From assembly GCF_000377345.1 (NCBI RefSeq), contig NZ_KB898044.1, positions 1 to 64,000 of the forward strand: DNA of 64,000 bases, read 5' to 3'. The notes below the pieces were generated by a model. It was not told the origin of the DNA, did not search any database, and saw only the letters and a program-made list of their open reading frames with translations. Source of the stretch: Thioalkalivibrio sp. ALJ16 (GTDB lineage: Bacteria; Pseudomonadota; Gammaproteobacteria; Ectothiorhodospirales; Ectothiorhodospiraceae). The position numbers and the translations under genes are program-made. How positions within the stretch are numbered: the stretch's first letter is position 1; every line of letters begins with the position of its first letter. This document shows, piece by piece, positions 1-64,000 of this stretch.

Positions 1-1019
<1,019 letters not shown>

Positions 1020-1086
1020 CTCTCGTTTCCCCGGATCGTGACGCTAAAACACAACAGCGACGCAGGTTGTACGCTGACATTAAATA

Positions 1087-1162
<76 letters not shown>

Positions 1163-1217
1163 CGATACTGCCGCCAGGGCCTTTCCCGCCTTGTTGCGGG
1201 CCAGAACTGGCCGGATC

Positions 1218-1291
<74 letters not shown>

Positions 1292-1346
1292 AGAACCCTG
1301 GCTTACCAACCACCGCCCGCTACAGGCCGCTGGCTTGAAAACCCGA

Positions 1347-1431
1347 TGGTGGAGGGAGGAGGATTCGAACCTCCGAAGGCTGAGCCAGCAGATTTACAGT
1401 CTGCCCCCGTTGACCGCTTGGGTATCCCTCC
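1347..1431 (-). tRNA. tRNA-Tyr (anticodon GTA)
   Basis: An 85-nt class II tRNA on the minus strand. The acceptor stem is GGAGGGA/TCCCTCC, the anticodon stem-loop carries GTA (CAGACTGTAAATCTG), and the long variable arm typical of tRNA-Tyr is present. The T-arm is GGTTCGAATCC and CCA is encoded. It is the first gene of the tRNA-tuf transcription unit. Confidence 0.97.
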
Positions 1432-1446
1432 TCGATCAAGCCGCGT

Positions 1447-1476
1447 ATTCTGGACCAGCGCGAACCGCAGCGTCAA
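1447..1476 (-). promoter_or_regulatory. Probable sigma70 promoter of the tRNA-tuf operon
   Basis: On the minus strand TTGACG (complement of 1471-1476) and CAGAAT (complement of 1447-1452) are separated by 18 bp. The mature tRNA-Tyr 5' end lies 15 bp downstream of the -10. A GC-rich discriminator follows, as is usual for stable-RNA promoters. The call rests on consensus match and position only. Confidence 0.55.
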
Positions 1477-1654
1477 GCACCTCCCGCGAGCAAAACCCGG
1501 ATTGCGGCACATGCCCGCAAACGCCTTGTGTTTGGTGGGGTTGATTCCTATGATCGAGGTGCACTCGGGGCGAGCGCCCGTCCGCGGCGCGTTTCCCTTC
1601 CAACGCGGACGCACGTAGAGTGTGGAGCATCAACGCTTTTCGAAACTGAGGCCC

Positions 1655-3370
1655 ATGGCGAACACCACTACGGCACCGCGGCTCCCCGGCTTGGCGAAGC
1701 GTCTGGTCGAGGGCGGCCTGATCGCGGAAGACATTGCCTCGCAACTGGTCGAGGAGTCCCAGTCCCAGCAGACGCCACTGATGAGCCTGCTCTCCACCAA
1801 GGGCAAGGTCGCCGAGGCGCGCCTGGCGGAGGCAGCGGCCGAGGAGTTCGGGCTGCCGGTACTGGATCTGGGCTGCTTCGACCCGGACCTGCTGCCGAAG
1901 GATCACCTCAATGAAAAGTTGATCCAAAAGCACCACGCACTGCCCCTGATGGTGCGGGGCAATCGCCTCTACATCGCGGTCTCGGACCCGACCAACCTTG
2001 GCGCCACCGACGAGTTCAAGTTCGCCACCGGGATGCCAGTGGAGGCCGTGCTGGTCGAGCCGCACAAGCTCGATCGCATGATCGACAGCGCCCTGAGCGC
2101 CGCCTCCTCGCTGATGGACGACCTCGGTGATGACGGGCTGGACAGCCTGGCGATCGAATCCGGCGAGGACGACAAGGACAGCGGGGACACGGCCGACGGC
2201 GCCGACGATGCCCCGGTGGTGCGCTTCGTCAACAAGCTGTTGATGGACGCGATCAACCGCAAAGCCTCGGACATCCACCTCGAGCCGTTCGAGAAGGACT
2301 TCCGCGTGCGCTTCCGGATCGATGGCGTACTGCACGAGGTGGCGCACCCGCCGACTTCGCTGGCCCCGCGGATCACCGCCCGCGTGAAGGTCATGTCGCG
2401 CATGGACATCGCCGAACGCCGGGTGCCGCAGGACGGGCGCATCAAGCTGAAGCTCTCGCGCACTCGCGCGATCGACTTCCGTGTCAGCTCCCTGCCGACG
2501 CTGTATGGCGAAAAGATCGTGATGCGTATCCTCGACCCGAGCAGTGCCTCGCTCGGGATCGACCAGCTCGGCTACGAGCAGCATCAGAAAGAGGCCTATC
2601 TCAAGGCCCTGAGTCGACCCTACGGCATGATCCTGGTCACCGGCCCGACCGGCTCGGGCAAGACCGTGTCCCTGTACACCGGGCTCGGCATTCTGAACAC
2701 CGCGGACCGCAACATCTCCACCGCCGAGGACCCGTCGGAAATCAACATGCCCGGGGTCAACCAGGTCAACGTAAATCCGAAGGTCGGCCTGACCTTCGCA
2801 AGCGCGCTGCGCGCCTTCCTGCGCCAGGACCCGGACGTGATCATGGTCGGGGAAATCCGCGACCTTGAAACCGCCGAGATCGCGATCAAGGCGGCCCAGA
2901 CCGGCCACCTCGTGCTGTCGACGCTGCACACCAACGACGCACCCCAGACCCTGACCCGCCTGGCGAACATGGGCGTGCCGCCCTACAACATCGCTTCCTC
3001 GATCCTGCTGATCATTGCCCAGCGCCTCGCACGGCGGCTGTGCCCGAACTGCAAGGAACGCGAAGACCTCCCCGAGGAGGTCCTGCGCAAGGAAGGCTTT
3101 ACCGACGCCGACATCCAGGCCGGGGTCACGGCGTATCGGGCAGTGGGCTGCGATCAGTGCACCAACGGTTACAAGGGTCGGCTGGGGATCTACCAGGTCA
3201 TGCCGATCAGCGAGGAGATGCAGCGCGGCATCCTCGAGGGATACAACTCCATGCAGCTCGCGGAGCAGGCAGAAAAAGAAGGGATCGAAGACCTGCGCCG
3301 CGCCGGTCTGATGAAGGTAATGGCGGGGCTGACCAGCCTCGAGGAAGTCAATCGCGTGACCAAGGACTAG
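1655..3370 (+). CDS. pilB: Type IV pilus assembly ATPase PilB
   Basis: Cytoplasmic hexameric ATPase that powers pilus extension. At 571 aa it has the family's usual length when started at ATG 1655 (MANTTTAPRLPG). An in-frame GTG at 1622 would add 11 residues without a good ribosome site. An N-terminal MshEN/T2SSE-N-type domain lies before about residue 150. The T2SSE ATPase domain holds Walker A GPTGSGKT at 330-337, an Asp/Glu-box region and the LSTLHTNDA segment. A zinc tetracysteine follows (CPNC 463-466, CDQC 499-502), typical of PilB/GspE. It is followed by pilC and pilD; no pilin gene is present, so pilA must lie elsewhere. Confidence 0.97.
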   Translation: MANTTTAPRLPGLAKRLVEGGLIAEDIASQLVEESQSQQTPLMSLLSTKGKVAEARLAEAAAEEFGLPVLDLGCFDPDLLPKDHLNEKLIQKHHALPLMVRGNRLYIAVSDPTNLGATDEFKFATGMPVEAVLVEPHKLDRMIDSALSAASSLMDDLGDDGLDSLAIESGEDDKDSGDTADGADDAPVVRFVNKLLMDAINRKASDIHLEPFEKDFRVRFRIDGVLHEVAHPPTSLAPRITARVKVMSRMDIAERRVPQDGRIKLKLSRTRAIDFRVSSLPTLYGEKIVMRILDPSSASLGIDQLGYEQHQKEAYLKALSRPYGMILVTGPTGSGKTVSLYTGLGILNTADRNISTAEDPSEINMPGVNQVNVNPKVGLTFASALRAFLRQDPDVIMVGEIRDLETAEIAIKAAQTGHLVLSTLHTNDAPQTLTRLANMGVPPYNIASSILLIIAQRLARRLCPNCKEREDLPEEVLRKEGFTDADIQAGVTAYRAVGCDQCTNGYKGRLGIYQVMPISEEMQRGILEGYNSMQLAEQAEKEGIEDLRRAGLMKVMAGLTSLEEVNRVTKD

Positions 3371-3413
3371 TGCCGCAGCAGGCACAGGTCACCAGCTACA
3401 GGGGGACAGGGGG

Positions 3414-4625
3414 ATGGCCGACTCCGGGACAATCTACACCTGGGAAGGACTGAACAAGAACGGCAACCGGGTCAAGGGCGAGACGCCGGCCGACAACGAG
3501 GCCGTCGCGCGCGCCGAGCTGCGCAAGAACGGCATCAACGTCACCAAGATCCGCAAGAAGCCGAAATCGCTGCTGTCTGCCGGCAGCAAGAAGATCGTGC
3601 CGGCGGATATCGCCTACTTCCTCCGCCAGATGACCACCATGCTGCAGTCCGGTGTGCCGCTGGTGCAGGCCTTCGAGATCGTCGGCCGCGGGAATGAAAA
3701 ACCCGCGATGCGCGATCTCGTGCTCAAGCTAAAGGCCGATGTGGAAGGCGGCGAGACCTTCGCCAAGGCCCTCGCCAAGCATCCGAAATACTTCGATGAC
3801 CTGGTCACCAACCTGGTCGAGGCCGGCGAGCAGGCGGGGACACTGGAAACCCTGCTGGACAAGATCGCCACCTACAAGGAAAAGACCGAGGCCCTGAAGG
3901 CCAAGATCAAGAAGGCCCTGTTCTACCCGGCCGCGGTTATCGTCGTCGCGATCGTGGTGACGGCCATCCTGCTGATCTACGTGGTCCCGCAGTTCGAGGC
4001 CCTGTTCCAGGGCTTCGGGGCCGACCTCCCCGTATTCACCCGCATGGTGGTCGATCTCTCGGAGTTCACCCAAAGCTGGTGGTGGGCCATCCTCGGCGTG
4101 ATGGTCGCGATCGGATTCATCTTCGTGCAGGCCAAACGGCGTTCGCCGCGCTTCGCGCGTTTTCTCGACATCATCATCCTGAAGGCCCCGGCCTTCGGCC
4201 CGATCCTGCGCAAGGCCGCCATCGCACGCTTCGCACGCACCCTGGCCACCATGTTCTCCGCCGGTGTCCCGCTGGTGGATGCGCTGACCTCGGTCTCCGG
4301 CGCCACCGGCAACGCGGTCTACCGCGAGGCGACGCTGCGCATGCGCGACGAAACCGAGGCCGGCGGCCAGCTGCAGTGGTCCATGCGCAATACCGCCGTC
4401 TTTCCCAACATGGTGGTACAGATGGTCGCCATCGGGGAAGAATCCGGCTCCCTGGACTCCATGCTCTCCAAGGTCGCCGACTTCTACGAAGAAGAGGTCG
4501 ACAACGCCGTGGACAGCCTGTCCAGCCTGCTGGAACCGCTGATCATGGTCGTCCTGGGCGTGCTGGTCGGTGGCCTGGTCATCGCCATGTACCTGCCGAT
4601 CTTCCAGATGGGCCAGGTGATCTAG
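3414..4625 (+). CDS. pilC: Type IV pilus inner-membrane platform protein PilC
   Basis: GspF/PilC-family polytopic protein that couples the PilB motor to pilin assembly. At 403 aa it has the normal family length. It shows two repeated T2SSF domains (roughly residues 70-195 and 270-395), each beginning with a cytoplasmic helical region and ending in hydrophobic segments (near 170-190, 220-240 and 370-390). The start ATG is preceded by an extended AGGGGGACAGGGGG ribosome site. It lies 43 bp after pilB and 3 bp before pilD, so the three are clearly one operon. Confidence 0.97.
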   Translation: MADSGTIYTWEGLNKNGNRVKGETPADNEAVARAELRKNGINVTKIRKKPKSLLSAGSKKIVPADIAYFLRQMTTMLQSGVPLVQAFEIVGRGNEKPAMRDLVLKLKADVEGGETFAKALAKHPKYFDDLVTNLVEAGEQAGTLETLLDKIATYKEKTEALKAKIKKALFYPAAVIVVAIVVTAILLIYVVPQFEALFQGFGADLPVFTRMVVDLSEFTQSWWWAILGVMVAIGFIFVQAKRRSPRFARFLDIIILKAPAFGPILRKAAIARFARTLATMFSAGVPLVDALTSVSGATGNAVYREATLRMRDETEAGGQLQWSMRNTAVFPNMVVQMVAIGEESGSLDSMLSKVADFYEEEVDNAVDSLSSLLEPLIMVVLGVLVGGLVIAMYLPIFQMGQVI

Positions 4626-4628
4626 GCC

Positions 4629-5498
4629 ATGCTGGCCGAGACCGGCACGCAACTGGGCGCCTGGGCCCTGCCGATCGCCGGGGTTTTCGGGCTGCTGATC
4701 GGCAGTTTCCTGAACGTAGTCATCGCGCGCCTGCCAGTGATGCTGGAACGCGAGTGGGAGCACGAGGCACGTGCGATCCTGGAGCACCCGCCGGCGGAGG
4801 ATGCGGGCCGCGAGCCCTTTGACCTGCTGCGGCCGCGCTCGCGCTGCCCGCAGTGCCAGCGCCCGATCCGCGCGCTGGAAAACATCCCCCTGCTCAGCTT
4901 CCTGTTCCTGCGCGGGCGCTGTCCCGGCTGCGGCAACCGCATCAGCTGGCAGTACCCGGCGGTCGAGGCCCTGACCGCGCTGCTGTTCATCGTCACGATC
5001 TGGCAGCTGGGGCCGGACGCCGCCGGACTGCTGGCGCTGGTCTTTACCGCGGTGCTGGTCGCCGCCGCCGGCATCGATGCCCGCACCACCCTGCTGCCGG
5101 ACCAGCTCACGCTGCCCCTGCTGTGGCTGGGGCTGCTGGTCAATATCCCCGGCACCTTCACCGACCTGCAGTCCGCCGTCATCGGGGCCGCGGCCGGCTA
5201 CCTGACGCTGTGGCTGATCTTCCACGGATTCCGCCTGCTGACCGGCAAGGAGGGAATGGGCTTCGGCGACTTCAAGCTCCTGGCCGCGCTTGGCGCCTGG
5301 CTGGGCTGGCAGGCCCTGCCGGTGATCCTGCTGCTGGCCTCCCTGGTTGGCGCGGTGGTCGGCATCGCCCTGATCCTGCTGCGTGGGCGCGATCGCAACA
5401 TCCCGATCCCGTTCGGCCCCTACCTGGCCGCCGCCGGTTGGCTGACGCTGATCTGGGGCGATCAACTGCTGGCCCTCTACTTCCCTCAGGGCCTGTAG
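4629..5498 (+). CDS. pilD: Prepilin leader peptidase / N-methyltransferase PilD
   Basis: Inner-membrane bifunctional aspartyl protease that cleaves prepilin leaders and methylates the new N terminus. The 289-aa protein shows the family's N-terminal GSFLNVVIARLP block and a cytoplasmic zinc site of two CxxC pairs (C73/C76 and C98/C101), as needed for methyltransferase activity. The two catalytic aspartates are D150 (GIDARTTLLPD) and D214 (GFGDFKLLAALGAWLG). Multiple hydrophobic helices fill the C-terminal half. It is coupled to pilC (3 bp upstream) and coaE (10 bp downstream), the order seen in Pseudomonas. Confidence 0.97.
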   Translation: MLAETGTQLGAWALPIAGVFGLLIGSFLNVVIARLPVMLEREWEHEARAILEHPPAEDAGREPFDLLRPRSRCPQCQRPIRALENIPLLSFLFLRGRCPGCGNRISWQYPAVEALTALLFIVTIWQLGPDAAGLLALVFTAVLVAAAGIDARTTLLPDQLTLPLLWLGLLVNIPGTFTDLQSAVIGAAAGYLTLWLIFHGFRLLTGKEGMGFGDFKLLAALGAWLGWQALPVILLLASLVGAVVGIALILLRGRDRNIPIPFGPYLAAAGWLTLIWGDQLLALYFPQGL

Positions 5499-5508
5499 GC
5501 GGAACGCC

Positions 5509-6153
5509 ATGCTGCGCGTCGGACTCACCGGGGGGATCGGCTGCGGCAAGAGCCGGGTCGGTGACCTGTTCGCCAGCCTCGGCGTACCGGTCCTGGACGC
5601 CGACACCATCAATCGTGAACTGCAGGCGCCGGGACACGACCTCTACGCCGCCATCATCGATCATTTCGGGCCCGGCGTGCTGGATGCGCGCGGGCACCTC
5701 GACCGCGGCGCGCTGCGCAGCCGAATCTTCACCGACCCCGGCGAGCGCCAGGCCCTCGAGGCCCTGGTGCATCCCGCGGTCGAGGCCGCGATCGAGGAAC
5801 GCCTGGCGCGGCTCCCGGACCGACCCGCCTACGCCCTGATCGTCGTCCCGCTACTGTTCGAGGCCGGCTGGGAACAGCGCTTTGACCACGTGATCGTGGT
5901 TGACTGCGACCCCTTCGAGCAGGTCGAGCGCGTCAGCCGCCGCGACGGGCGCAGCCCGGCCGAGGTGGAAGCCATCATCGAGGCGCAGATGAACCGCGAG
6001 GAGCGGCGCCTGCGCGCGGACAGCACCATTCACAACACCGGGAAGACCACCGATGCCGAACTGGCGCAACAGGTCGCAGATTGCGACGCCCGCCTGCGCC
6101 AGCAGGCCACCACGGGCAGCCGACGGGTAGAAAACCCTCCCCAGAATACCTGA
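5509..6153 (+). CDS. coaE: Dephospho-CoA kinase
   Basis: Catalyses the last step of coenzyme A synthesis, ATP-dependent phosphorylation of the 3'-OH of dephospho-CoA. The 214-aa protein carries the P-loop GGIGCGKS at 8-15, the DADTINREL substrate-binding segment near 30, the LLFEAGWEQRFD region near 109 and the RRDGRSPAEVEAIIEAQ lid helix. It is slightly longer than the usual ~205 aa through a polar C-terminal tail. It lies directly after pilD and before zapD, a widespread gammaproteobacterial order. Confidence 0.95.
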   Translation: MLRVGLTGGIGCGKSRVGDLFASLGVPVLDADTINRELQAPGHDLYAAIIDHFGPGVLDARGHLDRGALRSRIFTDPGERQALEALVHPAVEAAIEERLARLPDRPAYALIVVPLLFEAGWEQRFDHVIVVDCDPFEQVERVSRRDGRSPAEVEAIIEAQMNREERRLRADSTIHNTGKTTDAELAQQVADCDARLRQQATTGSRRVENPPQNT

Positions 6154-6206
6154 TACTGCGCGGATTACCTGACCGTCCAGCCCAGCCCCTGCCAAGCGGG
6201 AACGCC

Positions 6207-6977
6207 GTGAGCCAACCCCTGACCTTCGAACAACCGCTGCACGAACGTGTGCGCCTGCTGCTTCGGCTGGAGGCCCTGGGGGCGCGTTTTGGCGATGCGC
6301 TGGAGTCGGGACGGCCATTCGACCACCACGAGGCCCTGGCCTCGCTGGTGGACATCTACGCCCTCGTCACCCGCGTGGACATCAAGCGCGAGCTGATGGG
6401 CGAAATCGAGCGCCAGACCGTCAACCTGAACCGCCTGGCCAACCAGCCGGGCGTCGACACCGACCGCTTCAGCGAGACCATGGCCGCACAGAAACGCCTG
6501 CACGACGCCCTTGAGGCGCAGGCCGGGGCGCTCGACCATCGCGTGCGCGGCAGCGAATTCTTTTCCAGCGTGCGCCAGCGCATGGCGCTGCCAGGCGGGG
6601 CCTTCGACTTCGACCTGCCGATCTACCACTACTGGCTGGCGCAGCCGGAACCAGCCCGCCGCGAGCTCCTGCTGGAGTGGTTCGAACCGCTGAACACCGT
6701 GGCCGAGGCCACCGCACAGGTTCTGCGCTACATGCGCCGCTCGGGGAACGCGGAACCGGTCACCGCCGAGGACGGCTACTTCGAGCGCGCCCTCGACACC
6801 ACGCATGCCTGGCAACTGATCCGGGTCACCGTGGACACCGAGCTCGGGGTCTACCCCGAGATCAGCGGGGGCCGCCAGCGCTTCACCGTCCGCTTCTTCG
6901 CCCCCGGCAACTTCCGCGAGCGCCCGGCCCCGGCCGGGCACGACATCCCGTTCCGGCTCTGCTGCTGCGCGATCTGA
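6207..6977 (+). CDS. zapD: Cell division protein ZapD
   Basis: ZapD (YacF) binds the FtsZ C-terminal peptide and bundles FtsZ filaments. The GTG at 6207 opens with VSQPLTFEQPLHERVRLLLR, which matches the conserved ZapD N terminus and gives 256 aa, close to the ~250 aa norm. The upstream in-frame extension overlaps coaE and has no family similarity. The central GGAFDFDLPIYHYWL segment and the C-terminal RFTVRFF block are family landmarks. In E. coli yacG follows zapD; here the next gene is the convergent Nudix gene and no yacG is visible. Confidence 0.93.
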   Translation: MSQPLTFEQPLHERVRLLLRLEALGARFGDALESGRPFDHHEALASLVDIYALVTRVDIKRELMGEIERQTVNLNRLANQPGVDTDRFSETMAAQKRLHDALEAQAGALDHRVRGSEFFSSVRQRMALPGGAFDFDLPIYHYWLAQPEPARRELLLEWFEPLNTVAEATAQVLRYMRRSGNAEPVTAEDGYFERALDTTHAWQLIRVTVDTELGVYPEISGGRQRFTVRFFAPGNFRERPAPAGHDIPFRLCCCAI

Positions 6978-7017
6978 ACGACCCCGCGCTGCCGCCTCGT
7001 GCCCGGCCACGCCGAGC

Positions 7018-7995
7018 CTAGTCTCCGAGCAGCCCCCGGATCGCAGCGATCCCCTGCGCACCGGCCGCCTGCGCCTGCGGCAGACTGGCCGTATCCATGC
7101 CCCCCAGGGCGTATACCGGTAGCGCAGCGCCCCGCACGAGCTGTGTGAATCGTTCCCAGCCCAGGGGCTTGGCCCCGGGATGGGTCGCCGTGGCCTCAAC
7201 CGGACTCAGCACCGCGAAGTCCGCACCCAGCGCCGCCGCGCGTTCCAGACCGGCGCGATCATGCACCGACAGCGCCACCCGCCCGAAGCCCTGTGGCCGG
7301 GCGTCCAGCTCGCGCCAGCGGCGTTCGGGCAGGTGCAGCCCAATCTGCGGAAACCCTGCCAGCCACGGCGGCGGCGCATTCGCCAGCACCGGGATCGCTT
7401 GCGGCTCCGCCCGCGTCAGCACCGCGGCCAGCAGTTCGAGATAATCGTCGCGCTCCAGATGCGGCGCCCGCACCTGCACCATACCAGCCTGAGCGCTGGC
7501 GAGGGCCTGCCCCACACGCGCGACCACCGTGCCGATTTCGTCCACCGTGCGCGGCGACGGTGTAACCAGACAGGTGGCCGGCAGGGTCAGCGCCGCCAGC
7601 ATCGGGCCGTTGGCGGCCGGAAACTCCGCCGCCTCCAGGGCCTGTGGCGCCCGCCATTCCAGCGGCTGCCCCTCGCGGCCCGCGGGCTGCCCCGTCCAGT
7701 CCGCCACCCGGAACACCCGCAGGATCACGCGCCGTTCGGGGTAGTCGTGGGGGATCGACAGGCAATGGGTCGCCGCATGGACCCGGATGCCCAGTTCCTC
7801 GTCAAGTTCGCGTGCCAGCGCCGCCGCCGGCGTCTCGCCCGGCGCGACCTTGCCGCCGGGGAATTCCCAGAAGCCTTCCAGGTGGCGCCCGGCCCGACGG
7901 CGCGTGACCAGGACGCGCCCATCCGCATCGCGGATCAGCCCGACGGCGACCTCGACCGGCGTCCCCGTGACAGGCTCAGGAGCGGTACTCGGCAT
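7018..7995 (-). CDS. Nudix hydrolase (MutT-type) fused to a ThiE/TenI-like domain
   Basis: The N-terminal ~130 residues are a MutT-like Nudix domain, with the Nudix box GxnEx7REUxEExGU visible as GGKVAPGETPAAALARELDEELGI. It is predicted to hydrolyse oxidised dGTP. The C-terminal ~185 residues are a TIM-barrel thiamine-phosphate-synthase-like domain (MVQVRAPHL, GLHLPE, LSVHD, YALGGM). It lacks the usual VQLRxK lysine, so real ThiE activity is doubtful; a TenI-like or regulatory role is possible. This fusion is known downstream of secA/argJ in Pseudomonas. ATG 7995 overlaps the argJ end by 20 bp; the start is not certain because the ribosome site is weak. Confidence 0.88.
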   Translation of the reverse strand: MPSTAPEPVTGTPVEVAVGLIRDADGRVLVTRRRAGRHLEGFWEFPGGKVAPGETPAAALARELDEELGIRVHAATHCLSIPHDYPERRVILRVFRVADWTGQPAGREGQPLEWRAPQALEAAEFPAANGPMLAALTLPATCLVTPSPRTVDEIGTVVARVGQALASAQAGMVQVRAPHLERDDYLELLAAVLTRAEPQAIPVLANAPPPWLAGFPQIGLHLPERRWRELDARPQGFGRVALSVHDRAGLERAAALGADFAVLSPVEATATHPGAKPLGWERFTQLVRGAALPVYALGGMDTASLPQAQAAGAQGIAAIRGLLGD

Positions 7996-9187
7996 TGATG
8001 CGCACGTACTCGTGGGAGAAGTCGCAGGTGTACTTGCGCGCGCTGGCGTCGCCGCGGCCGAGGTCAATCACGATGTGGATCTCCTCGGCGCCGAAGGCCT
8101 GCTGGCCCGCGGCCTCCGCATACCCGGGCGCCCGGCCGCCCGCGCGGACGATCTCGACATCATTGACCCGGATGGCGACGCGATCGATCACCAGATCCGC
8201 GATGCCCGCGCGACCGACGGCGGCCAGGATGCGCCCCCAGTTCGGGTCGGAGGCAAACAAAGCGGTCTTCACCAGTGGCGACAGGGCGACCGTCTCGGCG
8301 ACCGCGGCCGCCTCGCTGCGCGACCCGGCGCCGGTGACCTCGACCGTCACAAACTTGGTCGCCCCCTCGCCATCGCGGACGATCGCCTGCGCCAGCTCCA
8401 GGCACACGGCCTCCAGTGCGGCGGCGAAGGCCGCACGGTCCGCTGCCGTGGCCAGCCCGATGCCGCTGGCGCCGCTGGCCATGCAAACCACCGCATCGTT
8501 GGTCGAGGTGTCCCCGTCGACGGTGATCGCATTGAAGCTCTCGACATTGGCCTGGCGCAGCAGATCCGAGAGGGCCTCGGCCTCGATCGCCAGATCAGTC
8601 CCGATGAAGGCCAGCATGGTAGCCATGTCCGGGTGGATCATCCCCGATCCCTTCGCGATTCCGGTCAGCGTGATCTCGCCGGCGGACAGGGGGACCCGGC
8701 GACTCGCGCCCTTGACCACGGTATCGGTGGTCATGATCGCGCGCGCCGCCTGCATCCAGGTGTTCGGGGCCAGGCCGGCCTGTAGCGCCGGCAGGGCGCC
8801 GGAGATGCGCTCGACCGGCAGGGGTTCGCCGATCACACCGGTGGAAAACGGCAGCACCGCGGCAGGCGTGCCACCGGTCACCGCGGCCAGCGCCTCGCAA
8901 CAGGCGCGCGCGGCGTCCAGCCCGGGCGCACCGGTCCCGGCATTGGCATTGCCGGCATTGATCAGCAGCCAGCGCGGCCGCCCGGCCGCCTGATGCTCGG
9001 CCGCCACGATGACCGGGGCCGCGCGAAAGGCATTGGTGGTGTACAGCGCCGCGATCGCCGCGTCCGCACCGGCGTCGATCAGCACCAGGTCATCCCGCCC
9101 CACGTAGCGGATGCCGGCCGCGGTGGCGGCCAGGCGGATGCCGGGTACCGGGTGCAGGACCTCCGGCGCGATCAATCCTACTGCCAT
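7976..9187 (-). CDS. argJ: Bifunctional ornithine acetyltransferase / N-acetylglutamate synthase
   Basis: ArgJ recycles the acetyl group from N-acetylornithine to glutamate in arginine synthesis. The product self-cleaves before a conserved threonine. At 403 aa it has the family length. The self-processing site KGSGMIHPDMAT-MLAF is intact, with the nucleophile at Thr190, and the oxyanion-hole region PFSTGVIGE lies near 113-121. The C-terminal EYRS matches the usual end of the family. It lies 27 bp after secA and overlaps the Nudix gene, so these three are probably one transcript. Confidence 0.96.
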   Translation of the reverse strand: MAVGLIAPEVLHPVPGIRLAATAAGIRYVGRDDLVLIDAGADAAIAALYTTNAFRAAPVIVAAEHQAAGRPRWLLINAGNANAGTGAPGLDAARACCEALAAVTGGTPAAVLPFSTGVIGEPLPVERISGALPALQAGLAPNTWMQAARAIMTTDTVVKGASRRVPLSAGEITLTGIAKGSGMIHPDMATMLAFIGTDLAIEAEALSDLLRQANVESFNAITVDGDTSTNDAVVCMASGASGIGLATAADRAAFAAALEAVCLELAQAIVRDGEGATKFVTVEVTGAGSRSEAAAVAETVALSPLVKTALFASDPNWGRILAAVGRAGIADLVIDRVAIRVNDVEIVRAGGRAPGYAEAAGQQAFGAEEIHIVIDLGRGDASARKYTCDFSHEYVRINAEYRS

Positions 9188-9214
9188 GGGCTTGTTTCCA
9201 TGCTGGGGCCCGGC

Positions 9215-12013
<2,799 letters not shown>

Positions 12014-12155
12014 GGGGATCCGGGAAGGGTTGGCTGAAACCCGCCTAGGATAAACGATCCGCAGGGGAAACGCTGGCGCCCGTTCGCCCGGGGGGCGCGT
12101 GTCCGGGCGTGGATGCTGGCCGCTCCGTGCCGGGGCGTTCGCCGGGAAGCGGGGG

Positions 12156-13046
12156 TCAGTCCTGCCGGGGCAGGAAGGAATAGGGGTTCAGGGCCTCGCC
12201 GGCCTCGACGACCTCGTAATGCAGGTGGGTGTCCGTTGCGCGCCCGGTACGGCCCATGGTCGCGATCACCTCGCCCGCCTCTACCCGCTGGCCGGACTCC
12301 ACCAGGATATCGGCGTTATGGGCATAGCGCGTGTTCAGCCCGCCACCGTGGGCGATCTCGACCAGGTTGCCATAGCCACCGCGGCGCCCGGCGAAGACCA
12401 CCAGGCCTCCACCCGCCGCACGGATCTCCGAACCGGGGCGGCCGGCGAAGTCCATGCCCGAGTGAAACCGGCGCTGGCCGGTGAACGGGTCCTGCCGATA
12501 GCCGAACGCGGAGCTGATCCAGGCATCATCCTCGACCGGACGCTGCTGCGGCTGCAGGGCGTCGCGCGCCGCATCCTGGCGCAGTTCGGAGTCGACCAGG
12601 TCCACCGCCGAAGCCTGGCGTCCCAGCAGATGCTCCAGGGCCAGCAGCTGGTCATGCAGATCCAGAGGCGAATTCGGGCCGTCCAGCAGCGGACCGCCCT
12701 GGCCACCCATGTCGGGCTCGAGGTCGGCGACATTCAACCCGAGGCTGTCCCCGACCGAGCGGATGCGCAGATCGACCCGTGCCAGCTGGCGCTCCAGCGT
12801 CACCACGCGTTCCACCAGCTGGTTCATGCCCTCGCGGGCGGCCTCGCGGTCGGCGTTCTCGAGGACGGCCGGATCCAGGGTGGTGGCCACCGGGACCTTG
12901 ATGATCTCGCGCTGCTGCTGTCCGGCCAGGTAGGCCGCCACCACCGCGGCCGCCACCAGCAGCAGCGTCAGCGCCGCCGCCAGACCGACCCCCCAGAGCG
13001 GGAACCGCGCGCAAAGGCCATCCGGTCGTAGTACGATCAGTTGCAT
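12156..13046 (-). CDS. Membrane-anchored M23 (LytM/MepM-like) peptidoglycan endopeptidase
   Basis: Predicted periplasmic zinc endopeptidase that cuts peptidoglycan cross-links. The 296-aa protein has a short cytoplasmic N terminus, one transmembrane helix (about residues 17-41) and a coiled-coil-like stretch (about 65-100). The C-terminal M23 domain keeps the zinc and catalytic residues: H195 and D199 (FHSGMDF), H243 (YAHN) and H274/H276 (THLHYEV). The start ATG is preceded by AAGAGG at good spacing. A homologue sits between dciA and secA in Pseudomonas. It diverges from dciA with only 45 bp between the start codons. Confidence 0.93.
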
Positions 13047-13091
13047 GCCAAACCTCTTGTCCTGTTCGTCCCGCGATCACGGGGCCGGGTG

Positions 13092-13529
13092 ATGACACCA
13101 CAACGGATCACCCGCTTTATTGCCCGCGACTGGTCCGAATACTCGAACCGCGACCGCCGCGTGGAGCGTGCCCTGGAAGGGTTGACAGGCGAGGCCCTGA
13201 AGGCCGGCCGCCTGGCCCTGAGCGTGCGCGACGACACCCTGGTGGCGATCTGCGCGGAGCGCGGACTGGCCACCGAGATGCGCTTCCAGCAGCGCGAGCT
13301 GCTGAAGACCCTGGCGGCCGCGGGCTTCGAGGGCGTTACCCAGATGCGCATCCGACTCAGCCAGACCCCGCGCGCCCCCGAACCGGTAGCGCCGCTGGAG
13401 CGGCGCGAGATTCCGGATGCGGCGCGGCGCATCCTGGCCGACACCGCCGCCCGGGTGACCGACCCTGCCCTGGCCGGCGCCCTGGAGCGCCTGGCGCGGG
13501 CCGCCCGGCGCTCGGCACAGGACAACTGA
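13092..13529 (+). CDS. dciA: DciA, replicative helicase loader (DUF721)
   Basis: DciA is the ancestral bacterial operator that loads the DnaB helicase in species lacking DnaC. The 145-aa protein starts at ATG 13092 (MTPQRITRFIARDWSEYSNR). The DUF721-type core lies at roughly residues 35-95 (RLALSVRDDTLVAICAERG, QQRELLKTLAAAGFEGVTQMRI), followed by a polar tail. The P. aeruginosa homologue occupies the same lpxC-secA interval. It is convergent to lpxC and divergent from the M23 gene. The family assignment rests on context and pattern; the sequence itself is poorly conserved. Confidence 0.8.
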   Translation: MTPQRITRFIARDWSEYSNRDRRVERALEGLTGEALKAGRLALSVRDDTLVAICAERGLATEMRFQQRELLKTLAAAGFEGVTQMRIRLSQTPRAPEPVAPLERREIPDAARRILADTAARVTDPALAGALERLARAARRSAQDN

Positions 13530-13544
13530 TCCGCGCACCGACCT

Positions 13545-13564
13545 CCAGCGCGTGCACGCGCTGG
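13545..13564. terminator. Perfect 20-bp palindrome between convergent dciA and lpxC
   Basis: CCAGCGCGTGCACGCGCTGG is a perfect palindrome between the dciA stop and the lpxC stop. It can fold on either transcript and could act as a bidirectional terminator or block read-through. No T-run follows on either side, so intrinsic termination is uncertain. Confidence 0.4.
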
Positions 13565-13576
13565 GCTGCCGCCAGG

Positions 13577-14497
13577 CTAGCCGGCCGGCGTGGGCGCCAG
13601 CTGGCCGAAGGAGATGGGCAGGCGCTCGTCCGGATCCTCGAAGGTGACCTTTTCCCAGGCCGTCTCGTCCGCAGCGAGCTTGCGAATCAGCTGGTTGTTC
13701 AGCGCGTGGCCGGACTTGTGCCCGGTAAACGCCCCGATCAGGCTGTGCCCGAGCAGGTACAGATCCCCGACCACGTCGAGGATCTTGTGCTTGACCAGTT
13801 CGTTGTCGTAGCGCAGGCCGTTTTCGTTGAGGATCTTGTAGTCGTCCAGCACCACGGCATTGTCGAGGCTGCCACCCAGCGCCAGCTGGTTGGCGCGCAG
13901 GGCCTCGATGTCGCGCATGAACCCGAAGGTGCGGGCCCGCGACACCTCCTTCACGAAGGACGTGGAGGAGAAGTCGAGCTCGGCCTTCTGGCTGCCATCG
14001 GTAAACATGGGGTGTTCGAAGTCGATGCAGAAACCGACCTTGAAACCGTCATAGGGTTCGAAGCGCACCCATTTGTCGCCCTCACGGACTTCAACGCTGC
14101 GCTTCACCCGGATGAATTCCTTGGGTGCGTCCTGCTCCTTCAGTCCGGCGGACTGCAGCAGGAACACGAAGGGACCGGCACTGCCGTCCATGATCGGCAC
14201 CTCGGCGGCGCTGACATCGACGTGCAGATTGTCGATTCCCAGACCTGCGATCGCGGAGAGCAGATGCTCCACCGTCGATACCCGGACATCGCCGTTGACC
14301 AGCGTGGTGGACAGACGCGTGTCACCGACATTGTCGGCACAGGCGCGCAGCTCCACGGACGGATCAAGATCGCAGCGGTGGAACACAATCCCGGTATTCA
14401 CCGGGGCCGGGCGCAGGGTCAGTACGACCTTCTCTCCGGTATGCAGACCGACGCCGGTTGCCCGAATGCTGTTCTTGAGCGTTCTTTGCCTGATCAA
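13577..14497 (-). CDS. lpxC: UDP-3-O-acyl-N-acetylglucosamine deacetylase LpxC
   Basis: Zinc deacetylase for the committed step of lipid A synthesis. The chosen TTG start (14495-14497) gives the canonical N terminus [21 protein letters not shown] and 306 aa, against 305 in E. coli. It is preceded by GAGAGG 9 nt upstream. The longer in-frame ATG 69 bp upstream would add residues absent from the family. Zinc-site landmarks are H78 (STVEHLLSA) and the [15 protein letters not shown] segment; the catalytic [10 protein letters not shown] His is also present. It lies downstream of ftsZ, as in most gammaproteobacteria. Confidence 0.96.
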
Positions 14498-14532
14498 CGA
14501 ATTGAGCCTCTCTTGCAGCAGAGCGCATAAGG

Positions 14533-14556
14533 GGAGCCCGGGCCCTCCCGGGCTCC
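14533..14556. other. Strong 10-bp-stem hairpin in the ftsZ-lpxC intergenic region
   Basis: GGAGCCCGGG and CCCGGGCTCC flank a 4-nt loop. On the ftsZ-to-lpxC (minus) transcript the stem is not followed by a U-run, so it looks more like an attenuating or RNA-processing hairpin than a full terminator. It sits 36 bp upstream of the lpxC TTG start. Confidence 0.5.
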
Positions 14557-14619
14557 TCATGCACACAACGATTGCGCCATTATTGCAGGATTCCGCTCGT
14601 CCTGCATGAGCACCCGGTC

Positions 14620-15777
14620 TCAGTCTGCCTGCTTGCGCAGAAAGGCCGGAATATCCAGCACATCAATACCTTGCTGCTGGTTGTAGTCCACCGCTAGGTT
14701 GTCGCCACCGCGGCGCTTGACGGTCGGCTGGTCGAGATCGACTTCAACGTCGGAGCCGACCGCCTTCTTGGGCTGCGCATCGACCACTCGCACCTGCGGG
14801 CGCTCGGACTGCGAGGCCGGCGCCCCCAGGCCGGTCGCCACCAGGGTGACCCGCAGCTCATCGGTCATCTCGGGGTCGATCACCGTCCCGACGACGACGT
14901 TGGCGTCTTCCGATGCCAGGGCCTTCACCGCCTCCCCGACTTCCTCGAACTCGCCGATACCGACATCCATGCCGCCGGTGACGTTCACCAGGATGCCGCG
15001 CGCGCCGGAGATATCGATATCCTCGAGCAGCGGGCTGGCAATCGCGGCCTCGGCGGCCTCGCGGGCTCGATCCTCGCCGGTGCCGGACCCGGTCCCCATC
15101 ATGGCCATGCCCATCTCGCGCATCACGTTGCGCACGTCGGCGAAGTCGACGTTGATCAGACCCGGGCGGGTAATCAGCTCGGCGATGCCCTGCACGGCGC
15201 CGAACAGCACGTCATTGGCGGCCTTGAAGGCATCCAGCAGCGTGGTGTTCTTGCCCAGCACCGTCAGCAGCTTCTCGTTGGGGATGGTGATCAGCGAATC
15301 GACCTGCTCGGTCAGCGCCTTGATCCCGGACATCGCGACCTGCATGCGGCGCTTGCCCTCGAACGGGAACGGCTTGGTGACGACCGCGACCGTCAGGATG
15401 TTCATCTCCTTGGCGATCTGCGCCACCACCGGCGCGGCCCCGGTGCCGGTACCGCCACCCATGCCTGCGGTAATGAAGACCATGTCGGCCCCCTGCAGCA
15501 GATCCTGGATGCGTTCGCGATCCTCCAGGGCCGCCTCGCGGCCAACGGCCGGGTCAGCGCCGGCACCCAGACCCTTGGTGATGTCGCCGCCCAGCTGCAG
15601 CAGCGTCTTGGAGTCCAGGTTCTTCAACGCCTGGGCATCCGTATTGGCGCAGATGAAATCCACGCCCTCCAGTTGCGAGTTGACCATGTGCTGCACGGCG
15701 TTGCCGCCGCCGCCCCCGACGCCGACGACCTTGATCGTGGCGTTCTGGCTATAGGTATCCATCAGTTCGAACGTCAT
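14620..15777 (-). CDS. ftsZ: Cell division GTPase FtsZ
   Basis: Tubulin-like GTPase that forms the Z-ring. At 385 aa it has normal length. The N-terminal [10 protein letters not shown] nucleotide loop is followed by the tubulin signature GGGTGTG at 107-113 and the T7-loop region [11 protein letters not shown] near 208. The extreme C terminus [11 protein letters not shown] is the conserved peptide bound by FtsA, ZipA and ZapD. A 96-bp gap separates it from ftsA. The start [11 protein letters not shown] aligns with other FtsZ proteins; ATG at residue 6 is an alternative. Confidence 0.98.
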
Positions 15778-15873
15778 GGCTGCGTCCTCTCGTTGCGTGT
15801 GTACGTGTACTGCATTTGCCTGCGTAATGGCCGGAGAGCGGTCCGACCGCCTGAACCCGGGCTGACCCGAAGG

Positions 15874-17109
15874 TCAGAACTGCCCGGAAAACCAGCGCTT
15901 CATGCGCGCCCATACACCCTGGAATCCGCTGTTCACGGGCCGGGATTCCTGCTCTGCGCGCGACTCGCGGGCGTAGAGCAACAGCCCCACCCCCGTCGCG
16001 TGGATCGGGTTCTTCACCACATCCAGGAGCCCGGTGACGCGTTGTGGCACCCCCAGGCGTACGGGCATGTGGAAGACCTCTTCGGCGAGATCCACCACAC
16101 CTTCCATTCGGGACGAGCCGCCGGTGAGCACCACCCCGGCGGCAATCATTTCTTCGGTACCGCTGCGGCGCAGTTCCGCCTGCACCAGCTGCAACAGTTC
16201 CTCGTAGCGCGGCTCGACGACGGAGGCGAGCGTCTGGCGCGACAGCCGGCGCGCGGCGCGATCGCCGACACCGGGGACCTCGATGGTCTCCCCCGGGTCG
16301 GCCAGCGAGCGCAGTGCGCAGGCGTACTTGATCTTGAGTTCGTCGGCGTACTGGGTCGGCGTGCGCAGGGCGACCGCGATGTCGTTGGTCACCTGATCCC
16401 CGGCAATCGGGATCACCGCGGTGTGCATGATCGCGCCGTGGGCGAACACCGCGATGTCGGTGGTCCCGCCGCCGATGTCCACCAGGCAGACACCCAGGTC
16501 CTTCTCGTCCTCGCTGAGCACCGAATAGCTGGAGGCGAGCTGTTCCAGGATGATGTCGTCCACCCGCAGCCCGCAGCGCTCCACACACTTGACGATGTTC
16601 TGCGCCGCGGACACCGCGCCGGTGACCAGGTGCACCTTGGCCTCCAGCCGCACCCCGGACATCCCGATCGGCTCGCGGATGCCCTCCTGCTCATCGATGA
16701 TGTATTCCTGCGGCAGCACGTGGAGGATGCGCTGGTCGGCCGGGATCGCGATCGCGCGGGCGGCATCGATCACCCGGTCCACGTCGCCGGCGACCACCTC
16801 GCCGTCCTTGATCGCGACCACACCGGTGGAGTTGTAGCTCTTGATGTGAGAGCCGGCGATCCCGGTATAGACCGAGTGGATCTCGCAGCCGGCCATCAGC
16901 TCGGCCTCCTCGACCGCGCGCTGGATCGACTGGACGGTGGACTCGATGTTCACGACCACGCCCTTCTTCAGCCCCCGCGACGGCGAGGAGCCGATGCCGA
17001 TGATCTCGATCTCGCCCTCCTCGGTCAGCTCCCCGACCACGGCCTCGATCTTCGAGGTGCCGACATCCAGGCCGACGATCAAACCGGGTTCCGACTTCTT
17101 TGCCATCAT
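15874..17109 (-). CDS. ftsA: Cell division actin homologue FtsA
   Basis: Membrane-tethering actin-like protein that anchors FtsZ. With ATG 17109 (or the adjacent in-frame ATG 17106) the product begins M-MAKKSEPGLIVGLDVGTSK, matching the family, and is about 411 aa. The phosphate loop GLDVGTSKIEAVVGEL, the inserted 1C domain after about residue 85 and the second phosphate region DIGGGTTDIAVF are visible. The C-terminal amphipathic membrane helix is GVWARMKRWFSGQF. An upstream in-frame ATG (17136) would overlap ftsQ and lacks family support. Confidence 0.96.
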   Translation of the reverse strand: MMAKKSEPGLIVGLDVGTSKIEAVVGELTEEGEIEIIGIGSSPSRGLKKGVVVNIESTVQSIQRAVEEAELMAGCEIHSVYTGIAGSHIKSYNSTGVVAIKDGEVVAGDVDRVIDAARAIAIPADQRILHVLPQEYIIDEQEGIREPIGMSGVRLEAKVHLVTGAVSAAQNIVKCVERCGLRVDDIILEQLASSYSVLSEDEKDLGVCLVDIGGGTTDIAVFAHGAIMHTAVIPIAGDQVTNDIAVALRTPTQYADELKIKYACALRSLADPGETIEVPGVGDRAARRLSRQTLASVVEPRYEELLQLVQAELRRSGTEEMIAAGVVLTGGSSRMEGVVDLAEEVFHMPVRLGVPQRVTGLLDVVKNPIHATGVGLLLYARESRAEQESRPVNSGFQGVWARMKRWFSGQF

Positions 17110-17132
17110 CTTTCTGCGTCCTGTCGTTCGTG

Positions 17133-17924
17133 TCATCGGGCGCCCCCCGCCCCGTCATCGCCCGGGTTCGCCCAGGCCACGGCCAACCCGTGCGGGTAGC
17201 GCATGTCGATCCGTTCCACCGGGGCCTCGCGGTACTCGCGAATCGCCGGAGCCGCGCGCACCAGCTGCCCGAGGCGCGACAGATCGGCATCGCGCCCCAT
17301 CAGCACGCGCACGCCATCGGACAGATGAATGCTCCAGTCATGGCGTGCCCCTTCCTCCAGACCGACCACCTCCAGACCGGCATCCGCCAGCCGCGCGGAG
17401 ACCTCCAGATAGCGATGCATCAGCACGACCTGGCGGCCATCGGTGCCCGCCAGCGCTGGCAGGCTCGACCACGGGTCCAGGTCCACCGGGCCGAACAGAC
17501 GGCCGCGGCGGTCCACCAGGTGGTCGCCGCCCCACTGCGCCACCGGTACCGGCTCGCGAACCTCCACCACCAGGGTGTCCGGCCACTGCCGGCGCAGACG
17601 CACGCTGTCGACCCAGGGGTGCGCCTCCAGGACCGCACGCAGCGGCTCCAGCTCGACACCGACAAAACCGCTGGCATGCACGCGGGCCAGCTCGCGCAGG
17701 GCGTCGACATCCGCATGCTGCGGATTGCCGGCAATCTCGATGCGCTCGATCGGCAGCAGCGCATCGGCATCGAACTGGAGCCAGGCCAGCGTGCCCAGCA
17801 CCAGCACGGCGGCCAGGCCCATGCCCGCCATCAGGCGCAGGCCCGGACCGGCCAGCCGGCGCAGGGGCGACGGGCCCTGACGCTGCGGCCGGCGCGCGGG
17901 GCGGGTTGTGCGGCGTGCGCTCAA
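17133..17924 (-). CDS. ftsQ: Cell division protein FtsQ
   Basis: Bitopic divisome protein that recruits FtsL/FtsB. The best start is TTG 17922-17924: GGAGG lies 6 nt upstream and TTGA overlaps the ddl TGA stop. This gives 263 aa: a basic cytoplasmic tail, one transmembrane helix (about residues 32-50), the POTRA domain (LLPIERIEIAGNPQHADVD onward) and the FtsQ beta-domain (HPWVDSVRLRRQWPDTLVVEV onward). The longest reading frame, from ATG 17969, overlaps ddl by 49 bp and has no visible ribosome site. Confidence 0.92.
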   Translation of the reverse strand: MSARRTTRPARRPQRQGPSPLRRLAGPGLRLMAGMGLAAVLVLGTLAWLQFDADALLPIERIEIAGNPQHADVDALRELARVHASGFVGVELEPLRAVLEAHPWVDSVRLRRQWPDTLVVEVREPVPVAQWGGDHLVDRRGRLFGPVDLDPWSSLPALAGTDGRQVVLMHRYLEVSARLADAGLEVVGLEEGARHDWSIHLSDGVRVLMGRDADLSRLGQLVRAAPAIREYREAPVERIDMRYPHGLAVAWANPGDDGAGGAR

Positions 17925-18859
17925 CGCAGACCTCCACACTCGAAACTGGAATCGAGGATGCGCAGGCACAGCGCATCGAAATCGATACCGGCCGCCGCCG
18001 CGGCCTTCGGGACCAGCGAGTGGTCGGTCATGCCCGGGATGGTGTTGACCTCAATCAGGAAGTTCTCGCCATGCTCGTCCTGCAGGATGTCCACTCGGCC
18101 CCAGCCACAGCCCTCGAGGGTTGCGAAGGCCGCGATCGCCAGCGACTGCAGCTCCAGCAGCGCGCTGGAGTCCAGCGGCGGCGGGCAGATGTAGCCGGTA
18201 TCGTCCGCCTCGTATTTCGCGTGGTAGTCGTAGAATCCGCCGGCGGCTCGGATCTCGACCACCGGCAACGGCTCGTTGCCGAGGATGGCGACGGTGTACT
18301 CGCGCCCGCTGATCCACTGCTCGGCGAACACCTGGCCCGGCTGCAGGCGTGCGGCCTCATAGGCGGCCGGGAGATCGGCCGCGCGATCCACACGGGTAAT
18401 GCCCAGACTGGAACCGCCGCGGGCCGGCTTCACGATCAGCGGCAGACCCAACGCGTCAGCCACCGCGTCGGGGTCAAAGCCCGGGGTCAGCAGTCGGTAC
18501 GGCGCGCTTGGGAGGTTACTGCCCGCCCACAGCCGCTTACAGGCGAGCTTGTCCATGCCCAGGGCCGAACCGAGAACCCCGGTGCCGGTGTAGGGGATGC
18601 CCGCCATGTCCAGACAGCCCTGCAGCGTCCCGTCCTCGCCACACTCGCCGTGGAGCACGATGAACACGCGATCGAAGCCTTCCAGATCCAGGCAGCGCGC
18701 GCGATCGCGGGTCAGGTCCACCGCATGGGCATCCACCCCCTGGCGCTGCAGGGCCGCCAGCACGGCCTGGCCGCTGTGCAGCGAAACCTCGCGCTCGCCC
18801 GACCAGCCGCCCATCAGGACCGCGACCCGGCCGTAGTCGTGTGCAGTTCGCTTGCTCAT
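17921..18859 (-). CDS. ddl: D-alanine-D-alanine ligase
   Basis: ATP-grasp enzyme that makes the D-Ala-D-Ala dipeptide for peptidoglycan. At 312 aa it has the DdlB-type length. The N-terminal GGWSGEREVSLHSG loop, the KPARGGSSLGI ATP loop and the metal-binding/catalytic EVNTIPGMTDHSLVPKAA block are intact. It overlaps murB by 4 bp at its start and ftsQ at its end, so it is translationally coupled inside the dcw operon. Confidence 0.97.
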   Translation of the reverse strand: MSKRTAHDYGRVAVLMGGWSGEREVSLHSGQAVLAALQRQGVDAHAVDLTRDRARCLDLEGFDRVFIVLHGECGEDGTLQGCLDMAGIPYTGTGVLGSALGMDKLACKRLWAGSNLPSAPYRLLTPGFDPDAVADALGLPLIVKPARGGSSLGITRVDRAADLPAAYEAARLQPGQVFAEQWISGREYTVAILGNEPLPVVEIRAAGGFYDYHAKYEADDTGYICPPPLDSSALLELQSLAIAAFATLEGCGWGRVDILQDEHGENFLIEVNTIPGMTDHSLVPKAAAAAGIDFDALCLRILDSSFECGGLR

Positions 18860-19818
18860 GCCGTTCCCTCGCTTTCCTCATTCGCGCTCGCGTCCCGTCC
18901 GAGGACGCGCACCTCCGGCTCCAGCCGGACACCGAACCGGCGCTGCACCTCGGCCTGGGCGTGGTGCAGCAGCCACTCGATATCGGCGGCCCGCGCATGG
19001 CCGTCATGGGTAATAAAATTGGCGTGCTTGGAAGAGATCTCGGCGCTGCCGCAAGACAGCCCCTTCAGACCGGCCGCCTCGATCAGGCGCGCGGCGTGGT
19101 CACCCTCCGGATTACGAAACACCGAACCGCAGGAGGGCAGGCCCAGCGGCTGCCGCGCCGAACGCTCGCGCAGCAGTTCGCGGATGCGCCGGGTTCCGGT
19201 CTCGGGGTCGCCGGCCGCCAGCTGCAGGATGCAGCCGGTGAACCATTCGTCCTCGGGCCCGTGCACGCTGCGATAGCCAATGCGGTATTCGGCCGGGGTG
19301 CGGGTGTGCAGGCTGCCGCGGGCGTCAATGGTCGTGACCGACTCCACCAGCGGCCACATCTCGCCGCCCCAGGCCCCGGCGTTCATGCGCAGCGCGCCGC
19401 CCACCGTGCCCGGGATACCGGCCAGGAACTCGGCCCCGACCAGCCCCTCGCGGGCCCCGAAACGGGCCGCCTGGGCACAGGCCAGCCCCGCTCCCAGCAG
19501 CAGGCGGTCGCCGTCCAGACGGCGGCGCTCGTTGAGGACACCGGACAGGTGCACCACCAGGCCCTCAATCCCGCCGTCCCGGATCAGCACGTTGCTGCCG
19601 AGGCCGAGAAAGGTCACCGGCATCTCCGGTGCATGGCTCGCGTGGTCACTCAGGGCCGCGACCAGGTCGTCGAGATCGGCCGGCTGGAACAGCCAGTCGG
19701 CCGGGCCACCCACGCGCCAGGAGGTCAGGCCCGCGAGCGGAACGCCGGCCTCCAGCCGGCCCCGCGGCACGCGGGCAAACGGTCCTGCGCTGCTGTCCAT
19801 GACCCGTTCCGCCATCAT
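18856..19818 (-). CDS. murB: UDP-N-acetylenolpyruvoylglucosamine reductase MurB
   Basis: FAD enzyme that reduces UDP-GlcNAc-enolpyruvate to UDP-MurNAc. The 320-aa protein shows the FAD-binding [12 protein letters not shown] block and [16 protein letters not shown]. The catalytic-serine block is [18 protein letters not shown] and the type I terminal block is [10 protein letters not shown]. The start ATG 19818 overlaps the murC stop by 4 bp; a second ATG follows directly. Confidence 0.96.
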
Positions 19819-21245
19819 GATGCGCTCCCGCCGGCCGCCGCCAGCTGCTGCGGCAGCAGCCCCGCCAGGCGGCCGATATCGCCAGCCCCCTGGGCAATGA
19901 CCACGTCGTCCGCGCGCAACATGCGCCCGAGCACGTCGACGACGTCGTCGGCACGCTCGACAAACACCGGTTCGACCTGACCGCGCAGACGAATGGCCCG
20001 CGCCAGACTGCGGCCGTCGGCACTGGGGATCGGATCCTCGCCGGCGGCATAGACCTCCAGCAGGATCAGCACATCGGTCTCCGACAGCGCCTCGACAAAG
20101 TCCTCGAACAGATCACGCGTGCGGGTATAGCGATGCGGCTGGAAGATGGTGATGCGCCGCCGGCCGGGCCAGGCGTCACGGGCAGCCGCCTGGGTCGCGC
20201 TGATCTCGCGCGGGTGATGACCGTAGTCATCAACCAGGGTCACCGGGCCACTCGGGGCCTGCCAGGTCTGCACCTGGAAACGCCGGCCGATCCCCTGGAA
20301 GCGCTCCAGCGCGGCCTGGATCGCAGTCGGTGACACCTCCAGCTCGTGTGCGACCGCAGCCGCGGCCAGGGCGTTCAGCACATTGTGGCGGCCGGGCAGG
20401 TTGAGGGTCACGGGGAATGCCGCCTGCCCCGGCAGGGCCAGGTCGAAAACCATGCGCACGCCTTCCTGGCGCACATTCAGTGCGCGCACGTCGGCCGACT
20501 GCTCGATGCCGTAGGTCAGGCGCGGGCGCTCCAGTTCCGGGTACAGGTCGCGCACCTGCGGGTCGTCCGCGCACAGCACGGCGATGCCGTAGAACGGGAG
20601 GTGATGCAGGAACTCGAGGAAGGTGGCGCGCAGCTTGCCGAAGTCGTTGCCGTAGGTGCCCAGGTGATCGGCATCGATGTTCGTCACGATGCTGATCATC
20701 GGCTGCAGGTGCAGGAACGAGGCATCGCTCTCGTCGGCCTCGGCCACCAGGTAGTCGCCGGCCCCGAGATTGGAGTGGCTGGCGGTGCTGTTCAGGCGCC
20801 CGCCGATCACGAAGGTCGGGTCCATCCCGGCCTCCGCGAGCACGCTGGCGATCAGGCTGGTCGTGGTGGTCTTGCCGTGGGTACCGGCCACCGCGATGCC
20901 GTAGCGGAAACGCATCAGCTCGGCCAGCATCTCGGCGCGGCGCACAATCGGGATGCCGCGCCGCCGCGCCTCCTGTACCTCGGGGTTCGAGGGGTTGATC
21001 GCGCTGGAGACCACCAGCACGTCGGCATCGGCCGCATTGGCCTCGGTGTGGGCCGCCACCACCGGGATACCCATTCCCTGCAGGCGCTGCACCATCGGCG
21101 ACTGCCCGAGGTCGGAGCCCGACACCTGATAGCCCAGCTGGTGCAGGACCTCGGCGATGCCGCTCATCCCGGAACCACCGATCCCGACACAGTGAATGCG
21201 GCGGATACGGCGCATCGCATGACGCGGCAGACGTGTGGCGCTCAT
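19815..21245 (-). CDS. murC: UDP-N-acetylmuramate-L-alanine ligase MurC
   Basis: Adds L-alanine to UDP-MurNAc in the cytoplasm. The 476-aa protein starts at ATG 21245 ([20 protein letters not shown]), overlapping the murG stop as ATGA. It has a Rossmann N-terminal [14 protein letters not shown] and a Mur-ligase P-loop GTHGKTT at 121-127. The central [10 protein letters not shown] and C-terminal [11 protein letters not shown] landmarks are present. The frame is open upstream to 21938, but that stretch is a shadow of murG. Confidence 0.97.
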
Positions 21246-22336
21246 CCCGTCCCCTCCCGGCGGGCACCCGCCATCTCCATGCAGGCATCGGCCAGCCGGC
21301 GGGCCGTATCCGGGAAAGCCTGCTCGCGCGCGCGCAAGGCCCGGGTCCGCAGGGTCTCGCGATCCAGTGACACCACCAGCTCGTATACGCGCTGGACATC
21401 GAGCTCCGCGTCCGCGATGCGCCAGGCGGCTCCTGCCTGCACCAGCGCCTCCGCATTCGCGGTCTGGTGATCGTCCACTGCATGCGGATAAGGGACAAAG
21501 ATCGCTGCCACCCCGGCGGCGGCGACCTCGGCGACCGTCAGCGCCCCGGCCCGGCAGATCACCAGATCCGCCCAGGCATAGGCGGCGGCCATATCTTCGA
21601 TGAAGGCGCTGATCTCGGCCTCGAGACCTGCCTCCGCATAGGCGGCACGGGCCTCGTCCAGGGTCCGCTCGCCCGCCTGGTGGCGAACCTGCAACGGCTG
21701 CTGCGCCGCCACGCGCGCCAGCGCGCCAGGCAGGGTGCGGTTCAGCGAACGCGCCCCCAGACTGCCGCCAAGAACCAGGATATTCAGCGCGCCACCGCGC
21801 TCGTCGTAACGCGCCTCCGGGGCCGGCAGCGCGGCGATCTCGGCGCGGACCGGATTGCCCACCACGGTCACCGTCACGCGCTCGGGGAAGCTGTGCTCGA
21901 AGCCGGCGTAAACCCGGTCCGCGACCTTCGCCAGCCATCGGTTGGTGAGGCCCGCCACCGCATTCTGCTCATGGATCGCGAGGGGCCGGCCAAGGGCCGA
22001 TGCCATCAGACCGCCGGGACCGGCGGCAAAGCCACCAAAGCCGATCACGGCATCCGGGCGCAGGCGGGTCATCAAGCCCAATGCGGCCCACAGTGACAGC
22101 CCCAGGCGCCAGGGCGCGAGGGCCAGACCGAGCAGCCCCTTGCCGCGCACGCCGGCAATGGGAAGCGTATGCAGTTCGATCCCCGCTTCCGGTACCAGCC
22201 GGGACTCCACACCCCGCGCGGTACCCAGCCAGAGCAGTTCGGCGCCGCGCGCACGCAGCAGTTCGGCCACCGCCAGCCCCGGGAACACATGCCCACCAGT
22301 CCCGCCGGCCATGATCAGGATACGCGGCGGCCTCAT
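21242..22336 (-). CDS. murG: UDP-GlcNAc:lipid I GlcNAc transferase MurG
   Basis: Peripheral inner-membrane glycosyltransferase that turns lipid I into lipid II. The 364-aa GT28 protein has G-loop 1 AGGTGGH at 10-16, G-loop 2 [11 protein letters not shown], and the UDP-binding [17 protein letters not shown] region with [15 protein letters not shown] 22336 overlaps the ftsW stop by 4 bp. Confidence 0.97.
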
Positions 22337-23535
22337 GCCCCACCTCCATGGCGACGTCGCGGTGGTGCCACCCGGGGCGCCGGGACCTGTGCCTCACGGT
22401 AGACACGCATCACCAGCCCCACGGCCGCCAGCGAGACGATCAGGGAACTCCCGCCGTAACTGAGAAATGGCAGGGTCAGGCCCTTGGTGGGCAGCAGCCC
22501 CATGTTGACGGCAAGGTTCAGGAAGGCCTGCAGCCCCATCCAGATCGCGACCCCGAAGGCCAGATGCGAGGCGAAGGCGTGGCCACCACGCTCCGCCATC
22601 AGGCCGATGCGGATGCAGCGCCACACGAGCACCGCGAACAGGGCGATCAGGGCGACCACACCGACGAACCCGAACTCCTCGGCAAATACGGCGAACAGGA
22701 AGTCGTTGTGCGCCTCCGGCAGATAGAACAGCTTCTGCACGCTGTTGCCCAGCCCGGCCCCGAACCAGCCCCCCGAACCGATCGCGATCAGCGACTGGGT
22801 AAGCTGGAAGCCGGTCGCAAACGGGTCTTGCCAGGGATCGAGAAAGGCCGTCAGGCGCGCAACCCGGTACGGTGCCGCGACCGCGACAATGGCCATGCCG
22901 ACGGCGATGGTCGCGCCCAGCGCCACGAACTGCCACAGCTTGGCGCCCGCCAGGAACAGCATCCCCATGCCAATGACCAGCATGATCGCGGCGCCACCGA
23001 AGTCCGGCTGTAGCAGCATCAGGATCGTCCCCACGCCGAGGACGACCAGCGGCCGGATAAAGCCGAGGAAATGCAGCCGCAGGGTCGAATAGTGGCGCAC
23101 GATATAGCCGGCCAGGTACATCACCACCAGCAGCTTGACCAGTTCGGCCACCTGCAGATTGAACATGCCCAGCGGGATCCAGCGCGTGGCCCCGTTGACG
23201 GTACGGCCGACGCCGGGGATCAGGACCGCGATCAGCAGCACCATCACCAGGATCAGCAGCCAGGGACCGGCGCGTTCCCAGCGTGCAAGCGGGACCGACC
23301 ACAGGAACGTCGCGACCACGAGACCGATCGCGGCAAAGATCACCTGACGCTGGAAGAAGTGCCAGGTATTGCCGAAGTAGCGCTCACCCAGCCCCATGGA
23401 GGCGGAGGCGACCATAACCAGGCCGATGCCGAGGAGGATGCTCGCGACTGCCAGCAGCGGGAGATCGACGTGATCGCGCATGCCGGCGACCAGACCACGC
23501 CCCTCCAAACCGATACGGGTGCTGGATACGCTCAT
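22333..23535 (-). CDS. ftsW: Septal peptidoglycan polymerase FtsW (SEDS family)
   Basis: SEDS glycosyltransferase working with FtsI at the septum. The real start is ATG 23535 (MSVSSTRIGLEGRGLVAGMR), overlapping murD as ATGA and giving 400 aa; the frame upstream is a murD shadow. About ten transmembrane segments are visible. Conserved SEDS blocks include the Lys/Asp periplasmic loop FLDPWQDPFATGFQLTQSLIAIGSGGWFG and the terminal GLTLPFLSYGGSSL. Confidence 0.96.
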   Translation of the reverse strand: MSVSSTRIGLEGRGLVAGMRDHVDLPLLAVASILLGIGLVMVASASMGLGERYFGNTWHFFQRQVIFAAIGLVVATFLWSVPLARWERAGPWLLILVMVLLIAVLIPGVGRTVNGATRWIPLGMFNLQVAELVKLLVVMYLAGYIVRHYSTLRLHFLGFIRPLVVLGVGTILMLLQPDFGGAAIMLVIGMGMLFLAGAKLWQFVALGATIAVGMAIVAVAAPYRVARLTAFLDPWQDPFATGFQLTQSLIAIGSGGWFGAGLGNSVQKLFYLPEAHNDFLFAVFAEEFGFVGVVALIALFAVLVWRCIRIGLMAERGGHAFASHLAFGVAIWMGLQAFLNLAVNMGLLPTKGLTLPFLSYGGSSLIVSLAAVGLVMRVYREAQVPAPRVAPPRRRHGGGA

Positions 23536-24878
23536 GCCGGAAGCCCCCGTACCGCGCGGGCAAAGTCGTCGCCACGTGCCTGGTAGTTGGCGTACAGGTC
23601 GAGGCTGGCGCAGCCCGGCGACAGCAGCACGGTGTCGCCGGGCTCGGCCCAGGCCGCTGCCTGCGCCACCGCGGCATCCATATCCTCCACCCGCTGCACC
23701 GGGACCACCGAGGCCAGGGCGCGGGCGATCAGCGGCGCATCCTCGCCGAGGAGGACGACACCGCGCACCTTGCCGGGGACATAGTCGGCCAGCGGCGAGA
23801 AGTCCTGGCCCTTGCCCTGCCCGCCAGCGATCAGCACCAGCGGCCCCGGCGTTCCGCGCAGGGCGGCCAGGGTCGCGCCGACATTGGTGCCCTTGGAGTC
23901 GTTGATGTAGTCGACGCCAGCGATCGCAGCGATCCACTGGGAGCGATGCGGAAGCCCGGCGAAATCAGCGAGTGCGGCAAGCGCGCGGGTGCGCGCATCC
24001 CGGTCCTCCAGCCAGGGCCAGGCCAGCGCCAGTGCGGCAAGCGCATTGGCCCAGTTGTGCTGTCCGCGCAGGCGCAAGCGGGCGGTGGGCAGCAGATGTT
24101 CCTCGCCACGGACCAGGTCCGGCTCGGCCGCGCCCGGGGCCACGCCGAAGTCGGTCGCCGCCCACGGGGCATCCAGTCCGAACGAGACCACGCGCAGCCC
24201 GGCCGGCAGCGGGAGCGTGCGCAGCCAGGCGTCATCACGGTTCAGGACACCACGCTCGGCGCGCTCCAGGATCCGCGCCTTGGCACGGACATAGGCCTCC
24301 AGATCCGCATAGCGATCGAGGTGATCCGGCGAGATATTCAGGATGGCGGCAGCCGCCGGCGCCAGTACGGCGCTGCGTTCGAGCTGGAAGCTGGACAGCT
24401 CCAGCACGTACAGCTGCGGAGCCTGCTCCAGCAGGTCCAGCGCGGGGGTACCGAAGTTGCCCCCCACCGCCACCTGCCAGCCGGCGGCGCCCAGCAACTC
24501 GGCGACCAGCGCGGTCACCGTGCTCTTGCCATTGGAACCGGTAACCGCGATCACCGGCGCGGAGGCAGCGGCGGCGAACAGGTCGATGTCACCGGTCAAC
24601 TGTGCCCCGGCGGCGTGCGCCCGCTGCAGCACCGGGTGCTCCAGGGCCACCCCGGGGGAGACGATCACGCGCGCGAAGGCGCCTGCGTCCAGGTCGTCGA
24701 GCGGGCCGGCCCAGGCTTCGGCCAGCCACGCGGCCGGCGCGCCCGGCTCCAGTGCCGGCGGGCGGGCGCGGGTATCAGTCACCGCGAACGACTGCCCCTG
24801 CGCATGCAGGTAGCGGGCAACCGACTGTCCGGTTGCCCCCAGGCCCACGATCAGGTTGTCGGCAGTGGCTCGGGTCAT
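23532..24878 (-). CDS. murD: UDP-N-acetylmuramoylalanine-D-glutamate ligase MurD
   Basis: Adds D-glutamate to UDP-MurNAc-L-Ala. The 448-aa protein begins MTRATADNLIVGLGATGQSV. It has P-loop GSNGKST at 114-120, the central LELSSFQLE block, NISPDHLDRY, the YINDSKGTN block and the C-terminal LSPGCASLDLYANYQARG motif typical of MurD. It lies 4 bp after mraY and overlaps ftsW. Confidence 0.97.
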   Translation of the reverse strand: MTRATADNLIVGLGATGQSVARYLHAQGQSFAVTDTRARPPALEPGAPAAWLAEAWAGPLDDLDAGAFARVIVSPGVALEHPVLQRAHAAGAQLTGDIDLFAAAASAPVIAVTGSNGKSTVTALVAELLGAAGWQVAVGGNFGTPALDLLEQAPQLYVLELSSFQLERSAVLAPAAAAILNISPDHLDRYADLEAYVRAKARILERAERGVLNRDDAWLRTLPLPAGLRVVSFGLDAPWAATDFGVAPGAAEPDLVRGEEHLLPTARLRLRGQHNWANALAALALAWPWLEDRDARTRALAALADFAGLPHRSQWIAAIAGVDYINDSKGTNVGATLAALRGTPGPLVLIAGGQGKGQDFSPLADYVPGKVRGVVLLGEDAPLIARALASVVPVQRVEDMDAAVAQAAAWAEPGDTVLLSPGCASLDLYANYQARGDDFARAVRGLPA

Positions 24879-24882
24879 GGCG

Positions 24883-25965
24883 TCAGCGCACCTTCAGGGT
24901 CGCGAGACCGATCAGTACGAACACCACGGTCAGGATCCAGAAGCGCACGATCACGCGCGGCTCCGGCCAGCCCTTGAGCTCGAAATGATGATGCAGCGGC
25001 GCCATACGGAAGATGCGACGTCCGGTCAGCTTGAACGACGCGACCTGCAGCATCACCGAGAGGGTCTCCAGCACGAAGATGCCACCCATAATCAGCAGGA
25101 CGATCTCCTGCCGGGTCAGGATCGCCAGCATACCCAGGGCCGCGCCAAGCGCGAGGGCCCCGACATCGCCCATGAAGACCTGGGCCGGGTAGGTGTTGAA
25201 CCACAGAAACCCGAGACCGGCACCGACCAGGGCCGCGGTAAAGATCACGACCTCGCCGACCCCGGGCACGGCCGGGATGCCGAGATACTCGGCGAACACC
25301 GCGTGGCCGGCGGCATAGGCGAACACGCCCAGCGCCCCCGCCACCAGCACCGCCGGCATGATCGCCAGTCCATCCAGCCCATCGGTCAGGTTTACCGCGT
25401 TGGAGGCGCCGACGACCACCAGCCAGACCAGCGGAATGAACAGCCAGCCCAGGCTGAACTGGAGATCCTTGAACACCGGCAGGTAGAACGTCGTCTCCAC
25501 CGGGCTCTGGGCGGTGTACATGATCACCCCGGCGGCAATCAGCGCGAACAGGGTCTGCCACAGAATCTTGGCGCGTGCCGAAAGCCCCTTGCTGTTGCCG
25601 TAGCGAAGCTTCAGGTAATCGTCCCAGCCGCCCACAGCCCCGAAGGCCAGCGTCGTCAGCAGGACGATCCAGACGAAGCGGTTGCTGAGGTCGCTCCACA
25701 GCAAGGTGGCCACCGCGACCGCAACCAGGATCAGGGCACCGCCCATGGTTGGCGTGCCGGCCTTGCTCAGATGCGATTCCGGCCCGTCGTCGCGGATCTG
25801 CTGACCCACCTTGCCAACGGTCAGGCGGCGGATCATCGCCGGACCGATCAGCAGTGCGATGGCCAGCGCCGTGACCACCCCGAGGATGGCGCGGACGGTC
25901 AGGTACTGGAAGACCGTGAAACCTGAATGGAACTGGCTCAGGTACTCAGTCAGCGCGTACAGCAT
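24883..25965 (-). CDS. mraY: Phospho-MurNAc-pentapeptide transferase MraY
   Basis: Integral membrane enzyme that makes lipid I from undecaprenyl phosphate and UDP-MurNAc-pentapeptide. At 360 aa with about ten helices it fits the family. The KAGTPTMGG loop, the first aspartate pair WDDYLKLR, the [10 protein letters not shown] motif and the [14 protein letters not shown]-terminal histidine block are all present. The start [11 protein letters not shown] matches other MraY proteins and overlaps the end of murF by 20 bp. Confidence 0.98.
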
Positions 25966-27316
25966 TCGCCACCTCCGGCGCCGCCGAGGCCAGATCCAGC
26001 CCCTCGATGATCTGTTCCATGTGCTGGCTGCGCGAGCCCTTCACCAGTACGGTCGTACCGGCCGCCAGCAACGGCTCCAGGCGTGCGCGCAACGCTTCAT
26101 GGTCGGCAAACCACTCGCCGCCTTCGCCAAAGGCATCGGCGCTGTCGCGCGCCGCTGCGCCCAGGGTGAGGCACTGGTCGATGCCCATCGCTCGGGCGAG
26201 TCGGCCGGTCTCCCGATGCAGCTCGCCGGCCTCGGCGCCGAGTTCCCCCATGGCCCCCAGGACCAGGATGCGGCGTCCGGGCATCGCGGCCAGCACTTCC
26301 AGCCCGGCGCGCAGGGAGTCCGGGTTGGCGTTGTAGCTGTCATCCCATACCCGCGCACCACTGGTGTGCCAGAACTCCTGCAGGCGTCCACGCACCGGCT
26401 TCCAGCGCACGAGGCCCTCGACAATCCGGTCGATTCCGATGCCGACCGCGTTCGCCGCCGCGGCGGCGGCGACGGCGTTGGCCGCGAGATGGCGCCCCGG
26501 GCCCACCAGACTCAGGTCGCGCCCGGCGCCGAGGATGGCCAGACGCAGCCGGTCCGGGGCCTGCCACATGCCCTCGACCTCGCCGCCACCCTCCAGCGAG
26601 AAGCGCTGGCAGTGGTGGTGTGCGTTCAGCGACAGCCAGTAGTCGGCAAACGGATCATCCAGGTTGACGACCGCGGTGCCGCCCTGCGCTGGCAGGCCCG
26701 AGTAGATCTCGGCCTTGGCGTGCGCGACGCCCTCGAGGCTGCCAAAGCCCTCCAGATGCGCCCGTCCGGCATTGGTAATCAGGGCCACCTGCGGCTCGAC
26801 CCAGCGCACCATACGACCGATCTCGCCGGCGTGGTTGGCGCCCAGCTCGATCACCGCGTAATCCACATCCAGCGGCATCGCCAGCAGCGTCAGCGGGGTG
26901 CCGATCTCGTTATTCAGGTTGCCCGCGGTGGCATGCACCGAACCCACCCCCTCGAGGATGCAACGCAGCATCTCCTTGGTCGTGGTCTTGCCATTGGAGC
27001 CGGTCAGCGCAATCACCCGCGCACGGCTGCGGCGCCGCCACTCGCGGCCCAGCCGCCCCAGGGCTTCGCGGGTATCGGGGACGATGACCTGTGGCAGCGA
27101 CGTATCCACCGCGCGCTCCACCAGCAGAACGGCCGCCGGCAGGTCTGCCGTCAGCTTGTCGTGGGCATCGAAATTGGGCCCGCGCAGGGCCACAAAAAGG
27201 GCCCCCGCCCGCGGTTCACGAGTGTCGGTAAACACCCCCGAAAAGGCTGCGTCCGGCGCGCCCTGCAGTCGGCCCTGAACCGCTGTCGCCAGTTCCTGGC
27301 TGGTCATCTGGATCAT
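25946..27316 (-). CDS. murF: UDP-MurNAc-tripeptide D-Ala-D-Ala ligase MurF
   Basis: Adds the D-Ala-D-Ala dipeptide made by the downstream ddl product. The 456-aa protein has an N-terminal UDP-MurNAc-binding domain ([16 protein letters not shown]), P-loop GSNGKTT at 106-112, the [10 protein letters not shown] block and the C-terminal [15 protein letters not shown] block. ATG 27316 overlaps the murE stop by 4 bp; an ATG at codon 4 is an alternative start. Confidence 0.97.
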
Positions 27317-28857
27317 GTTTCCCCCATGCCCTTCAGGGCGGCGGCCGTTTGCGCGCCCGCTGGCTGCAGCCCCACCCCGGCGCCAACCTGCTCGCGATCA
27401 CTGAACGGGTAGCGCACGCCGTGGATTTCCTGCGTGGTTTCGTGCCCCTTGCCGGCGATCAGCACCACATCGCCGGCGCCCGCCTCGGCCAGGGCGCTGG
27501 CAATCGCGGTGGCGCGATCGCCGATCTCGTGGCACTCCGCGGCGTCGGCACAGCCCGCGAGGATCTCGGCGCGAATCGCGGCAGGATCCTCCCCGCGCGG
27601 GTTGTCGTCGGTCACAAACACCACATCCGCCCCGCGGCACGCGGCCGCGCCCATCGCCGGGCGCTTGCCGCGATCACGCTCGCCGCCACAGCCGAACACC
27701 ACGCTCAGGCGGCCGCGGGTGTGCGCGCGCAGCGCCTTCAGCGCGGACGCCAGCGCCTCCGCGGTATGCGCGTAGTCGACCACCGCCAGGGCGCCGCTGG
27801 CCTGGGGAAAACGCTCCATACGCCCGGGCACGCCGCTCAGCTGTGCCATTGCCGCAACGGCGGCGTCGAGGTCGACGCCCAGCGTCCGCAGAGTGGCCAG
27901 CGTGGCCAGCAGGTTGGCGACCTGGAATCGCCCGAACAAGGGCGAATGCACGAGCCGGGACTGGTCACCGGTCTCGAGCACGAAGCGTAGGCCCGCGGGC
28001 GTGGCCTCGATGCCGTGCGCCCGCAGGTCGGCCTCGGGCCGGCCGTCGGCGCTGTAGGTCAGCGCGCGCACGCCGGGCGGCAGGTCCGCCAGCATCCGGC
28101 GTCCAAAGGGATCGTCGAGGTTCAGTACCGCGTCCTGCAGCCCCGGCCAGGCGAACAGCCGCGCCTTGGCGGCGGCATAGGCCTCGCGGGTGCCGTGGAA
28201 GTCGAGGTGATCGGAGCTCAGATGGGTCAGCACCGCCACCCGGATCGGGGCCCCGGCGAGGCGACCCTGCGCCAGCCCGTGCGAAGACGCCTCGAGAGTC
28301 ACCGCGCGACAGCCGGCGTCCGTGAGCGCGGCCAGATGACGCTGCAGGTCGATCACGCCGGGGGTGGTATGACCGGTATCCACCAGGTGCCCGGGACGGC
28401 CGACACCCAGGGTGCCCATCAGCCCGGTCGGGCGTCCCAGGTGCTCCAGGGCCAGCGCAATCAGGTGGGTCACCGAGGTCTTGCCATCGGTGCCGGTCAC
28501 CGCCACCACCGGGTCGGTGGCCGGCCAGGCGCCGTACAGGGCCTGCGCCATCTGCGGCAGGCGGTCGCGCAGGCCCGGCACGCGTACCTGCGGCACGGCC
28601 AGGGTCATCTCCGGGTTCGGCGCCTCGTCCCACAGGACGACGCCGGCGCCGCGCGCGGCCGCCTCGGCGGCGTGGGCAAGACCATGCCCCCGGGTCCCGG
28701 GCAGCGCGACGAACGCACAGCCGGGGCGCGCCTGGCGGCTGTCCTGGATCAAGTCGCTCACCGGCAGGCGCTCCAGACCGGCGGGGAGCAGCCCGGCCGG
28801 GAGGATCTCGCCCAGCAGCGGCGTGTTCGGCACACGGGTATCGCGGGCAGCCATCAT
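27313..28857 (-). CDS. murE: UDP-MurNAc-dipeptide:meso-DAP ligase MurE
   Basis: Adds meso-diaminopimelate to the stem peptide. The 514-aa protein has an N-terminal DSRQARPGCAFVALPG block and P-loop GTDGKTS at 122-128. The LEASSHGLAQGRL block and the DNPRGEDP motif are present; DNPR is the meso-DAP specificity signature, as expected for a Gram-negative wall. ATG 28857 overlaps the ftsI stop by 4 bp. Confidence 0.97.
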   Translation of the reverse strand: MMAARDTRVPNTPLLGEILPAGLLPAGLERLPVSDLIQDSRQARPGCAFVALPGTRGHGLAHAAEAAARGAGVVLWDEAPNPEMTLAVPQVRVPGLRDRLPQMAQALYGAWPATDPVVAVTGTDGKTSVTHLIALALEHLGRPTGLMGTLGVGRPGHLVDTGHTTPGVIDLQRHLAALTDAGCRAVTLEASSHGLAQGRLAGAPIRVAVLTHLSSDHLDFHGTREAYAAAKARLFAWPGLQDAVLNLDDPFGRRMLADLPPGVRALTYSADGRPEADLRAHGIEATPAGLRFVLETGDQSRLVHSPLFGRFQVANLLATLATLRTLGVDLDAAVAAMAQLSGVPGRMERFPQASGALAVVDYAHTAEALASALKALRAHTRGRLSVVFGCGGERDRGKRPAMGAAACRGADVVFVTDDNPRGEDPAAIRAEILAGCADAAECHEIGDRATAIASALAEAGAGDVVLIAGKGHETTQEIHGVRYPFSDREQVGAGVGLQPAGAQTAAALKGMGET

Positions 28858-30569
28858 GTCGCCCCCTCGCGTTCCGCGGCCAGGCGTACCGGGATCTCCG
28901 GCATCGCGTCGGGGCGCACGTTGAACATGCGCAGCGCGGAAGAGATCACGCGCTGGAATACCGGAGCCGCCACGGCGCCGCCGTAATACACGCCGGCGCC
29001 CGGCTCGTCGATGACGACGGCCATCACGAACCGCGGATCGGAGGCCGGCGCGAGGCCGACAAAGCTGGAAAAGTAGCGGTCTTCGGTATAGCCGCCGGCT
29101 CCGCTCTTGCGACTGGTCCCGGTCTTGCCGGCGACCCGGTAGCCGTCGATCGCGGCCTGGCGGGCGGTACCTTCGGTGCCGATCACGTGTTCCATCATCG
29201 CCAGCACCTGGCGGGCCGTCTGCGGCGCCATCACGCGCGCGGGCTCGCGCAGGTCGTCCGCGGTGCGCACCAGGCGCACCGGGATGCGTTCACCGGCATT
29301 GGCAAACGCAGTGTACGCGGCGGCCATCTGCAGAACGGACATCGACAGGCCGTAGCCATAACCGAGCGTGGCCTGCTCGACCTCGCGCCAGGTAGTGAAA
29401 TCACGCAGGCGACCGGTGGCCTCGCCGGGGAAATGCGTGCCCGGCGCCTGCCCGAAGCCGGCCTGATGCAGGGTTTGCCAGAAGCGGTCGGCCGGGGTGT
29501 CCAGAGCCAGCTGGGTCGCACCGACGTTGCTGGAGCGGGCGATCAGCGTGGTGAGGTCGATGGTCCCGTAGTCGCGCAGGTCGCGCACGGTCAGGCGGCC
29601 GACCCGCATGGTGCCCGGGCCGGTTTCCAGGGTGGCATTCGGATCCACCACCCCGGCATCGAGGGCAGCGGCCACGGTGAATGGCTTCATCACCGACCCC
29701 GGCTCCAGAGTATCGGTGACGGCCCGGTTGCGGGCCCGATCGGACCGGATCGCGCCGCGGTTGTTCGGGTTGAACCCAGGCTGGTTGACCAGCGCGAGGA
29801 CCTCCCCGCTACGCGCGTCCAGCAGAACTGCGGATCCACCGCGCGCGTTGTGCTCGGTCACCGCGGTCTTGAGTTCGCGGTAGGCCAGGTACTGCAGCCG
29901 CTGATCCAGGGTCAGGGCCAGCGTGTTGCCGTCCCGGGCCGGGCGGATGCTGGCGACATCGCGAATGGTGCGGCCATGGCGGTCGCGCAGCACACGCTTG
30001 GCCCCGGGGTGCCCCGAGAGCCAGTGATCGAAGGCCAGCTCGACGCCCTCCTGGCCCTGATCGTCGATATTGGTGTAGCCCAGCACGTGCGAGGTGGCCT
30101 CGCCATGCGGGTAATAGCGCCGGAATTCCCGATTCAGGCCAACCCCCTGCATGCGCAGGGCGGCCACCTGCTCGGCCTGGGCCGGCAGCATGTGGCGACG
30201 CAGGTAGATGAACTCGCGCCCGGCGCGGGCCTCGATGCGCTCGGCCAGCCAGTCGGGCTCGACCCCGAGGGCCGCCGCCAGCTCGTCCCAGCGTTCGCGC
30301 TGCCCCATCAGGTCCTGCGGATTGGCCCAGGCGGTCTGCACCGGCGCCGAAATCGCCAGCGGTTCGCCATGGCGATCGGTGATCATGCCGCGATGGGCGA
30401 ATTCGGTCAGGGTCCGCACCTGGCGCTGCTCGCCCTGCTGGGTCAGGAAGTCGCGCTCTAGTACCTGCAGGTCGATCGCGCGCAGCAGCAGCGCGGCGCT
30501 TGCGACCGCGAAGACTGCAATGACGACCTTCAGCCGTCCGCCGCTGATCTGCCGCTTCAGCGCGCCCAT
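28854..30569 (-). CDS. ftsI: Septal peptidoglycan transpeptidase FtsI (PBP3)
   Basis: Class B penicillin-binding protein that cross-links septal peptidoglycan with FtsW. The 571-aa protein has a short cytoplasmic tail, one transmembrane helix (about residues 13-33) and a pedestal domain starting at RGMITDRHGEPLA. The transpeptidase motifs are SxxK at 292-295 (S-V-M-K), SSN at 346-348 and KTGT at 482-485. It overlaps ftsL by 13 bp and murE by 4 bp. Confidence 0.98.
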   Translation of the reverse strand: MGALKRQISGGRLKVVIAVFAVASAALLLRAIDLQVLERDFLTQQGEQRQVRTLTEFAHRGMITDRHGEPLAISAPVQTAWANPQDLMGQRERWDELAAALGVEPDWLAERIEARAGREFIYLRRHMLPAQAEQVAALRMQGVGLNREFRRYYPHGEATSHVLGYTNIDDQGQEGVELAFDHWLSGHPGAKRVLRDRHGRTIRDVASIRPARDGNTLALTLDQRLQYLAYRELKTAVTEHNARGGSAVLLDARSGEVLALVNQPGFNPNNRGAIRSDRARNRAVTDTLEPGSVMKPFTVAAALDAGVVDPNATLETGPGTMRVGRLTVRDLRDYGTIDLTTLIARSSNVGATQLALDTPADRFWQTLHQAGFGQAPGTHFPGEATGRLRDFTTWREVEQATLGYGYGLSMSVLQMAAAYTAFANAGERIPVRLVRTADDLREPARVMAPQTARQVLAMMEHVIGTEGTARQAAIDGYRVAGKTGTSRKSGAGGYTEDRYFSSFVGLAPASDPRFVMAVVIDEPGAGVYYGGAVAAPVFQRVISSALRMFNVRPDAMPEIPVRLAAEREGAT

Positions 30570-30841
30570 GTGTCACCTCCGATCACGACGATCCGATCGG
30601 AGTCCGGGGGGATCATCCCCAGGTGCTCGCGCGCCTGTTCCTCCACCCGGCCCTGAGTGGCCCAGGTGGACTGCTCGATCTGCAGCTGAGTCCAGTCGAG
30701 GTTGAGGACGTCGCGCTGCGCCAGCGCCTGCTGCTGGTCAATGAAGGCCTGGCGCGCCTCGTGCTTGGCCGCCACCACGCCAATCGCGGAGGCGAACACG
30801 CCGGTCGCCAGTGCCACCGCCAGGAGCCCGCGCGCGACCAT
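30557..30841 (-). CDS. ftsL: Cell division protein FtsL
   Basis: Small bitopic divisome protein that pairs with FtsB/FtsQ and activates FtsWI. The 94-aa product has a transmembrane helix at about residues 4-25. A periplasmic heptad-type coiled coil follows (EARQAFIDQQQALAQRDVLN onward), ending in an ExxAREHLGMIPP block typical of FtsL. Identification rests on position between rsmH and ftsI plus topology, since FtsL sequences diverge strongly. Confidence 0.93.
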   Translation of the reverse strand: MVARGLLAVALATGVFASAIGVVAAKHEARQAFIDQQQALAQRDVLNLDWTQLQIEQSTWATQGRVEEQAREHLGMIPPDSDRIVVIGGDTWAR

Positions 30842-31776
30842 CAGAGCCGCTCCCCGATGCGCAGCACCGCGGAACGCGAACGCGGATTGCGGCGCTGTTC
30901 ATCGCGGTCGGCGTGAATCGGCTTGCCCACCGGGCGCAGCTTGCGCTCCGGTTCCTCCGGCATCACCGGCAGACCGCGCGGCAGACGCACGTCCGCAACC
31001 GGCTTGCGCAGGGCCTGCTTGACCATGCGGTCTTCCAGCGAGTGGAAGCTGATGACGACCAGACGCGCGCCCGGCGCCAGCACGTCGGGGATCGTGGCCA
31101 GCCACTGCTCCAGCTCGGCCAGTTCCTGGTTCACGAAGATGCGCAGGGCCTGAAAACTGCGAGTGGCCGGATGCTTGCCGGGTTCGCGCCGGGGGACGGC
31201 CCGGCTGACGAGCTCGGCCAGCTCCCCCGTACGCGTGATCGGGGCCTCGCGGCGCGCCTCCACAATCGCCCGCGCGATACGCCGCGAATGACGCTCCTCG
31301 CCATAGCGATAGATCACGTCGGCGATCTCGGTCTCGTCGGCACGGGCCAGCCAGTCCGCCGCGCTCTCGCCGCAGGTGGGGTCCATGCGCATGTCCAGCG
31401 GACCATCGTGCTGGAAGCTGAAACCGCGCTCGGGGGTGTCCAGCTGCGGGGAGGACACGCCCAGATCGAGGAATACCCCGTCCACCGGGCGGCCGGGAAA
31501 GCGGCGACACAGGGTGGCGGCCATGGTCGAAAAGGGTGCCGGCTCGAACGCAAAACGGGGGTCGTCGGCCAAGTCCGCAGCGGCTGCGGCGGCCTCCGGG
31601 TCGCGATCCATCGCCAGCAGGCGCCCCTCCGGACCCAGACGCTCGAGGATGGCGCGGCTGTGTCCACCGCGGCCGAAGGTGCCGTCGACGTACAACCCGT
31701 CAGCACGCACGGCCAGGCCCTCCAGCACCGCGTCGCGCAGCACCGGGATATGGGAGACGGCTTCCATGTCCGTCAC
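30841..31776 (-). CDS. rsmH: 16S rRNA m4C1402 methyltransferase RsmH
   Basis: SAM-dependent methyltransferase (formerly MraW) that modifies the ribosomal P-site region. The 311-aa protein shows HIPVLRDAVLEGL, the SAM-binding DGTFGRGGHS at 31-40, FLDLGVSSPQLDTPERGFSF and DGPLDMRMD. The C-terminal ISFHSLEDRMVK block is also present. GTG 31776 overlaps the mraZ stop as GTGA, in line with the other junctions of this operon; ATG 31767 (MEAVSHIPVL) is an equally plausible start. Confidence 0.96.
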   Translation of the reverse strand: MTDMEAVSHIPVLRDAVLEGLAVRADGLYVDGTFGRGGHSRAILERLGPEGRLLAMDRDPEAAAAAADLADDPRFAFEPAPFSTMAATLCRRFPGRPVDGVFLDLGVSSPQLDTPERGFSFQHDGPLDMRMDPTCGESAADWLARADETEIADVIYRYGEERHSRRIARAIVEARREAPITRTGELAELVSRAVPRREPGKHPATRSFQALRIFVNQELAELEQWLATIPDVLAPGARLVVISFHSLEDRMVKQALRKPVADVRLPRGLPVMPEEPERKLRPVGKPIHADRDEQRRNPRSRSAVLRIGERL

Positions 31777-32213
31777 AACGCGATGGACTCGAGCGCTTCG
31801 TCATCCACGTCACCCCCCAGCACCTGGGCACAGGTTTCTTCCCAGGTGGCTTCGTCCCAGATCTCGAACTTCTTGCCCTGGCCCAGCAGGACGACCCGCT
31901 TTTCCAGGCCGGCATACCGCCGCAGGGGCGTCGGCAGCAGCAAACGGCCACTGCCATCGAGTTCGCATTCGGTGGCGTGACCCACCAGCAGGCGCTGCAG
32001 GTTGCGCACCTTGGGATTCATGTTGGGGCGGGACATCAGGTTCTGCTCGATGCGCTCCCATTCCGGAAACGGGTAGAGGAGCAGGCAGCGGGATGGATCA
32101 ACGGTAATCACCAGCTGGCTGTTGCAGCTCATAGCGAGGTCGTCGCGATACCGCGCCGGCATGGCCAGGCGGCCCTTCGCATCCAGATTGAGCTGGCTGA
32201 CGCCTCGAAACAT
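31773..32213 (-). CDS. mraZ: Transcriptional regulator MraZ
   Basis: AbrB-like DNA-binding protein that autoregulates the dcw operon. The 146-aa protein contains the two tandem SpoVT/AbrB half-domains, seen as LDAKGRLAMPARYRDDL near residues 10-26 and LDGSGRLLLPTPLRRYAGLEK near 85-105. It is the first gene of the division and wall cluster. Its expected operator (TGGG repeats) lies directly upstream. Confidence 0.97.
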   Translation of the reverse strand: MFRGVSQLNLDAKGRLAMPARYRDDLAMSCNSQLVITVDPSRCLLLYPFPEWERIEQNLMSRPNMNPKVRNLQRLLVGHATECELDGSGRLLLPTPLRRYAGLEKRVVLLGQGKKFEIWDEATWEETCAQVLGGDVDDEALESIAL

Positions 32214-32231
32214 GATTGATAGCGGCGGTTA

Positions 32232-32255
32232 CCCACCTTTCCCCACTTTGCCCCA
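32232..32255 (-). promoter_or_regulatory. MraZ operator: three TGGG boxes at 10-bp spacing
   Basis: On the minus strand TGGG occurs at the complements of 32232-32235, 32242-32245 and 32252-32255, so the repeats fall on one helical face. Known MraZ sites are direct TGGG repeats with 5-6 bp spacers upstream of mraZ. Here they begin just downstream of the -10 of the putative mraZ promoter, overlapping the expected early transcribed region, which fits autorepression. Confidence 0.85.
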
Positions 32256-32264
32256 CTTTTCGAC

Positions 32265-32294
32265 ACTATAGGTACGGGCATCCTCCAGAGTCAA
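32265..32294 (-). promoter_or_regulatory. Putative sigma70 promoter of mraZ and the dcw operon
   Basis: TTGACT (complement of 32289-32294) and TATAGT (complement of 32265-32270) are separated by 18 bp on the minus strand. The -35 matches the consensus at 5 of 6 and the -10 at 5 of 6 positions. The predicted transcription start falls just before the first MraZ box. No other equally good promoter is seen between rnpB and mraZ. Confidence 0.7.
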
Positions 32295-32388
32295 GAAAAT
32301 CGACCCCGAAAAACAAAAAATAAGCGTTGAATCACAGAGACTTAGCGCGACCGACGCGAAGGCGCCGAACGAGCTGGAAGAAGGGTAT

Positions 32389-32408
32389 TAAAAGCCTCGC
32401 GTTGAGGC
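32389..32408 (-). terminator. Putative intrinsic terminator downstream of rnpB
   Basis: On the minus strand GCCTC-AACGC-GAGGC forms a 5-bp stem followed by TTTTAAT. It lies about 100 nt beyond the mature 3' end of RNase P RNA and upstream of the mraZ promoter, where a rnpB terminator is expected. The stem is short, so strength is uncertain. The remaining bases between 32295 and 32502 show no gene. Confidence 0.5.
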
Positions 32409-32501
32409 CCAAACTTCATGCATCACTTTACAAGTTTTCCGCAGACACAGCGGGACCGGCCCGAGCCGGCACGGCGGCGGGAGACTCGCAGGTGGGAAAA
32501 A

Positions 32502-32858
32502 GTGGGAGCCGGCCGTAAGCCGGGTTCTGTCGTGGACAGTCATTCATCTGGGACGTCCGTCACCGGACGCCTCGAGCAGCCTACCCGGGTGCGATGCGGG
32601 CCACACCATGCACCCCTATTTGGCCTTGCTCCGGACGGGGTTTACCCTGCCACGGACTGTTACCAGCCGTGCGGTGCGCTCTTACCGCACCATTTCACCC
32701 TTACCTGTGCCATCGGCGAACCGGGGCCATCGGCGGTGTATTTTCTGCGGCACTTTCCGTCGGCTCGCGCCGCCCAGGTGTTACCTGGCGTCCTGCCCTG
32801 CGGAGCCCGGACTTTCCTCCACACCCAAGGGTGCAGCGACTGCCTGGCCGACTCCCGC
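32502..32858 (-). ncRNA. rnpB: RNase P catalytic RNA
   Basis: Ribozyme that trims tRNA 5' leaders, here about 355 nt and of the type A bacterial form. The 5' CR-I/P4 block GAGGAAAGTCCGGGC is the complement of 32805-32819. The 3' partner AGAACCCGGCTTA is the complement of 32516-32528, and the two form P4. P1 pairs GGGAGTCGGCC at the 5' end (from 32856) with GGCCGGCTCCC at the 3' end (to 32504). The GGTAAGGGTGAAA and GGGTGCATGG-type internal blocks are also present. Position between rsmI and mraZ matches Pseudomonas. Ends are estimated from the P1 pairing. Confidence 0.96.
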
Positions 32859-32862
32859 GCTC

Positions 32863-32891
32863 CTTGTACGCCGCCCCGCCCGCGAACGCAA
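32863..32891 (-). promoter_or_regulatory. Putative promoter of rnpB
   Basis: TTGCGT (complement of 32886-32891) and TACAAG (complement of 32863-32868) lie 17 bp apart on the minus strand. The -10 ends 7 bp before the predicted 5' end of the RNA at about 32856. The spacing is ideal, the box matches moderate. The stretch 32892-33129 between it and rsmI contains no gene I can recognise. Confidence 0.55.
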
Positions 32892-33129
32892 GACGTGGCC
32901 AGGTCCTGACGAACAAGGGCCTGACCCGCCATCAGGCGCACGGATCAAGGTCAACAGCGATTCACAGGAAGGTTTGAAGATCGGAAGGAAATCAACTGGA
33001 CTCCAAACACCGTGATCCGGGCGATACGACAACAACCAGCCACCCTTCCCAACAATGATTTTCTTCCCATCTTCTACCCTTCCTGTCGACCGCTCTTGCC
33101 GTTGCCCTTTCGGTGGCTGAACAACAGGC

Positions 33130-34014
33130 CTAGCGTTTGGCGTCCTTGAGTGCCAGGGCGCGGGCGTAGACGCGATTGCGTGGCAGATCCGTGGCATCGG
33201 AGAGCAGGCGCGCGGCCCGCTTCAGGGGGAGCTCCTGCATCAGCGCCACCAGCAGGCGCTCATGCTCGGACGCCAGCGGCTCGTCGGCCTCGCCGCCCGT
33301 TTCCGGGGCCGGGGCTGGCCCCAGGATCAGGACAAACTCGCCGCGCGTGCGGTTGGCATCCGCATCCAGCCAGGCCGGGAGGTCCGCAGCGGAGCCCCGG
33401 TAATGCTCCTCGAACTGCTTGGTCAGCTCGCGCGCCAGAAAAACCTCGCGCGCAGGCGCCAGCCCGGCGAGGTCCCCGGCCGCAGCGCGGATACGATGAG
33501 AGGACTCGAATACGATCGTAGTGACCGGCTGGGCCAGAAGCATCTCCAGCTGGCGCAGACGGGCCCCGGCCGCATGCGGCAGAAAGCCCTCGAAACAGAA
33601 ACGGTCCGACGGCAGCCCGGCCACCGCGAGCGCGGCCAGGGGGGCGCTGGCCCCCGGCACCGCCCGCACCGGCAACCCCGCCTCGCGCGCGGCGCGCACC
33701 AGCCGAAACCCCGGATCGGACACCAGCGGGGTGCCGGCATCCGAGATCAGGGCGACCGACTCCCCCGCCTGCAGGGCCTGCAGGAGTATCGGGACGCGCT
33801 CGGACTCGTTGTGCTCGTGCAGACTAACGAGCGAGGCGCGAATACCCAGGTGCGCCAGCAACCCGGCGCTGTGTCGCGTATCCTCGGCCGCGATGCGCGC
33901 CACCTGCCCTAGGACCTCGCCGGCCCGGGGGCTCAGATCCCCGAGATTGCCGATCGGGGTGGCAACCACCCACAACGTGCCGCAGTTCGTTGACACGGCC
34001 TGATGCGCTTTCAA
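33130..34014 (-). CDS. rsmI: 16S rRNA 2'-O-ribose C1402 methyltransferase RsmI
   Basis: Partner of RsmH: it methylates the ribose of C1402 in 16S rRNA. The 294-aa tetrapyrrole-methylase-fold protein shows LWVVATPIGNLGDLSPRA, EDTRHSAGLL, LHEHNE, ALISDAGTPLVSDPGFRLV and VPGASAPLAALAVAGLP. The start is TTG 34012-34014, with GAGGAG exactly 6 nt upstream; a GTG 8 codons later has no ribosome site. The frame is open far upstream, but that part is antisense to lpoA. Confidence 0.95.
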   Translation of the reverse strand: MKAHQAVSTNCGTLWVVATPIGNLGDLSPRAGEVLGQVARIAAEDTRHSAGLLAHLGIRASLVSLHEHNESERVPILLQALQAGESVALISDAGTPLVSDPGFRLVRAAREAGLPVRAVPGASAPLAALAVAGLPSDRFCFEGFLPHAAGARLRQLEMLLAQPVTTIVFESSHRIRAAAGDLAGLAPAREVFLARELTKQFEEHYRGSAADLPAWLDADANRTRGEFVLILGPAPAPETGGEADEPLASEHERLLVALMQELPLKRAARLLSDATDLPRNRVYARALALKDAKR

Positions 34015-34044
34015 TACTGACTCCTCATTCGCCAGGGAAACCTC

Positions 34045-35925
34045 GTGACCACCATCGTGCCCCGACCTCACCAACGCGCCGGCAGCGCCCGGCTCTCGCC
34101 CCGTCTTGCCCTGCTGCTGCTCACCACGATCATTGTGGCGGGCTGCGCGACCCCGCGTCCGGACCCGACTCCGGAGCCCGAGCCCGTTGAGCGCGAGGAC
34201 CTGGTCGAGCTGCCGCCCGAGGTACGCGCCAGTCTGCTGCTCAGCGAGGCCCGTGCGCGACCGGAACCGGAGACCGTTCGCGAGGCCGTCGCGGCCGTCC
34301 TGGCGCTGGCAGCCCCCAGCGCGGACCAGCTGGAACGGGCCGACCGCCTCTGGAGCGAGCTGCCCGACGCCGAGCGCGAGCCGCAGGCAACCCGTCTGCT
34401 TGGCGCCCGCCTGGCCGCCGAGCGGCGCGACTGGGAACAGGCCCGTGAACGCCTGGGCGCGGATGACCCGGACGATCCGACCCGCACCCCCGAGGTCTAT
34501 CGCCAGGGACTTTCCCTGCATGCCCGCCTGCTGGAACACGAAGGCCAATGGTATCAGGCCCTGGACAGCCGCCTGCGGCTGGACGGCCAGCTGATCATGG
34601 AACCGGGCCTGCACGGCGAAAACCAGCAGCGCATCTGGGGGCTGCTGGCGGCGCTGCGCCCGGCCCAGCGGGAACAGGTACTTGGTAACCACCCGCCGGA
34701 CGGCGACGCCTGGGTACGCCTGTTCATCGCACTGCGCAATGCCGGCTCGCCAGAAGAAGCCCGCCAGGCCGCCGCACAGTGGCGCGAGCGCAACCCTTCG
34801 CACCCGGCCAACAGCCTGCTCCCGGACCTGCTGGCCAGCTTTCCGCTGGGCGCCGACAGCGGCGGCGACACCCTCGTGCTGCTACCGCTGTCCGGCGACC
34901 TCGCCGAGCTCGGCAATGCGGTGCTGGACGGGATCACCCGCGCCTATTACGCCGAGGGCAGCGGCAACGGTCGCCTGATCGTGCGCGATACCCGCGGGGA
35001 ACCCGACGCCGCAGCCGCGCTGTACCGGCGTGGGGTCGAATCGGGGGTTGCCCGCATCATCGGCCCGCTGCGCCGCGAGTCGGTTCAGCAGGTGGCGGCC
35101 AGCGAACAGACGCGCCCCACCGTCCTGCTCAACCGTACCGACGTCCGTGCGCATGACAATGTCTCCACGCTGGCGCTGAATCCGGAAGAGGATGCACGCG
35201 CCGTGGCCGATCGCGCGGCCCGCGCCGGCTGGAACCACGCGCTGGTGATCCTGCCCGAAGGAACCTTCGGCGACCGCGTCGCGCAGGCCCACCAGGCAGC
35301 ACTCGCGGAGCTGGAGCTGCAGGCGCGCGCCGTGGTCCGCGTGCAGCCCACCGCGGACGACCTCAATGCCACTATCGGGAATGCCGTTGGCATCCCGCAG
35401 AGCGAGGCCCGGATCCGCGACGTTGCGCGCCGCACCGGGCTGGAGCTGGAGGCCGACCCGCAGGTACGGGCTGACGTTGACCATCTGTTCGTGGCCGGTG
35501 CCGCAGGCCAGGTGCGACGGATCGTGCCGCACCTGCATTTTCACCGCGCCACCCAGCTCCCGATCATGGCGACCTCCCATGTCTACGCCGGGTACCCGGA
35601 TCCACGGCGCGACGCGGATCTGAACGGCATCGTATTCCCGGACGCCCCGCGCCTGTTCGACAGCATCCGCCCGCTCGGCGAGATGGGGGAGGAGCCCCTC
35701 ACCGAGGAACTGCCCCGGTTCGTGGCACTGGGCATGGACGCGCTGCGCCTGAGCCTGCGCCAGGACGCCGTGCGCGCAGCACCTCATCACCAGTTGCCGG
35801 GCGGCACCGGGACCTGGGGACTGAACCCCCTGAGCCACGAATGGGTGCGCGAGCCCGCCTGGGCGCGCTTCGAGCGCGGCGAGGCCCAGCGGATCGACCG
35901 GCCCGCGAGCGCCGGGGACACCTGA
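34045..35925 (+). CDS. lpoA: Outer-membrane lipoprotein LpoA, PBP1A activator
   Basis: Predicted outer-membrane lipoprotein that activates the bifunctional synthase PBP1A. The 626-aa protein starts at GTG 34045 with AGGGA 8 nt upstream. It has a hydrophobic signal with lipobox VAGC (lipidated Cys34) and a proline/glutamate-rich linker. An N-terminal TPR-like helical half and a C-terminal periplasmic-binding-protein-like half (LVLLPLSGDLAELGNAVLDG onward) follow. It diverges from rsmI and precedes yraN, the conserved gammaproteobacterial order. Confidence 0.93.
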   Translation: MTTIVPRPHQRAGSARLSPRLALLLLTTIIVAGCATPRPDPTPEPEPVEREDLVELPPEVRASLLLSEARARPEPETVREAVAAVLALAAPSADQLERADRLWSELPDAEREPQATRLLGARLAAERRDWEQARERLGADDPDDPTRTPEVYRQGLSLHARLLEHEGQWYQALDSRLRLDGQLIMEPGLHGENQQRIWGLLAALRPAQREQVLGNHPPDGDAWVRLFIALRNAGSPEEARQAAAQWRERNPSHPANSLLPDLLASFPLGADSGGDTLVLLPLSGDLAELGNAVLDGITRAYYAEGSGNGRLIVRDTRGEPDAAAALYRRGVESGVARIIGPLRRESVQQVAASEQTRPTVLLNRTDVRAHDNVSTLALNPEEDARAVADRAARAGWNHALVILPEGTFGDRVAQAHQAALAELELQARAVVRVQPTADDLNATIGNAVGIPQSEARIRDVARRTGLELEADPQVRADVDHLFVAGAAGQVRRIVPHLHFHRATQLPIMATSHVYAGYPDPRRDADLNGIVFPDAPRLFDSIRPLGEMGEEPLTEELPRFVALGMDALRLSLRQDAVRAAPHHQLPGGTGTWGLNPLSHEWVREPAWARFERGEAQRIDRPASAGDT

Positions 35926-35926
35926 C

Positions 35927-36283
35927 ATGTTCCGCCCCGGCGCGGCCGGCCAGGCCGCCGAGCAACTCGCGGCGGACTACCTGGAGGCCCAGGGTCTGCA
36001 CCTGCGCGCCCGCAACGTCCGCCGCCCCTACGGCGAACTGGACCTCGTCGCACTGGAGGGCGAGACCCTGGTGTTGGTGGAGGTGCGCAAGCGCAGTCAC
36101 CCGGGCTTTGGTGGCGGCGCGGAAAGCATCGACCGGCGCAAGCAGGATCGGCTGCTGCGAGTAGCGGAGGCCTATCTGCAGGAAAGTCGCTGGACCGGGC
36201 CGGTGCGGTTCGACGTCGTGACCCTGGACGGGGCCAACCGCATCGAGTGGCTGCAGGACGCGATCCAGGGCCACGCCACGTGA
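35927..36283 (+). CDS. yraN: YraN family (UPF0102) nuclease-like protein
   Basis: Small protein of the restriction-endonuclease-like superfamily; its cellular role is not settled. The 118-aa product shows G-x-x-x-E (GQAAEQLAADYL), GELDLVALEGETLVLVEVRKR (with the D-x(n)-E-V-K/R-x-R nuclease-type pattern) and RRKQDRLLRVAEAYL. The start codon overlaps the end of lpoA closely, indicating coupling. In relatives diaA and dolP follow; here a dehydrogenase gene does. Confidence 0.95.
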   Translation: MFRPGAAGQAAEQLAADYLEAQGLHLRARNVRRPYGELDLVALEGETLVLVEVRKRSHPGFGGGAESIDRRKQDRLLRVAEAYLQESRWTGPVRFDVVTLDGANRIEWLQDAIQGHAT

Positions 36284-36293
36284 GGCGGGCGGT

Positions 36294-37688
36294 ATGACTC
36301 CACTGCAACGCGAGCTGGAACGCCTGCTGCCCGCTGGCGACTATCTGGTCGACCCGGCGGACTGCTGGACCTACGGGGCCGACAACTCCAAGCTGCATGC
36401 GGTGCCGGAGGCCGTGGCGTTTCCGCGCGATGCCGCCACGGTGCGCGAACTGGTGCGCCTGTGCCGAAGGCTCGGCACCGCCCTGACCAGCCGCGGCCGC
36501 GGCACCGGAACCACCGGCGCCGCGGTCCCGGACCATGGCGGCCTGGTCGTCTCCTTCGAGCACATGAACCGAATCCTTGACGTGGACCCGGCCAACCGCT
36601 GGCTGATTGCGGAACCCGGAGTGACCAACGGGGCGATCCAGGAGGCTGCGGGACGGGAGGGCTTCTTCTGGCCACCGGATCCGACCAGCAGTGCCTATTG
36701 CACGCTCGGTGGCAACCTGGCCTATAACTCGGCCGGGCCGCATGCGGTCAAGTACGGCACACCACGAGACAACACGCTAGGCCTGGCCGCGGTGGCCGGC
36801 ACCGGCGAGGCCTTTCGTACCGGGGTTCACACTACGAAGGGCGTGGTCGGGTACGACCTCACACGCTTGCTGATCGGTTCCGAAGGCACGCTTGCGGTGA
36901 TCACCGAGGCGACCCTGCGCCTGACCCCCAGGCCCGAGGCCACACGCCTGATCCAGGCGGTCTATCGAGACGTGGACGCCGCCGCACGCGCGGTGTCGCG
37001 CCTGATGGCGCGCGCGGAGGTGCCCTCGGCGCTCGAGTTCATGGACCACTCGGCCATTGCGATGATCCGCGACTATGCGTCCGACTGCCCGCTGCCGGCG
37101 GATGCCGGGGCCATCCTGATGATCGAGACCGACGGCACCGAGGCGGGCATCGCCGCGACCACGACCGGCGTGCGCCGCGCGGCAGAGGGCGAGGGTTGCC
37201 TGCAGACCGTCAGTGCCGACACCCCGGAGGCGGCGCAGGCGCTGTGGGCCGTGCGCAAGGCGCTCTCGCCGGCGCTGCGCACGGTGGCGCCGAAAAAGAT
37301 CAACGAGGACGTAGTGGTCCCGGTGTCACGCATCCCGGACCTGATCGCCGGCCTCGACCGCCTGGCGGCGGAGCATGCGATCCGGATCGTGAATTTCGGC
37401 CATGCCGGCAACGGCAATATCCACGTCAACCTGCTGGTGAACCCGGATGACCCGCAGGAGCTCGCGGCCGCCGAGCGCTGCCTGGACGCGGTATTCACAC
37501 TGGTACTGGGGCTGGGTGGCACGCTGTCCGGCGAACACGGCATCGGCCTGGTGAAGCGTGCCTTCGTGGGACGGGAGGTCGATCCCGTGGCGCTGGCACT
37601 GATGGCCGGGATCAAGCGGCACTTTGATCCCGACAATATCCTGAACCCCGGCAAGGCGCCGGGCCCGGACCTGGCCGACCCTACTTGA
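36294..37688 (+). CDS. FAD-linked oxidase, GlcD / D-lactate dehydrogenase type
   Basis: Predicted flavoenzyme oxidising a 2-hydroxy acid (D-lactate, glycolate or similar); substrate not determinable from sequence. The 464-aa protein has an N-terminal PCMH FAD-binding domain (TSRGRGTGTTGAAVPDHGG, WPPDPTSSAYCTLGGNLAYN). The C-terminal FAD-oxidase domain shows the NFGHAGNGNIHVNLL and GTLSGEHGIGLVKR histidine motifs. No transmembrane segment is evident. It sits 10 bp after yraN and ends 8 bp inside the convergent sspB 3' end. Its position replaces diaA-dolP of the Pseudomonas and E. coli order. Confidence 0.9.
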   Translation: MTPLQRELERLLPAGDYLVDPADCWTYGADNSKLHAVPEAVAFPRDAATVRELVRLCRRLGTALTSRGRGTGTTGAAVPDHGGLVVSFEHMNRILDVDPANRWLIAEPGVTNGAIQEAAGREGFFWPPDPTSSAYCTLGGNLAYNSAGPHAVKYGTPRDNTLGLAAVAGTGEAFRTGVHTTKGVVGYDLTRLLIGSEGTLAVITEATLRLTPRPEATRLIQAVYRDVDAAARAVSRLMARAEVPSALEFMDHSAIAMIRDYASDCPLPADAGAILMIETDGTEAGIAATTTGVRRAAEGEGCLQTVSADTPEAAQALWAVRKALSPALRTVAPKKINEDVVVPVSRIPDLIAGLDRLAAEHAIRIVNFGHAGNGNIHVNLLVNPDDPQELAAAERCLDAVFTLVLGLGGTLSGEHGIGLVKRAFVGREVDPVALALMAGIKRHFDPDNILNPGKAPGPDLADPT

Positions 37689-38127
37689 CGACCTTCAGTG
37701 CTGGGCCCTTGCGCCGGGCGGCCGGCTTGTCCCCTTCCTGACCGGAACCCGCATCGGACCCCTTGGGACCCGGGTCGTCCGGCCCATCGCCGCCGGGGCC
37801 GTCTTCCGGACCGGGTCCCGGCTCGCTGCCGAACATCATCCCCTGCCCGTTCTCGCGGGCATAGATGGCCAGCACCGCGGTCATCGGCACGTACACGTCC
37901 ATCGGATTACCGGCGAATCGGGCCGAGAAGGCCACCGCATCGTCCCCGATGTTCAGCGCCTGCACGGCCGACGGGCCAACATTCAGCGTGATCTTGCCCT
38001 GTTCGACGAATGCCGCGGGCACCACCACGCCATCCAGCGTAGCGTCGACCAGGATATGCGGCGTGAAGCCGTTATCCGTGACCCACTCCCACAGTGCCCG
38101 GAGCAGATAGGGGCGCGACGAAGTCAC
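37681..38127 (-). CDS. sspB: ClpXP specificity-enhancing factor SspB
   Basis: Adaptor that delivers ssrA-tagged proteins to ClpXP. The 148-aa protein has the folded substrate-binding domain in the first ~105 residues (SSRPYLLRALWEWVTDNG, HILVDATLDGVVVP, LNVGPSAVQALNIGDD, FSARFAGN). A disordered Gly/Pro/Asp linker and the C-terminal ClpX-binding tail PALKVVK follow. It overlaps sspA by 4 bp. Confidence 0.96.
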   Translation of the reverse strand: MTSSRPYLLRALWEWVTDNGFTPHILVDATLDGVVVPAAFVEQGKITLNVGPSAVQALNIGDDAVAFSARFAGNPMDVYVPMTAVLAIYARENGQGMMFGSEPGPGPEDGPGGDGPDDPGPKGSDAGSGQEGDKPAARRKGPALKVVK

Positions 38128-38750
38128 AGGCGCAGCTCGCGCTCGGCCTCGGTCAGACTCAACTGGAACGACTCACGCTTGCACACGCGGTCGGCGTAGT
38201 CCTGGATGGCCTGCGGCAGCGATCCGAGATCGATGCCGACCACCGGAAGGCGCCACATCACAGGGGCGATCGCGCAGTCGACGATGGAGAACTCGTCGCT
38301 CAGGAAATACGGCTTGAGCTCGAAGATTTCGGCCGAACTGACCAGGCTCTCGCGCAGGATCTTGCGTGCCTTGGTCAACGCATTGCCCGAGGCCTGATAA
38401 ACGGCGTCCAGTCCCTCATACCAGTCGCGCTCGACGCGATAAAGCGCCAGCCGCGCGGCCGCGCGGGAGACCGGATCCACCGGCATCAGCGGCGGATGCG
38501 GAAAACGCTCGTCCAGGTACTCGGTGATCACGTGGGTTCCGTACAGCGCCAGGTCCCGATCCACCAGGGTCGGCACCTCGTTGTAGGGATTGAGATCGGA
38601 GAGGTCCTCGGGGAGCTCGTCCGGCCCGAGGTTGACGACATCCACCGCGATGTCCTTCTCGGCGAGGATGATACGCACGCGGTGACAGCGCACGCAGTCG
38701 TGAGCGGAAAACAGGGTCATTACGGAACGACGATTGGCGACCAGCGCCAT
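38124..38750 (-). CDS. sspA: Stringent starvation protein A (RNA-polymerase-associated, GST fold)
   Basis: GST-like regulator that binds RNA polymerase in stationary phase and stress. The 208-aa protein begins MALVANRRSVMTLFS and contains LNPYNEVPTLVDRDLALYGTHVITEYLDERFPHPPLMPVDP split between thioredoxin-like and helical domains; the PHPPLMP loop is the SspA hallmark. The ribosome site GGGAGAAAGCC precedes ATG 38750. The longer frame upstream runs into the inverted-repeat element and is not used. Confidence 0.97.
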   Translation of the reverse strand: MALVANRRSVMTLFSAHDCVRCHRVRIILAEKDIAVDVVNLGPDELPEDLSDLNPYNEVPTLVDRDLALYGTHVITEYLDERFPHPPLMPVDPVSRAAARLALYRVERDWYEGLDAVYQASGNALTKARKILRESLVSSAEIFELKPYFLSDEFSIVDCAIAPVMWRLPVVGIDLGSLPQAIQDYADRVCKRESFQLSLTEAERELRL

Positions 38751-38761
38751 GGCTTTCTCCC

Positions 38762-39032
38762 TAGGGAAACACTGATTGATGTACACGCTCGCGCTCGAGT
38801 CGCTTTTGCGTGCGAACAAGGCGCGGTGACTGCCGTGCAGTCATTCTGCACAAAGGAGGCGCAACGCCGTTCCCACGCAAAAGCGGCCGAGCCCCTTGGG
38901 GTTGGTACCCCAGGTTCCCCGATCCTGCGTTGCGGCCCTTGCCGGTAGAACCACTACCGGCTGCGCACCGCGCCTTGTCTCGGAAAACCTGGGGTACCAA
39001 CGCGAGTGTGTACATTAATCAGCGTTTCCCTA
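38762..39032. mobile_element. MITE-like element, 271 bp, with 32-bp terminal inverted repeats
   Basis: The left end 38762-38793 (TAGGGAAACACTGATTGATG...) and the right end 39001-39032 are inverted repeats with 3 mismatches in 32 bp. Both ends carry TA, as for TA-targeting elements. Inside are nested perfect inverted repeats: TTGGTACCCCAGGTT at 38902-38916 with 38986-39000, and CGCTTTTGCGTG at 38801-38812 with 38874-38885. Hairpins lie at 38828-38842 and 38942-38960. No open reading frame of transposase size exists. It lies between sspA and petC, genes adjacent in related genomes. The family is not identified; an IS5- or IS630-type origin is speculative. Confidence 0.75.
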
Positions 39033-39070
39033 CCCCGGTCGGGCACGAGGCCACGCCGGGCAGACGGTCA

Positions 39071-39108
39071 ATAACACCGGCGCGGGGTCATCCCTGGCCT
39101 CGCGCCGG
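39071..39108 (-). terminator. Terminator of the petABC operon
   Basis: On the minus strand, just downstream of petC, CCGGCGCG pairs with CGCGCCGG (39077-39108, 16-nt loop). The stem is followed by TGTTAT. Its position directly after the last gene of petABC supports a terminator; the U-run is imperfect. Confidence 0.55.
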
Positions 39109-39124
39109 CGACGGTTCAGGCCGC

Positions 39125-39868
39125 CTAGTGTACGTCTTTCCAGTACTCCTTTTTCAAGAAGTAGGCAAGGATCGTGAAGATCCCGAGGAAAATCAGGACG
39201 TACAGGCCGATCCGCTGGCGCTCGAGCTGCATCGGCTCACCCATGTAGGAGAGGTAAGTCACGATGTCGCGCACGGCCCGGTCATATTCGCTCGAGGTCA
39301 TCTTGCCCGAGCGGACCAGTTCCAGGCGTTCGTTGCCGTCCTCATCGACGACCTTCTCCTGCCAGCCCTGCAGCTCCCACAGCACGTGCGGCATGCCGAC
39401 GTTGCTGAATACGGTGTTGTTCGCGCCCAGCGGACGCGAATCATCCACGTAGAAGCTCTTCAGGAAGGTGTAGACCCAGTCCTCGCCGTTGATGCGGGTG
39501 GTCATGGTCAGGTCCGGCGGGACGACACCAAAGGCCTCTTCGCCGTAGGCCTCGCTCATCGCGTTCTTCATCAGCGAGCCGACACCGACCGGATCGCCGG
39601 CTTCGTCGGTAATGAAGATGAAGTTGTCTTCCATCTGCTGGTCGGTCAGGCCGATATCGCGCGCCACGCGGTTGTAGCGCATGTACTCGGTGCTGTGGCA
39701 GCCCATGCAGTAGTTCATGAACAGGTTGGCACCGCGCTGCAACGAGGCCTCGTTGGTCACGTCGATGTTGGCCTTCTGCAGGTCACCGCTACCCCCGGCC
39801 GCGGAAGCGGCCGGGACAGTGAACAGGGCCGCAGCGGCCAGGAACGTAGTTGCAATCAGCGTTTTCAT
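39125..39868 (-). CDS. petC: Cytochrome c1 of the bc1 complex
   Basis: Periplasm-facing haem c subunit passing electrons from the Rieske protein to soluble cytochrome c. The 247-aa protein has a signal peptide (cleavage after about residue 23, ASA), haem-binding CMGCH at 54-58, the FSNVGMPHVLWE region with the likely axial Met, and one C-terminal transmembrane anchor (about 218-238) ending in a basic tail. It follows petB directly (petB stop meets petC start). Confidence 0.97.
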   Translation of the reverse strand: MKTLIATTFLAAAALFTVPAASAAGGSGDLQKANIDVTNEASLQRGANLFMNYCMGCHSTEYMRYNRVARDIGLTDQQMEDNFIFITDEAGDPVGVGSLMKNAMSEAYGEEAFGVVPPDLTMTTRINGEDWVYTFLKSFYVDDSRPLGANNTVFSNVGMPHVLWELQGWQEKVVDEDGNERLELVRSGKMTSSEYDRAVRDIVTYLSYMGEPMQLERQRIGLYVLIFLGIFTILAYFLKKEYWKDVH

Positions 39869-41277
39869 TACGAAGTCACCCTTTCCGGAACGGCACGGTC
39901 ACGGCCCAGGCCACGCGCAAAGGCGGGGGCCACCATGGTCACGAACAGATACACGGTCGGAATCAGCCAGGACCACATGATCAGACTCGCGTCACTCGGA
40001 TCGAAACGCAGGATGTCGTAGATCGTGTAGATACCCACCACCACGGCGAATGCGATCAGGCTGAAGGCGACGGAGCGCTCCTTGCTGAGGAACCACAGCA
40101 GGAAGAAGAACCCGAAGTAGACCGTGGACCAGCGCAGGCTCATTTCGCTGACCTCGGTGGTGGCCTGCTGCAGACCCAGCCAGCCGAGGATCACGAAGGC
40201 AACCACGAACACGCCGAGGTTGAACTTGGCCGCGAACGAGCGGTAGCGCATCGAAAGAACCGGGTTACGGTCCAGCCACGGGATGAAGAACAGCATCACC
40301 ACCGCGAGACCCATGGCGACCACACCCAGGAACGGATCCGGAACGGAACGCAGCACGGAGTACATCGAGGTGAAGTACCACACGGGCGGAATCAGGTCCG
40401 GGGTCACCAGCGGGTCGGCCGGGATCATGTTGTCCGGCTTCAGGAACAGGCCACCACCGGTCGGGAAGAAGAACATGATCACGGCGAAGACCATCAGGAA
40501 CACGCCGACGCCGACCAGATCCTTCACGGAGTAGTACGGGTGGAACGGGATACCATCCTTCGGGATGCCGTTCTCGTCCTTGTTTTCCTTGATGTTGATG
40601 CCGTCGGGGTTGTTGGAACCCACTTCGTGCAGAGCAATGATGTGTGCGGCCACCAGCAGGATCAGCACCAGCGGCAGCGCGATCACGTGCAGCGCGAAGA
40701 AGCGCGTCAGCGTGGCGTCGGACAGCAGGAAGTCACCGCGAATCCAGGTCACCAGGTCCGGCCCGATGTACGGGATGGTCTGGAACAGGTTCACGATCAC
40801 CTGTGCGCCCCAGTAGGACATCTGGCCCCACGGCAGCAGGTAGCCGGCAAAGGCTTCGGCCATCAGCACCAGATAGATCAGCACACCGAAGATCCAGATC
40901 AGCTCGCGCGGCTTCTTGTAGGAGCCGTACATCAGCGCCCGGAACATGTGCAGATAGACGACCACGAAGAACATCGAGGCGCCAGTGGAGTGCATGTAGC
41001 GGATCAGCCAGCCCCACTCCACATCACGCATGATGTATTCGACCGAAGCGAACGCAAGATCCGCATCGGGCTTGTAGAACATGGTCAGGAAAATGCCGGA
41101 GACGATCTGGATGACCAGCACCAGCAGGGCAAGGGAGCCGAAGAAATACCAGAAGTTGAAGTTCTTCGGCGCGTAATACTGGGCCAGATGCTCGTTCCAC
41201 ATCTGGGAGAGCGGAAAGCGGGCATCGACCCAGCCCAGCACGCCGCCCTGGATCTTGGTATCAGGATTGCTGGCCAT
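39868..41277 (-). CDS. petB: Cytochrome b of the bc1 complex
   Basis: Membrane subunit holding both quinone sites and two b haems. At 469 aa it is a full-length (b6 plus subunit IV) form with long C-terminal helices. Haem ligands are H96/H197 and H110/H212. The Qo motif is PVWY at 298-301, the variant known for beta- and gammaproteobacteria in place of PEWY. An extended charged loop (about residues 219-250) precedes helix E. Its ATG shares one base with the petA TAA. Confidence 0.98.
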   Translation of the reverse strand: MASNPDTKIQGGVLGWVDARFPLSQMWNEHLAQYYAPKNFNFWYFFGSLALLVLVIQIVSGIFLTMFYKPDADLAFASVEYIMRDVEWGWLIRYMHSTGASMFFVVVYLHMFRALMYGSYKKPRELIWIFGVLIYLVLMAEAFAGYLLPWGQMSYWGAQVIVNLFQTIPYIGPDLVTWIRGDFLLSDATLTRFFALHVIALPLVLILLVAAHIIALHEVGSNNPDGINIKENKDENGIPKDGIPFHPYYSVKDLVGVGVFLMVFAVIMFFFPTGGGLFLKPDNMIPADPLVTPDLIPPVWYFTSMYSVLRSVPDPFLGVVAMGLAVVMLFFIPWLDRNPVLSMRYRSFAAKFNLGVFVVAFVILGWLGLQQATTEVSEMSLRWSTVYFGFFFLLWFLSKERSVAFSLIAFAVVVGIYTIYDILRFDPSDASLIMWSWLIPTVYLFVTMVAPAFARGLGRDRAVPERVTS

Positions 41278-41879
41278 TAGATCGCCTCCCCGTCTTCGTC
41301 TTCGCCAATGACAAGCAAGGTGTCGGTGCGGTACATATGGCGCGGCACCACCAGGTTGGTGGCCGCCGGCATGTTGCGGTACACGCGCCCGGCCAGGTCA
41401 AAGCGCGAGCCGTGGCAACCGCACAGCCAGCCGCCCTGCCAGTCGGAACCCATCTCGGGGTCGCCGATCTCGGGACGGTAGCTCGGCGAGCAGCCCAGGT
41501 GGGTGCAGATTCCAATCACGACCAGGATTTCCGGCTCGCGCGAACGGTATTCGTTTTGCGCGTATGCCGGCTGCTGACTCTCAACCTCGGAATCCGGGTC
41601 ACGCAGACGATCAGCCACCTCGGACAAACCGGCGATCATCTCGTCAGTGCGTCGCACCACCCAGATCGGCTGACCGCGCCATTCGACGCTGACACGCTGA
41701 CCCGGCTCGACAGCGGACACGTCGAACTCGACAGGGGCCCCGGCTGCCTGAGCGCGTGCGCTGGGCTGCAAGGACGCCAGGAACGGGGCCGCAACAGCGG
41801 CGACCCCGGCTCCGCCTACGACGGATGTCGCGGCGACGAGGAACCGGCGACGGCCTCGGTTTACGCCTTGGTTTGCCAT
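41277..41879 (-). CDS. petA: Rieske iron-sulfur subunit of the bc1 complex
   Basis: 2Fe-2S protein that takes the first electron from quinol at the Qo site. The 200-aa protein starts at ATG 41879 with GGAGAGA upstream. A twin-arginine motif (GRRRFLVAA) precedes the N-terminal membrane anchor (about 14-37). The cluster boxes are CTHLGC at 125-130 and CGCHGS at 153-158. First gene of petABC. Confidence 0.98.
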   Translation of the reverse strand: MANQGVNRGRRRFLVAATSVVGGAGVAAVAAPFLASLQPSARAQAAGAPVEFDVSAVEPGQRVSVEWRGQPIWVVRRTDEMIAGLSEVADRLRDPDSEVESQQPAYAQNEYRSREPEILVVIGICTHLGCSPSYRPEIGDPEMGSDWQGGWLCGCHGSRFDLAGRVYRNMPAATNLVVPRHMYRTDTLLVIGEDEDGEAI

Positions 41880-42209
41880 GTTTGTCTCTCCAAACAACGT
41901 GTTGAAATCGTGGTACCGCGACCGCACAACGAAAGCGCAGCCGGCACGCGAAGGCCCGCGGCGTCCGCGCGGAGCCCCATCTGGGCGAGCTGTAAAATCC
42001 GATAGAATTCCCGAACACGCTAATAAGGTCAAGTAGATTGGTGCCTTAAGACCGAGCATTGCACTCGGACTCGAACCCGCCGAAACCTTATAAGCGTCTG
42101 ATTAAAAAAGGGGTTGTGATAGCTCCGAAAGATGCCCCGAAAGGGCACAGCCTGCACCGCAATGAGCCATCGACCGGCACGCTGTTCCGTGCCACCGGCC
42201 GGGCAAGGC
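41880..42209 (-). promoter_or_regulatory. petABC upstream region with a candidate promoter
   Basis: This 330-bp stretch between petA and the Nif3-like gene has no coding sequence I can support. On the minus strand TTGACC (complement of 42027-42032) and AATTCT (complement of 42004-42009) are 17 bp apart, about 125 bp upstream of petA. The region is more AT-rich than its neighbours. No operator could be named. Confidence 0.45.
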
Positions 42210-42959
42210 TCAAGCGGGGTTGTCGATATCGATGAACTGGTGTTCGAGGCCGAAGCGCTCGGCGCACCAGCGCCCCAGGGCTTGCGCGCCGTAACGCTCG
42301 GTCGCGTGGTGGCCGGCGGCGATGTAGTGCACGCCCAGCTCGCGCGCCTCGTGGGTCGTCTGCTCGGAGATCTCGCCACTGAGATAGGCATCCACTCCCT
42401 GGGCGGCGGCCGCGGTCAGTAGCGACTGGGCGCCACCGGTGCACCAGGCAATGCGGCGGATCGGGTGGTCCCCCGCCTCCACGCACAGCGCCTCGCGACC
42501 CAGAACCTGGCTGACCTGCGCCTGCAGGTCGCCGGCCGTCAGCGGCCGGGCCGGGAACCCGATCTGCCCGACCCCGTCCTCGCGCAGCGGACCCTCCACC
42601 GTGAAGCCCAGACGTTCGGCCAGCTGGGCGTTGTTCCCCAGCACCGGGTGCGCATCCAGCGGCAGGTGGTAGGCCACCAGATTGATGTCGTGCGCCAGCA
42701 GCTGGCGCACGCGCTCGCGCTTCATGCCGGTGATCACCTGCGGCTCGCCCTTCCAGAAGTAGCCGTGATGGACCAGGATCATATCGGCGTCGGCCTCCAC
42801 CGCAGCCTCCACCAGGGCCCGCGAAGCGGTCACCCCGCTGACGATCCGGTGGATATCCCGGCGCCCCTCCACCTGCAGACCGTTCGGGCAGTAGTCACGG
42901 AACGCCTCCGGCTGCAGCTCGGCGTTCATTGCCTGCATCAGTTCATCGCGATCGACCAC
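42210..42959 (-). CDS. Nif3-like dinuclear metal centre protein (YbgI family)
   Basis: Member of the NIF3/YbgI/GTP-cyclohydrolase-I-type-2 family; ring-shaped hexamers with a di-metal site and no settled biochemical role. The 249-aa protein shows DYCPNGLQVEGR, ILVHHGYFWKG (metal-binding His pair), AYHLPLDAHP and the C-terminal YIAAGHHATERYG metal block. It diverges from the AlgW-like protease gene with 44 bp between starts, an arrangement also found in Pseudomonas. Confidence 0.94.
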   Translation of the reverse strand: MVDRDELMQAMNAELQPEAFRDYCPNGLQVEGRRDIHRIVSGVTASRALVEAAVEADADMILVHHGYFWKGEPQVITGMKRERVRQLLAHDINLVAYHLPLDAHPVLGNNAQLAERLGFTVEGPLREDGVGQIGFPARPLTAGDLQAQVSQVLGREALCVEAGDHPIRRIAWCTGGAQSLLTAAAAQGVDAYLSGEISEQTTHEARELGVHYIAAGHHATERYGAQALGRWCAERFGLEHQFIDIDNPA

Positions 42960-43003
42960 GGCTGAAGCCCCCTGTTTGATCCATGATTCGGTATATTCGG
43001 CAT

Positions 43004-44128
<1,125 letters not shown>

Positions 44129-44139
44129 GGGTACGAACG

Positions 44140-44164
44140 CCCCGGCCCCCTCGGAGGCCCGGGG
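44140..44164. terminator. Putative bidirectional terminator between algW and copD
   Basis: CCCCGG and CCGGGG flank a GC-rich centre that can also pair (CCTC/GAGG). It lies between the stops of two convergent genes. There is no T-run, so termination strength is unclear. Confidence 0.4.
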
Positions 44165-44187
44165 CCGGATTCCATAGGCGGGGGTCT

Positions 44188-45096
44188 TTACCCGTTGGCC
44201 GGGGAACTGATCGTGGTCAGCACGGCAGTCACCAGCAGCACCAGCCCCACCAGCCCGATCTCGAGCGCAATACTGCGCCGCAGCCGCTCTGGGGCCCGGG
44301 GATCGCCGCGCTCTAGGGCCGGCACCAGACGCCACTTGTTGGATGCCGCCAGCAGCAGGAGCAGGGCCACGATCAGCAGCTTGCCGATCAGGAACTGTCC
44401 GTAGCTGGTGGTCAGCAGTGGCGTGACCCCGCCAAGCAGCAACGCAGCCAGGACGATGCCCGCCAGCACCAGCAGACCGACGCCGAAGACCGCCACCCGG
44501 CCGAAACGTTCCAGGGTCCGAATGGCATCCGACCCGCCGGGCGGGTGGCCCGCCAGCCGATACAGCGGCCACAGCGAGCCGACCCAGAACGCGGCCGCCA
44601 GCAGATGAACCACCAGCAGGCCACCCAGCAGCCACCGGGGTTCGTTGACCGTATGTCCGACCTGCACGAAGGCCAGCATGACCAGCAATACGCCGGCAAG
44701 GCTCAGGCCGTACCCCAGCCCCCACAGGCGCCGGGCATCCAGCAGGATCGCCTGCACCAGCAGCAGCCCCGTCACCGCCAGCAGCAGCCGCGTACCCTGG
44801 GCGCCCTCGAACACGATGCCGAGCAGCATCGGGTCAAAGGCGGCGGAACTATTGCCACCCCCAAGGTATCCGGCCTGCAGCGGCCACTGGACCAGGGCCA
44901 GCACGATCGCGACCCAGGCCGCGACCGCACCCATGCGGCTGGCCGCCCGGCGATCCGGATCGGGCAGATCCGGAAACGCCAGACGAAACAGCACCGCCCC
45001 GGCCGCCAGCAGGGCACCGGCATAGAACCCGGCCGCCACCAGCATCATGGCGACCGTCCAGGCATCCAAACCGGTCAGCGCGGACAGCCAGGCCAC
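44188..45096 (-). CDS. copD: Copper resistance membrane protein CopD
   Basis: Polytopic inner-membrane protein thought to move copper into the cytoplasm together with CopC. The 302-aa protein has about eight hydrophobic segments and conserved polar positions such as HTVNEPRW, VHLLAAAFWVGSLWPL and TSYGQFLIGKLLIV. The last two are typical of the CopD domain. It lies 3 bp after copC and is the last gene of the copper operon. Confidence 0.93.
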   Translation of the reverse strand: MAWLSALTGLDAWTVAMMLVAAGFYAGALLAAGAVLFRLAFPDLPDPDRRAASRMGAVAAWVAIVLALVQWPLQAGYLGGGNSSAAFDPMLLGIVFEGAQGTRLLLAVTGLLLVQAILLDARRLWGLGYGLSLAGVLLVMLAFVQVGHTVNEPRWLLGGLLVVHLLAAAFWVGSLWPLYRLAGHPPGGSDAIRTLERFGRVAVFGVGLLVLAGIVLAALLLGGVTPLLTTSYGQFLIGKLLIVALLLLLAASNKWRLVPALERGDPRAPERLRRSIALEIGLVGLVLLVTAVLTTISSPANG

Positions 45097-45099
45097 GGC

Positions 45100-45468
45100 C
45101 TAGTTCTCCACCGTGAAGCGGAAGGTCCCGGACATCATGTGGCCGTCACGGGCCAGACCGCGCCAGCGCACCTCGTAGCGGCCCGGCTCCAGATCACCGG
45201 CCGGACGCACGTGGTACTCCTCGGTCGGATCGTTGCCGGGCTGGTCCGCCAGGGAAACACGGCCGCGCGGGCCGATCACGTCGAACTGGGTGATGCGCAT
45301 CGCGCCATCGAAGTGAATCCCGATCTCCTCCGGGGTGCCCTGCACCGTGGAGCCGTCCTCCGGGACGCTCCCCATCTCGCCTTCGTGGGCCAGCAGGGGG
45401 GCGGAGAAGACAAGCAGCAGGGCTGCAAGGGCGGAACGCAGGGTATTGCGGGTAACAATCGTCATCAT
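45100..45468 (-). CDS. copC: Periplasmic copper-binding protein CopC
   Basis: Small beta-barrel copper carrier. The 122-aa protein has a signal peptide ending at LLAHEGEM, so His at the mature N terminus is available for Cu(II), as in CopC. The GMRITQFDVIGPRG-like core and the C-terminal DGHMMSGTFRFTVEN block carry the other usual ligands (Asp/His). AGAGG lies 5 nt before the ATG. The gap to the multicopper oxidase gene (45469-45574) shows nothing further. Confidence 0.93.
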   Translation of the reverse strand: MMTIVTRNTLRSALAALLLVFSAPLLAHEGEMGSVPEDGSTVQGTPEEIGIHFDGAMRITQFDVIGPRGRVSLADQPGNDPTEEYHVRPAGDLEPGRYEVRWRGLARDGHMMSGTFRFTVEN

Positions 45469-45574
45469 GTAATCCTCTAGTTGCTCAAGTGCAGTCGTGT
45501 CGTATCAGATTCCGCCGGCCGCAGGCCACCGGGGGCCGCCTTGCGGCGGTCCCGGCACCTGCATCCGTGGACGC

Positions 45575-46999
45575 TTAGTGGTTGTGGCCTCCGTGGCCGT
45601 TGTGTCCTCCATGCCCCCCATGACCTCCATGCCCGCCATGGGCATCCCGGCTGGGGGTCGGGAGCCCGTCGGAATCCGCACCCGCGACCTTGCCGCGGCG
45701 TACCGGACTACCAAAGTCAGGGTCGCTGCTCACACGCCGGGCGACCTCCCCGTCCGGGTGCCAGTACCAGCCCGGATCACGGAAATCCCCGGGCTCCAGG
45801 TCATCGCGCACCTTGATCAGGGTGAACATGCCGCCCATGCCGATGTTGCCGAACGGCCCCTGGCCCATGCCCATCGCCAGGGTGTTCTCCGGCCCGCGCA
45901 TGTGGCCACCATCGGTGTGGTCCTGGTGATCCGCCATGCCGTGCTCGCCCATGGCCATGTAGCCCGGGAGCAATGTACGGATCTCCTCCTCGAGGCCGGA
46001 CTGATCCACGCCCAAGGTATTGGCGATGCCGTGACCCATCGGGTTCATCGTGTGGTGGGTCATGTGGCAGTGGAACGCCCAGTCACCCGGCGGTGCCGTG
46101 AACTCGATATCGCGGGTCTGGCCGACCGCGACGATCTCGGTGACCTCCTTGCGCCACTGATTGCGCGGCCAGCGCCCGCCATCGGAGCCGGTCACCTCGA
46201 ACGTCACCCCGTGCACATGCATCGGGTGGTTCCACATCGACAGGTTGCCCATGCGGATGCGCACCCGCTCGCCGGTCTTCGCCACCAGCGAGTCGATGGC
46301 CGGGAACACCTTGGAGTTCATCGACCACAGGTCGAAGTCCACCATGATCGACGGGTCCGGCGTACGCGTGCCCGGGTGCAGGCCCCAGTTGTGCAGCAGG
46401 ATCGCGTAGTCGCGGTCCACCGGCTCGATCTCGCCGTCCTTCGGATGGATGATGAACATCCCCATCATCCCCATCGCCATCTGCACCATCTCGTCGGCAT
46501 GCGGGTGGTACATGTGCGTGCCGTGCTGGTTCAGTTCGAACTCGTAGACGAAGGTCTCGCCCGGATGGATCGGCGGCTGGGTCACGCCCTTCACCCCGTC
46601 CATGCCCGAGGGCAGATGGATGCCGTGCCAGTGCACCGAGGTGTATTCCGGCAGGCGGTTGGTCACGTAGATACGGACACGGTCGCCCTCCACCGCCTCG
46701 ATGGTCGGCCCCGGCGTGGTGCCGTTGTAGCCCCAGCACTTGGCCACCGAACCGGGCGCGAACTCGTGCTCGATCTCTTCGGCGACCAGGTGGAACTCCT
46801 TCACGCCGTTGTTCATTTCATACGGCAGGGTCCAGCCGTTCGGCGTATGCACCGGCATGTAGCCTTGTTCGGTGCGTTCGCCGGGCGTGGCGTCGCCCTC
46901 GTTGTGGTGCTCGTGACCCGTTTCGGCCATTACCCGGGTCAGGGTGGTTGCCGGCAGCATTGCCGCGCCGGCGGCCAGCAAGAAGTTACGCCGTTTCAT
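45575..46999 (-). CDS. Tat-exported multicopper oxidase with His-rich C-terminal tail
   Basis: Predicted periplasmic cuprous oxidase or copper-tolerance oxidase. The 474-aa protein has an N-terminal twin-arginine signal (KRRNFLLAAGAAM). Copper-site motifs are HWH 123-125, HPH 165-167, HPMHVH 258-263, HCH 310-312 with H316, and a likely axial Met321. A methionine/glycine-rich segment (about 345-400) and a terminal HGG-repeat tail of 21 residues follow. Its ATG overlaps the stop of the TolC-like gene (TGATG). It is shorter than CueO/CopA; substrate specificity cannot be read from sequence. Confidence 0.92.
   Translation of the reverse strand: MKRRNFLLAAGAAMLPATTLTRVMAETGHEHHNEGDATPGERTEQGYMPVHTPNGWTLPYEMNNGVKEFHLVAEEIEHEFAPGSVAKCWGYNGTTPGPTIEAVEGDRVRIYVTNRLPEYTSVHWHGIHLPSGMDGVKGVTQPPIHPGETFVYEFELNQHGTHMYHPHADEMVQMAMGMMGMFIIHPKDGEIEPVDRDYAILLHNWGLHPGTRTPDPSIMVDFDLWSMNSKVFPAIDSLVAKTGERVRIRMGNLSMWNHPMHVHGVTFEVTGSDGGRWPRNQWRKEVTEIVAVGQTRDIEFTAPPGDWAFHCHMTHHTMNPMGHGIANTLGVDQSGLEEEIRTLLPGYMAMGEHGMADHQDHTDGGHMRGPENTLAMGMGQGPFGNIGMGGMFTLIKVRDDLEPGDFRDPGWYWHPDGEVARRVSSDPDFGSPVRRGKVAGADSDGLPTPSRDAHGGHGGHGGHGGHNGHGGHNH
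45578..45640 (-). repeat. His-Gly repeat tail of the multicopper oxidase
   Basis: The last 21 codons encode repeats of H-G-G with H-N variants. At DNA level this is a 9-bp-type tandem low-complexity tract. Such tails usually bind Cu or Ni. The neighbouring TolC-like gene has a similar tail. Confidence 0.85.
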
Positions 47000-48489
47000 C
47001 AGTGATGCCCTCCGTGACCGTGGTCACCGTGATCGCCATGGTCATGATCCCCGTGGTCTCCGTGGTCTCCGTGGCCGCCGTGACCGCCGTGACCGCCATG
47101 GTCCCCGTGATCCATCGCGGACGGGTCATGCTCGAGTGCGTCGGTTTCAAGATAGCCCTCGTCACCCGGCGCCCCGCCCGGCAACTCACCAGCCACCGTA
47201 AAGGCCAGGTCCACCCGGGCCCGCCAGTACTCGCCCAGTGCGGCCACCGCGCGCTGCCAGTCGGCCAGCTCTTCCTGCTTGGTCACCAGCAGGTCGAAGA
47301 CATCGTCGAACATGAAGTTCACGCGCTCCTGCACGCGTTCCAGCTCGATCTCCCGGGCCGGCAGCAGTTCGTAGCGCTTGGTGCCGAACTTGTCGCGGTG
47401 ATGAGCCAGCCGCACGAAGTGCTGGTGCACATCGGCAGTGACCGCCTGCTCCAGCCGGGCCCGGCGGGCCTCGCCGTCCGAAAGCCGCGCCTCGGCGCGG
47501 GCGATGCCGGCCTGGTTCTGGCTGAAGATCGGCAGGGTGAAGGAGATGCCACCGCCCCACAGGCGGGTGCCGTCGCTCTCGCGCTCGAACTCGATACCGG
47601 GCTCGATATCGCCCAGCCAGCGATAGCGGCGCACCAGGGCCACGCCCTCGGTCAGCCCCTCCAGGGCGTGATCCAGGGCGCGCAGGTCCAGACGCTGCTC
47701 CAGCGCCTGCTCGACCAGGGCATCGCGATCGTCCACACCGGCCAGCGGCAGCGGCAGCTTGCCGGGGACCTCCCAGCCATCCACCTGGCCGGGCAGCCCC
47801 ATCAGGTGGGCCAGGCGCAGACGGGTCTCGCGCTCGCGCTGCCGCGCATCCTCGAGCTTCAGCCGGGCCTCGGCCGCGCGGATGCGCAGCTGTGCCCGCT
47901 TCAGGTCGGTGATGTTGCCGGCGTCGTAGAAGCGCTCGCCCAGCAGCGAACCGAGATCCGCGGCACGGGTCTCCAGCGCCTGCACCTGGACCCGCTGGCG
48001 CGCGGCCACTGCGTCATACCAGGCACGCTCGGTGTCCGAGGCCAGGGCCACCATGCCTTCGGCCAGCTGCAGACGGGTGGACTCCCAGTGGGATTCGGCA
48101 ATGTCCTGACGCGCACTGCGCATCAGCAGGCCGGAAATCCCCCAGGCCAGGCCAACCCCCGTCTCGTTGCCGCCACCGCCTTCGGGGCGCATCACCGACA
48201 GCGACAGGGAGGGGTTGGAGAACTGGGCGGCCTCGACCACATCGGCGGCCGTCAGATCCAGCTTGGCGTAGGCCTGCTGCATGCGCGGGTTGCGCCACAG
48301 GGCCTGATGAATGGCCTCCTCGAGCGTCAGCTCGCCAGAGGGCCGGGGCATCTCCGACTCGGGCAGGTCGATCCCCTGCACCGAGATGTCCTCCGCCAGT
48401 TCGGAGCGGTCCAGCTCGGGCGCGGTGACCGCGCAACCGGCGAGGAACAGCACCGAAACGACGGGGAGCAGCAATCGAGTTGCTCGCAT
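46999..48489 (-). CDS. TolC-like outer-membrane efflux lipoprotein with Asp-His-Gly tail
   Basis: Predicted outer-membrane factor of the TolC/CusC class. The 496-aa product starts at ATG 48489 with AGGAG 9 nt upstream and has lipobox LAGC (Cys19). It contains two tandem OEP-type helical repeats (about 60-260 and 270-450) with long coiled-coil stretches such as RIRAAEARLKLEDARQRERE. The last ~37 residues are a D-H-G/H-G-G repeat. No CusB or CusA partner is encoded nearby, so it either works with a pump elsewhere or has another role in this copper operon. Confidence 0.9.
   Translation of the reverse strand: MRATRLLLPVVSVLFLAGCAVTAPELDRSELAEDISVQGIDLPESEMPRPSGELTLEEAIHQALWRNPRMQQAYAKLDLTAADVVEAAQFSNPSLSLSVMRPEGGGGNETGVGLAWGISGLLMRSARQDIAESHWESTRLQLAEGMVALASDTERAWYDAVAARQRVQVQALETRAADLGSLLGERFYDAGNITDLKRAQLRIRAAEARLKLEDARQRERETRLRLAHLMGLPGQVDGWEVPGKLPLPLAGVDDRDALVEQALEQRLDLRALDHALEGLTEGVALVRRYRWLGDIEPGIEFERESDGTRLWGGGISFTLPIFSQNQAGIARAEARLSDGEARRARLEQAVTADVHQHFVRLAHHRDKFGTKRYELLPAREIELERVQERVNFMFDDVFDLLVTKQEELADWQRAVAALGEYWRARVDLAFTVAGELPGGAPGDEGYLETDALEHDPSAMDHGDHGGHGGHGGHGDHGDHGDHDHGDHGDHGHGGHH
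47002..47112 (-). repeat. Asp-His-Gly repeat tail of the TolC-like lipoprotein
   Basis: About 37 codons encode alternating DHG and HGG units, producing a tandem low-complexity DNA tract of CCGTG/CCATG-rich units. It lies immediately before the multicopper oxidase start. It is coding repeat, not a CRISPR or structural DNA repeat. Confidence 0.85.
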
Positions 48490-48620
48490 CGTGAAAATCT
48501 CCTTGATCGGACTTCGATTCCGCATCCCGCGCGAACACGCGACACGGCCTTGCCGTCCGTCCGTGCCGGGTGGAACCCGGACGTGCGGACAGTCCCGGCG
48601 CTCGGGCCGGTAGAGTCAGA

Positions 48621-49103
48621 TCAGGAGAGGATCGGGGGTCGGTACAACGCGGCCGCAGGCGGACCGCTCTGGAAGGAATACAGGTTCATGGCCTGCGTGA
48701 CCGGGGTCAGCAGGTGCATCCCGGTGATGGACGGCATGCCCTGGCAGTGGCTGCAGGCCGAGCAACTCGCCATACAGGCGGCGTCCACGCAATCCACGTG
48801 CACGATCACCCCGCTGGCGGCAGAGGAATCCGAAGTCTCGTGGGCGTGGTCGCCGCCATATCGGGTATCGGCATGATCGTCATGCGCACGGTGATCATGG
48901 TCGTCGCCGTGCGCGTGATCATGTGAGTGGTCATGGGCCGCGTGTTCCGCAGGCTTGTCGCCCTTCGATTGGGCCCCGTGCATCGCATGCTCGGCGTGAC
49001 CGCCTTCCACGCTCGCGACGGCCGCAAGCGCCGGCAGGCCGGCAATCGCCAGCACCAGCATCCAGCACAGCAGTCGATGGAAGGCCCGTTTCACGTCGGT
49101 CAA
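48621..49103 (-). CDS. Secreted His/Cys-rich protein of the copper operon
   Basis: No family firmly recognised. The 160-aa product has a signal peptide (about 1-30), a His/Asp-rich middle (residues ~35-90, dense HDH/DHAH repeats) and a Cys cluster near 105-120 (C-x5-C-x3-C-x2-C-x2-C). A hydrophobic, proline-ending C terminus follows. It is the first gene of the copper operon, recalling CopL/DUF2946-like leader proteins of other bacteria, which bind metal and influence copper genes. A metal-buffer or metal-sensing role is inference from composition and context. Confidence 0.75.
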   Translation of the reverse strand: MTDVKRAFHRLLCWMLVLAIAGLPALAAVASVEGGHAEHAMHGAQSKGDKPAEHAAHDHSHDHAHGDDHDHRAHDDHADTRYGGDHAHETSDSSAASGVIVHVDCVDAACMASCSACSHCQGMPSITGMHLLTPVTQAMNLYSFQSGPPAAALYRPPILS

Positions 49104-49185
49104 ATCCTCATCTCAAGAGGCATCACCCCGATAACCCGCCGATACGCTATCACAGCCCGCACGCATCAGCGCACCCTTGTGGGCT

Positions 49186-49265
49186 TGTGGGAGCGTGCCT
49201 GCACGCGAATGCTCCTGCCCGCATCTGGCTTTGGCAGGGGCTTCGCGGGCAAGCCCGCTCCCACA
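49186..49265. repeat. REPIN-like pair of inverted REP palindromes
   Basis: Two REP-type units face each other over 80 bp. TGTGGGAGCG at 49186-49195 is mirrored by CGCTCCCACA at 49256-49265. Each unit holds its own perfect hairpin: GCGTGC-CT-GCACGC at 49193-49206 and GCGGGC-AA-GCCCGC at 49245-49258. The core resembles the Pseudomonas REP sequence (TTCGCGGGCAAGCCCGCTCC). It lies between the 3' end of pepN and the copper operon. No RAYT transposase gene is in the window. Confidence 0.8.
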
Positions 49266-49300
49266 CACATTCCCGTCGCCCCATCGGCTAAGGGGCTGGC

Positions 49301-51940
49301 CTACTCCGCCAGCGCGCGCTCGATCACGTCGCGCAGGTCGCGTGACAGTTCGAGCGCGGCGAGGCGCTCGAGTTCCGCGCGCATCTGTTCGCCGCGGGCG
49401 CTGTCCACCTTCTGCCAGCGCGTCAGCGGCTGGGCCAGGCGGGCGGCGGTCTGCGGGTTCATCGCGTCCAGCTTCTCGACGAAGCCGCCCACGCGGCGGT
49501 AGCCCGCGCCGTCCTCCTGGTGGAAGTGGCGTTCGTTGCGCGCCATGAACGGCCCCAGCACCGCGCGCACCCGGTTCGGGTTGGTCCAGCGGAAGCCTGG
49601 ATGCTCCAGCAACGCCTCCAGGCGCTCGAAGCCGCCCGGGACCTGACTGCCGGCCTGCAGGCCGAAGTACTTGTCCAGCACCAGCGGGTCGTCCCGGTAG
49701 CGCTGCTCGAAGTCCGTCAGCAGCACCTCGCGGGCCTCGTGATCGAGCTCGTTCACCGCGTTCAGCGCGCCCATGCGCATGGTCATGCTGCGCGCCTTCT
49801 GGTACTGCGCCAGGGCCTCGGGCACCGCGGCCTGGTCGCCAGCGGCCACACGCAGCGCCAGCAGGCGGTTGCGCAGCTGGCGTAGACCCATTGCCTCGGC
49901 GGTGAAGGCGCCGTTGTCGACGTCGTCCAGCTTCGGCTGGATCTGCTGCATCGCACCCGCCAGCGGGGCATAGAGACGCTTCTCCAGGTCGTCGCGCTCC
50001 ATGCGCAGCCGCACCGGGTCGACGCGCTCGAACAGCTCGGCCAGCTCGCGCGTGGGCGGCAGCTGCAGGATGGTCGCCAGCAGCACCGGCTCGATCGCCG
50101 GGTCCTCGATCAGGGCATGCAGGGCGCGCTCAGTGGCAGCCTCCAGCGCGGAGTCAGCAGCGTCATGTTCGATACGGGCGCGGATCGCGCGGCGGAACAG
50201 GGTCTGCGCGGCCTCCCAGCGGGAGAAGGCATCGTCGTCATGCGCGAGCAGGTGGGCCAGTTCATCCACGCCCTGGTTGGCGTTCAGGATCACCGGGGCG
50301 GAGAAGCCGCGCAGCCAGGAGATCGCGACCGGCTCGGCGGACAGATCCTCGAAGCAGAAGGTGTGCTCGGCGGCGTCCAGCTCCAGCACCCATTCGTCGC
50401 ACTTGGCGGCGTCGCCCTCGCGGAGGGCCTGGATCCGCCGCCCCTGGGCATCGAGGAAGGCCATGCGCACCGGGATCACCACCGGATCCTTGTGGTCCTG
50501 CCCGGGCGTTGGCGGGATCTCCTGCGCGAGCGTGATGCGGGCGGGTCCACCGGGGCCGTCAAAGGCGGTACTCGCGGTCACATGCGGCGTGCCGGCCTGG
50601 GTGTACCAGCGCTTGAAACGGGAGAGATCGCGCCCGCTGGCCTCGGCCATCACCGCGACAAAGTCGTCCGTCGTCACCGCCTGGCCGTCGAAGCGCTCGA
50701 AATAGAGGTCCAGCCCGCGGCGGAAGGTCTCGCGCCCGATCAGGGTGCGCAGCATGCGGATCAGCTCCGCGCCCTTCTCGTAGACCGTCAGGGTGTAGAA
50801 GTTGTTGATCTCGGCGTAGTGGTCCGGGCGCACCGGGTGCGCCAGCGGGCCCGCATCCTCCGGGAACTGGAAGGCGCGCAGCATGGCGACATCGTCGATG
50901 CGCTTGACCCCGAACAGGGTGCAGTCGGTAGTGAACTCCTGGTCGCGGAAGACCGTGAGCCCCTCCTTCAGCGACAGCTGGAACCAGTCGCGGCAGGTCA
51001 CCCGGTTGCCGGACCAGTTGTGGAAATACTCGTGGGCGATCACCGACTCGATGGCGACAAAATCGCTGTCGGTGGCGGTGTCGGGTCTGGCCAGCACGTA
51101 CTTGGCGTTGAACAGGTTCAGCCCCTTGTTCTCCATCGCCCCCATGTTGAAGTCGTCCACCGCGACGATCATGTACACGTCCAGATCGTATTCGCGGCCG
51201 AAGGCCTCCTCGTCATAGCGCATCGCGCGCTTCAGCGAGGCCAGCGCGTGATCGCAGCGATCGGCGTTGTGCGCCTCGACATACAGCTCCAGCGCGACCT
51301 CGCGCCCGGACATCGTGGTGAACGTATCGCGCTGGCAGGCCAGATCCCCGGCGACCAGCGCAAACAGGTACGACGGCTTGGGGAACGGGTCCTCCCACAC
51401 CGCGTAGTGGCGCCCGCCGTCCAGCTCGCCGGCCTCCACGCGGTTGCCATTGGCCAGCAGCACCGGGTACTGCGCCCGGTCCGCCTCCAGGCGCACGCGG
51501 TAGGTGGTCAGCACATCCGGGCGGTCGGGGAAGAACGTGATACGACGAAAGCCCTCCGGCTCGCACTGGGTGCACAGATTGCCGCTGGAGGCATACAGGC
51601 CTTCCAGCGCGGTGTTCTGCTCCGGGTGGCAGCGGCTGACGATCTCCAGCCGCGCCGACTCCGGCAGGCCGTGCAGCAGCAGGCCCTCGCCATCCTGCTC
51701 CAGAAGGCCCTCGCCCGGCTCCGCGCCATCCACCGTCAGCGACACCAGCTCCACGCCATCGCCGTACAGCCGCAGCGCCCCGTTCGGCTCCGCCGCCTGC
51801 GGATTGCGCCGCACCGCCATGCGCGTGGTCACCTCGGTGGTCGCCGCGGCCAGATCGAAGTCCAGCTCCAGGCTCTCCACCACAAACGCCGGCGGCTGGT
51901 AATCGCTCAGATAAACCGCCTGGGGACTCGCATCACGCAT
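49301..51940 (-). CDS. pepN: Aminopeptidase N (M1 family, alanyl aminopeptidase)
   Basis: Cytoplasmic zinc aminopeptidase with broad specificity, finishing protein turnover. The 879-aa protein has the family length. It carries the exopeptidase motif GAMEN ([14 protein letters not shown]) and the zinc motif HEYFHNW followed by [16 protein letters not shown], which supplies the third ligand Glu 18 residues on. A long C-terminal alpha-helical domain is typical of gluzincins from Proteobacteria. ATG 51940 ([17 protein letters not shown]) has GGAG 6 nt upstream and is preferred over an ATG four codons earlier. Confidence 0.97.
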
Positions 51941-52104
51941 TCGAAACTCCAAATCAAAGGCATTGCAGAAGATTTAACACGCCACCACAGCCCCGGCCCC
52001 AAACCCGGACCATGACACTGTCATTGCCAGCGCGGCTCCGACTCCTCGCCGTAATGACGGCCCGGAGACTGGCACCACACCACCAATCCGTTAGCATACC
52101 GCGC

Positions 52105-52926
52105 ATGGAATGGATCGATATCTGCTTCAACCTCACCCACGAATCCTTCAACAAGGAACGCGACGAGGTCCTCGAGCGCGCCCGCGAGGCCGGCGTCTCC
52201 TGGATGCTGATCACCGGCGCCGACGCCCACCAGAGCGAGAAGTGCCTGGAGATCGCCGACCAGTACCCGGACTGCTGCCGCGCCACCCTGGGCGTGCACC
52301 CGCATCTGGCCAAACAGTGGACCGATGCGATCGCCGCCCGGTTCAGTGACCTCGCCCGCGCGGACGCCAACGTCGTCGCCATGGGCGAGATGGGGCTGGA
52401 CTACAACCGCGACCACTCGCCGCGCCCGCAACAACGCATCGCCTTCGAGGCCCAGCTGGAGCTGGCCGCCGATCTCGGCCTGCCGGTGTTCCTGCACGAA
52501 CGCGACGCCCACCATGACTTCGCCCAGATCCTGCGCCGCTGGCGCGACAAGCTGCCGGCCGCCGTAGTGCACTGCTTTACCGGCGAGGCCGACGCCCTGG
52601 CCGAATACCTCGACCTCGACTGCCACATCGGGATCACCGGGTGGGTCTGCGACGAGCGCCGCGGCAAACACCTGCACCCGCTGGTCCCGACCATCCCGCG
52701 CGGCCGCCTGATGATCGAGACCGACGCCCCGTACCTGCTGCCGCGCACCCTGCCCAAGGGCACCGGCAAAAAGATCGGCAACGGCCGGCGCAACGAGCCC
52801 GCCTTCCTCCCCCACATCGGTGAATACGTGGCCCAGCTGCGCGACGAGACCCCGGAAGACCTCGCCGCCCACACCACCGCCACCGCCCGCGCCTTCTACA
52901 ACCTGCCCGAAACCGCCGACGCCTGA
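52105..52926 (+). CDS. tatD: TatD family metal-dependent deoxyribonuclease
   Basis: Metal-dependent 3'-5' exonuclease of the amidohydrolase-like TIM-barrel group. The 273-aa protein from ATG 52105 ([15 protein letters not shown]) shows the TatD landmarks [56 protein letters not shown] and the terminal [11 protein letters not shown]. Its opening differs from the usual IDIGVNL only slightly, as in TatD proper. Ribosome site is weak. Divergent from pepN. Confidence 0.94.
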
Positions 52927-53046
52927 GAGCAGCGATGCTGCCGTTCGTCGAGCGGTGGCGCAGTGAGCAACATCCAGCGCATTGTCATGGGCTGCAAGGG
53001 CGCGCAGGATGGTTGGTCCGATAGCGATTCGTGTGAGGAAGTGCGT

Positions 53047-53592
53047 ATGAAGACTTCGGTGATTCTGACGGTGATCGGGCCGGACCGGCCGGGGCTGGTG
53101 AGCGCGGTGGCGGCGCGGGCTCGCGCGGCGGGCGGCAACTGGCTGGAAAGCCGGATGGCGCAACTGGCCGGACAGTTTGCCGGAGTGGTACTGCTGGAGG
53201 TGGATACCGAGAATGCCGACGCGCTGGAGGCCGCGCTGCGCGGGCTGGAAGGGGACGGGCTGCAGGTACAGATCCAGCGGGGTAGCGAGCTGCCCCCAGC
53301 GGCGCGGCATCCGGTGGAGCTGGACCTGATCGGGCACGACCGGCCGGGGATCGTGCAGGACATTACCGCCGTGCTCTCGCGCCACGGCGTGAGCGTCGAG
53401 ACACTGGAGACCGCCTGCGAGCCGGGCTCGATGACCGGCGAGCCGATGTTCCGCGCGAAGGCCCGCCTGGGCGTCCCCGAGGGCCTGGACCTGGACACGC
53501 TGCAGGATGACCTGGAGGCCCTGGCCAACGAGCTGATGGTCGACCTCGAACTCCACGACCCACTGCAGGAACCACCCGAGGCCGTGGCCTGA
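53047..53592 (+). CDS. Double-ACT-domain protein, GcvR-like regulator
   Basis: The 181-aa product carries two ACT domains. The first is residues ~4-75 (SVILTVIGPDRPGLVSAVAA), the second ~88-165 (VELDLIGHDRPGIVQDITAV), a layout shared with glycine-cleavage regulator GcvR. In E. coli GcvR antagonises the activator GcvA; whether that holds here is not known, as no gcv genes are near. ATG 53047 is preceded by GAGGAAG. It stands alone between tatD and the convergent ATP-grasp gene. Confidence 0.85.
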   Translation: MKTSVILTVIGPDRPGLVSAVAARARAAGGNWLESRMAQLAGQFAGVVLLEVDTENADALEAALRGLEGDGLQVQIQRGSELPPAARHPVELDLIGHDRPGIVQDITAVLSRHGVSVETLETACEPGSMTGEPMFRAKARLGVPEGLDLDTLQDDLEALANELMVDLELHDPLQEPPEAVA

Positions 53593-53627
53593 CCGCCTCC
53601 TGACGCGGGTAGGAAACATCCTGCAGC

Positions 53628-53711
53628 CGTAGGGTGCCGTTGAGCGCAGCGAAACGCACCACTCCCTGCACAGCCCGAACCCCGATGCGATTCGCTTCGC
53701 TCATCGCATCC
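53628..53711. repeat. Probable dispersed intergenic repeat with internal palindrome
   Basis: The segment carries GTAGGGTGCCGTTGAGCGCA, followed by AGCGAAACGCACC and a hairpin GATGCGA...TCGCATC at 53684-53710. From memory, very similar segments recur between genes in many gammaproteobacterial chromosomes. It sits between two convergent 3' ends. Only one clear copy is in this window, so the repeat status needs genome comparison. Confidence 0.45.
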
Positions 53712-53745
53712 TGCGACGCAGCGACTGGCGGACTCTCGTTACCAA

Positions 53746-55230
53746 TCAGGGCGCGGCGCGGTGACGACGGGCGGCGTCGAGGCGGCGGACGAAGTCCTGC
53801 ATCAGGGTGGTGTAGAGCGTTTCGCCGAGGACCTTGTCCTCGATGCCGGCGTCGAGGTTGGGGTTGTCGTTGACCTCGATGACCATCACGCCGCGCGGGG
53901 TCTGCTTGAGATCGACGCCGTAGAGGCCATTGCCGATCAGGTTGGCGGCCTTGACGGCCGTCTTGACCACGGCGGCGGGCACATCCGCCAGCGGCAGTGT
54001 GCGGAAGCCGCCCTCGCGCGGGCCGCCCTTGGCGTCGTGGTTGACGATCTGCCAGTGCTTGCGCGACATCAGGTACTGCGAGGCGTACAGCGGCTGGCGG
54101 TTGAGCACGCCGATGCGCCAGTCGAACTCGGTGTAGACGAACTCCTGGGCGAGGATCAGATCGCTCTCCTTCAGCAGGCGTCGGGCGATGGATTCCAGCT
54201 CCGCGCGGTCGTTCGCCTTGAACACCCCGCGCGAGAAGCTGCCATCCGGGATCTTGAGCACCACGGGATAACCGATCTGTTCCTCCGCGCGCAGGATGGT
54301 CTCGCGGTTGAGGATCACGGTCTTTGGAGTCGGCACGCGATGGGCGGCGAGGCGCTCGGCCAGGTAGACCTTGTTGGTGCAGCGCAGGATGGAGTCGGCG
54401 TCGTCGATCACCACCATGCCCTCGGCCTCGGCCTTGCGCGCGAAGCGATAGGTGTAGTGGTCGATCGCGGTGGTCTCGCGGATGAACAGGGCGTCGAACT
54501 CCGCCAGCCGCGGCAGATCACGCGCCTGGATCAGCTCGACATCCATCCCCTGCTCCTGCCCGGCGCGGGCGAAGCGCTTGAGCGTGGCCGGCGTGGACGG
54601 GGCCATCGCCTCGTCCGGGTTGTGCAGGATAGCCAACTCGTAGCGCGCGCTACGCGCCCCACGGCGGCGCCGCCACGGCCTGGAGAGATAGCGCTCCAGC
54701 GCGGCGAAGAAGGCCGGCTCCTGCTCGGGCTCCAGCGTATTCAGCGCGAACGGGCGCAGGGCGAGGATCTGCCAGCGCCCCTGCAGCCGGAACTCCACCC
54801 GGAACATCGGCGCGGGGAACAGGGCGAACAGCTGCGCGGCGATCTCCTGCAGCGCCGGCTCGTTGCACTGGCCGAACAGCACGGTCAGCTCCAGGCGCTC
54901 GGGCTGCGCGCCCTGGCGGCTGCGGCCCAGGACGCGCGCCACGCGCTCGTCCAGAACCTCGGTATCCAGGCTGTAGATGGACTTGCGCGACAGGTCCTGC
55001 AGGGTACGCACGCTGGGGATCACCCGGTGCCCGCGCGCCTCCGCCAGCAGCGAGCCGTAGTACCCGGCGGACAGGTAACGCTGGCTGCGGCACAGGTTGA
55101 TCACGCGCAGGGTGGCCGGGTCGTCGGCGGCCAGTCCGCGCAGGTAGTCGTCGATGACCATGACCGGCAGGTCGGGGAAGTGCGGCTTCCAGTCCGCCCG
55201 ACGCTCGACCAGGATGCGGTGCTCAGGCAT
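53746..55230 (-). CDS. RLAN-domain RimK-like ATP-grasp ligase
   Basis: Predicted carboxylate-amine (peptide-bond-forming) ligase of unknown substrate. The 494-aa protein from ATG 55230 has an N-terminal alpha+beta RLAN-type domain (about 25-160: VMVIDDYLRG, INLCRSQRYLSAGYYGSLLAEARGHRVIPS). The C-terminal RimK-like ATP-grasp domain (about 240-485) has KIPDGSFSRGVFK, LAQEFVYTEFDWRIGVL and metal/ATP residues D440, E452 and N454 (GLYGVDLKQ, IEVNDNPN). The gene overlaps the upstream GNAT-peptidase gene by 8 bp. RLAN proteins are known to co-occur with exactly such GNAT-papain fusions, and a peptide synthesis role has been predicted. Confidence 0.9.
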   Translation of the reverse strand: MPEHRILVERRADWKPHFPDLPVMVIDDYLRGLAADDPATLRVINLCRSQRYLSAGYYGSLLAEARGHRVIPSVRTLQDLSRKSIYSLDTEVLDERVARVLGRSRQGAQPERLELTVLFGQCNEPALQEIAAQLFALFPAPMFRVEFRLQGRWQILALRPFALNTLEPEQEPAFFAALERYLSRPWRRRRGARSARYELAILHNPDEAMAPSTPATLKRFARAGQEQGMDVELIQARDLPRLAEFDALFIRETTAIDHYTYRFARKAEAEGMVVIDDADSILRCTNKVYLAERLAAHRVPTPKTVILNRETILRAEEQIGYPVVLKIPDGSFSRGVFKANDRAELESIARRLLKESDLILAQEFVYTEFDWRIGVLNRQPLYASQYLMSRKHWQIVNHDAKGGPREGGFRTLPLADVPAAVVKTAVKAANLIGNGLYGVDLKQTPRGVMVIEVNDNPNLDAGIEDKVLGETLYTTLMQDFVRRLDAARRHRAAP

Positions 55231-56392
55231 GCCCGCCCTCCGCCGCACGACGCGGGCCAACGATCACCGCCGCCTGCAGCCCCGCGCGGCCGTAGCGCGC
55301 CATGCGCTCGAAGTCCGCACGCGCGATCGGCATGTTCACCGAGTCCACCGCACGTTCGCCCTGCTCGGCATCCACGAACGGGTCGTGCACGTAGACAAAG
55401 CGCTCGTCGAAGCCGGTCACCGTGACCCAGTGCGGGAAGCGCTCGGCATACAGCCGCACGCTGCTGATCAGCACCACCGGTACCCCGCCCTCGGCAAAGC
55501 GCGCCTCCAGCTGGGACACGTTCACCGGGCCATGCACCACCGGCACCGCCAGCTGTTCCAGCTCCTCGACCATGTCCTCCTGCACCAGCTGCATGACCTC
55601 CTTCTTCTCCGTGCTGCGCACGGAATCCGCGAAGGCCACGCCGCGATCGCGCACCAGCAGCTCCACCTCGAACCCGCGATGGGCCGCCGCCAGCGCGAGC
55701 CCGTACGGCCCGCAGCCGCCGTGGCCCGAGGTCATGAAGATCGTGGTGGCATCGCGCCACAGGCGCAGCTCCAGGCGCCGGTCCAGCTTCAGTGCCGGGT
55801 CCACTGCGCGCATCGCCATCATCAGCGCGGCCGGGCCGCAGGTGAATTCCAGCGTCTGCGCGTAGTACGGCGCGCGCACCAGCGCCGGATCGGGCCCGGG
55901 CGCCAGCGACTTCTGCAACCGCAGGGCATCCATGTGGTCCTCGTAGTAGTCGTCGATGGTGCCGAAGTCGCGATACCCGAGCCCGCGGAACAGGGCCAGG
56001 CTGGCTGCATTGTCGCGCCGCACCTCCAGGCGCAGATCGGTCCGCCCGTGCTGGCGCGCCGCGTCTTCCGCCGCCTCCACCAGACGCCGCCCCAGCCCCT
56101 GGCCGCGCGCCCGCGCGCTGACCGCAATCGAGTACAACCGCGCCAGCGAGGTACCACGGCTGAACAGCAGCATCACGTAGCCGAGCAGGCCCTCCCCGCC
56201 GGGATCCTCCACCACCAGCGTAGCCGCATGTCCGCGCGTGAGCAGGTAGCGAAACTGCCGCCGCGAGATGCGATCGATCTCGAACGCCGCATCCTCCAGC
56301 GCCACCAGCGCCTCCAGATCCTCCAGCGTGGCCGGACGGATCAAGGGCGATTCTGCGGCGGGCGCGACCCGTTGCTTGACCTGCTGGCTCAC
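55223..56392 (-). CDS. GNAT acetyltransferase fused to a papain/C39-like peptidase
   Basis: The 389-aa product begins at GTG 56392 with GGGAGAG upstream. Residues ~16-155 are a GNAT (RimI-like) domain with acetyl-CoA loop RARGQGLGRR at 94-103. Residues ~172-380 are a papain/C39-like peptidase domain. Its likely triad is C185 (TCGPAALMM), H321 (PHWVTVTG) and D337 (HDPF). No signal peptide or membrane segment, so it acts in the cytoplasm. It is coupled to the RLAN ATP-grasp gene downstream. Probable roles are acetylating an amine and cutting or condensing a peptide made by the ligase; product unknown. Confidence 0.88.
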   Translation of the reverse strand: MSQQVKQRVAPAAESPLIRPATLEDLEALVALEDAAFEIDRISRRQFRYLLTRGHAATLVVEDPGGEGLLGYVMLLFSRGTSLARLYSIAVSARARGQGLGRRLVEAAEDAARQHGRTDLRLEVRRDNAASLALFRGLGYRDFGTIDDYYEDHMDALRLQKSLAPGPDPALVRAPYYAQTLEFTCGPAALMMAMRAVDPALKLDRRLELRLWRDATTIFMTSGHGGCGPYGLALAAAHRGFEVELLVRDRGVAFADSVRSTEKKEVMQLVQEDMVEELEQLAVPVVHGPVNVSQLEARFAEGGVPVVLISSVRLYAERFPHWVTVTGFDERFVYVHDPFVDAEQGERAVDSVNMPIARADFERMARYGRAGLQAAVIVGPRRAAEGGHA

Positions 56393-56692
56393 GCTCCTCT
56401 CCCGGCGGCGGCCCGATCTCCATCGTAGCGCAACCACCAGGCGCCAATAGCCCGCCCCAGCAGGAATATTCACCGGTGACGAGACCCCGACTAACGCAGT
56501 GCCCCCGCTAGTTCGTCCAGGCGACCGATGATGGCCGTGCCGCCCCCCCAGGGGCCGAACAGAGCCCGCCGTATATTCCCTCCTGCATGTAGCCACCAAG
56601 CCTCCATCTCGCACTGCCAGCCGCAAAATGCCAGTATGAGAACTCCGCTTGCGCCGGTCATCGCCCCCCAGCGATACCACAAGGATGGTGAC
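56393..56692. other. Divergent intergenic region, GNAT-peptidase versus antitoxin
   Basis: A 300-bp stretch with no supportable gene, containing the 5' regions of two divergent units. A TATATT at 56572-56577 could be a -10 for the antitoxin but has no convincing -35. The base composition is less GC-biased than the flanking core genes. Confidence 0.4.
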
Positions 56693-56917
56693 ATGAAGAT
56701 CAAAGACCTCATTGACGAAGCCGAGTCCCTTCCCGTGGAAGAGCGCGCTCTGATGGTCGATTCCCTCCTGCGCAGCCTGAACCCGCCCGATGCGGGCGTG
56801 GACCGCAAATGGGCAGAGGTCTCGCGGAAACGCCTGGAAGAGATCCGCTCGGGCACAGTCGAAGCGATTCCGAGCGAACAGGTCTTCGAGAGGATATGGA
56901 GCCGGTTTGAACGATGA
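56693..56917 (+). CDS. Addiction-module antitoxin (Unstab_antitox family)
   Basis: The 74-aa product (MKIKDLIDEAESLPVEERAL...) matches the short helical antitoxins paired with RelE/ParE toxins: LPxxER-A-L-x-D-SLLRSLNPP near residues 13-32 and W-x-E-x-x-RR-xEI-xSG near 39-54. AAGGA lies 7 nt upstream of the ATG. The stop overlaps the toxin start as ATGA. The toxin partner is broken, so the antitoxin may now be an orphan. Confidence 0.88.
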   Translation: MKIKDLIDEAESLPVEERALMVDSLLRSLNPPDAGVDRKWAEVSRKRLEEIRSGTVEAIPSEQVFERIWSRFER

Positions 56918-57213
56918 GTTTTCGCTTTCACCCGGAAGCGGAGCAAGAACTCACCGAGGCCGTTCAGTACTAAGAAGAAATCGAGCCCGGCCTCGGGAAC
57001 GATTTTGCAGTTGAAGTGTTTGCAGCGGTGCAACGCGCCATCGCCTACCCGCGTGCCTGGACCGTTCTGGAGGGCGAAGTGCGGCGCTCATTCGTGAAGC
57101 GGTTTCCGTATGGGGTTCTCTACGCAGAAGAGGACGGGGGCATCCTGATTCTCGCGGTCATGCACCTGCATCGCCACCCGGATTACTGGAAGGAACGCAC
57201 ACAGGCAGACTGA
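56914..57213 (+). pseudogene. RelE/ParE-family toxin, interrupted by an in-frame TAA at codon 20
   Basis: The frame opens MSFRFHPEAEQELTEAVQY and then meets TAA at 56971-56973. It continues in the same frame as EEIEPGLGNDFAVEVFAAV through FVKRFPYGVLYAEEDG to HRHPDYWKERTQAD and a stop at 57211-57213. Both halves fit one ~99-codon ParE/RelE toxin; the family usually has a second Tyr at the stop position (YYE), so one base change (TAC or TAT to TAA) explains it. The antitoxin directly upstream is intact. Sequencing error cannot be excluded. Confidence 0.88.
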
Positions 57214-57326
57214 CGACTGCTCCGCCGGACAGCGGCAGCCATGCGGCTGGCCAAGGATCTGGACATGCGGGTACGACACGGCACACTGAGTGCGATGTCC
57301 CGTCAATCGAAGCAATGGAGTCGTCG

Positions 57327-57647
57327 ATGACCATGCAGGAGACCATTACCCGGAAGCTGGATGAGCGCTTTGCGCCCGAGCATCTGGAGGTGGTGAACGA
57401 GAGCCACATGCACAACGTGCCGCCGGGCTCGGAGTCGCATTTCAAGGTGACGGTGGTGTCCGAGGCCTTTCGCGACCAGAAGCTGATCGCGCGGCACCGG
57501 CTGGTGAACCAGGCCCTGGCCGACGAGCTGGCCGGTGGCATCCACGCCCTGGCGCTGCACACGCTGGACCCGGACCAGTGGTTCGAGCGCGCCGGCAAGG
57601 TCGCCGACTCCCCGCCCTGCATGGGTGGCGACGGCGGCAAGGCCTGA
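57327..57647 (+). CDS. bolA: BolA family protein
   Basis: BolA proteins work with monothiol glutaredoxins in iron-sulfur handling and influence morphology and stress responses. The 106-aa protein from ATG 57327 (GGAG 6 nt upstream) shows ITRKLDERFAPEHLEVVNES, the H-N-V-P-PGSESHFKV loop and the RHRLVNQALADEL helix with the invariant RHR. The C-terminal IHALALHTLDPDQW matches the BolA end. It is followed closely by the phosphatase-superfamily gene. Confidence 0.95.
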   Translation: MTMQETITRKLDERFAPEHLEVVNESHMHNVPPGSESHFKVTVVSEAFRDQKLIARHRLVNQALADELAGGIHALALHTLDPDQWFERAGKVADSPPCMGGDGGKA

Positions 57648-57651
57648 TCCC

Positions 57652-58863
57652 TTGCCACTAACAGAGATCCCCGCGCCCGAATCGACCGTCGACCACATCC
57701 TGCGTGCCCGGCTGGAAGCGCCCGGGCTGATGGACCTGCTCGGCCAGATCGAGGCCAGTCTGAACCCGGCGGCCAGCCACCCGCCGCTGGCGGGCGTATC
57801 CGAACACCTGGGGCCGGACCGCCACATCGTGCTGTGGCTGATCGACGGCTTTGCCACCCGTTATCGCCGCCATACACCGCTGCTGGGCGCGGACTACGTG
57901 ACGGACCTCGAGACCGTGTTCCCCAGCACCACGGCCACCGCGATCAGCAGCATCCTGACCGGGCGCACACCCGCGCAGCACGGCCTGCTCGGCTGGCACA
58001 CCCGGCTGCCGTCCGCCGAGCGCACGCTGACGGTCCTGATGGGCCAGGAGCGCGACGCCGAGGACCGCCCGGCCACACTCGGTTACCGCGAGCTGACCGG
58101 CCGCGTACAGCCAGATCGCCTGGTCGACCGGCTCGGCTGCCACACCACCATGATCGGCCCGGACTGGATCGGCGGCACGCCGTACAACCGCATGATGAAT
58201 AGCTCGGCCGCATTCATCGGTTTCGAGGACCTGTCCGAACTGCCGGCGCGGGTGGCCGCGCATGTGAATGCGACGCCGGGGCCGCATTTCACCTACGTCT
58301 ACTGGTCGGAGCTCGACCACCTGGGCCACGCCTATGGCCCGGAAAGCCCGGAGGTGGAGCGCCACCTGAAGCAGCTGGACCTGGCCTACACCGCGACCTG
58401 CGCGCAGATCCAGCGCCCGGAAAGCATCTTCCTGACCACCGCCGACCACGGCATGCGCACCATGGAACGCCGGCTGGACCTGCGCGAGCACCCGGCGGTG
58501 CAGGCCTGCCTGCGCCACCGCCTGACCGGCGAGCCACGCGCGGCCATCGCCCATGTGCGCGAAGGACGCGACACGGACTTCCTGACGGCCCTGGACGCCG
58601 CCTTCGGCGCAGACGTAGCCGCAGTCCCCGCCGCCGACTGGCTGGGGCCCGGCACGCTGGGCCTGCCCCCAGGGCATCACCGTGAGCACCCCGAGCTGCG
58701 GGCACGCGCCGGCGACTACCTGCTGCTGCCCGCGGAGGACGCCTACCTGGTGGACCCGCCGGACGACGACGAGGGGCCGTTCTTCGTCGGTGCCCACGGC
58801 GGATTGTCCCCGGAGGAGCGGCATATTCCCCTGTTTCTTCGGAATATCGGCCAGTCGCGGTAA
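57652..58863 (+). CDS. Alkaline-phosphatase-superfamily phosphodiesterase
   Basis: Type I phosphodiesterase/nucleotide pyrophosphatase-like enzyme of unknown substrate. The 403-aa protein has no signal peptide. Metal and nucleophile residues fit the superfamily: Asp in LWLIDGFATR, a Thr nucleophile in FPSTTATAISSILTG, Asp/His in SELDHLGHAYG, Asp-His in TTADHGM and a late His in VGAHGGLSPEE. The frame has no ATG before 57730; TTG 57652, just after the bolA stop and behind AAGG, is a plausible start. The domain itself begins near residue 50. Confidence 0.82.
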   Translation: MPLTEIPAPESTVDHILRARLEAPGLMDLLGQIEASLNPAASHPPLAGVSEHLGPDRHIVLWLIDGFATRYRRHTPLLGADYVTDLETVFPSTTATAISSILTGRTPAQHGLLGWHTRLPSAERTLTVLMGQERDAEDRPATLGYRELTGRVQPDRLVDRLGCHTTMIGPDWIGGTPYNRMMNSSAAFIGFEDLSELPARVAAHVNATPGPHFTYVYWSELDHLGHAYGPESPEVERHLKQLDLAYTATCAQIQRPESIFLTTADHGMRTMERRLDLREHPAVQACLRHRLTGEPRAAIAHVREGRDTDFLTALDAAFGADVAAVPAADWLGPGTLGLPPGHHREHPELRARAGDYLLLPAEDAYLVDPPDDDEGPFFVGAHGGLSPEERHIPLFLRNIGQSR

Positions 58864-58923
58864 ACTGCCGGGTTCGTTCGCGGTCGAAGGATCGCGGCTA
58901 GCTGAAACCGATTTCGAGAACCC

Positions 58924-59226
58924 ATGAACGACACCGCCGACCAGACCTACAACAACGCCGCCCAGAACCTGATCGAGCTGGCCAACCGGCTCGCCGATGA
59001 CGGCCAGGCCGCCGAGACCGGCGACGTCGCCGACGGCCTGCTGGCCGGCGCCGTGCACTTCTGGCTCTACAGCCGCCAGCCCTGCGGCGATCCGTTGTGC
59101 GAGGACTGCGCGCCGTTCGCGGACGCCGAGAGCCGTCTGGCCATGCTGCACGAGCTGATCGACGAGCTGGCACGCGACAGCGACTACTTCCACGCCACCA
59201 CCGACACCACCGTCGGCCACGCCTGA
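58924..59226 (+). CDS. Small hypothetical protein
   Basis: A 100-aa acidic, largely helical product that I cannot assign to a family. It opens MNDTADQTYNNAAQNLIELA and has a Cys group (C-GDPL-C-ED-C) near residues 54-61. Codon use looks like that of its neighbours. It lies 60 bp after the phosphodiesterase gene and 18 bp before lhr, so it is probably co-transcribed with both. Confidence 0.7.
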   Translation: MNDTADQTYNNAAQNLIELANRLADDGQAAETGDVADGLLAGAVHFWLYSRQPCGDPLCEDCAPFADAESRLAMLHELIDELARDSDYFHATTDTTVGHA

Positions 59227-59244
59227 CCCGCTACGCCCGAGCCG

Positions 59245-62200
59245 ATGCCGGTCACGCCCTTTCGCCCCGCGACCGACACCTGGTTCGGCGAGGCCTTCGG
59301 GCAGGCGACCACGATCCAGTCGCGCGGCTGGCCCGCGATCCGGGCCGGCCGTCACTGCCTGCTGATCGCCCCCACCGGCAGCGGCAAGACCCTCGCCGCG
59401 TTCCTGAGCGCCATTGACCGCCTGACCGGCGAGCCCGCGCCGGATGCCCGTCGCGGCTACTCGGTGCTCTACATCTCGCCGCTGAAGGCGCTGGCCACCG
59501 ACATTGAGCGCAACCTGCGCGCCCCGCTGACCGGCATTGCGCAGACCGCCGCGCGCCTGGGCCAGACCACGGGCCAGACTGTAGGTGATGCCCCGAGCGA
59601 GCCGGTAGTGCACATCCGCACCGGCGACACCCCGCAGGCCGAGCGCCGCGCTCAGGCGCGCGAACCCGGCGATATCCTGGTGACCACGCCGGAGTCGCTG
59701 TACCTGCTGCTGGGCTCGAAGGCCGCGGAGAACCTCGAATCCATCCACACGGTGATCATCGACGAGGTACATGCGCTGGCCGGCAACAAGCGCGGCGCGC
59801 ATCTCGCCCTGTCGCTGGAACGCCTGGCCGAGCGCTGCGGCGAGGATCCGCAGCGCATCGGGCTGTCCGCCACCGTGCATCCGGTGGAGGTGGCGCGCGG
59901 ATTCCTTGGCGGCGACCGCGAGGTGGAGGTGATCGACGCCGCCGAGCCACCGCGCCTGGACCTGGAGATCCTTGCCCCCGAGGAGCCGCCCGCCGAGCAC
60001 GCACCCGCCACCGTCGAGGCCACGGAGGCGCAAAGCCCCATCCCGTCCGGCTCCATCCTCGGCGCGGTGTACGGCCACGGCACCGGGCAGCTCCCCACCG
60101 GTGGCGGCGACCGCGCCGCAAGGCTGGAGCCGCGCCTGCTGGCCGCGATCCTGGAGCACCGTTCCACCATCGTGTTCGTGAACAGCCGCGGGCTGTGCGA
60201 GCGCCTGGTCCAGCGCATCAACGAGGCCTGGCGGGAACAGCAGCCGGAGGATGCCGAACCGGTGGAGGACCTGGTCGCCGCCCACCACGGCAGCGTATCC
60301 CACGAGCGCCGCGCCGAGATCGAGGGCCGGCTGAAGACCGGGCGCCTGCGCGGCATCGTCGCGACCAGCTCGCTGGAGCTGGGCATCGACATGGGCGCAG
60401 TGGATCTGGTGATCATGGTCGAATCCCCCGGCGCCGTCGCCCGCGGGCTGCAGCGCGCCGGGCGTGCCGGGCACGGCGTGGGCCAGGTCTCGCGCTCGCT
60501 GCTGCTGCCGCGCTTTCGCGGCGACCTGCTCGAATGCGCGGTAATCGGCGAGCGCATGCAGGCCGGCGCGCTGGAACCGATCCACGCCCCGCACAACCCG
60601 CTGGACGTGCTCGCCCAGCAGCTCGTCGCGATGGTCTGCGAACGCCCGCGCACGGTGGACGAGCTGCACGCGCTGGTCCGCCGCGCCGCGCCCTGGCGCG
60701 AGCTGTCGCGGGCGCTGCTCGAGGCCACGCTGGACATGCTCTCCGGCCATTATCCGAGCACCGACTTCGCCGACCTGCGCCCCTGGCTCGCCTGGGACCG
60801 CGCCCGCGACGAGCTGACCCCACGCCGGGGGGCGGCGCTGGCCGCGCGCCTGAACGCCGGGACCATCCCCGACCGCGGGCTGTACGGCGTGCATGTCGGC
60901 GAGGGCGGGCCGCGCATCGGCGAGCTGGACGAGGAGATGGTGTTCGAGTTGAAGACCGGCGAGAACGTGACCCTGGGTGCCAGCACCTGGCATGTGGAGG
61001 CGATCACCCGCGACCGCGTGCTCGTCTCCCCCGCCCCCGGCGAGGTCGGCAAGCTCCCGTTCTGGCATGGCGACGGCCCCGGCCGCCCGATCCAGCTCGG
61101 CCAGGCCATCGGCGCCACCAGCGAGCGGCTGGCACGCATGGGCCGCGCCGACCGCACGGCCTGGCTCAGGGAACACGCGCCACTGTCGGAGGCGGCGGTG
61201 GAGACCCTCTGCGACTACATCGACGAACAGCGCGAGGCCACCGGGCAGCTGCCCTCCGACCAACGCATCGTGGTCGAGCGCTTCCGCGACGAGGTCGGCG
61301 ACTGGCGCGTCTGCATCCTGACCCCGTTCGGCGCCCGCGTGCACGCCCCCTGGGCGCTGGCCCTGCAGGGCGCACTGACCAGCCGCTCCGGCTTCGAGGT
61401 GCAGGTGATGTATACCGACGACGGCATCGTGCTGCGCCTGGCCGACAGCGAGGACCTGCCCGAGTTGGACGCCTTGTTCCCGGACCCGGAGGAGCTGGAG
61501 GAGGCGGTCACCCGCGAGCTCGGCAACTCCACCCTGTTCGCCAGCGCCTTTCGCGAGAACGCGGCACGCGCCCTGCTGCTGGTACGCAACCGCCCCGGCC
61601 AGCGCACCCCGCTGTGGGCGCAGCGGCTGAAGTCGCAGCAGCTGCTGGCCTCGGTGCGCGAGTACGCGAGCTTCCCGGTGGTCCTGGAGACCTACCGCCA
61701 GGTGCTGGCCGACGTGTTCGATCTGGACGCCCTGCGCCAGATCCTGCGCGGCGTGCAGGAACGCCGCATCCGCGTACACGAGGTGGAGACACCGCAGGCC
61801 TCCCCGTTCGCCCGCAGCCTGGTGTTCGCCTATGTCGCGGCCTACATCTACGAGCAGGACGCGCCGATGGCCGAGCGCAAGGCCCAGGCGCTCACGCTCG
61901 ACCGCGGCATGCTGGCCGAACTGCTGGGCCAGGCCGAGCTGCGCGAGCTGATCGACCCCGAGGCCCTGGCCGAGCTGGAGTCCGAGCTGGCGCACGCCAC
62001 CGAGGCGACCCGGGTGCAGGACACCGACGCCCTGCACGACCTGCTGCGCCGGCGCGGGGACCTGACCCCGGACGAGGTCGCGGCCGCCTGCGCCGAGGCG
62101 CCGGGGCCGTGGCTGGACCGGCTCGCCCACTCCCTGCGCGCGGTGGAGGTGCGCATCGCCGGCGAGCCGCGCTGGATCGCGGCCGAGGACGCCGCACTGT

Positions 62201-63786
62201 ACCGCGATGCCCTCGGTGTGGTGCCCCCGCCCGGCCTGCCCGCCGCCTTCCTGGAACCGCCGCAGCGTCCGCTGGAACAGCTGTTGCGCCGCTACGCCCG
62301 CACCCACGGCCCGTTCCGCGTCGAGAACCTTGGCGCACGCTACGGCCTCGCGCCCGGCGCACTGCTGCCGGCGCTCGAGAGCCTGGAGCGCGCCGACGTG
62401 CTGCTGCGCGGCGAGATCCGCCCGCAGGGCACGGGCGAAGACTGGTGCGAACTGGACATCCTGCGACGGCTGAAGCGCCGCACCCTGGCGCGGCTGCGCG
62501 ACGAGGCGGCCGCAGTGGATGCCCGCGCGCTGGGCCGCTTCCTGCCCGCCTGGCAGGGCCTGGCCGAACCCGGCCGCGGGGCTGGCGCCCTGCGCGACAC
62601 GCTGACCCAACTGGAGGGGATCGCCCTGCCCTGGTCCGCCTGGACCACCCACATACTGCCGATGCGGGTGCGCGACTTCTCGCTGGATGCGCTGGACCGC
62701 ATCACCGCCTCCGGGGAGTTCGTCTGGGTGGGCAGTGGCGCGCTGGGCCAGCGCGACGGACGCATCCGCTTCCTGCGCCGCGAACAGGCGATGGTGCTGC
62801 TGGAACCGGAGGCCGATGCCACGGATACCCCCGCCGGCGACGACCCGCTGGCGCAGGCGATCCTGGAGGCCCTGGACCGGCGCGGCGCCTGCTTCTATCT
62901 GGAGCTGGAACGCGCGGCCCGCAGCGCACAGCCGGATGCCCGCCAGGACGCGATCGAGGCCGCGATCTGGGACCTGGTCTGGGCCGGGCAGATCACCAAC
63001 GACACCTTCGCGCCGCTGCGCAGCCTCGGCCAGCGCCGGACCTCCGCGCGCGGCCGGCGGCGACCGGGACAGGGCCTGGCCGGCGGGCGCTGGTCACGGG
63101 TCGCCGAGCTGATCGACCCCGGCGTGTCGCTGACCGAGCGCGCCCGCGAACAGGCCGAAAACCTGCTGGCCCGCTACGGCGTAGTCAGCCGCGAGATGGC
63201 CCGCGCCGAGGGCCTGCCGGGTGGCTTCGGGCGCGTGTATCCCGTCTACCGCGCGATGGAGGACGCCGGCAAGCTGCGCCGCGGCCACTTCGTCGAGGGC
63301 CTGACCGGCGCGCAGTTCGCCCGCGCCGGCGCGGTGGACCGCCTGCGCGCCCTGGAACGCGCGGCCGACGACACCCCCGAACCACAGTGGCTGACAAGCG
63401 TCGACCCGGCCAGCCCCTGGGGCCTGCTCCTGCCCTGGCCGCAGCCGCCGGAAGCCGCCGAGGGCCGCCTGCGCCGCGTCGCCGGGGCGCTGATCGCGCT
63501 GGCCGGCGGCCAGCCGCTGCTGTACCTGGCCGCCTCCGGCCGCCAGCTGTTCGTCTGGGAGACGATCCCCGGCATCGACACCGGCGAGGCACACGCGGCA
63601 CTCGTCACCGAGGCGATCCGCCAGCTCGCCACCAGCGGCTGGCTGCCGAAACGCCGCGGCGTGACCATCGAGAGCATCAACGGCGAACCGGCACGCCAGT
63701 CCCCGTTCGCCGCTGCGCTGCGCGCCGGCGGCGCCCTGGGCGAGGTGCGCGGCCTGCGCCTGGAACCCCCCGCCGGCCGCCACTAA
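59245..63786 (+). CDS. lhr: Large DEAD/DEAH helicase Lhr
   Basis: Superfamily 2 helicase implicated in DNA repair. At 1513 aa it is close to full-length E. coli Lhr (1538 aa). Motif I is PTGSGKT at 43-49, motif II IIDEVHALAGNKRG, followed by the second RecA domain (IVFVNSRGLCERL, HHGSVSHERRAEIE, VESPGAVARGLQRAGRAGHG). The winged-helix and beta-barrel Lhr core and a long C-terminal extension (HTH-type Lhr-CTD) come after. ATG 59245 (MPVTPFRPATDTWFGEAFGQ) fits the family start. Confidence 0.95.
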   Translation: MPVTPFRPATDTWFGEAFGQATTIQSRGWPAIRAGRHCLLIAPTGSGKTLAAFLSAIDRLTGEPAPDARRGYSVLYISPLKALATDIERNLRAPLTGIAQTAARLGQTTGQTVGDAPSEPVVHIRTGDTPQAERRAQAREPGDILVTTPESLYLLLGSKAAENLESIHTVIIDEVHALAGNKRGAHLALSLERLAERCGEDPQRIGLSATVHPVEVARGFLGGDREVEVIDAAEPPRLDLEILAPEEPPAEHAPATVEATEAQSPIPSGSILGAVYGHGTGQLPTGGGDRAARLEPRLLAAILEHRSTIVFVNSRGLCERLVQRINEAWREQQPEDAEPVEDLVAAHHGSVSHERRAEIEGRLKTGRLRGIVATSSLELGIDMGAVDLVIMVESPGAVARGLQRAGRAGHGVGQVSRSLLLPRFRGDLLECAVIGERMQAGALEPIHAPHNPLDVLAQQLVAMVCERPRTVDELHALVRRAAPWRELSRALLEATLDMLSGHYPSTDFADLRPWLAWDRARDELTPRRGAALAARLNAGTIPDRGLYGVHVGEGGPRIGELDEEMVFELKTGENVTLGASTWHVEAITRDRVLVSPAPGEVGKLPFWHGDGPGRPIQLGQAIGATSERLARMGRADRTAWLREHAPLSEAAVETLCDYIDEQREATGQLPSDQRIVVERFRDEVGDWRVCILTPFGARVHAPWALALQGALTSRSGFEVQVMYTDDGIVLRLADSEDLPELDALFPDPEELEEAVTRELGNSTLFASAFRENAARALLLVRNRPGQRTPLWAQRLKSQQLLASVREYASFPVVLETYRQVLADVFDLDALRQILRGVQERRIRVHEVETPQASPFARSLVFAYVAAYIYEQDAPMAERKAQALTLDRGMLAELLGQAELRELIDPEALAELESELAHATEATRVQDTDALHDLLRRRGDLTPDEVAAACAEAPGPWLDRLAHSLRAVEVRIAGEPRWIAAEDAALYRDALGVVPPPGLPAAFLEPPQRPLEQLLRRYARTHGPFRVENLGARYGLAPGALLPALESLERADVLLRGEIRPQGTGEDWCELDILRRLKRRTLARLRDEAAAVDARALGRFLPAWQGLAEPGRGAGALRDTLTQLEGIALPWSAWTTHILPMRVRDFSLDALDRITASGEFVWVGSGALGQRDGRIRFLRREQAMVLLEPEADATDTPAGDDPLAQAILEALDRRGACFYLELERAARSAQPDARQDAIEAAIWDLVWAGQITNDTFAPLRSLGQRRTSARGRRRPGQGLAGGRWSRVAELIDPGVSLTERAREQAENLLARYGVVSREMARAEGLPGGFGRVYPVYRAMEDAGKLRRGHFVEGLTGAQFARAGAVDRLRALERAADDTPEPQWLTSVDPASPWGLLLPWPQPPEAAEGRLRRVAGALIALAGGQPLLYLAASGRQLFVWETIPGIDTGEAHAALVTEAIRQLATSGWLPKRRGVTIESINGEPARQSPFAAALRAGGALGEVRGLRLEPPAGRH

Positions 63787-63821
63787 CCCACCTGGCAGGG
63801 TGAAGGGCCAGGAAGGGCTTT

Positions 63822-63852
63822 TCACCACAGAGGGCACAGAGGACACGGAGAG
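63822..63852. repeat. Possible dispersed CACAGAGG-type intergenic sequence
   Basis: ACCACAGAGGGCACAGAGGA with CACGGAGAGG is a short direct-repeat sequence that, from memory, is common between genes in many bacterial chromosomes. Only one copy is visible here. The 63787-64000 tail otherwise holds no gene. Confidence 0.35.
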
Positions 63853-63955
63853 GTTCGGGGCGCGATTAACAGGAAGGTGGGAAGGCAGGAAGAAGGGCTT
63901 TCGGGTTGTGGAGGATTGGGCGAAATCCGTCGCAGCGCGACATTCAAACGACCCG

Positions 63956-63994
63956 TGTCATCCCGGCCGCAGCGGAGTGGAGAGCCGGGATCTA
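63956..63994. repeat. Palindromic intergenic repeat at the window end
   Basis: ATCCCGGC at 63960-63967 is inverted as GCCGGGAT at 63984-63991, with a 16-nt spacer. The sequence TGTCATCCCGGCCGCAGCGG resembles dispersed palindromic repeats known in proteobacterial genomes. Copy number cannot be judged from this window. Confidence 0.4.
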
Positions 63995-64000
63995 TGCGGC

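Follow-up and report, generated by a model that had tools for sequence, protein, structure and literature searches.

An RLAN ligase and GNAT-papain gene pair in Thioalkalivibrio sp. ALJ16 as a possible route to a small N-capped peptide

The window, which is the whole stretch of 64,000 nucleotides of Thioalkalivibrio sp. ALJ16 that was analysed, contains two adjacent genes, here called A and B (Table 1). Gene A begins with ATG and encodes 494 aa. It carries an N-terminal RLAN domain (PF14401, residues 26-175, 158 bits against a cut-off of 25) and a RimK-like ATP-grasp domain (PF08443, residues 285-459, 44 bits against a cut-off of 21). Gene B begins with GTG, encodes 389 aa, and fuses a GNAT domain (Acetyltransf_1, residues 47-140, 59 bits against a cut-off of 20.7) to a papain-like domain (DUF3335, PF11814, residues 175-378, 289 bits against a cut-off of 25). 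Where gene B starts is uncertain, because its frame continues open as far as 56680 and relatives do not share the first ~15 residues. The two frames overlap by 8 bp, which is consistent with a single transcript.

Table 1. Positions of the gene pair and of the segment that holds it, in window coordinates
Feature	Position	Strand	Basis
Gene A, RLAN + RimK/ArgX-like ATP-grasp ligase	53746..55230	minus	Pfam, AF2, fold search, residue conservation
Gene B, RimI/Ard1-type GNAT fused to DUF3335 papain-like domain	55223..56392	minus	Pfam, AF2, fold search, residue conservation
Overlap of the A and B frames, 8 bp	55223..55230	minus	sequence
Variable segment holding A, B and a toxin-antitoxin remnant	53595..57326		comparison with three genus genomes

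An earlier note on this DNA had proposed an RLAN domain on a RimK-like ATP-grasp enzyme, next to a GNAT domain fused to a papain-like peptidase. Profile searches of both proteins agree, with RLAN, ATP-grasp, GNAT and DUF3335 all scoring above their cut-offs. The metal residues that the note had named as intact in A (D440, E452, N454) are each present in 143/143 aligned relatives. Its C185-H321-D337 triad in B also held up: C185 and H321 are found in 110/110 aligned relatives, while position 337 is Asp in 102 and Glu in 8. The oxyanion-type Q179 is likewise present in all 110. The overlap of the frames is exactly as the note gave it and, judged by eye, neither N-terminus resembles a signal peptide, again as it had said. 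These domain matches and this residue conservation are far beyond what chance can account for, and both enzymes look active.

Structures were predicted with AF2 (mean pLDDT 88.6 for A and 93 for B), and the fold search returned matches for one half of each protein only, ATP-grasp in A and GNAT in B. The solved structures closest to the ATP-grasp part (residues ~197-486) are ArgX, LysX and RimK (Z 28-26), and those closest to the GNAT part (residues 15-165) are Ard1/RimI (Z 22.6, rmsd 1.5-1.6). Both proteins score below the cut-offs of the named families in this neighbourhood. A falls short of the RimK family (TIGR00768, 100 vs 143 bits), S6 ligase (NF007764, 40 vs 331 bits) and LysX (TIGR02144, 101 vs 276 bits). 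The GNAT domain of B falls short of RimI (TIGR01575, 67 vs 86 bits) and of N-acetylglutaminylglutamine synthetase (TIGR03103, 22 vs 569 bits), and its ligase is on a separate chain. A and B are not RimK and RimI themselves: elsewhere the host genome encodes its own RimI (115 bits), and another gene there is a strong RimK match (232 bits). Instead, A is assigned to RLAN by profile score, by fusion to an ATP-grasp domain with intact metal residues and by its GNAT-papain neighbour, and B to DUF3335 by profile score and its Cys-His-Asp residues. PADLOC found no defence family.

Such a gene pair was reportedly described by Iyer et al. 2009, who are said to have predicted a role in peptide synthesis and to be the source of PF14401. 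The window pair consists of the same two proteins in the same adjacency and shows no difference from it. It belongs, intact and unexceptional, to a family for which peptide synthesis was already predicted but which is uncharacterised: the literature searched reported no product of RLAN ligases and no functional study of this gene combination, and it covered DUF3335/PF11814 solely in a papain classification paper.

Within the genus, the A-B pair is an accessory module and not a core gene. RLAN was found in 14 of the 24 other genus genomes searched, some of which are incomplete. G021, G002 and G007 are three that lack it; there the region from the ACT-domain gene to bolA measures 0.5-2.1 kb and holds no trace of A or B. 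The corresponding interval in the window runs from about 53594, where the ACT-domain gene ends, to the start of the bolA region at 57327 (host genome: 2.76 Mb). Immediately upstream of gene B, and divergent from it, lies an antitoxin-like gene (PF09720, TIGR02574; segment 56696-57213, plus strand). The frame after it (57016-57213) resembles the end of a ParE/RelE-type toxin and has no intact start, so this toxin is probably broken.

The distribution of the two families was surveyed in 397 Pseudomonadota genomes. RLAN is present in 81, DUF3335 in 63, and both in 62 (Fisher p 3e-54, uncorrected for kinship). The association of RLAN with GNAT-papain fusions, given in the earlier note, holds, and 62/63 DUF3335 genomes carry RLAN. 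DUF3335 is absent from 19/81 RLAN genomes (about a quarter), although this does not equal the absence of any papain-like enzyme, since a C39-like protein of G385 escapes PF11814. In 18 of these 19 a stand-alone GNAT remains beside the ligase. A GNAT gene lies within 3 kb of the ligase, or is fused to it, in 62 of the 64 sample loci; the nearest partner is GNAT-DUF3335 in 39, a stand-alone GNAT in 22, a GNAT-ligase fusion in 1 and neither in 2. One genus has GNAT, RLAN and ATP-grasp domains in a single 659-aa frame, with frames of 660-667 aa in three of its species. The GNAT and the ligase are the core of the system and the DUF3335 papain arm is replaceable. The building, acetylating and trimming suggested in the earlier note name the steps fairly, yet these are not equal parts: GNAT and ligase are constant, while the papain arm is the one that goes missing.

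The GNAT tree, which is midpoint-rooted with several long branches and whose true root is not known, placed 101 of 102 DUF3335-fused GNATs together and most stand-alone GNATs outside. The stand-alone GNAT of one locus (L143) sits deep among the fused ones and thus records the loss of a papain domain. In 65 of 80 named loci B is found no more than 3 kb from A, in various layouts. In purple sulfur bacteria and Azospirillum B precedes A in tandem, in Pseudomonas and Marinobacter the genes are divergent, and in Methylophaga a DUF2817 gene is placed between them. The linkage outlasts these rearrangements, which speaks for a functional tie between A and B.

Some RLAN genes were seen in other surroundings. 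In one genome, three tandem RLAN ATP-grasp genes (L267, G535:C18, 6651-11469) have no adjoining GNAT, GCS2 or papain gene, and a fourth copy (L272) lies on a different contig. In Alcanivorax limicola (L071, ~390-4655) an RLAN gene follows what by eye is an apparent permuted ATP-grasp / alpha-E / transglutaminase-like module, and neither a GNAT nor a papain gene is close to it.

A variant operon has the order C39-like peptidase, RLAN ligase, GCS2, FGase, and no GNAT. It occurs in G385, in most of 20 further loci of its order, and in G028, where it is followed by a convergent DUF155 gene. Its C39 domain is related to DUF3335 (hhalign 90.8%, with Cys/His/Asp aligned). GCS2 enzymes form gamma-glutamyl amides of free amino acids, and the replacement of GNAT by GCS2 makes sense if the job of the GNAT is to cap an amino group. 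A relative of the ligase that lacks RLAN was found on 7 viral contigs. In 4 of them (L099, L101, L104, L105) a small GNAT gene overlaps it, which again marks GNAT plus ATP-grasp as the core. One phage ligase (L102) is flanked by terminase and portal genes, and another related one is near a baseplate-like gene.

Third genes were found by clustering all neighbours of the related loci. The earlier note had seen no substrate gene alongside the pair. This is true of the window. Loci related to it, however, conserve a third gene, which may be DUF2817, DUF155, aspartoacylase, ArgE, GCS2 or FGase. The neighbour comparison that the note had proposed yielded hydrolases and GCS2, but no conserved precursor ORF: small ORFs (22-95 aa) near the core of related loci are shared by close kin at most, and the largest small-ORF clusters coincide with ArgE loci and resemble overlapping frames. 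Amide/N-acyl hydrolases and small-molecule ligases make up most of the third genes. DUF2817 was found at 18 loci in several layouts, DUF155 at 10, and ArgE beside B at at least 15, all in one clade, so the ArgE linkage may reflect shared ancestry. In a Bacteriovoracaceae MAG (L077) an aspartoacylase gene (237 bits against an NCBI cut-off of 180) directly follows A. The description by Iyer et al. 2009 may not extend to the GNAT-only, GCS2/FGase, DUF2817/DUF155 and phage variants.

DUF2817 has HxxE, NR, H and E motifs and weak PDB profile matches to REP34, an AstE-like protein and MpaA; from these it has the look of an M14-like zinc hydrolase. Treating DUF2817, FGase and aspartoacylase as a single family was dropped, as profile comparison found no relation of DUF2817 to FGase or to aspartoacylase. 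DUF155 (the RMND1/Mrx10 family) stands beside RLAN or GNAT-DUF3335 genes at L042, L048, L091, L169, L175 and L186, and also at L187, L189, L191, L204 and L252. DUF155/RMND1 is known from mitochondrial translation; the literature searched yielded nothing useful on bacterial DUF155. Both DUF2817 and DUF155 are enriched in RLAN genomes, chiefly via one bacterial family, and outside it their co-occurrence with RLAN is weak (p 0.03 and p 0.009, respectively). The argument from these two genes rests on physical linkage. At L186, GNAT-DUF3335, DUF2817 and DUF155 are grouped, and a stand-alone GNAT with the RLAN ligase (L185) lies far away in the same genome; here the system splits into a synthetic half and a processing half.

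Other candidate partners were rejected. An apparent M14 carboxypeptidase beside Pseudomonas loci is by sequence an AraC-type regulator, and PF00246 had 2 tallied members, neither of them placed at a locus. CorA, cation-efflux and regulator genes that adjoin some loci seem to be lineage-specific or there by chance. In some Pseudomonas and relatives (L088, L094, L183) a CorA-like transporter gene lies right after the RLAN gene or overlaps it, its identity at L183 being supported by a Pfam match.

We favour, with confidence that is evenly balanced, an amide-ligation pathway that is cytoplasmic and non-ribosomal, in which A and B supply the synthetic core and a processing arm and the product is a small N-capped peptide, probably acidic. 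The GNAT domain would acetylate an alpha-amino group, as expected of the RimI/Ard1 class. The RLAN ATP-grasp enzyme would use ATP to turn a carboxylate into an acyl-phosphate and join it to the amino group of an amino acid; with ArgX, LysX and RimK as relatives, this would most likely be glutamate or another acidic one. The papain-like domain would cut an amide bond of the product, or less likely transfer it, for release or recycling, and lineage-specific neighbour hydrolases would also take the N-capped product apart. Analogy with N-acetyl-aspartyl-glutamate or N-acetylglutaminylglutamine amide makes an N-acetylated acidic di- or oligopeptide the likeliest product class, and in the variant operon a gamma-glutamyl unit would stand in place of the acetyl cap. 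The support consists of the intact catalytic residues, the constant linkage of GNAT and ligase with their fusion in one genus, the replaceable papain arm and the recurrent hydrolase neighbours.

Several known systems resemble this scheme in part. ArgX/LysX, the closest solved ligases to A (Z 28), add amino acids, and the logic of their carrier LysW also shields an amino group, but a small LysW-like carrier was not found and A is under the LysX cut-off. N-acetylglutaminylglutamine synthetase, a fusion of GNAT and ATP-grasp, shares the acetylate-and-ligate logic, with both activities in one system; its cut-off is far above the score of the window GNAT, and there is no asparagine-synthetase partner here. 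Animal NAA/NAAG metabolism (NAT8L, RIMKLA/B, aspartoacylase) combines a GNAT, a RimK-like ligase and an aspartoacylase, the last being the third gene seen in L077, and its likeness to the window system is by analogy alone.

The main rival reading, a serious one although we think it less likely, is a protein tag: the GNAT would acetylate a protein N-terminus, the RLAN ligase would extend a protein C-terminus and the papain domain would erase the tag. The known RimI/Ard1 enzymes place acetyl groups on protein N-termini, and protein carboxyl groups are the substrates of RimK, LysX and ArgX, which add glutamate or alpha-aminoadipate to them. RimI acts on ribosomal protein S18 and RimK on S6, and RimB removes the glutamates that RimK adds. 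By their modelled folds, a GNAT of the RimI/Ard1 kind and a ligase like RimK, LysX and ArgX would thus both suit a protein substrate: the best structural matches of the GNAT are Ard1 and RimI, and those of the ligase act on LysW or S6. RimK/RimB is also a documented write-and-erase pair of ATP-grasp ligase and protease (PMC12239564), a precedent for a ligase with an eraser. The window pair resembles it in its RimK-like ATP-grasp fold (Z 26-27) and in having, in the same locus, a protease that would undo the work of the ligase, but RimK is without RLAN or GNAT, RimB is a retropepsin, and A is under the RimK-family cut-offs. The recurrent DUF155/RMND1 neighbour and the position of related phage ligases, between terminase and portal genes or near a baseplate-like gene, also favour a protein substrate; further points against a small peptide are that profile searches found neither DUF2817 nor DUF155 in the host genome, and that DUF2817 is only weakly M14-like. 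Against the protein tag, the genome has its own RimI and strong RimK match elsewhere, and no conserved protein substrate gene is found near related loci. Two considerations favour the small N-capped peptide: aspartoacylase, ArgE, GCS2 and FGase all work on small molecules, and the pair has no conserved protein or precursor gene as a companion. The third genes tilt toward it, with a core-protein substrate possible.

It is unlikely that the papain-like domain is instead an acyltransferase, moving a capped acyl or peptidyl group, formed by the ligase, to another acceptor by the logic of BtrH or phytochelatin synthase. The best PDB profile matches of DUF3335 are BtrH N-terminal-domain proteins, but these are weak and partial (E 0.0095, 42 residues), and relations to Pfam C39_2 and GUCD1-like proteins are equally good. 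Gamma-glutamyl capping occurs in butirosin and glutathione chemistry, which the variant operon recalls by joining a papain-like protein, GCS2 and an ATP-grasp ligase; no acceptor gene was seen. A graspetide-like RiPP, in which a ribosomal precursor peptide is modified and the papain domain is a C39-type leader peptidase, would match the common RiPP pairing of ATP-grasp and C39-like peptidase genes (PMC8939145) but is very improbable, as the small ORFs near the core are unconserved beyond close kin and in the largest clusters look like overlapping frames, A and B leave no room between them, there is no C39 ABC transporter, and PF03412 had no match to the window protein.

RLAN is also present in named Pseudomonas, Marinobacter, Azospirillum and purple sulfur bacteria. 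We suggest, tentatively and with more doubt than belief, that a widespread cap-and-ligate pathway has RLAN ligases at its centre, and that its caps (acetyl by GNAT, gamma-glutamyl by GCS2) and its de-capping hydrolases can be exchanged. The pathway would make an undescribed acidic N-capped peptide in roughly a fifth of Pseudomonadota genomes, and phages would carry a stripped-down GNAT and ligase. If the small-peptide reading is true, a widespread small peptide has so far escaped notice, and the comparison points to two sufficient enzymes and to which amino acids to try first. The GCS2 variant and the phage pair are independent handles on the same product question. What gives the window pair its value is this comparison: it reduces the problem to two enzymes and a few candidate substrates.
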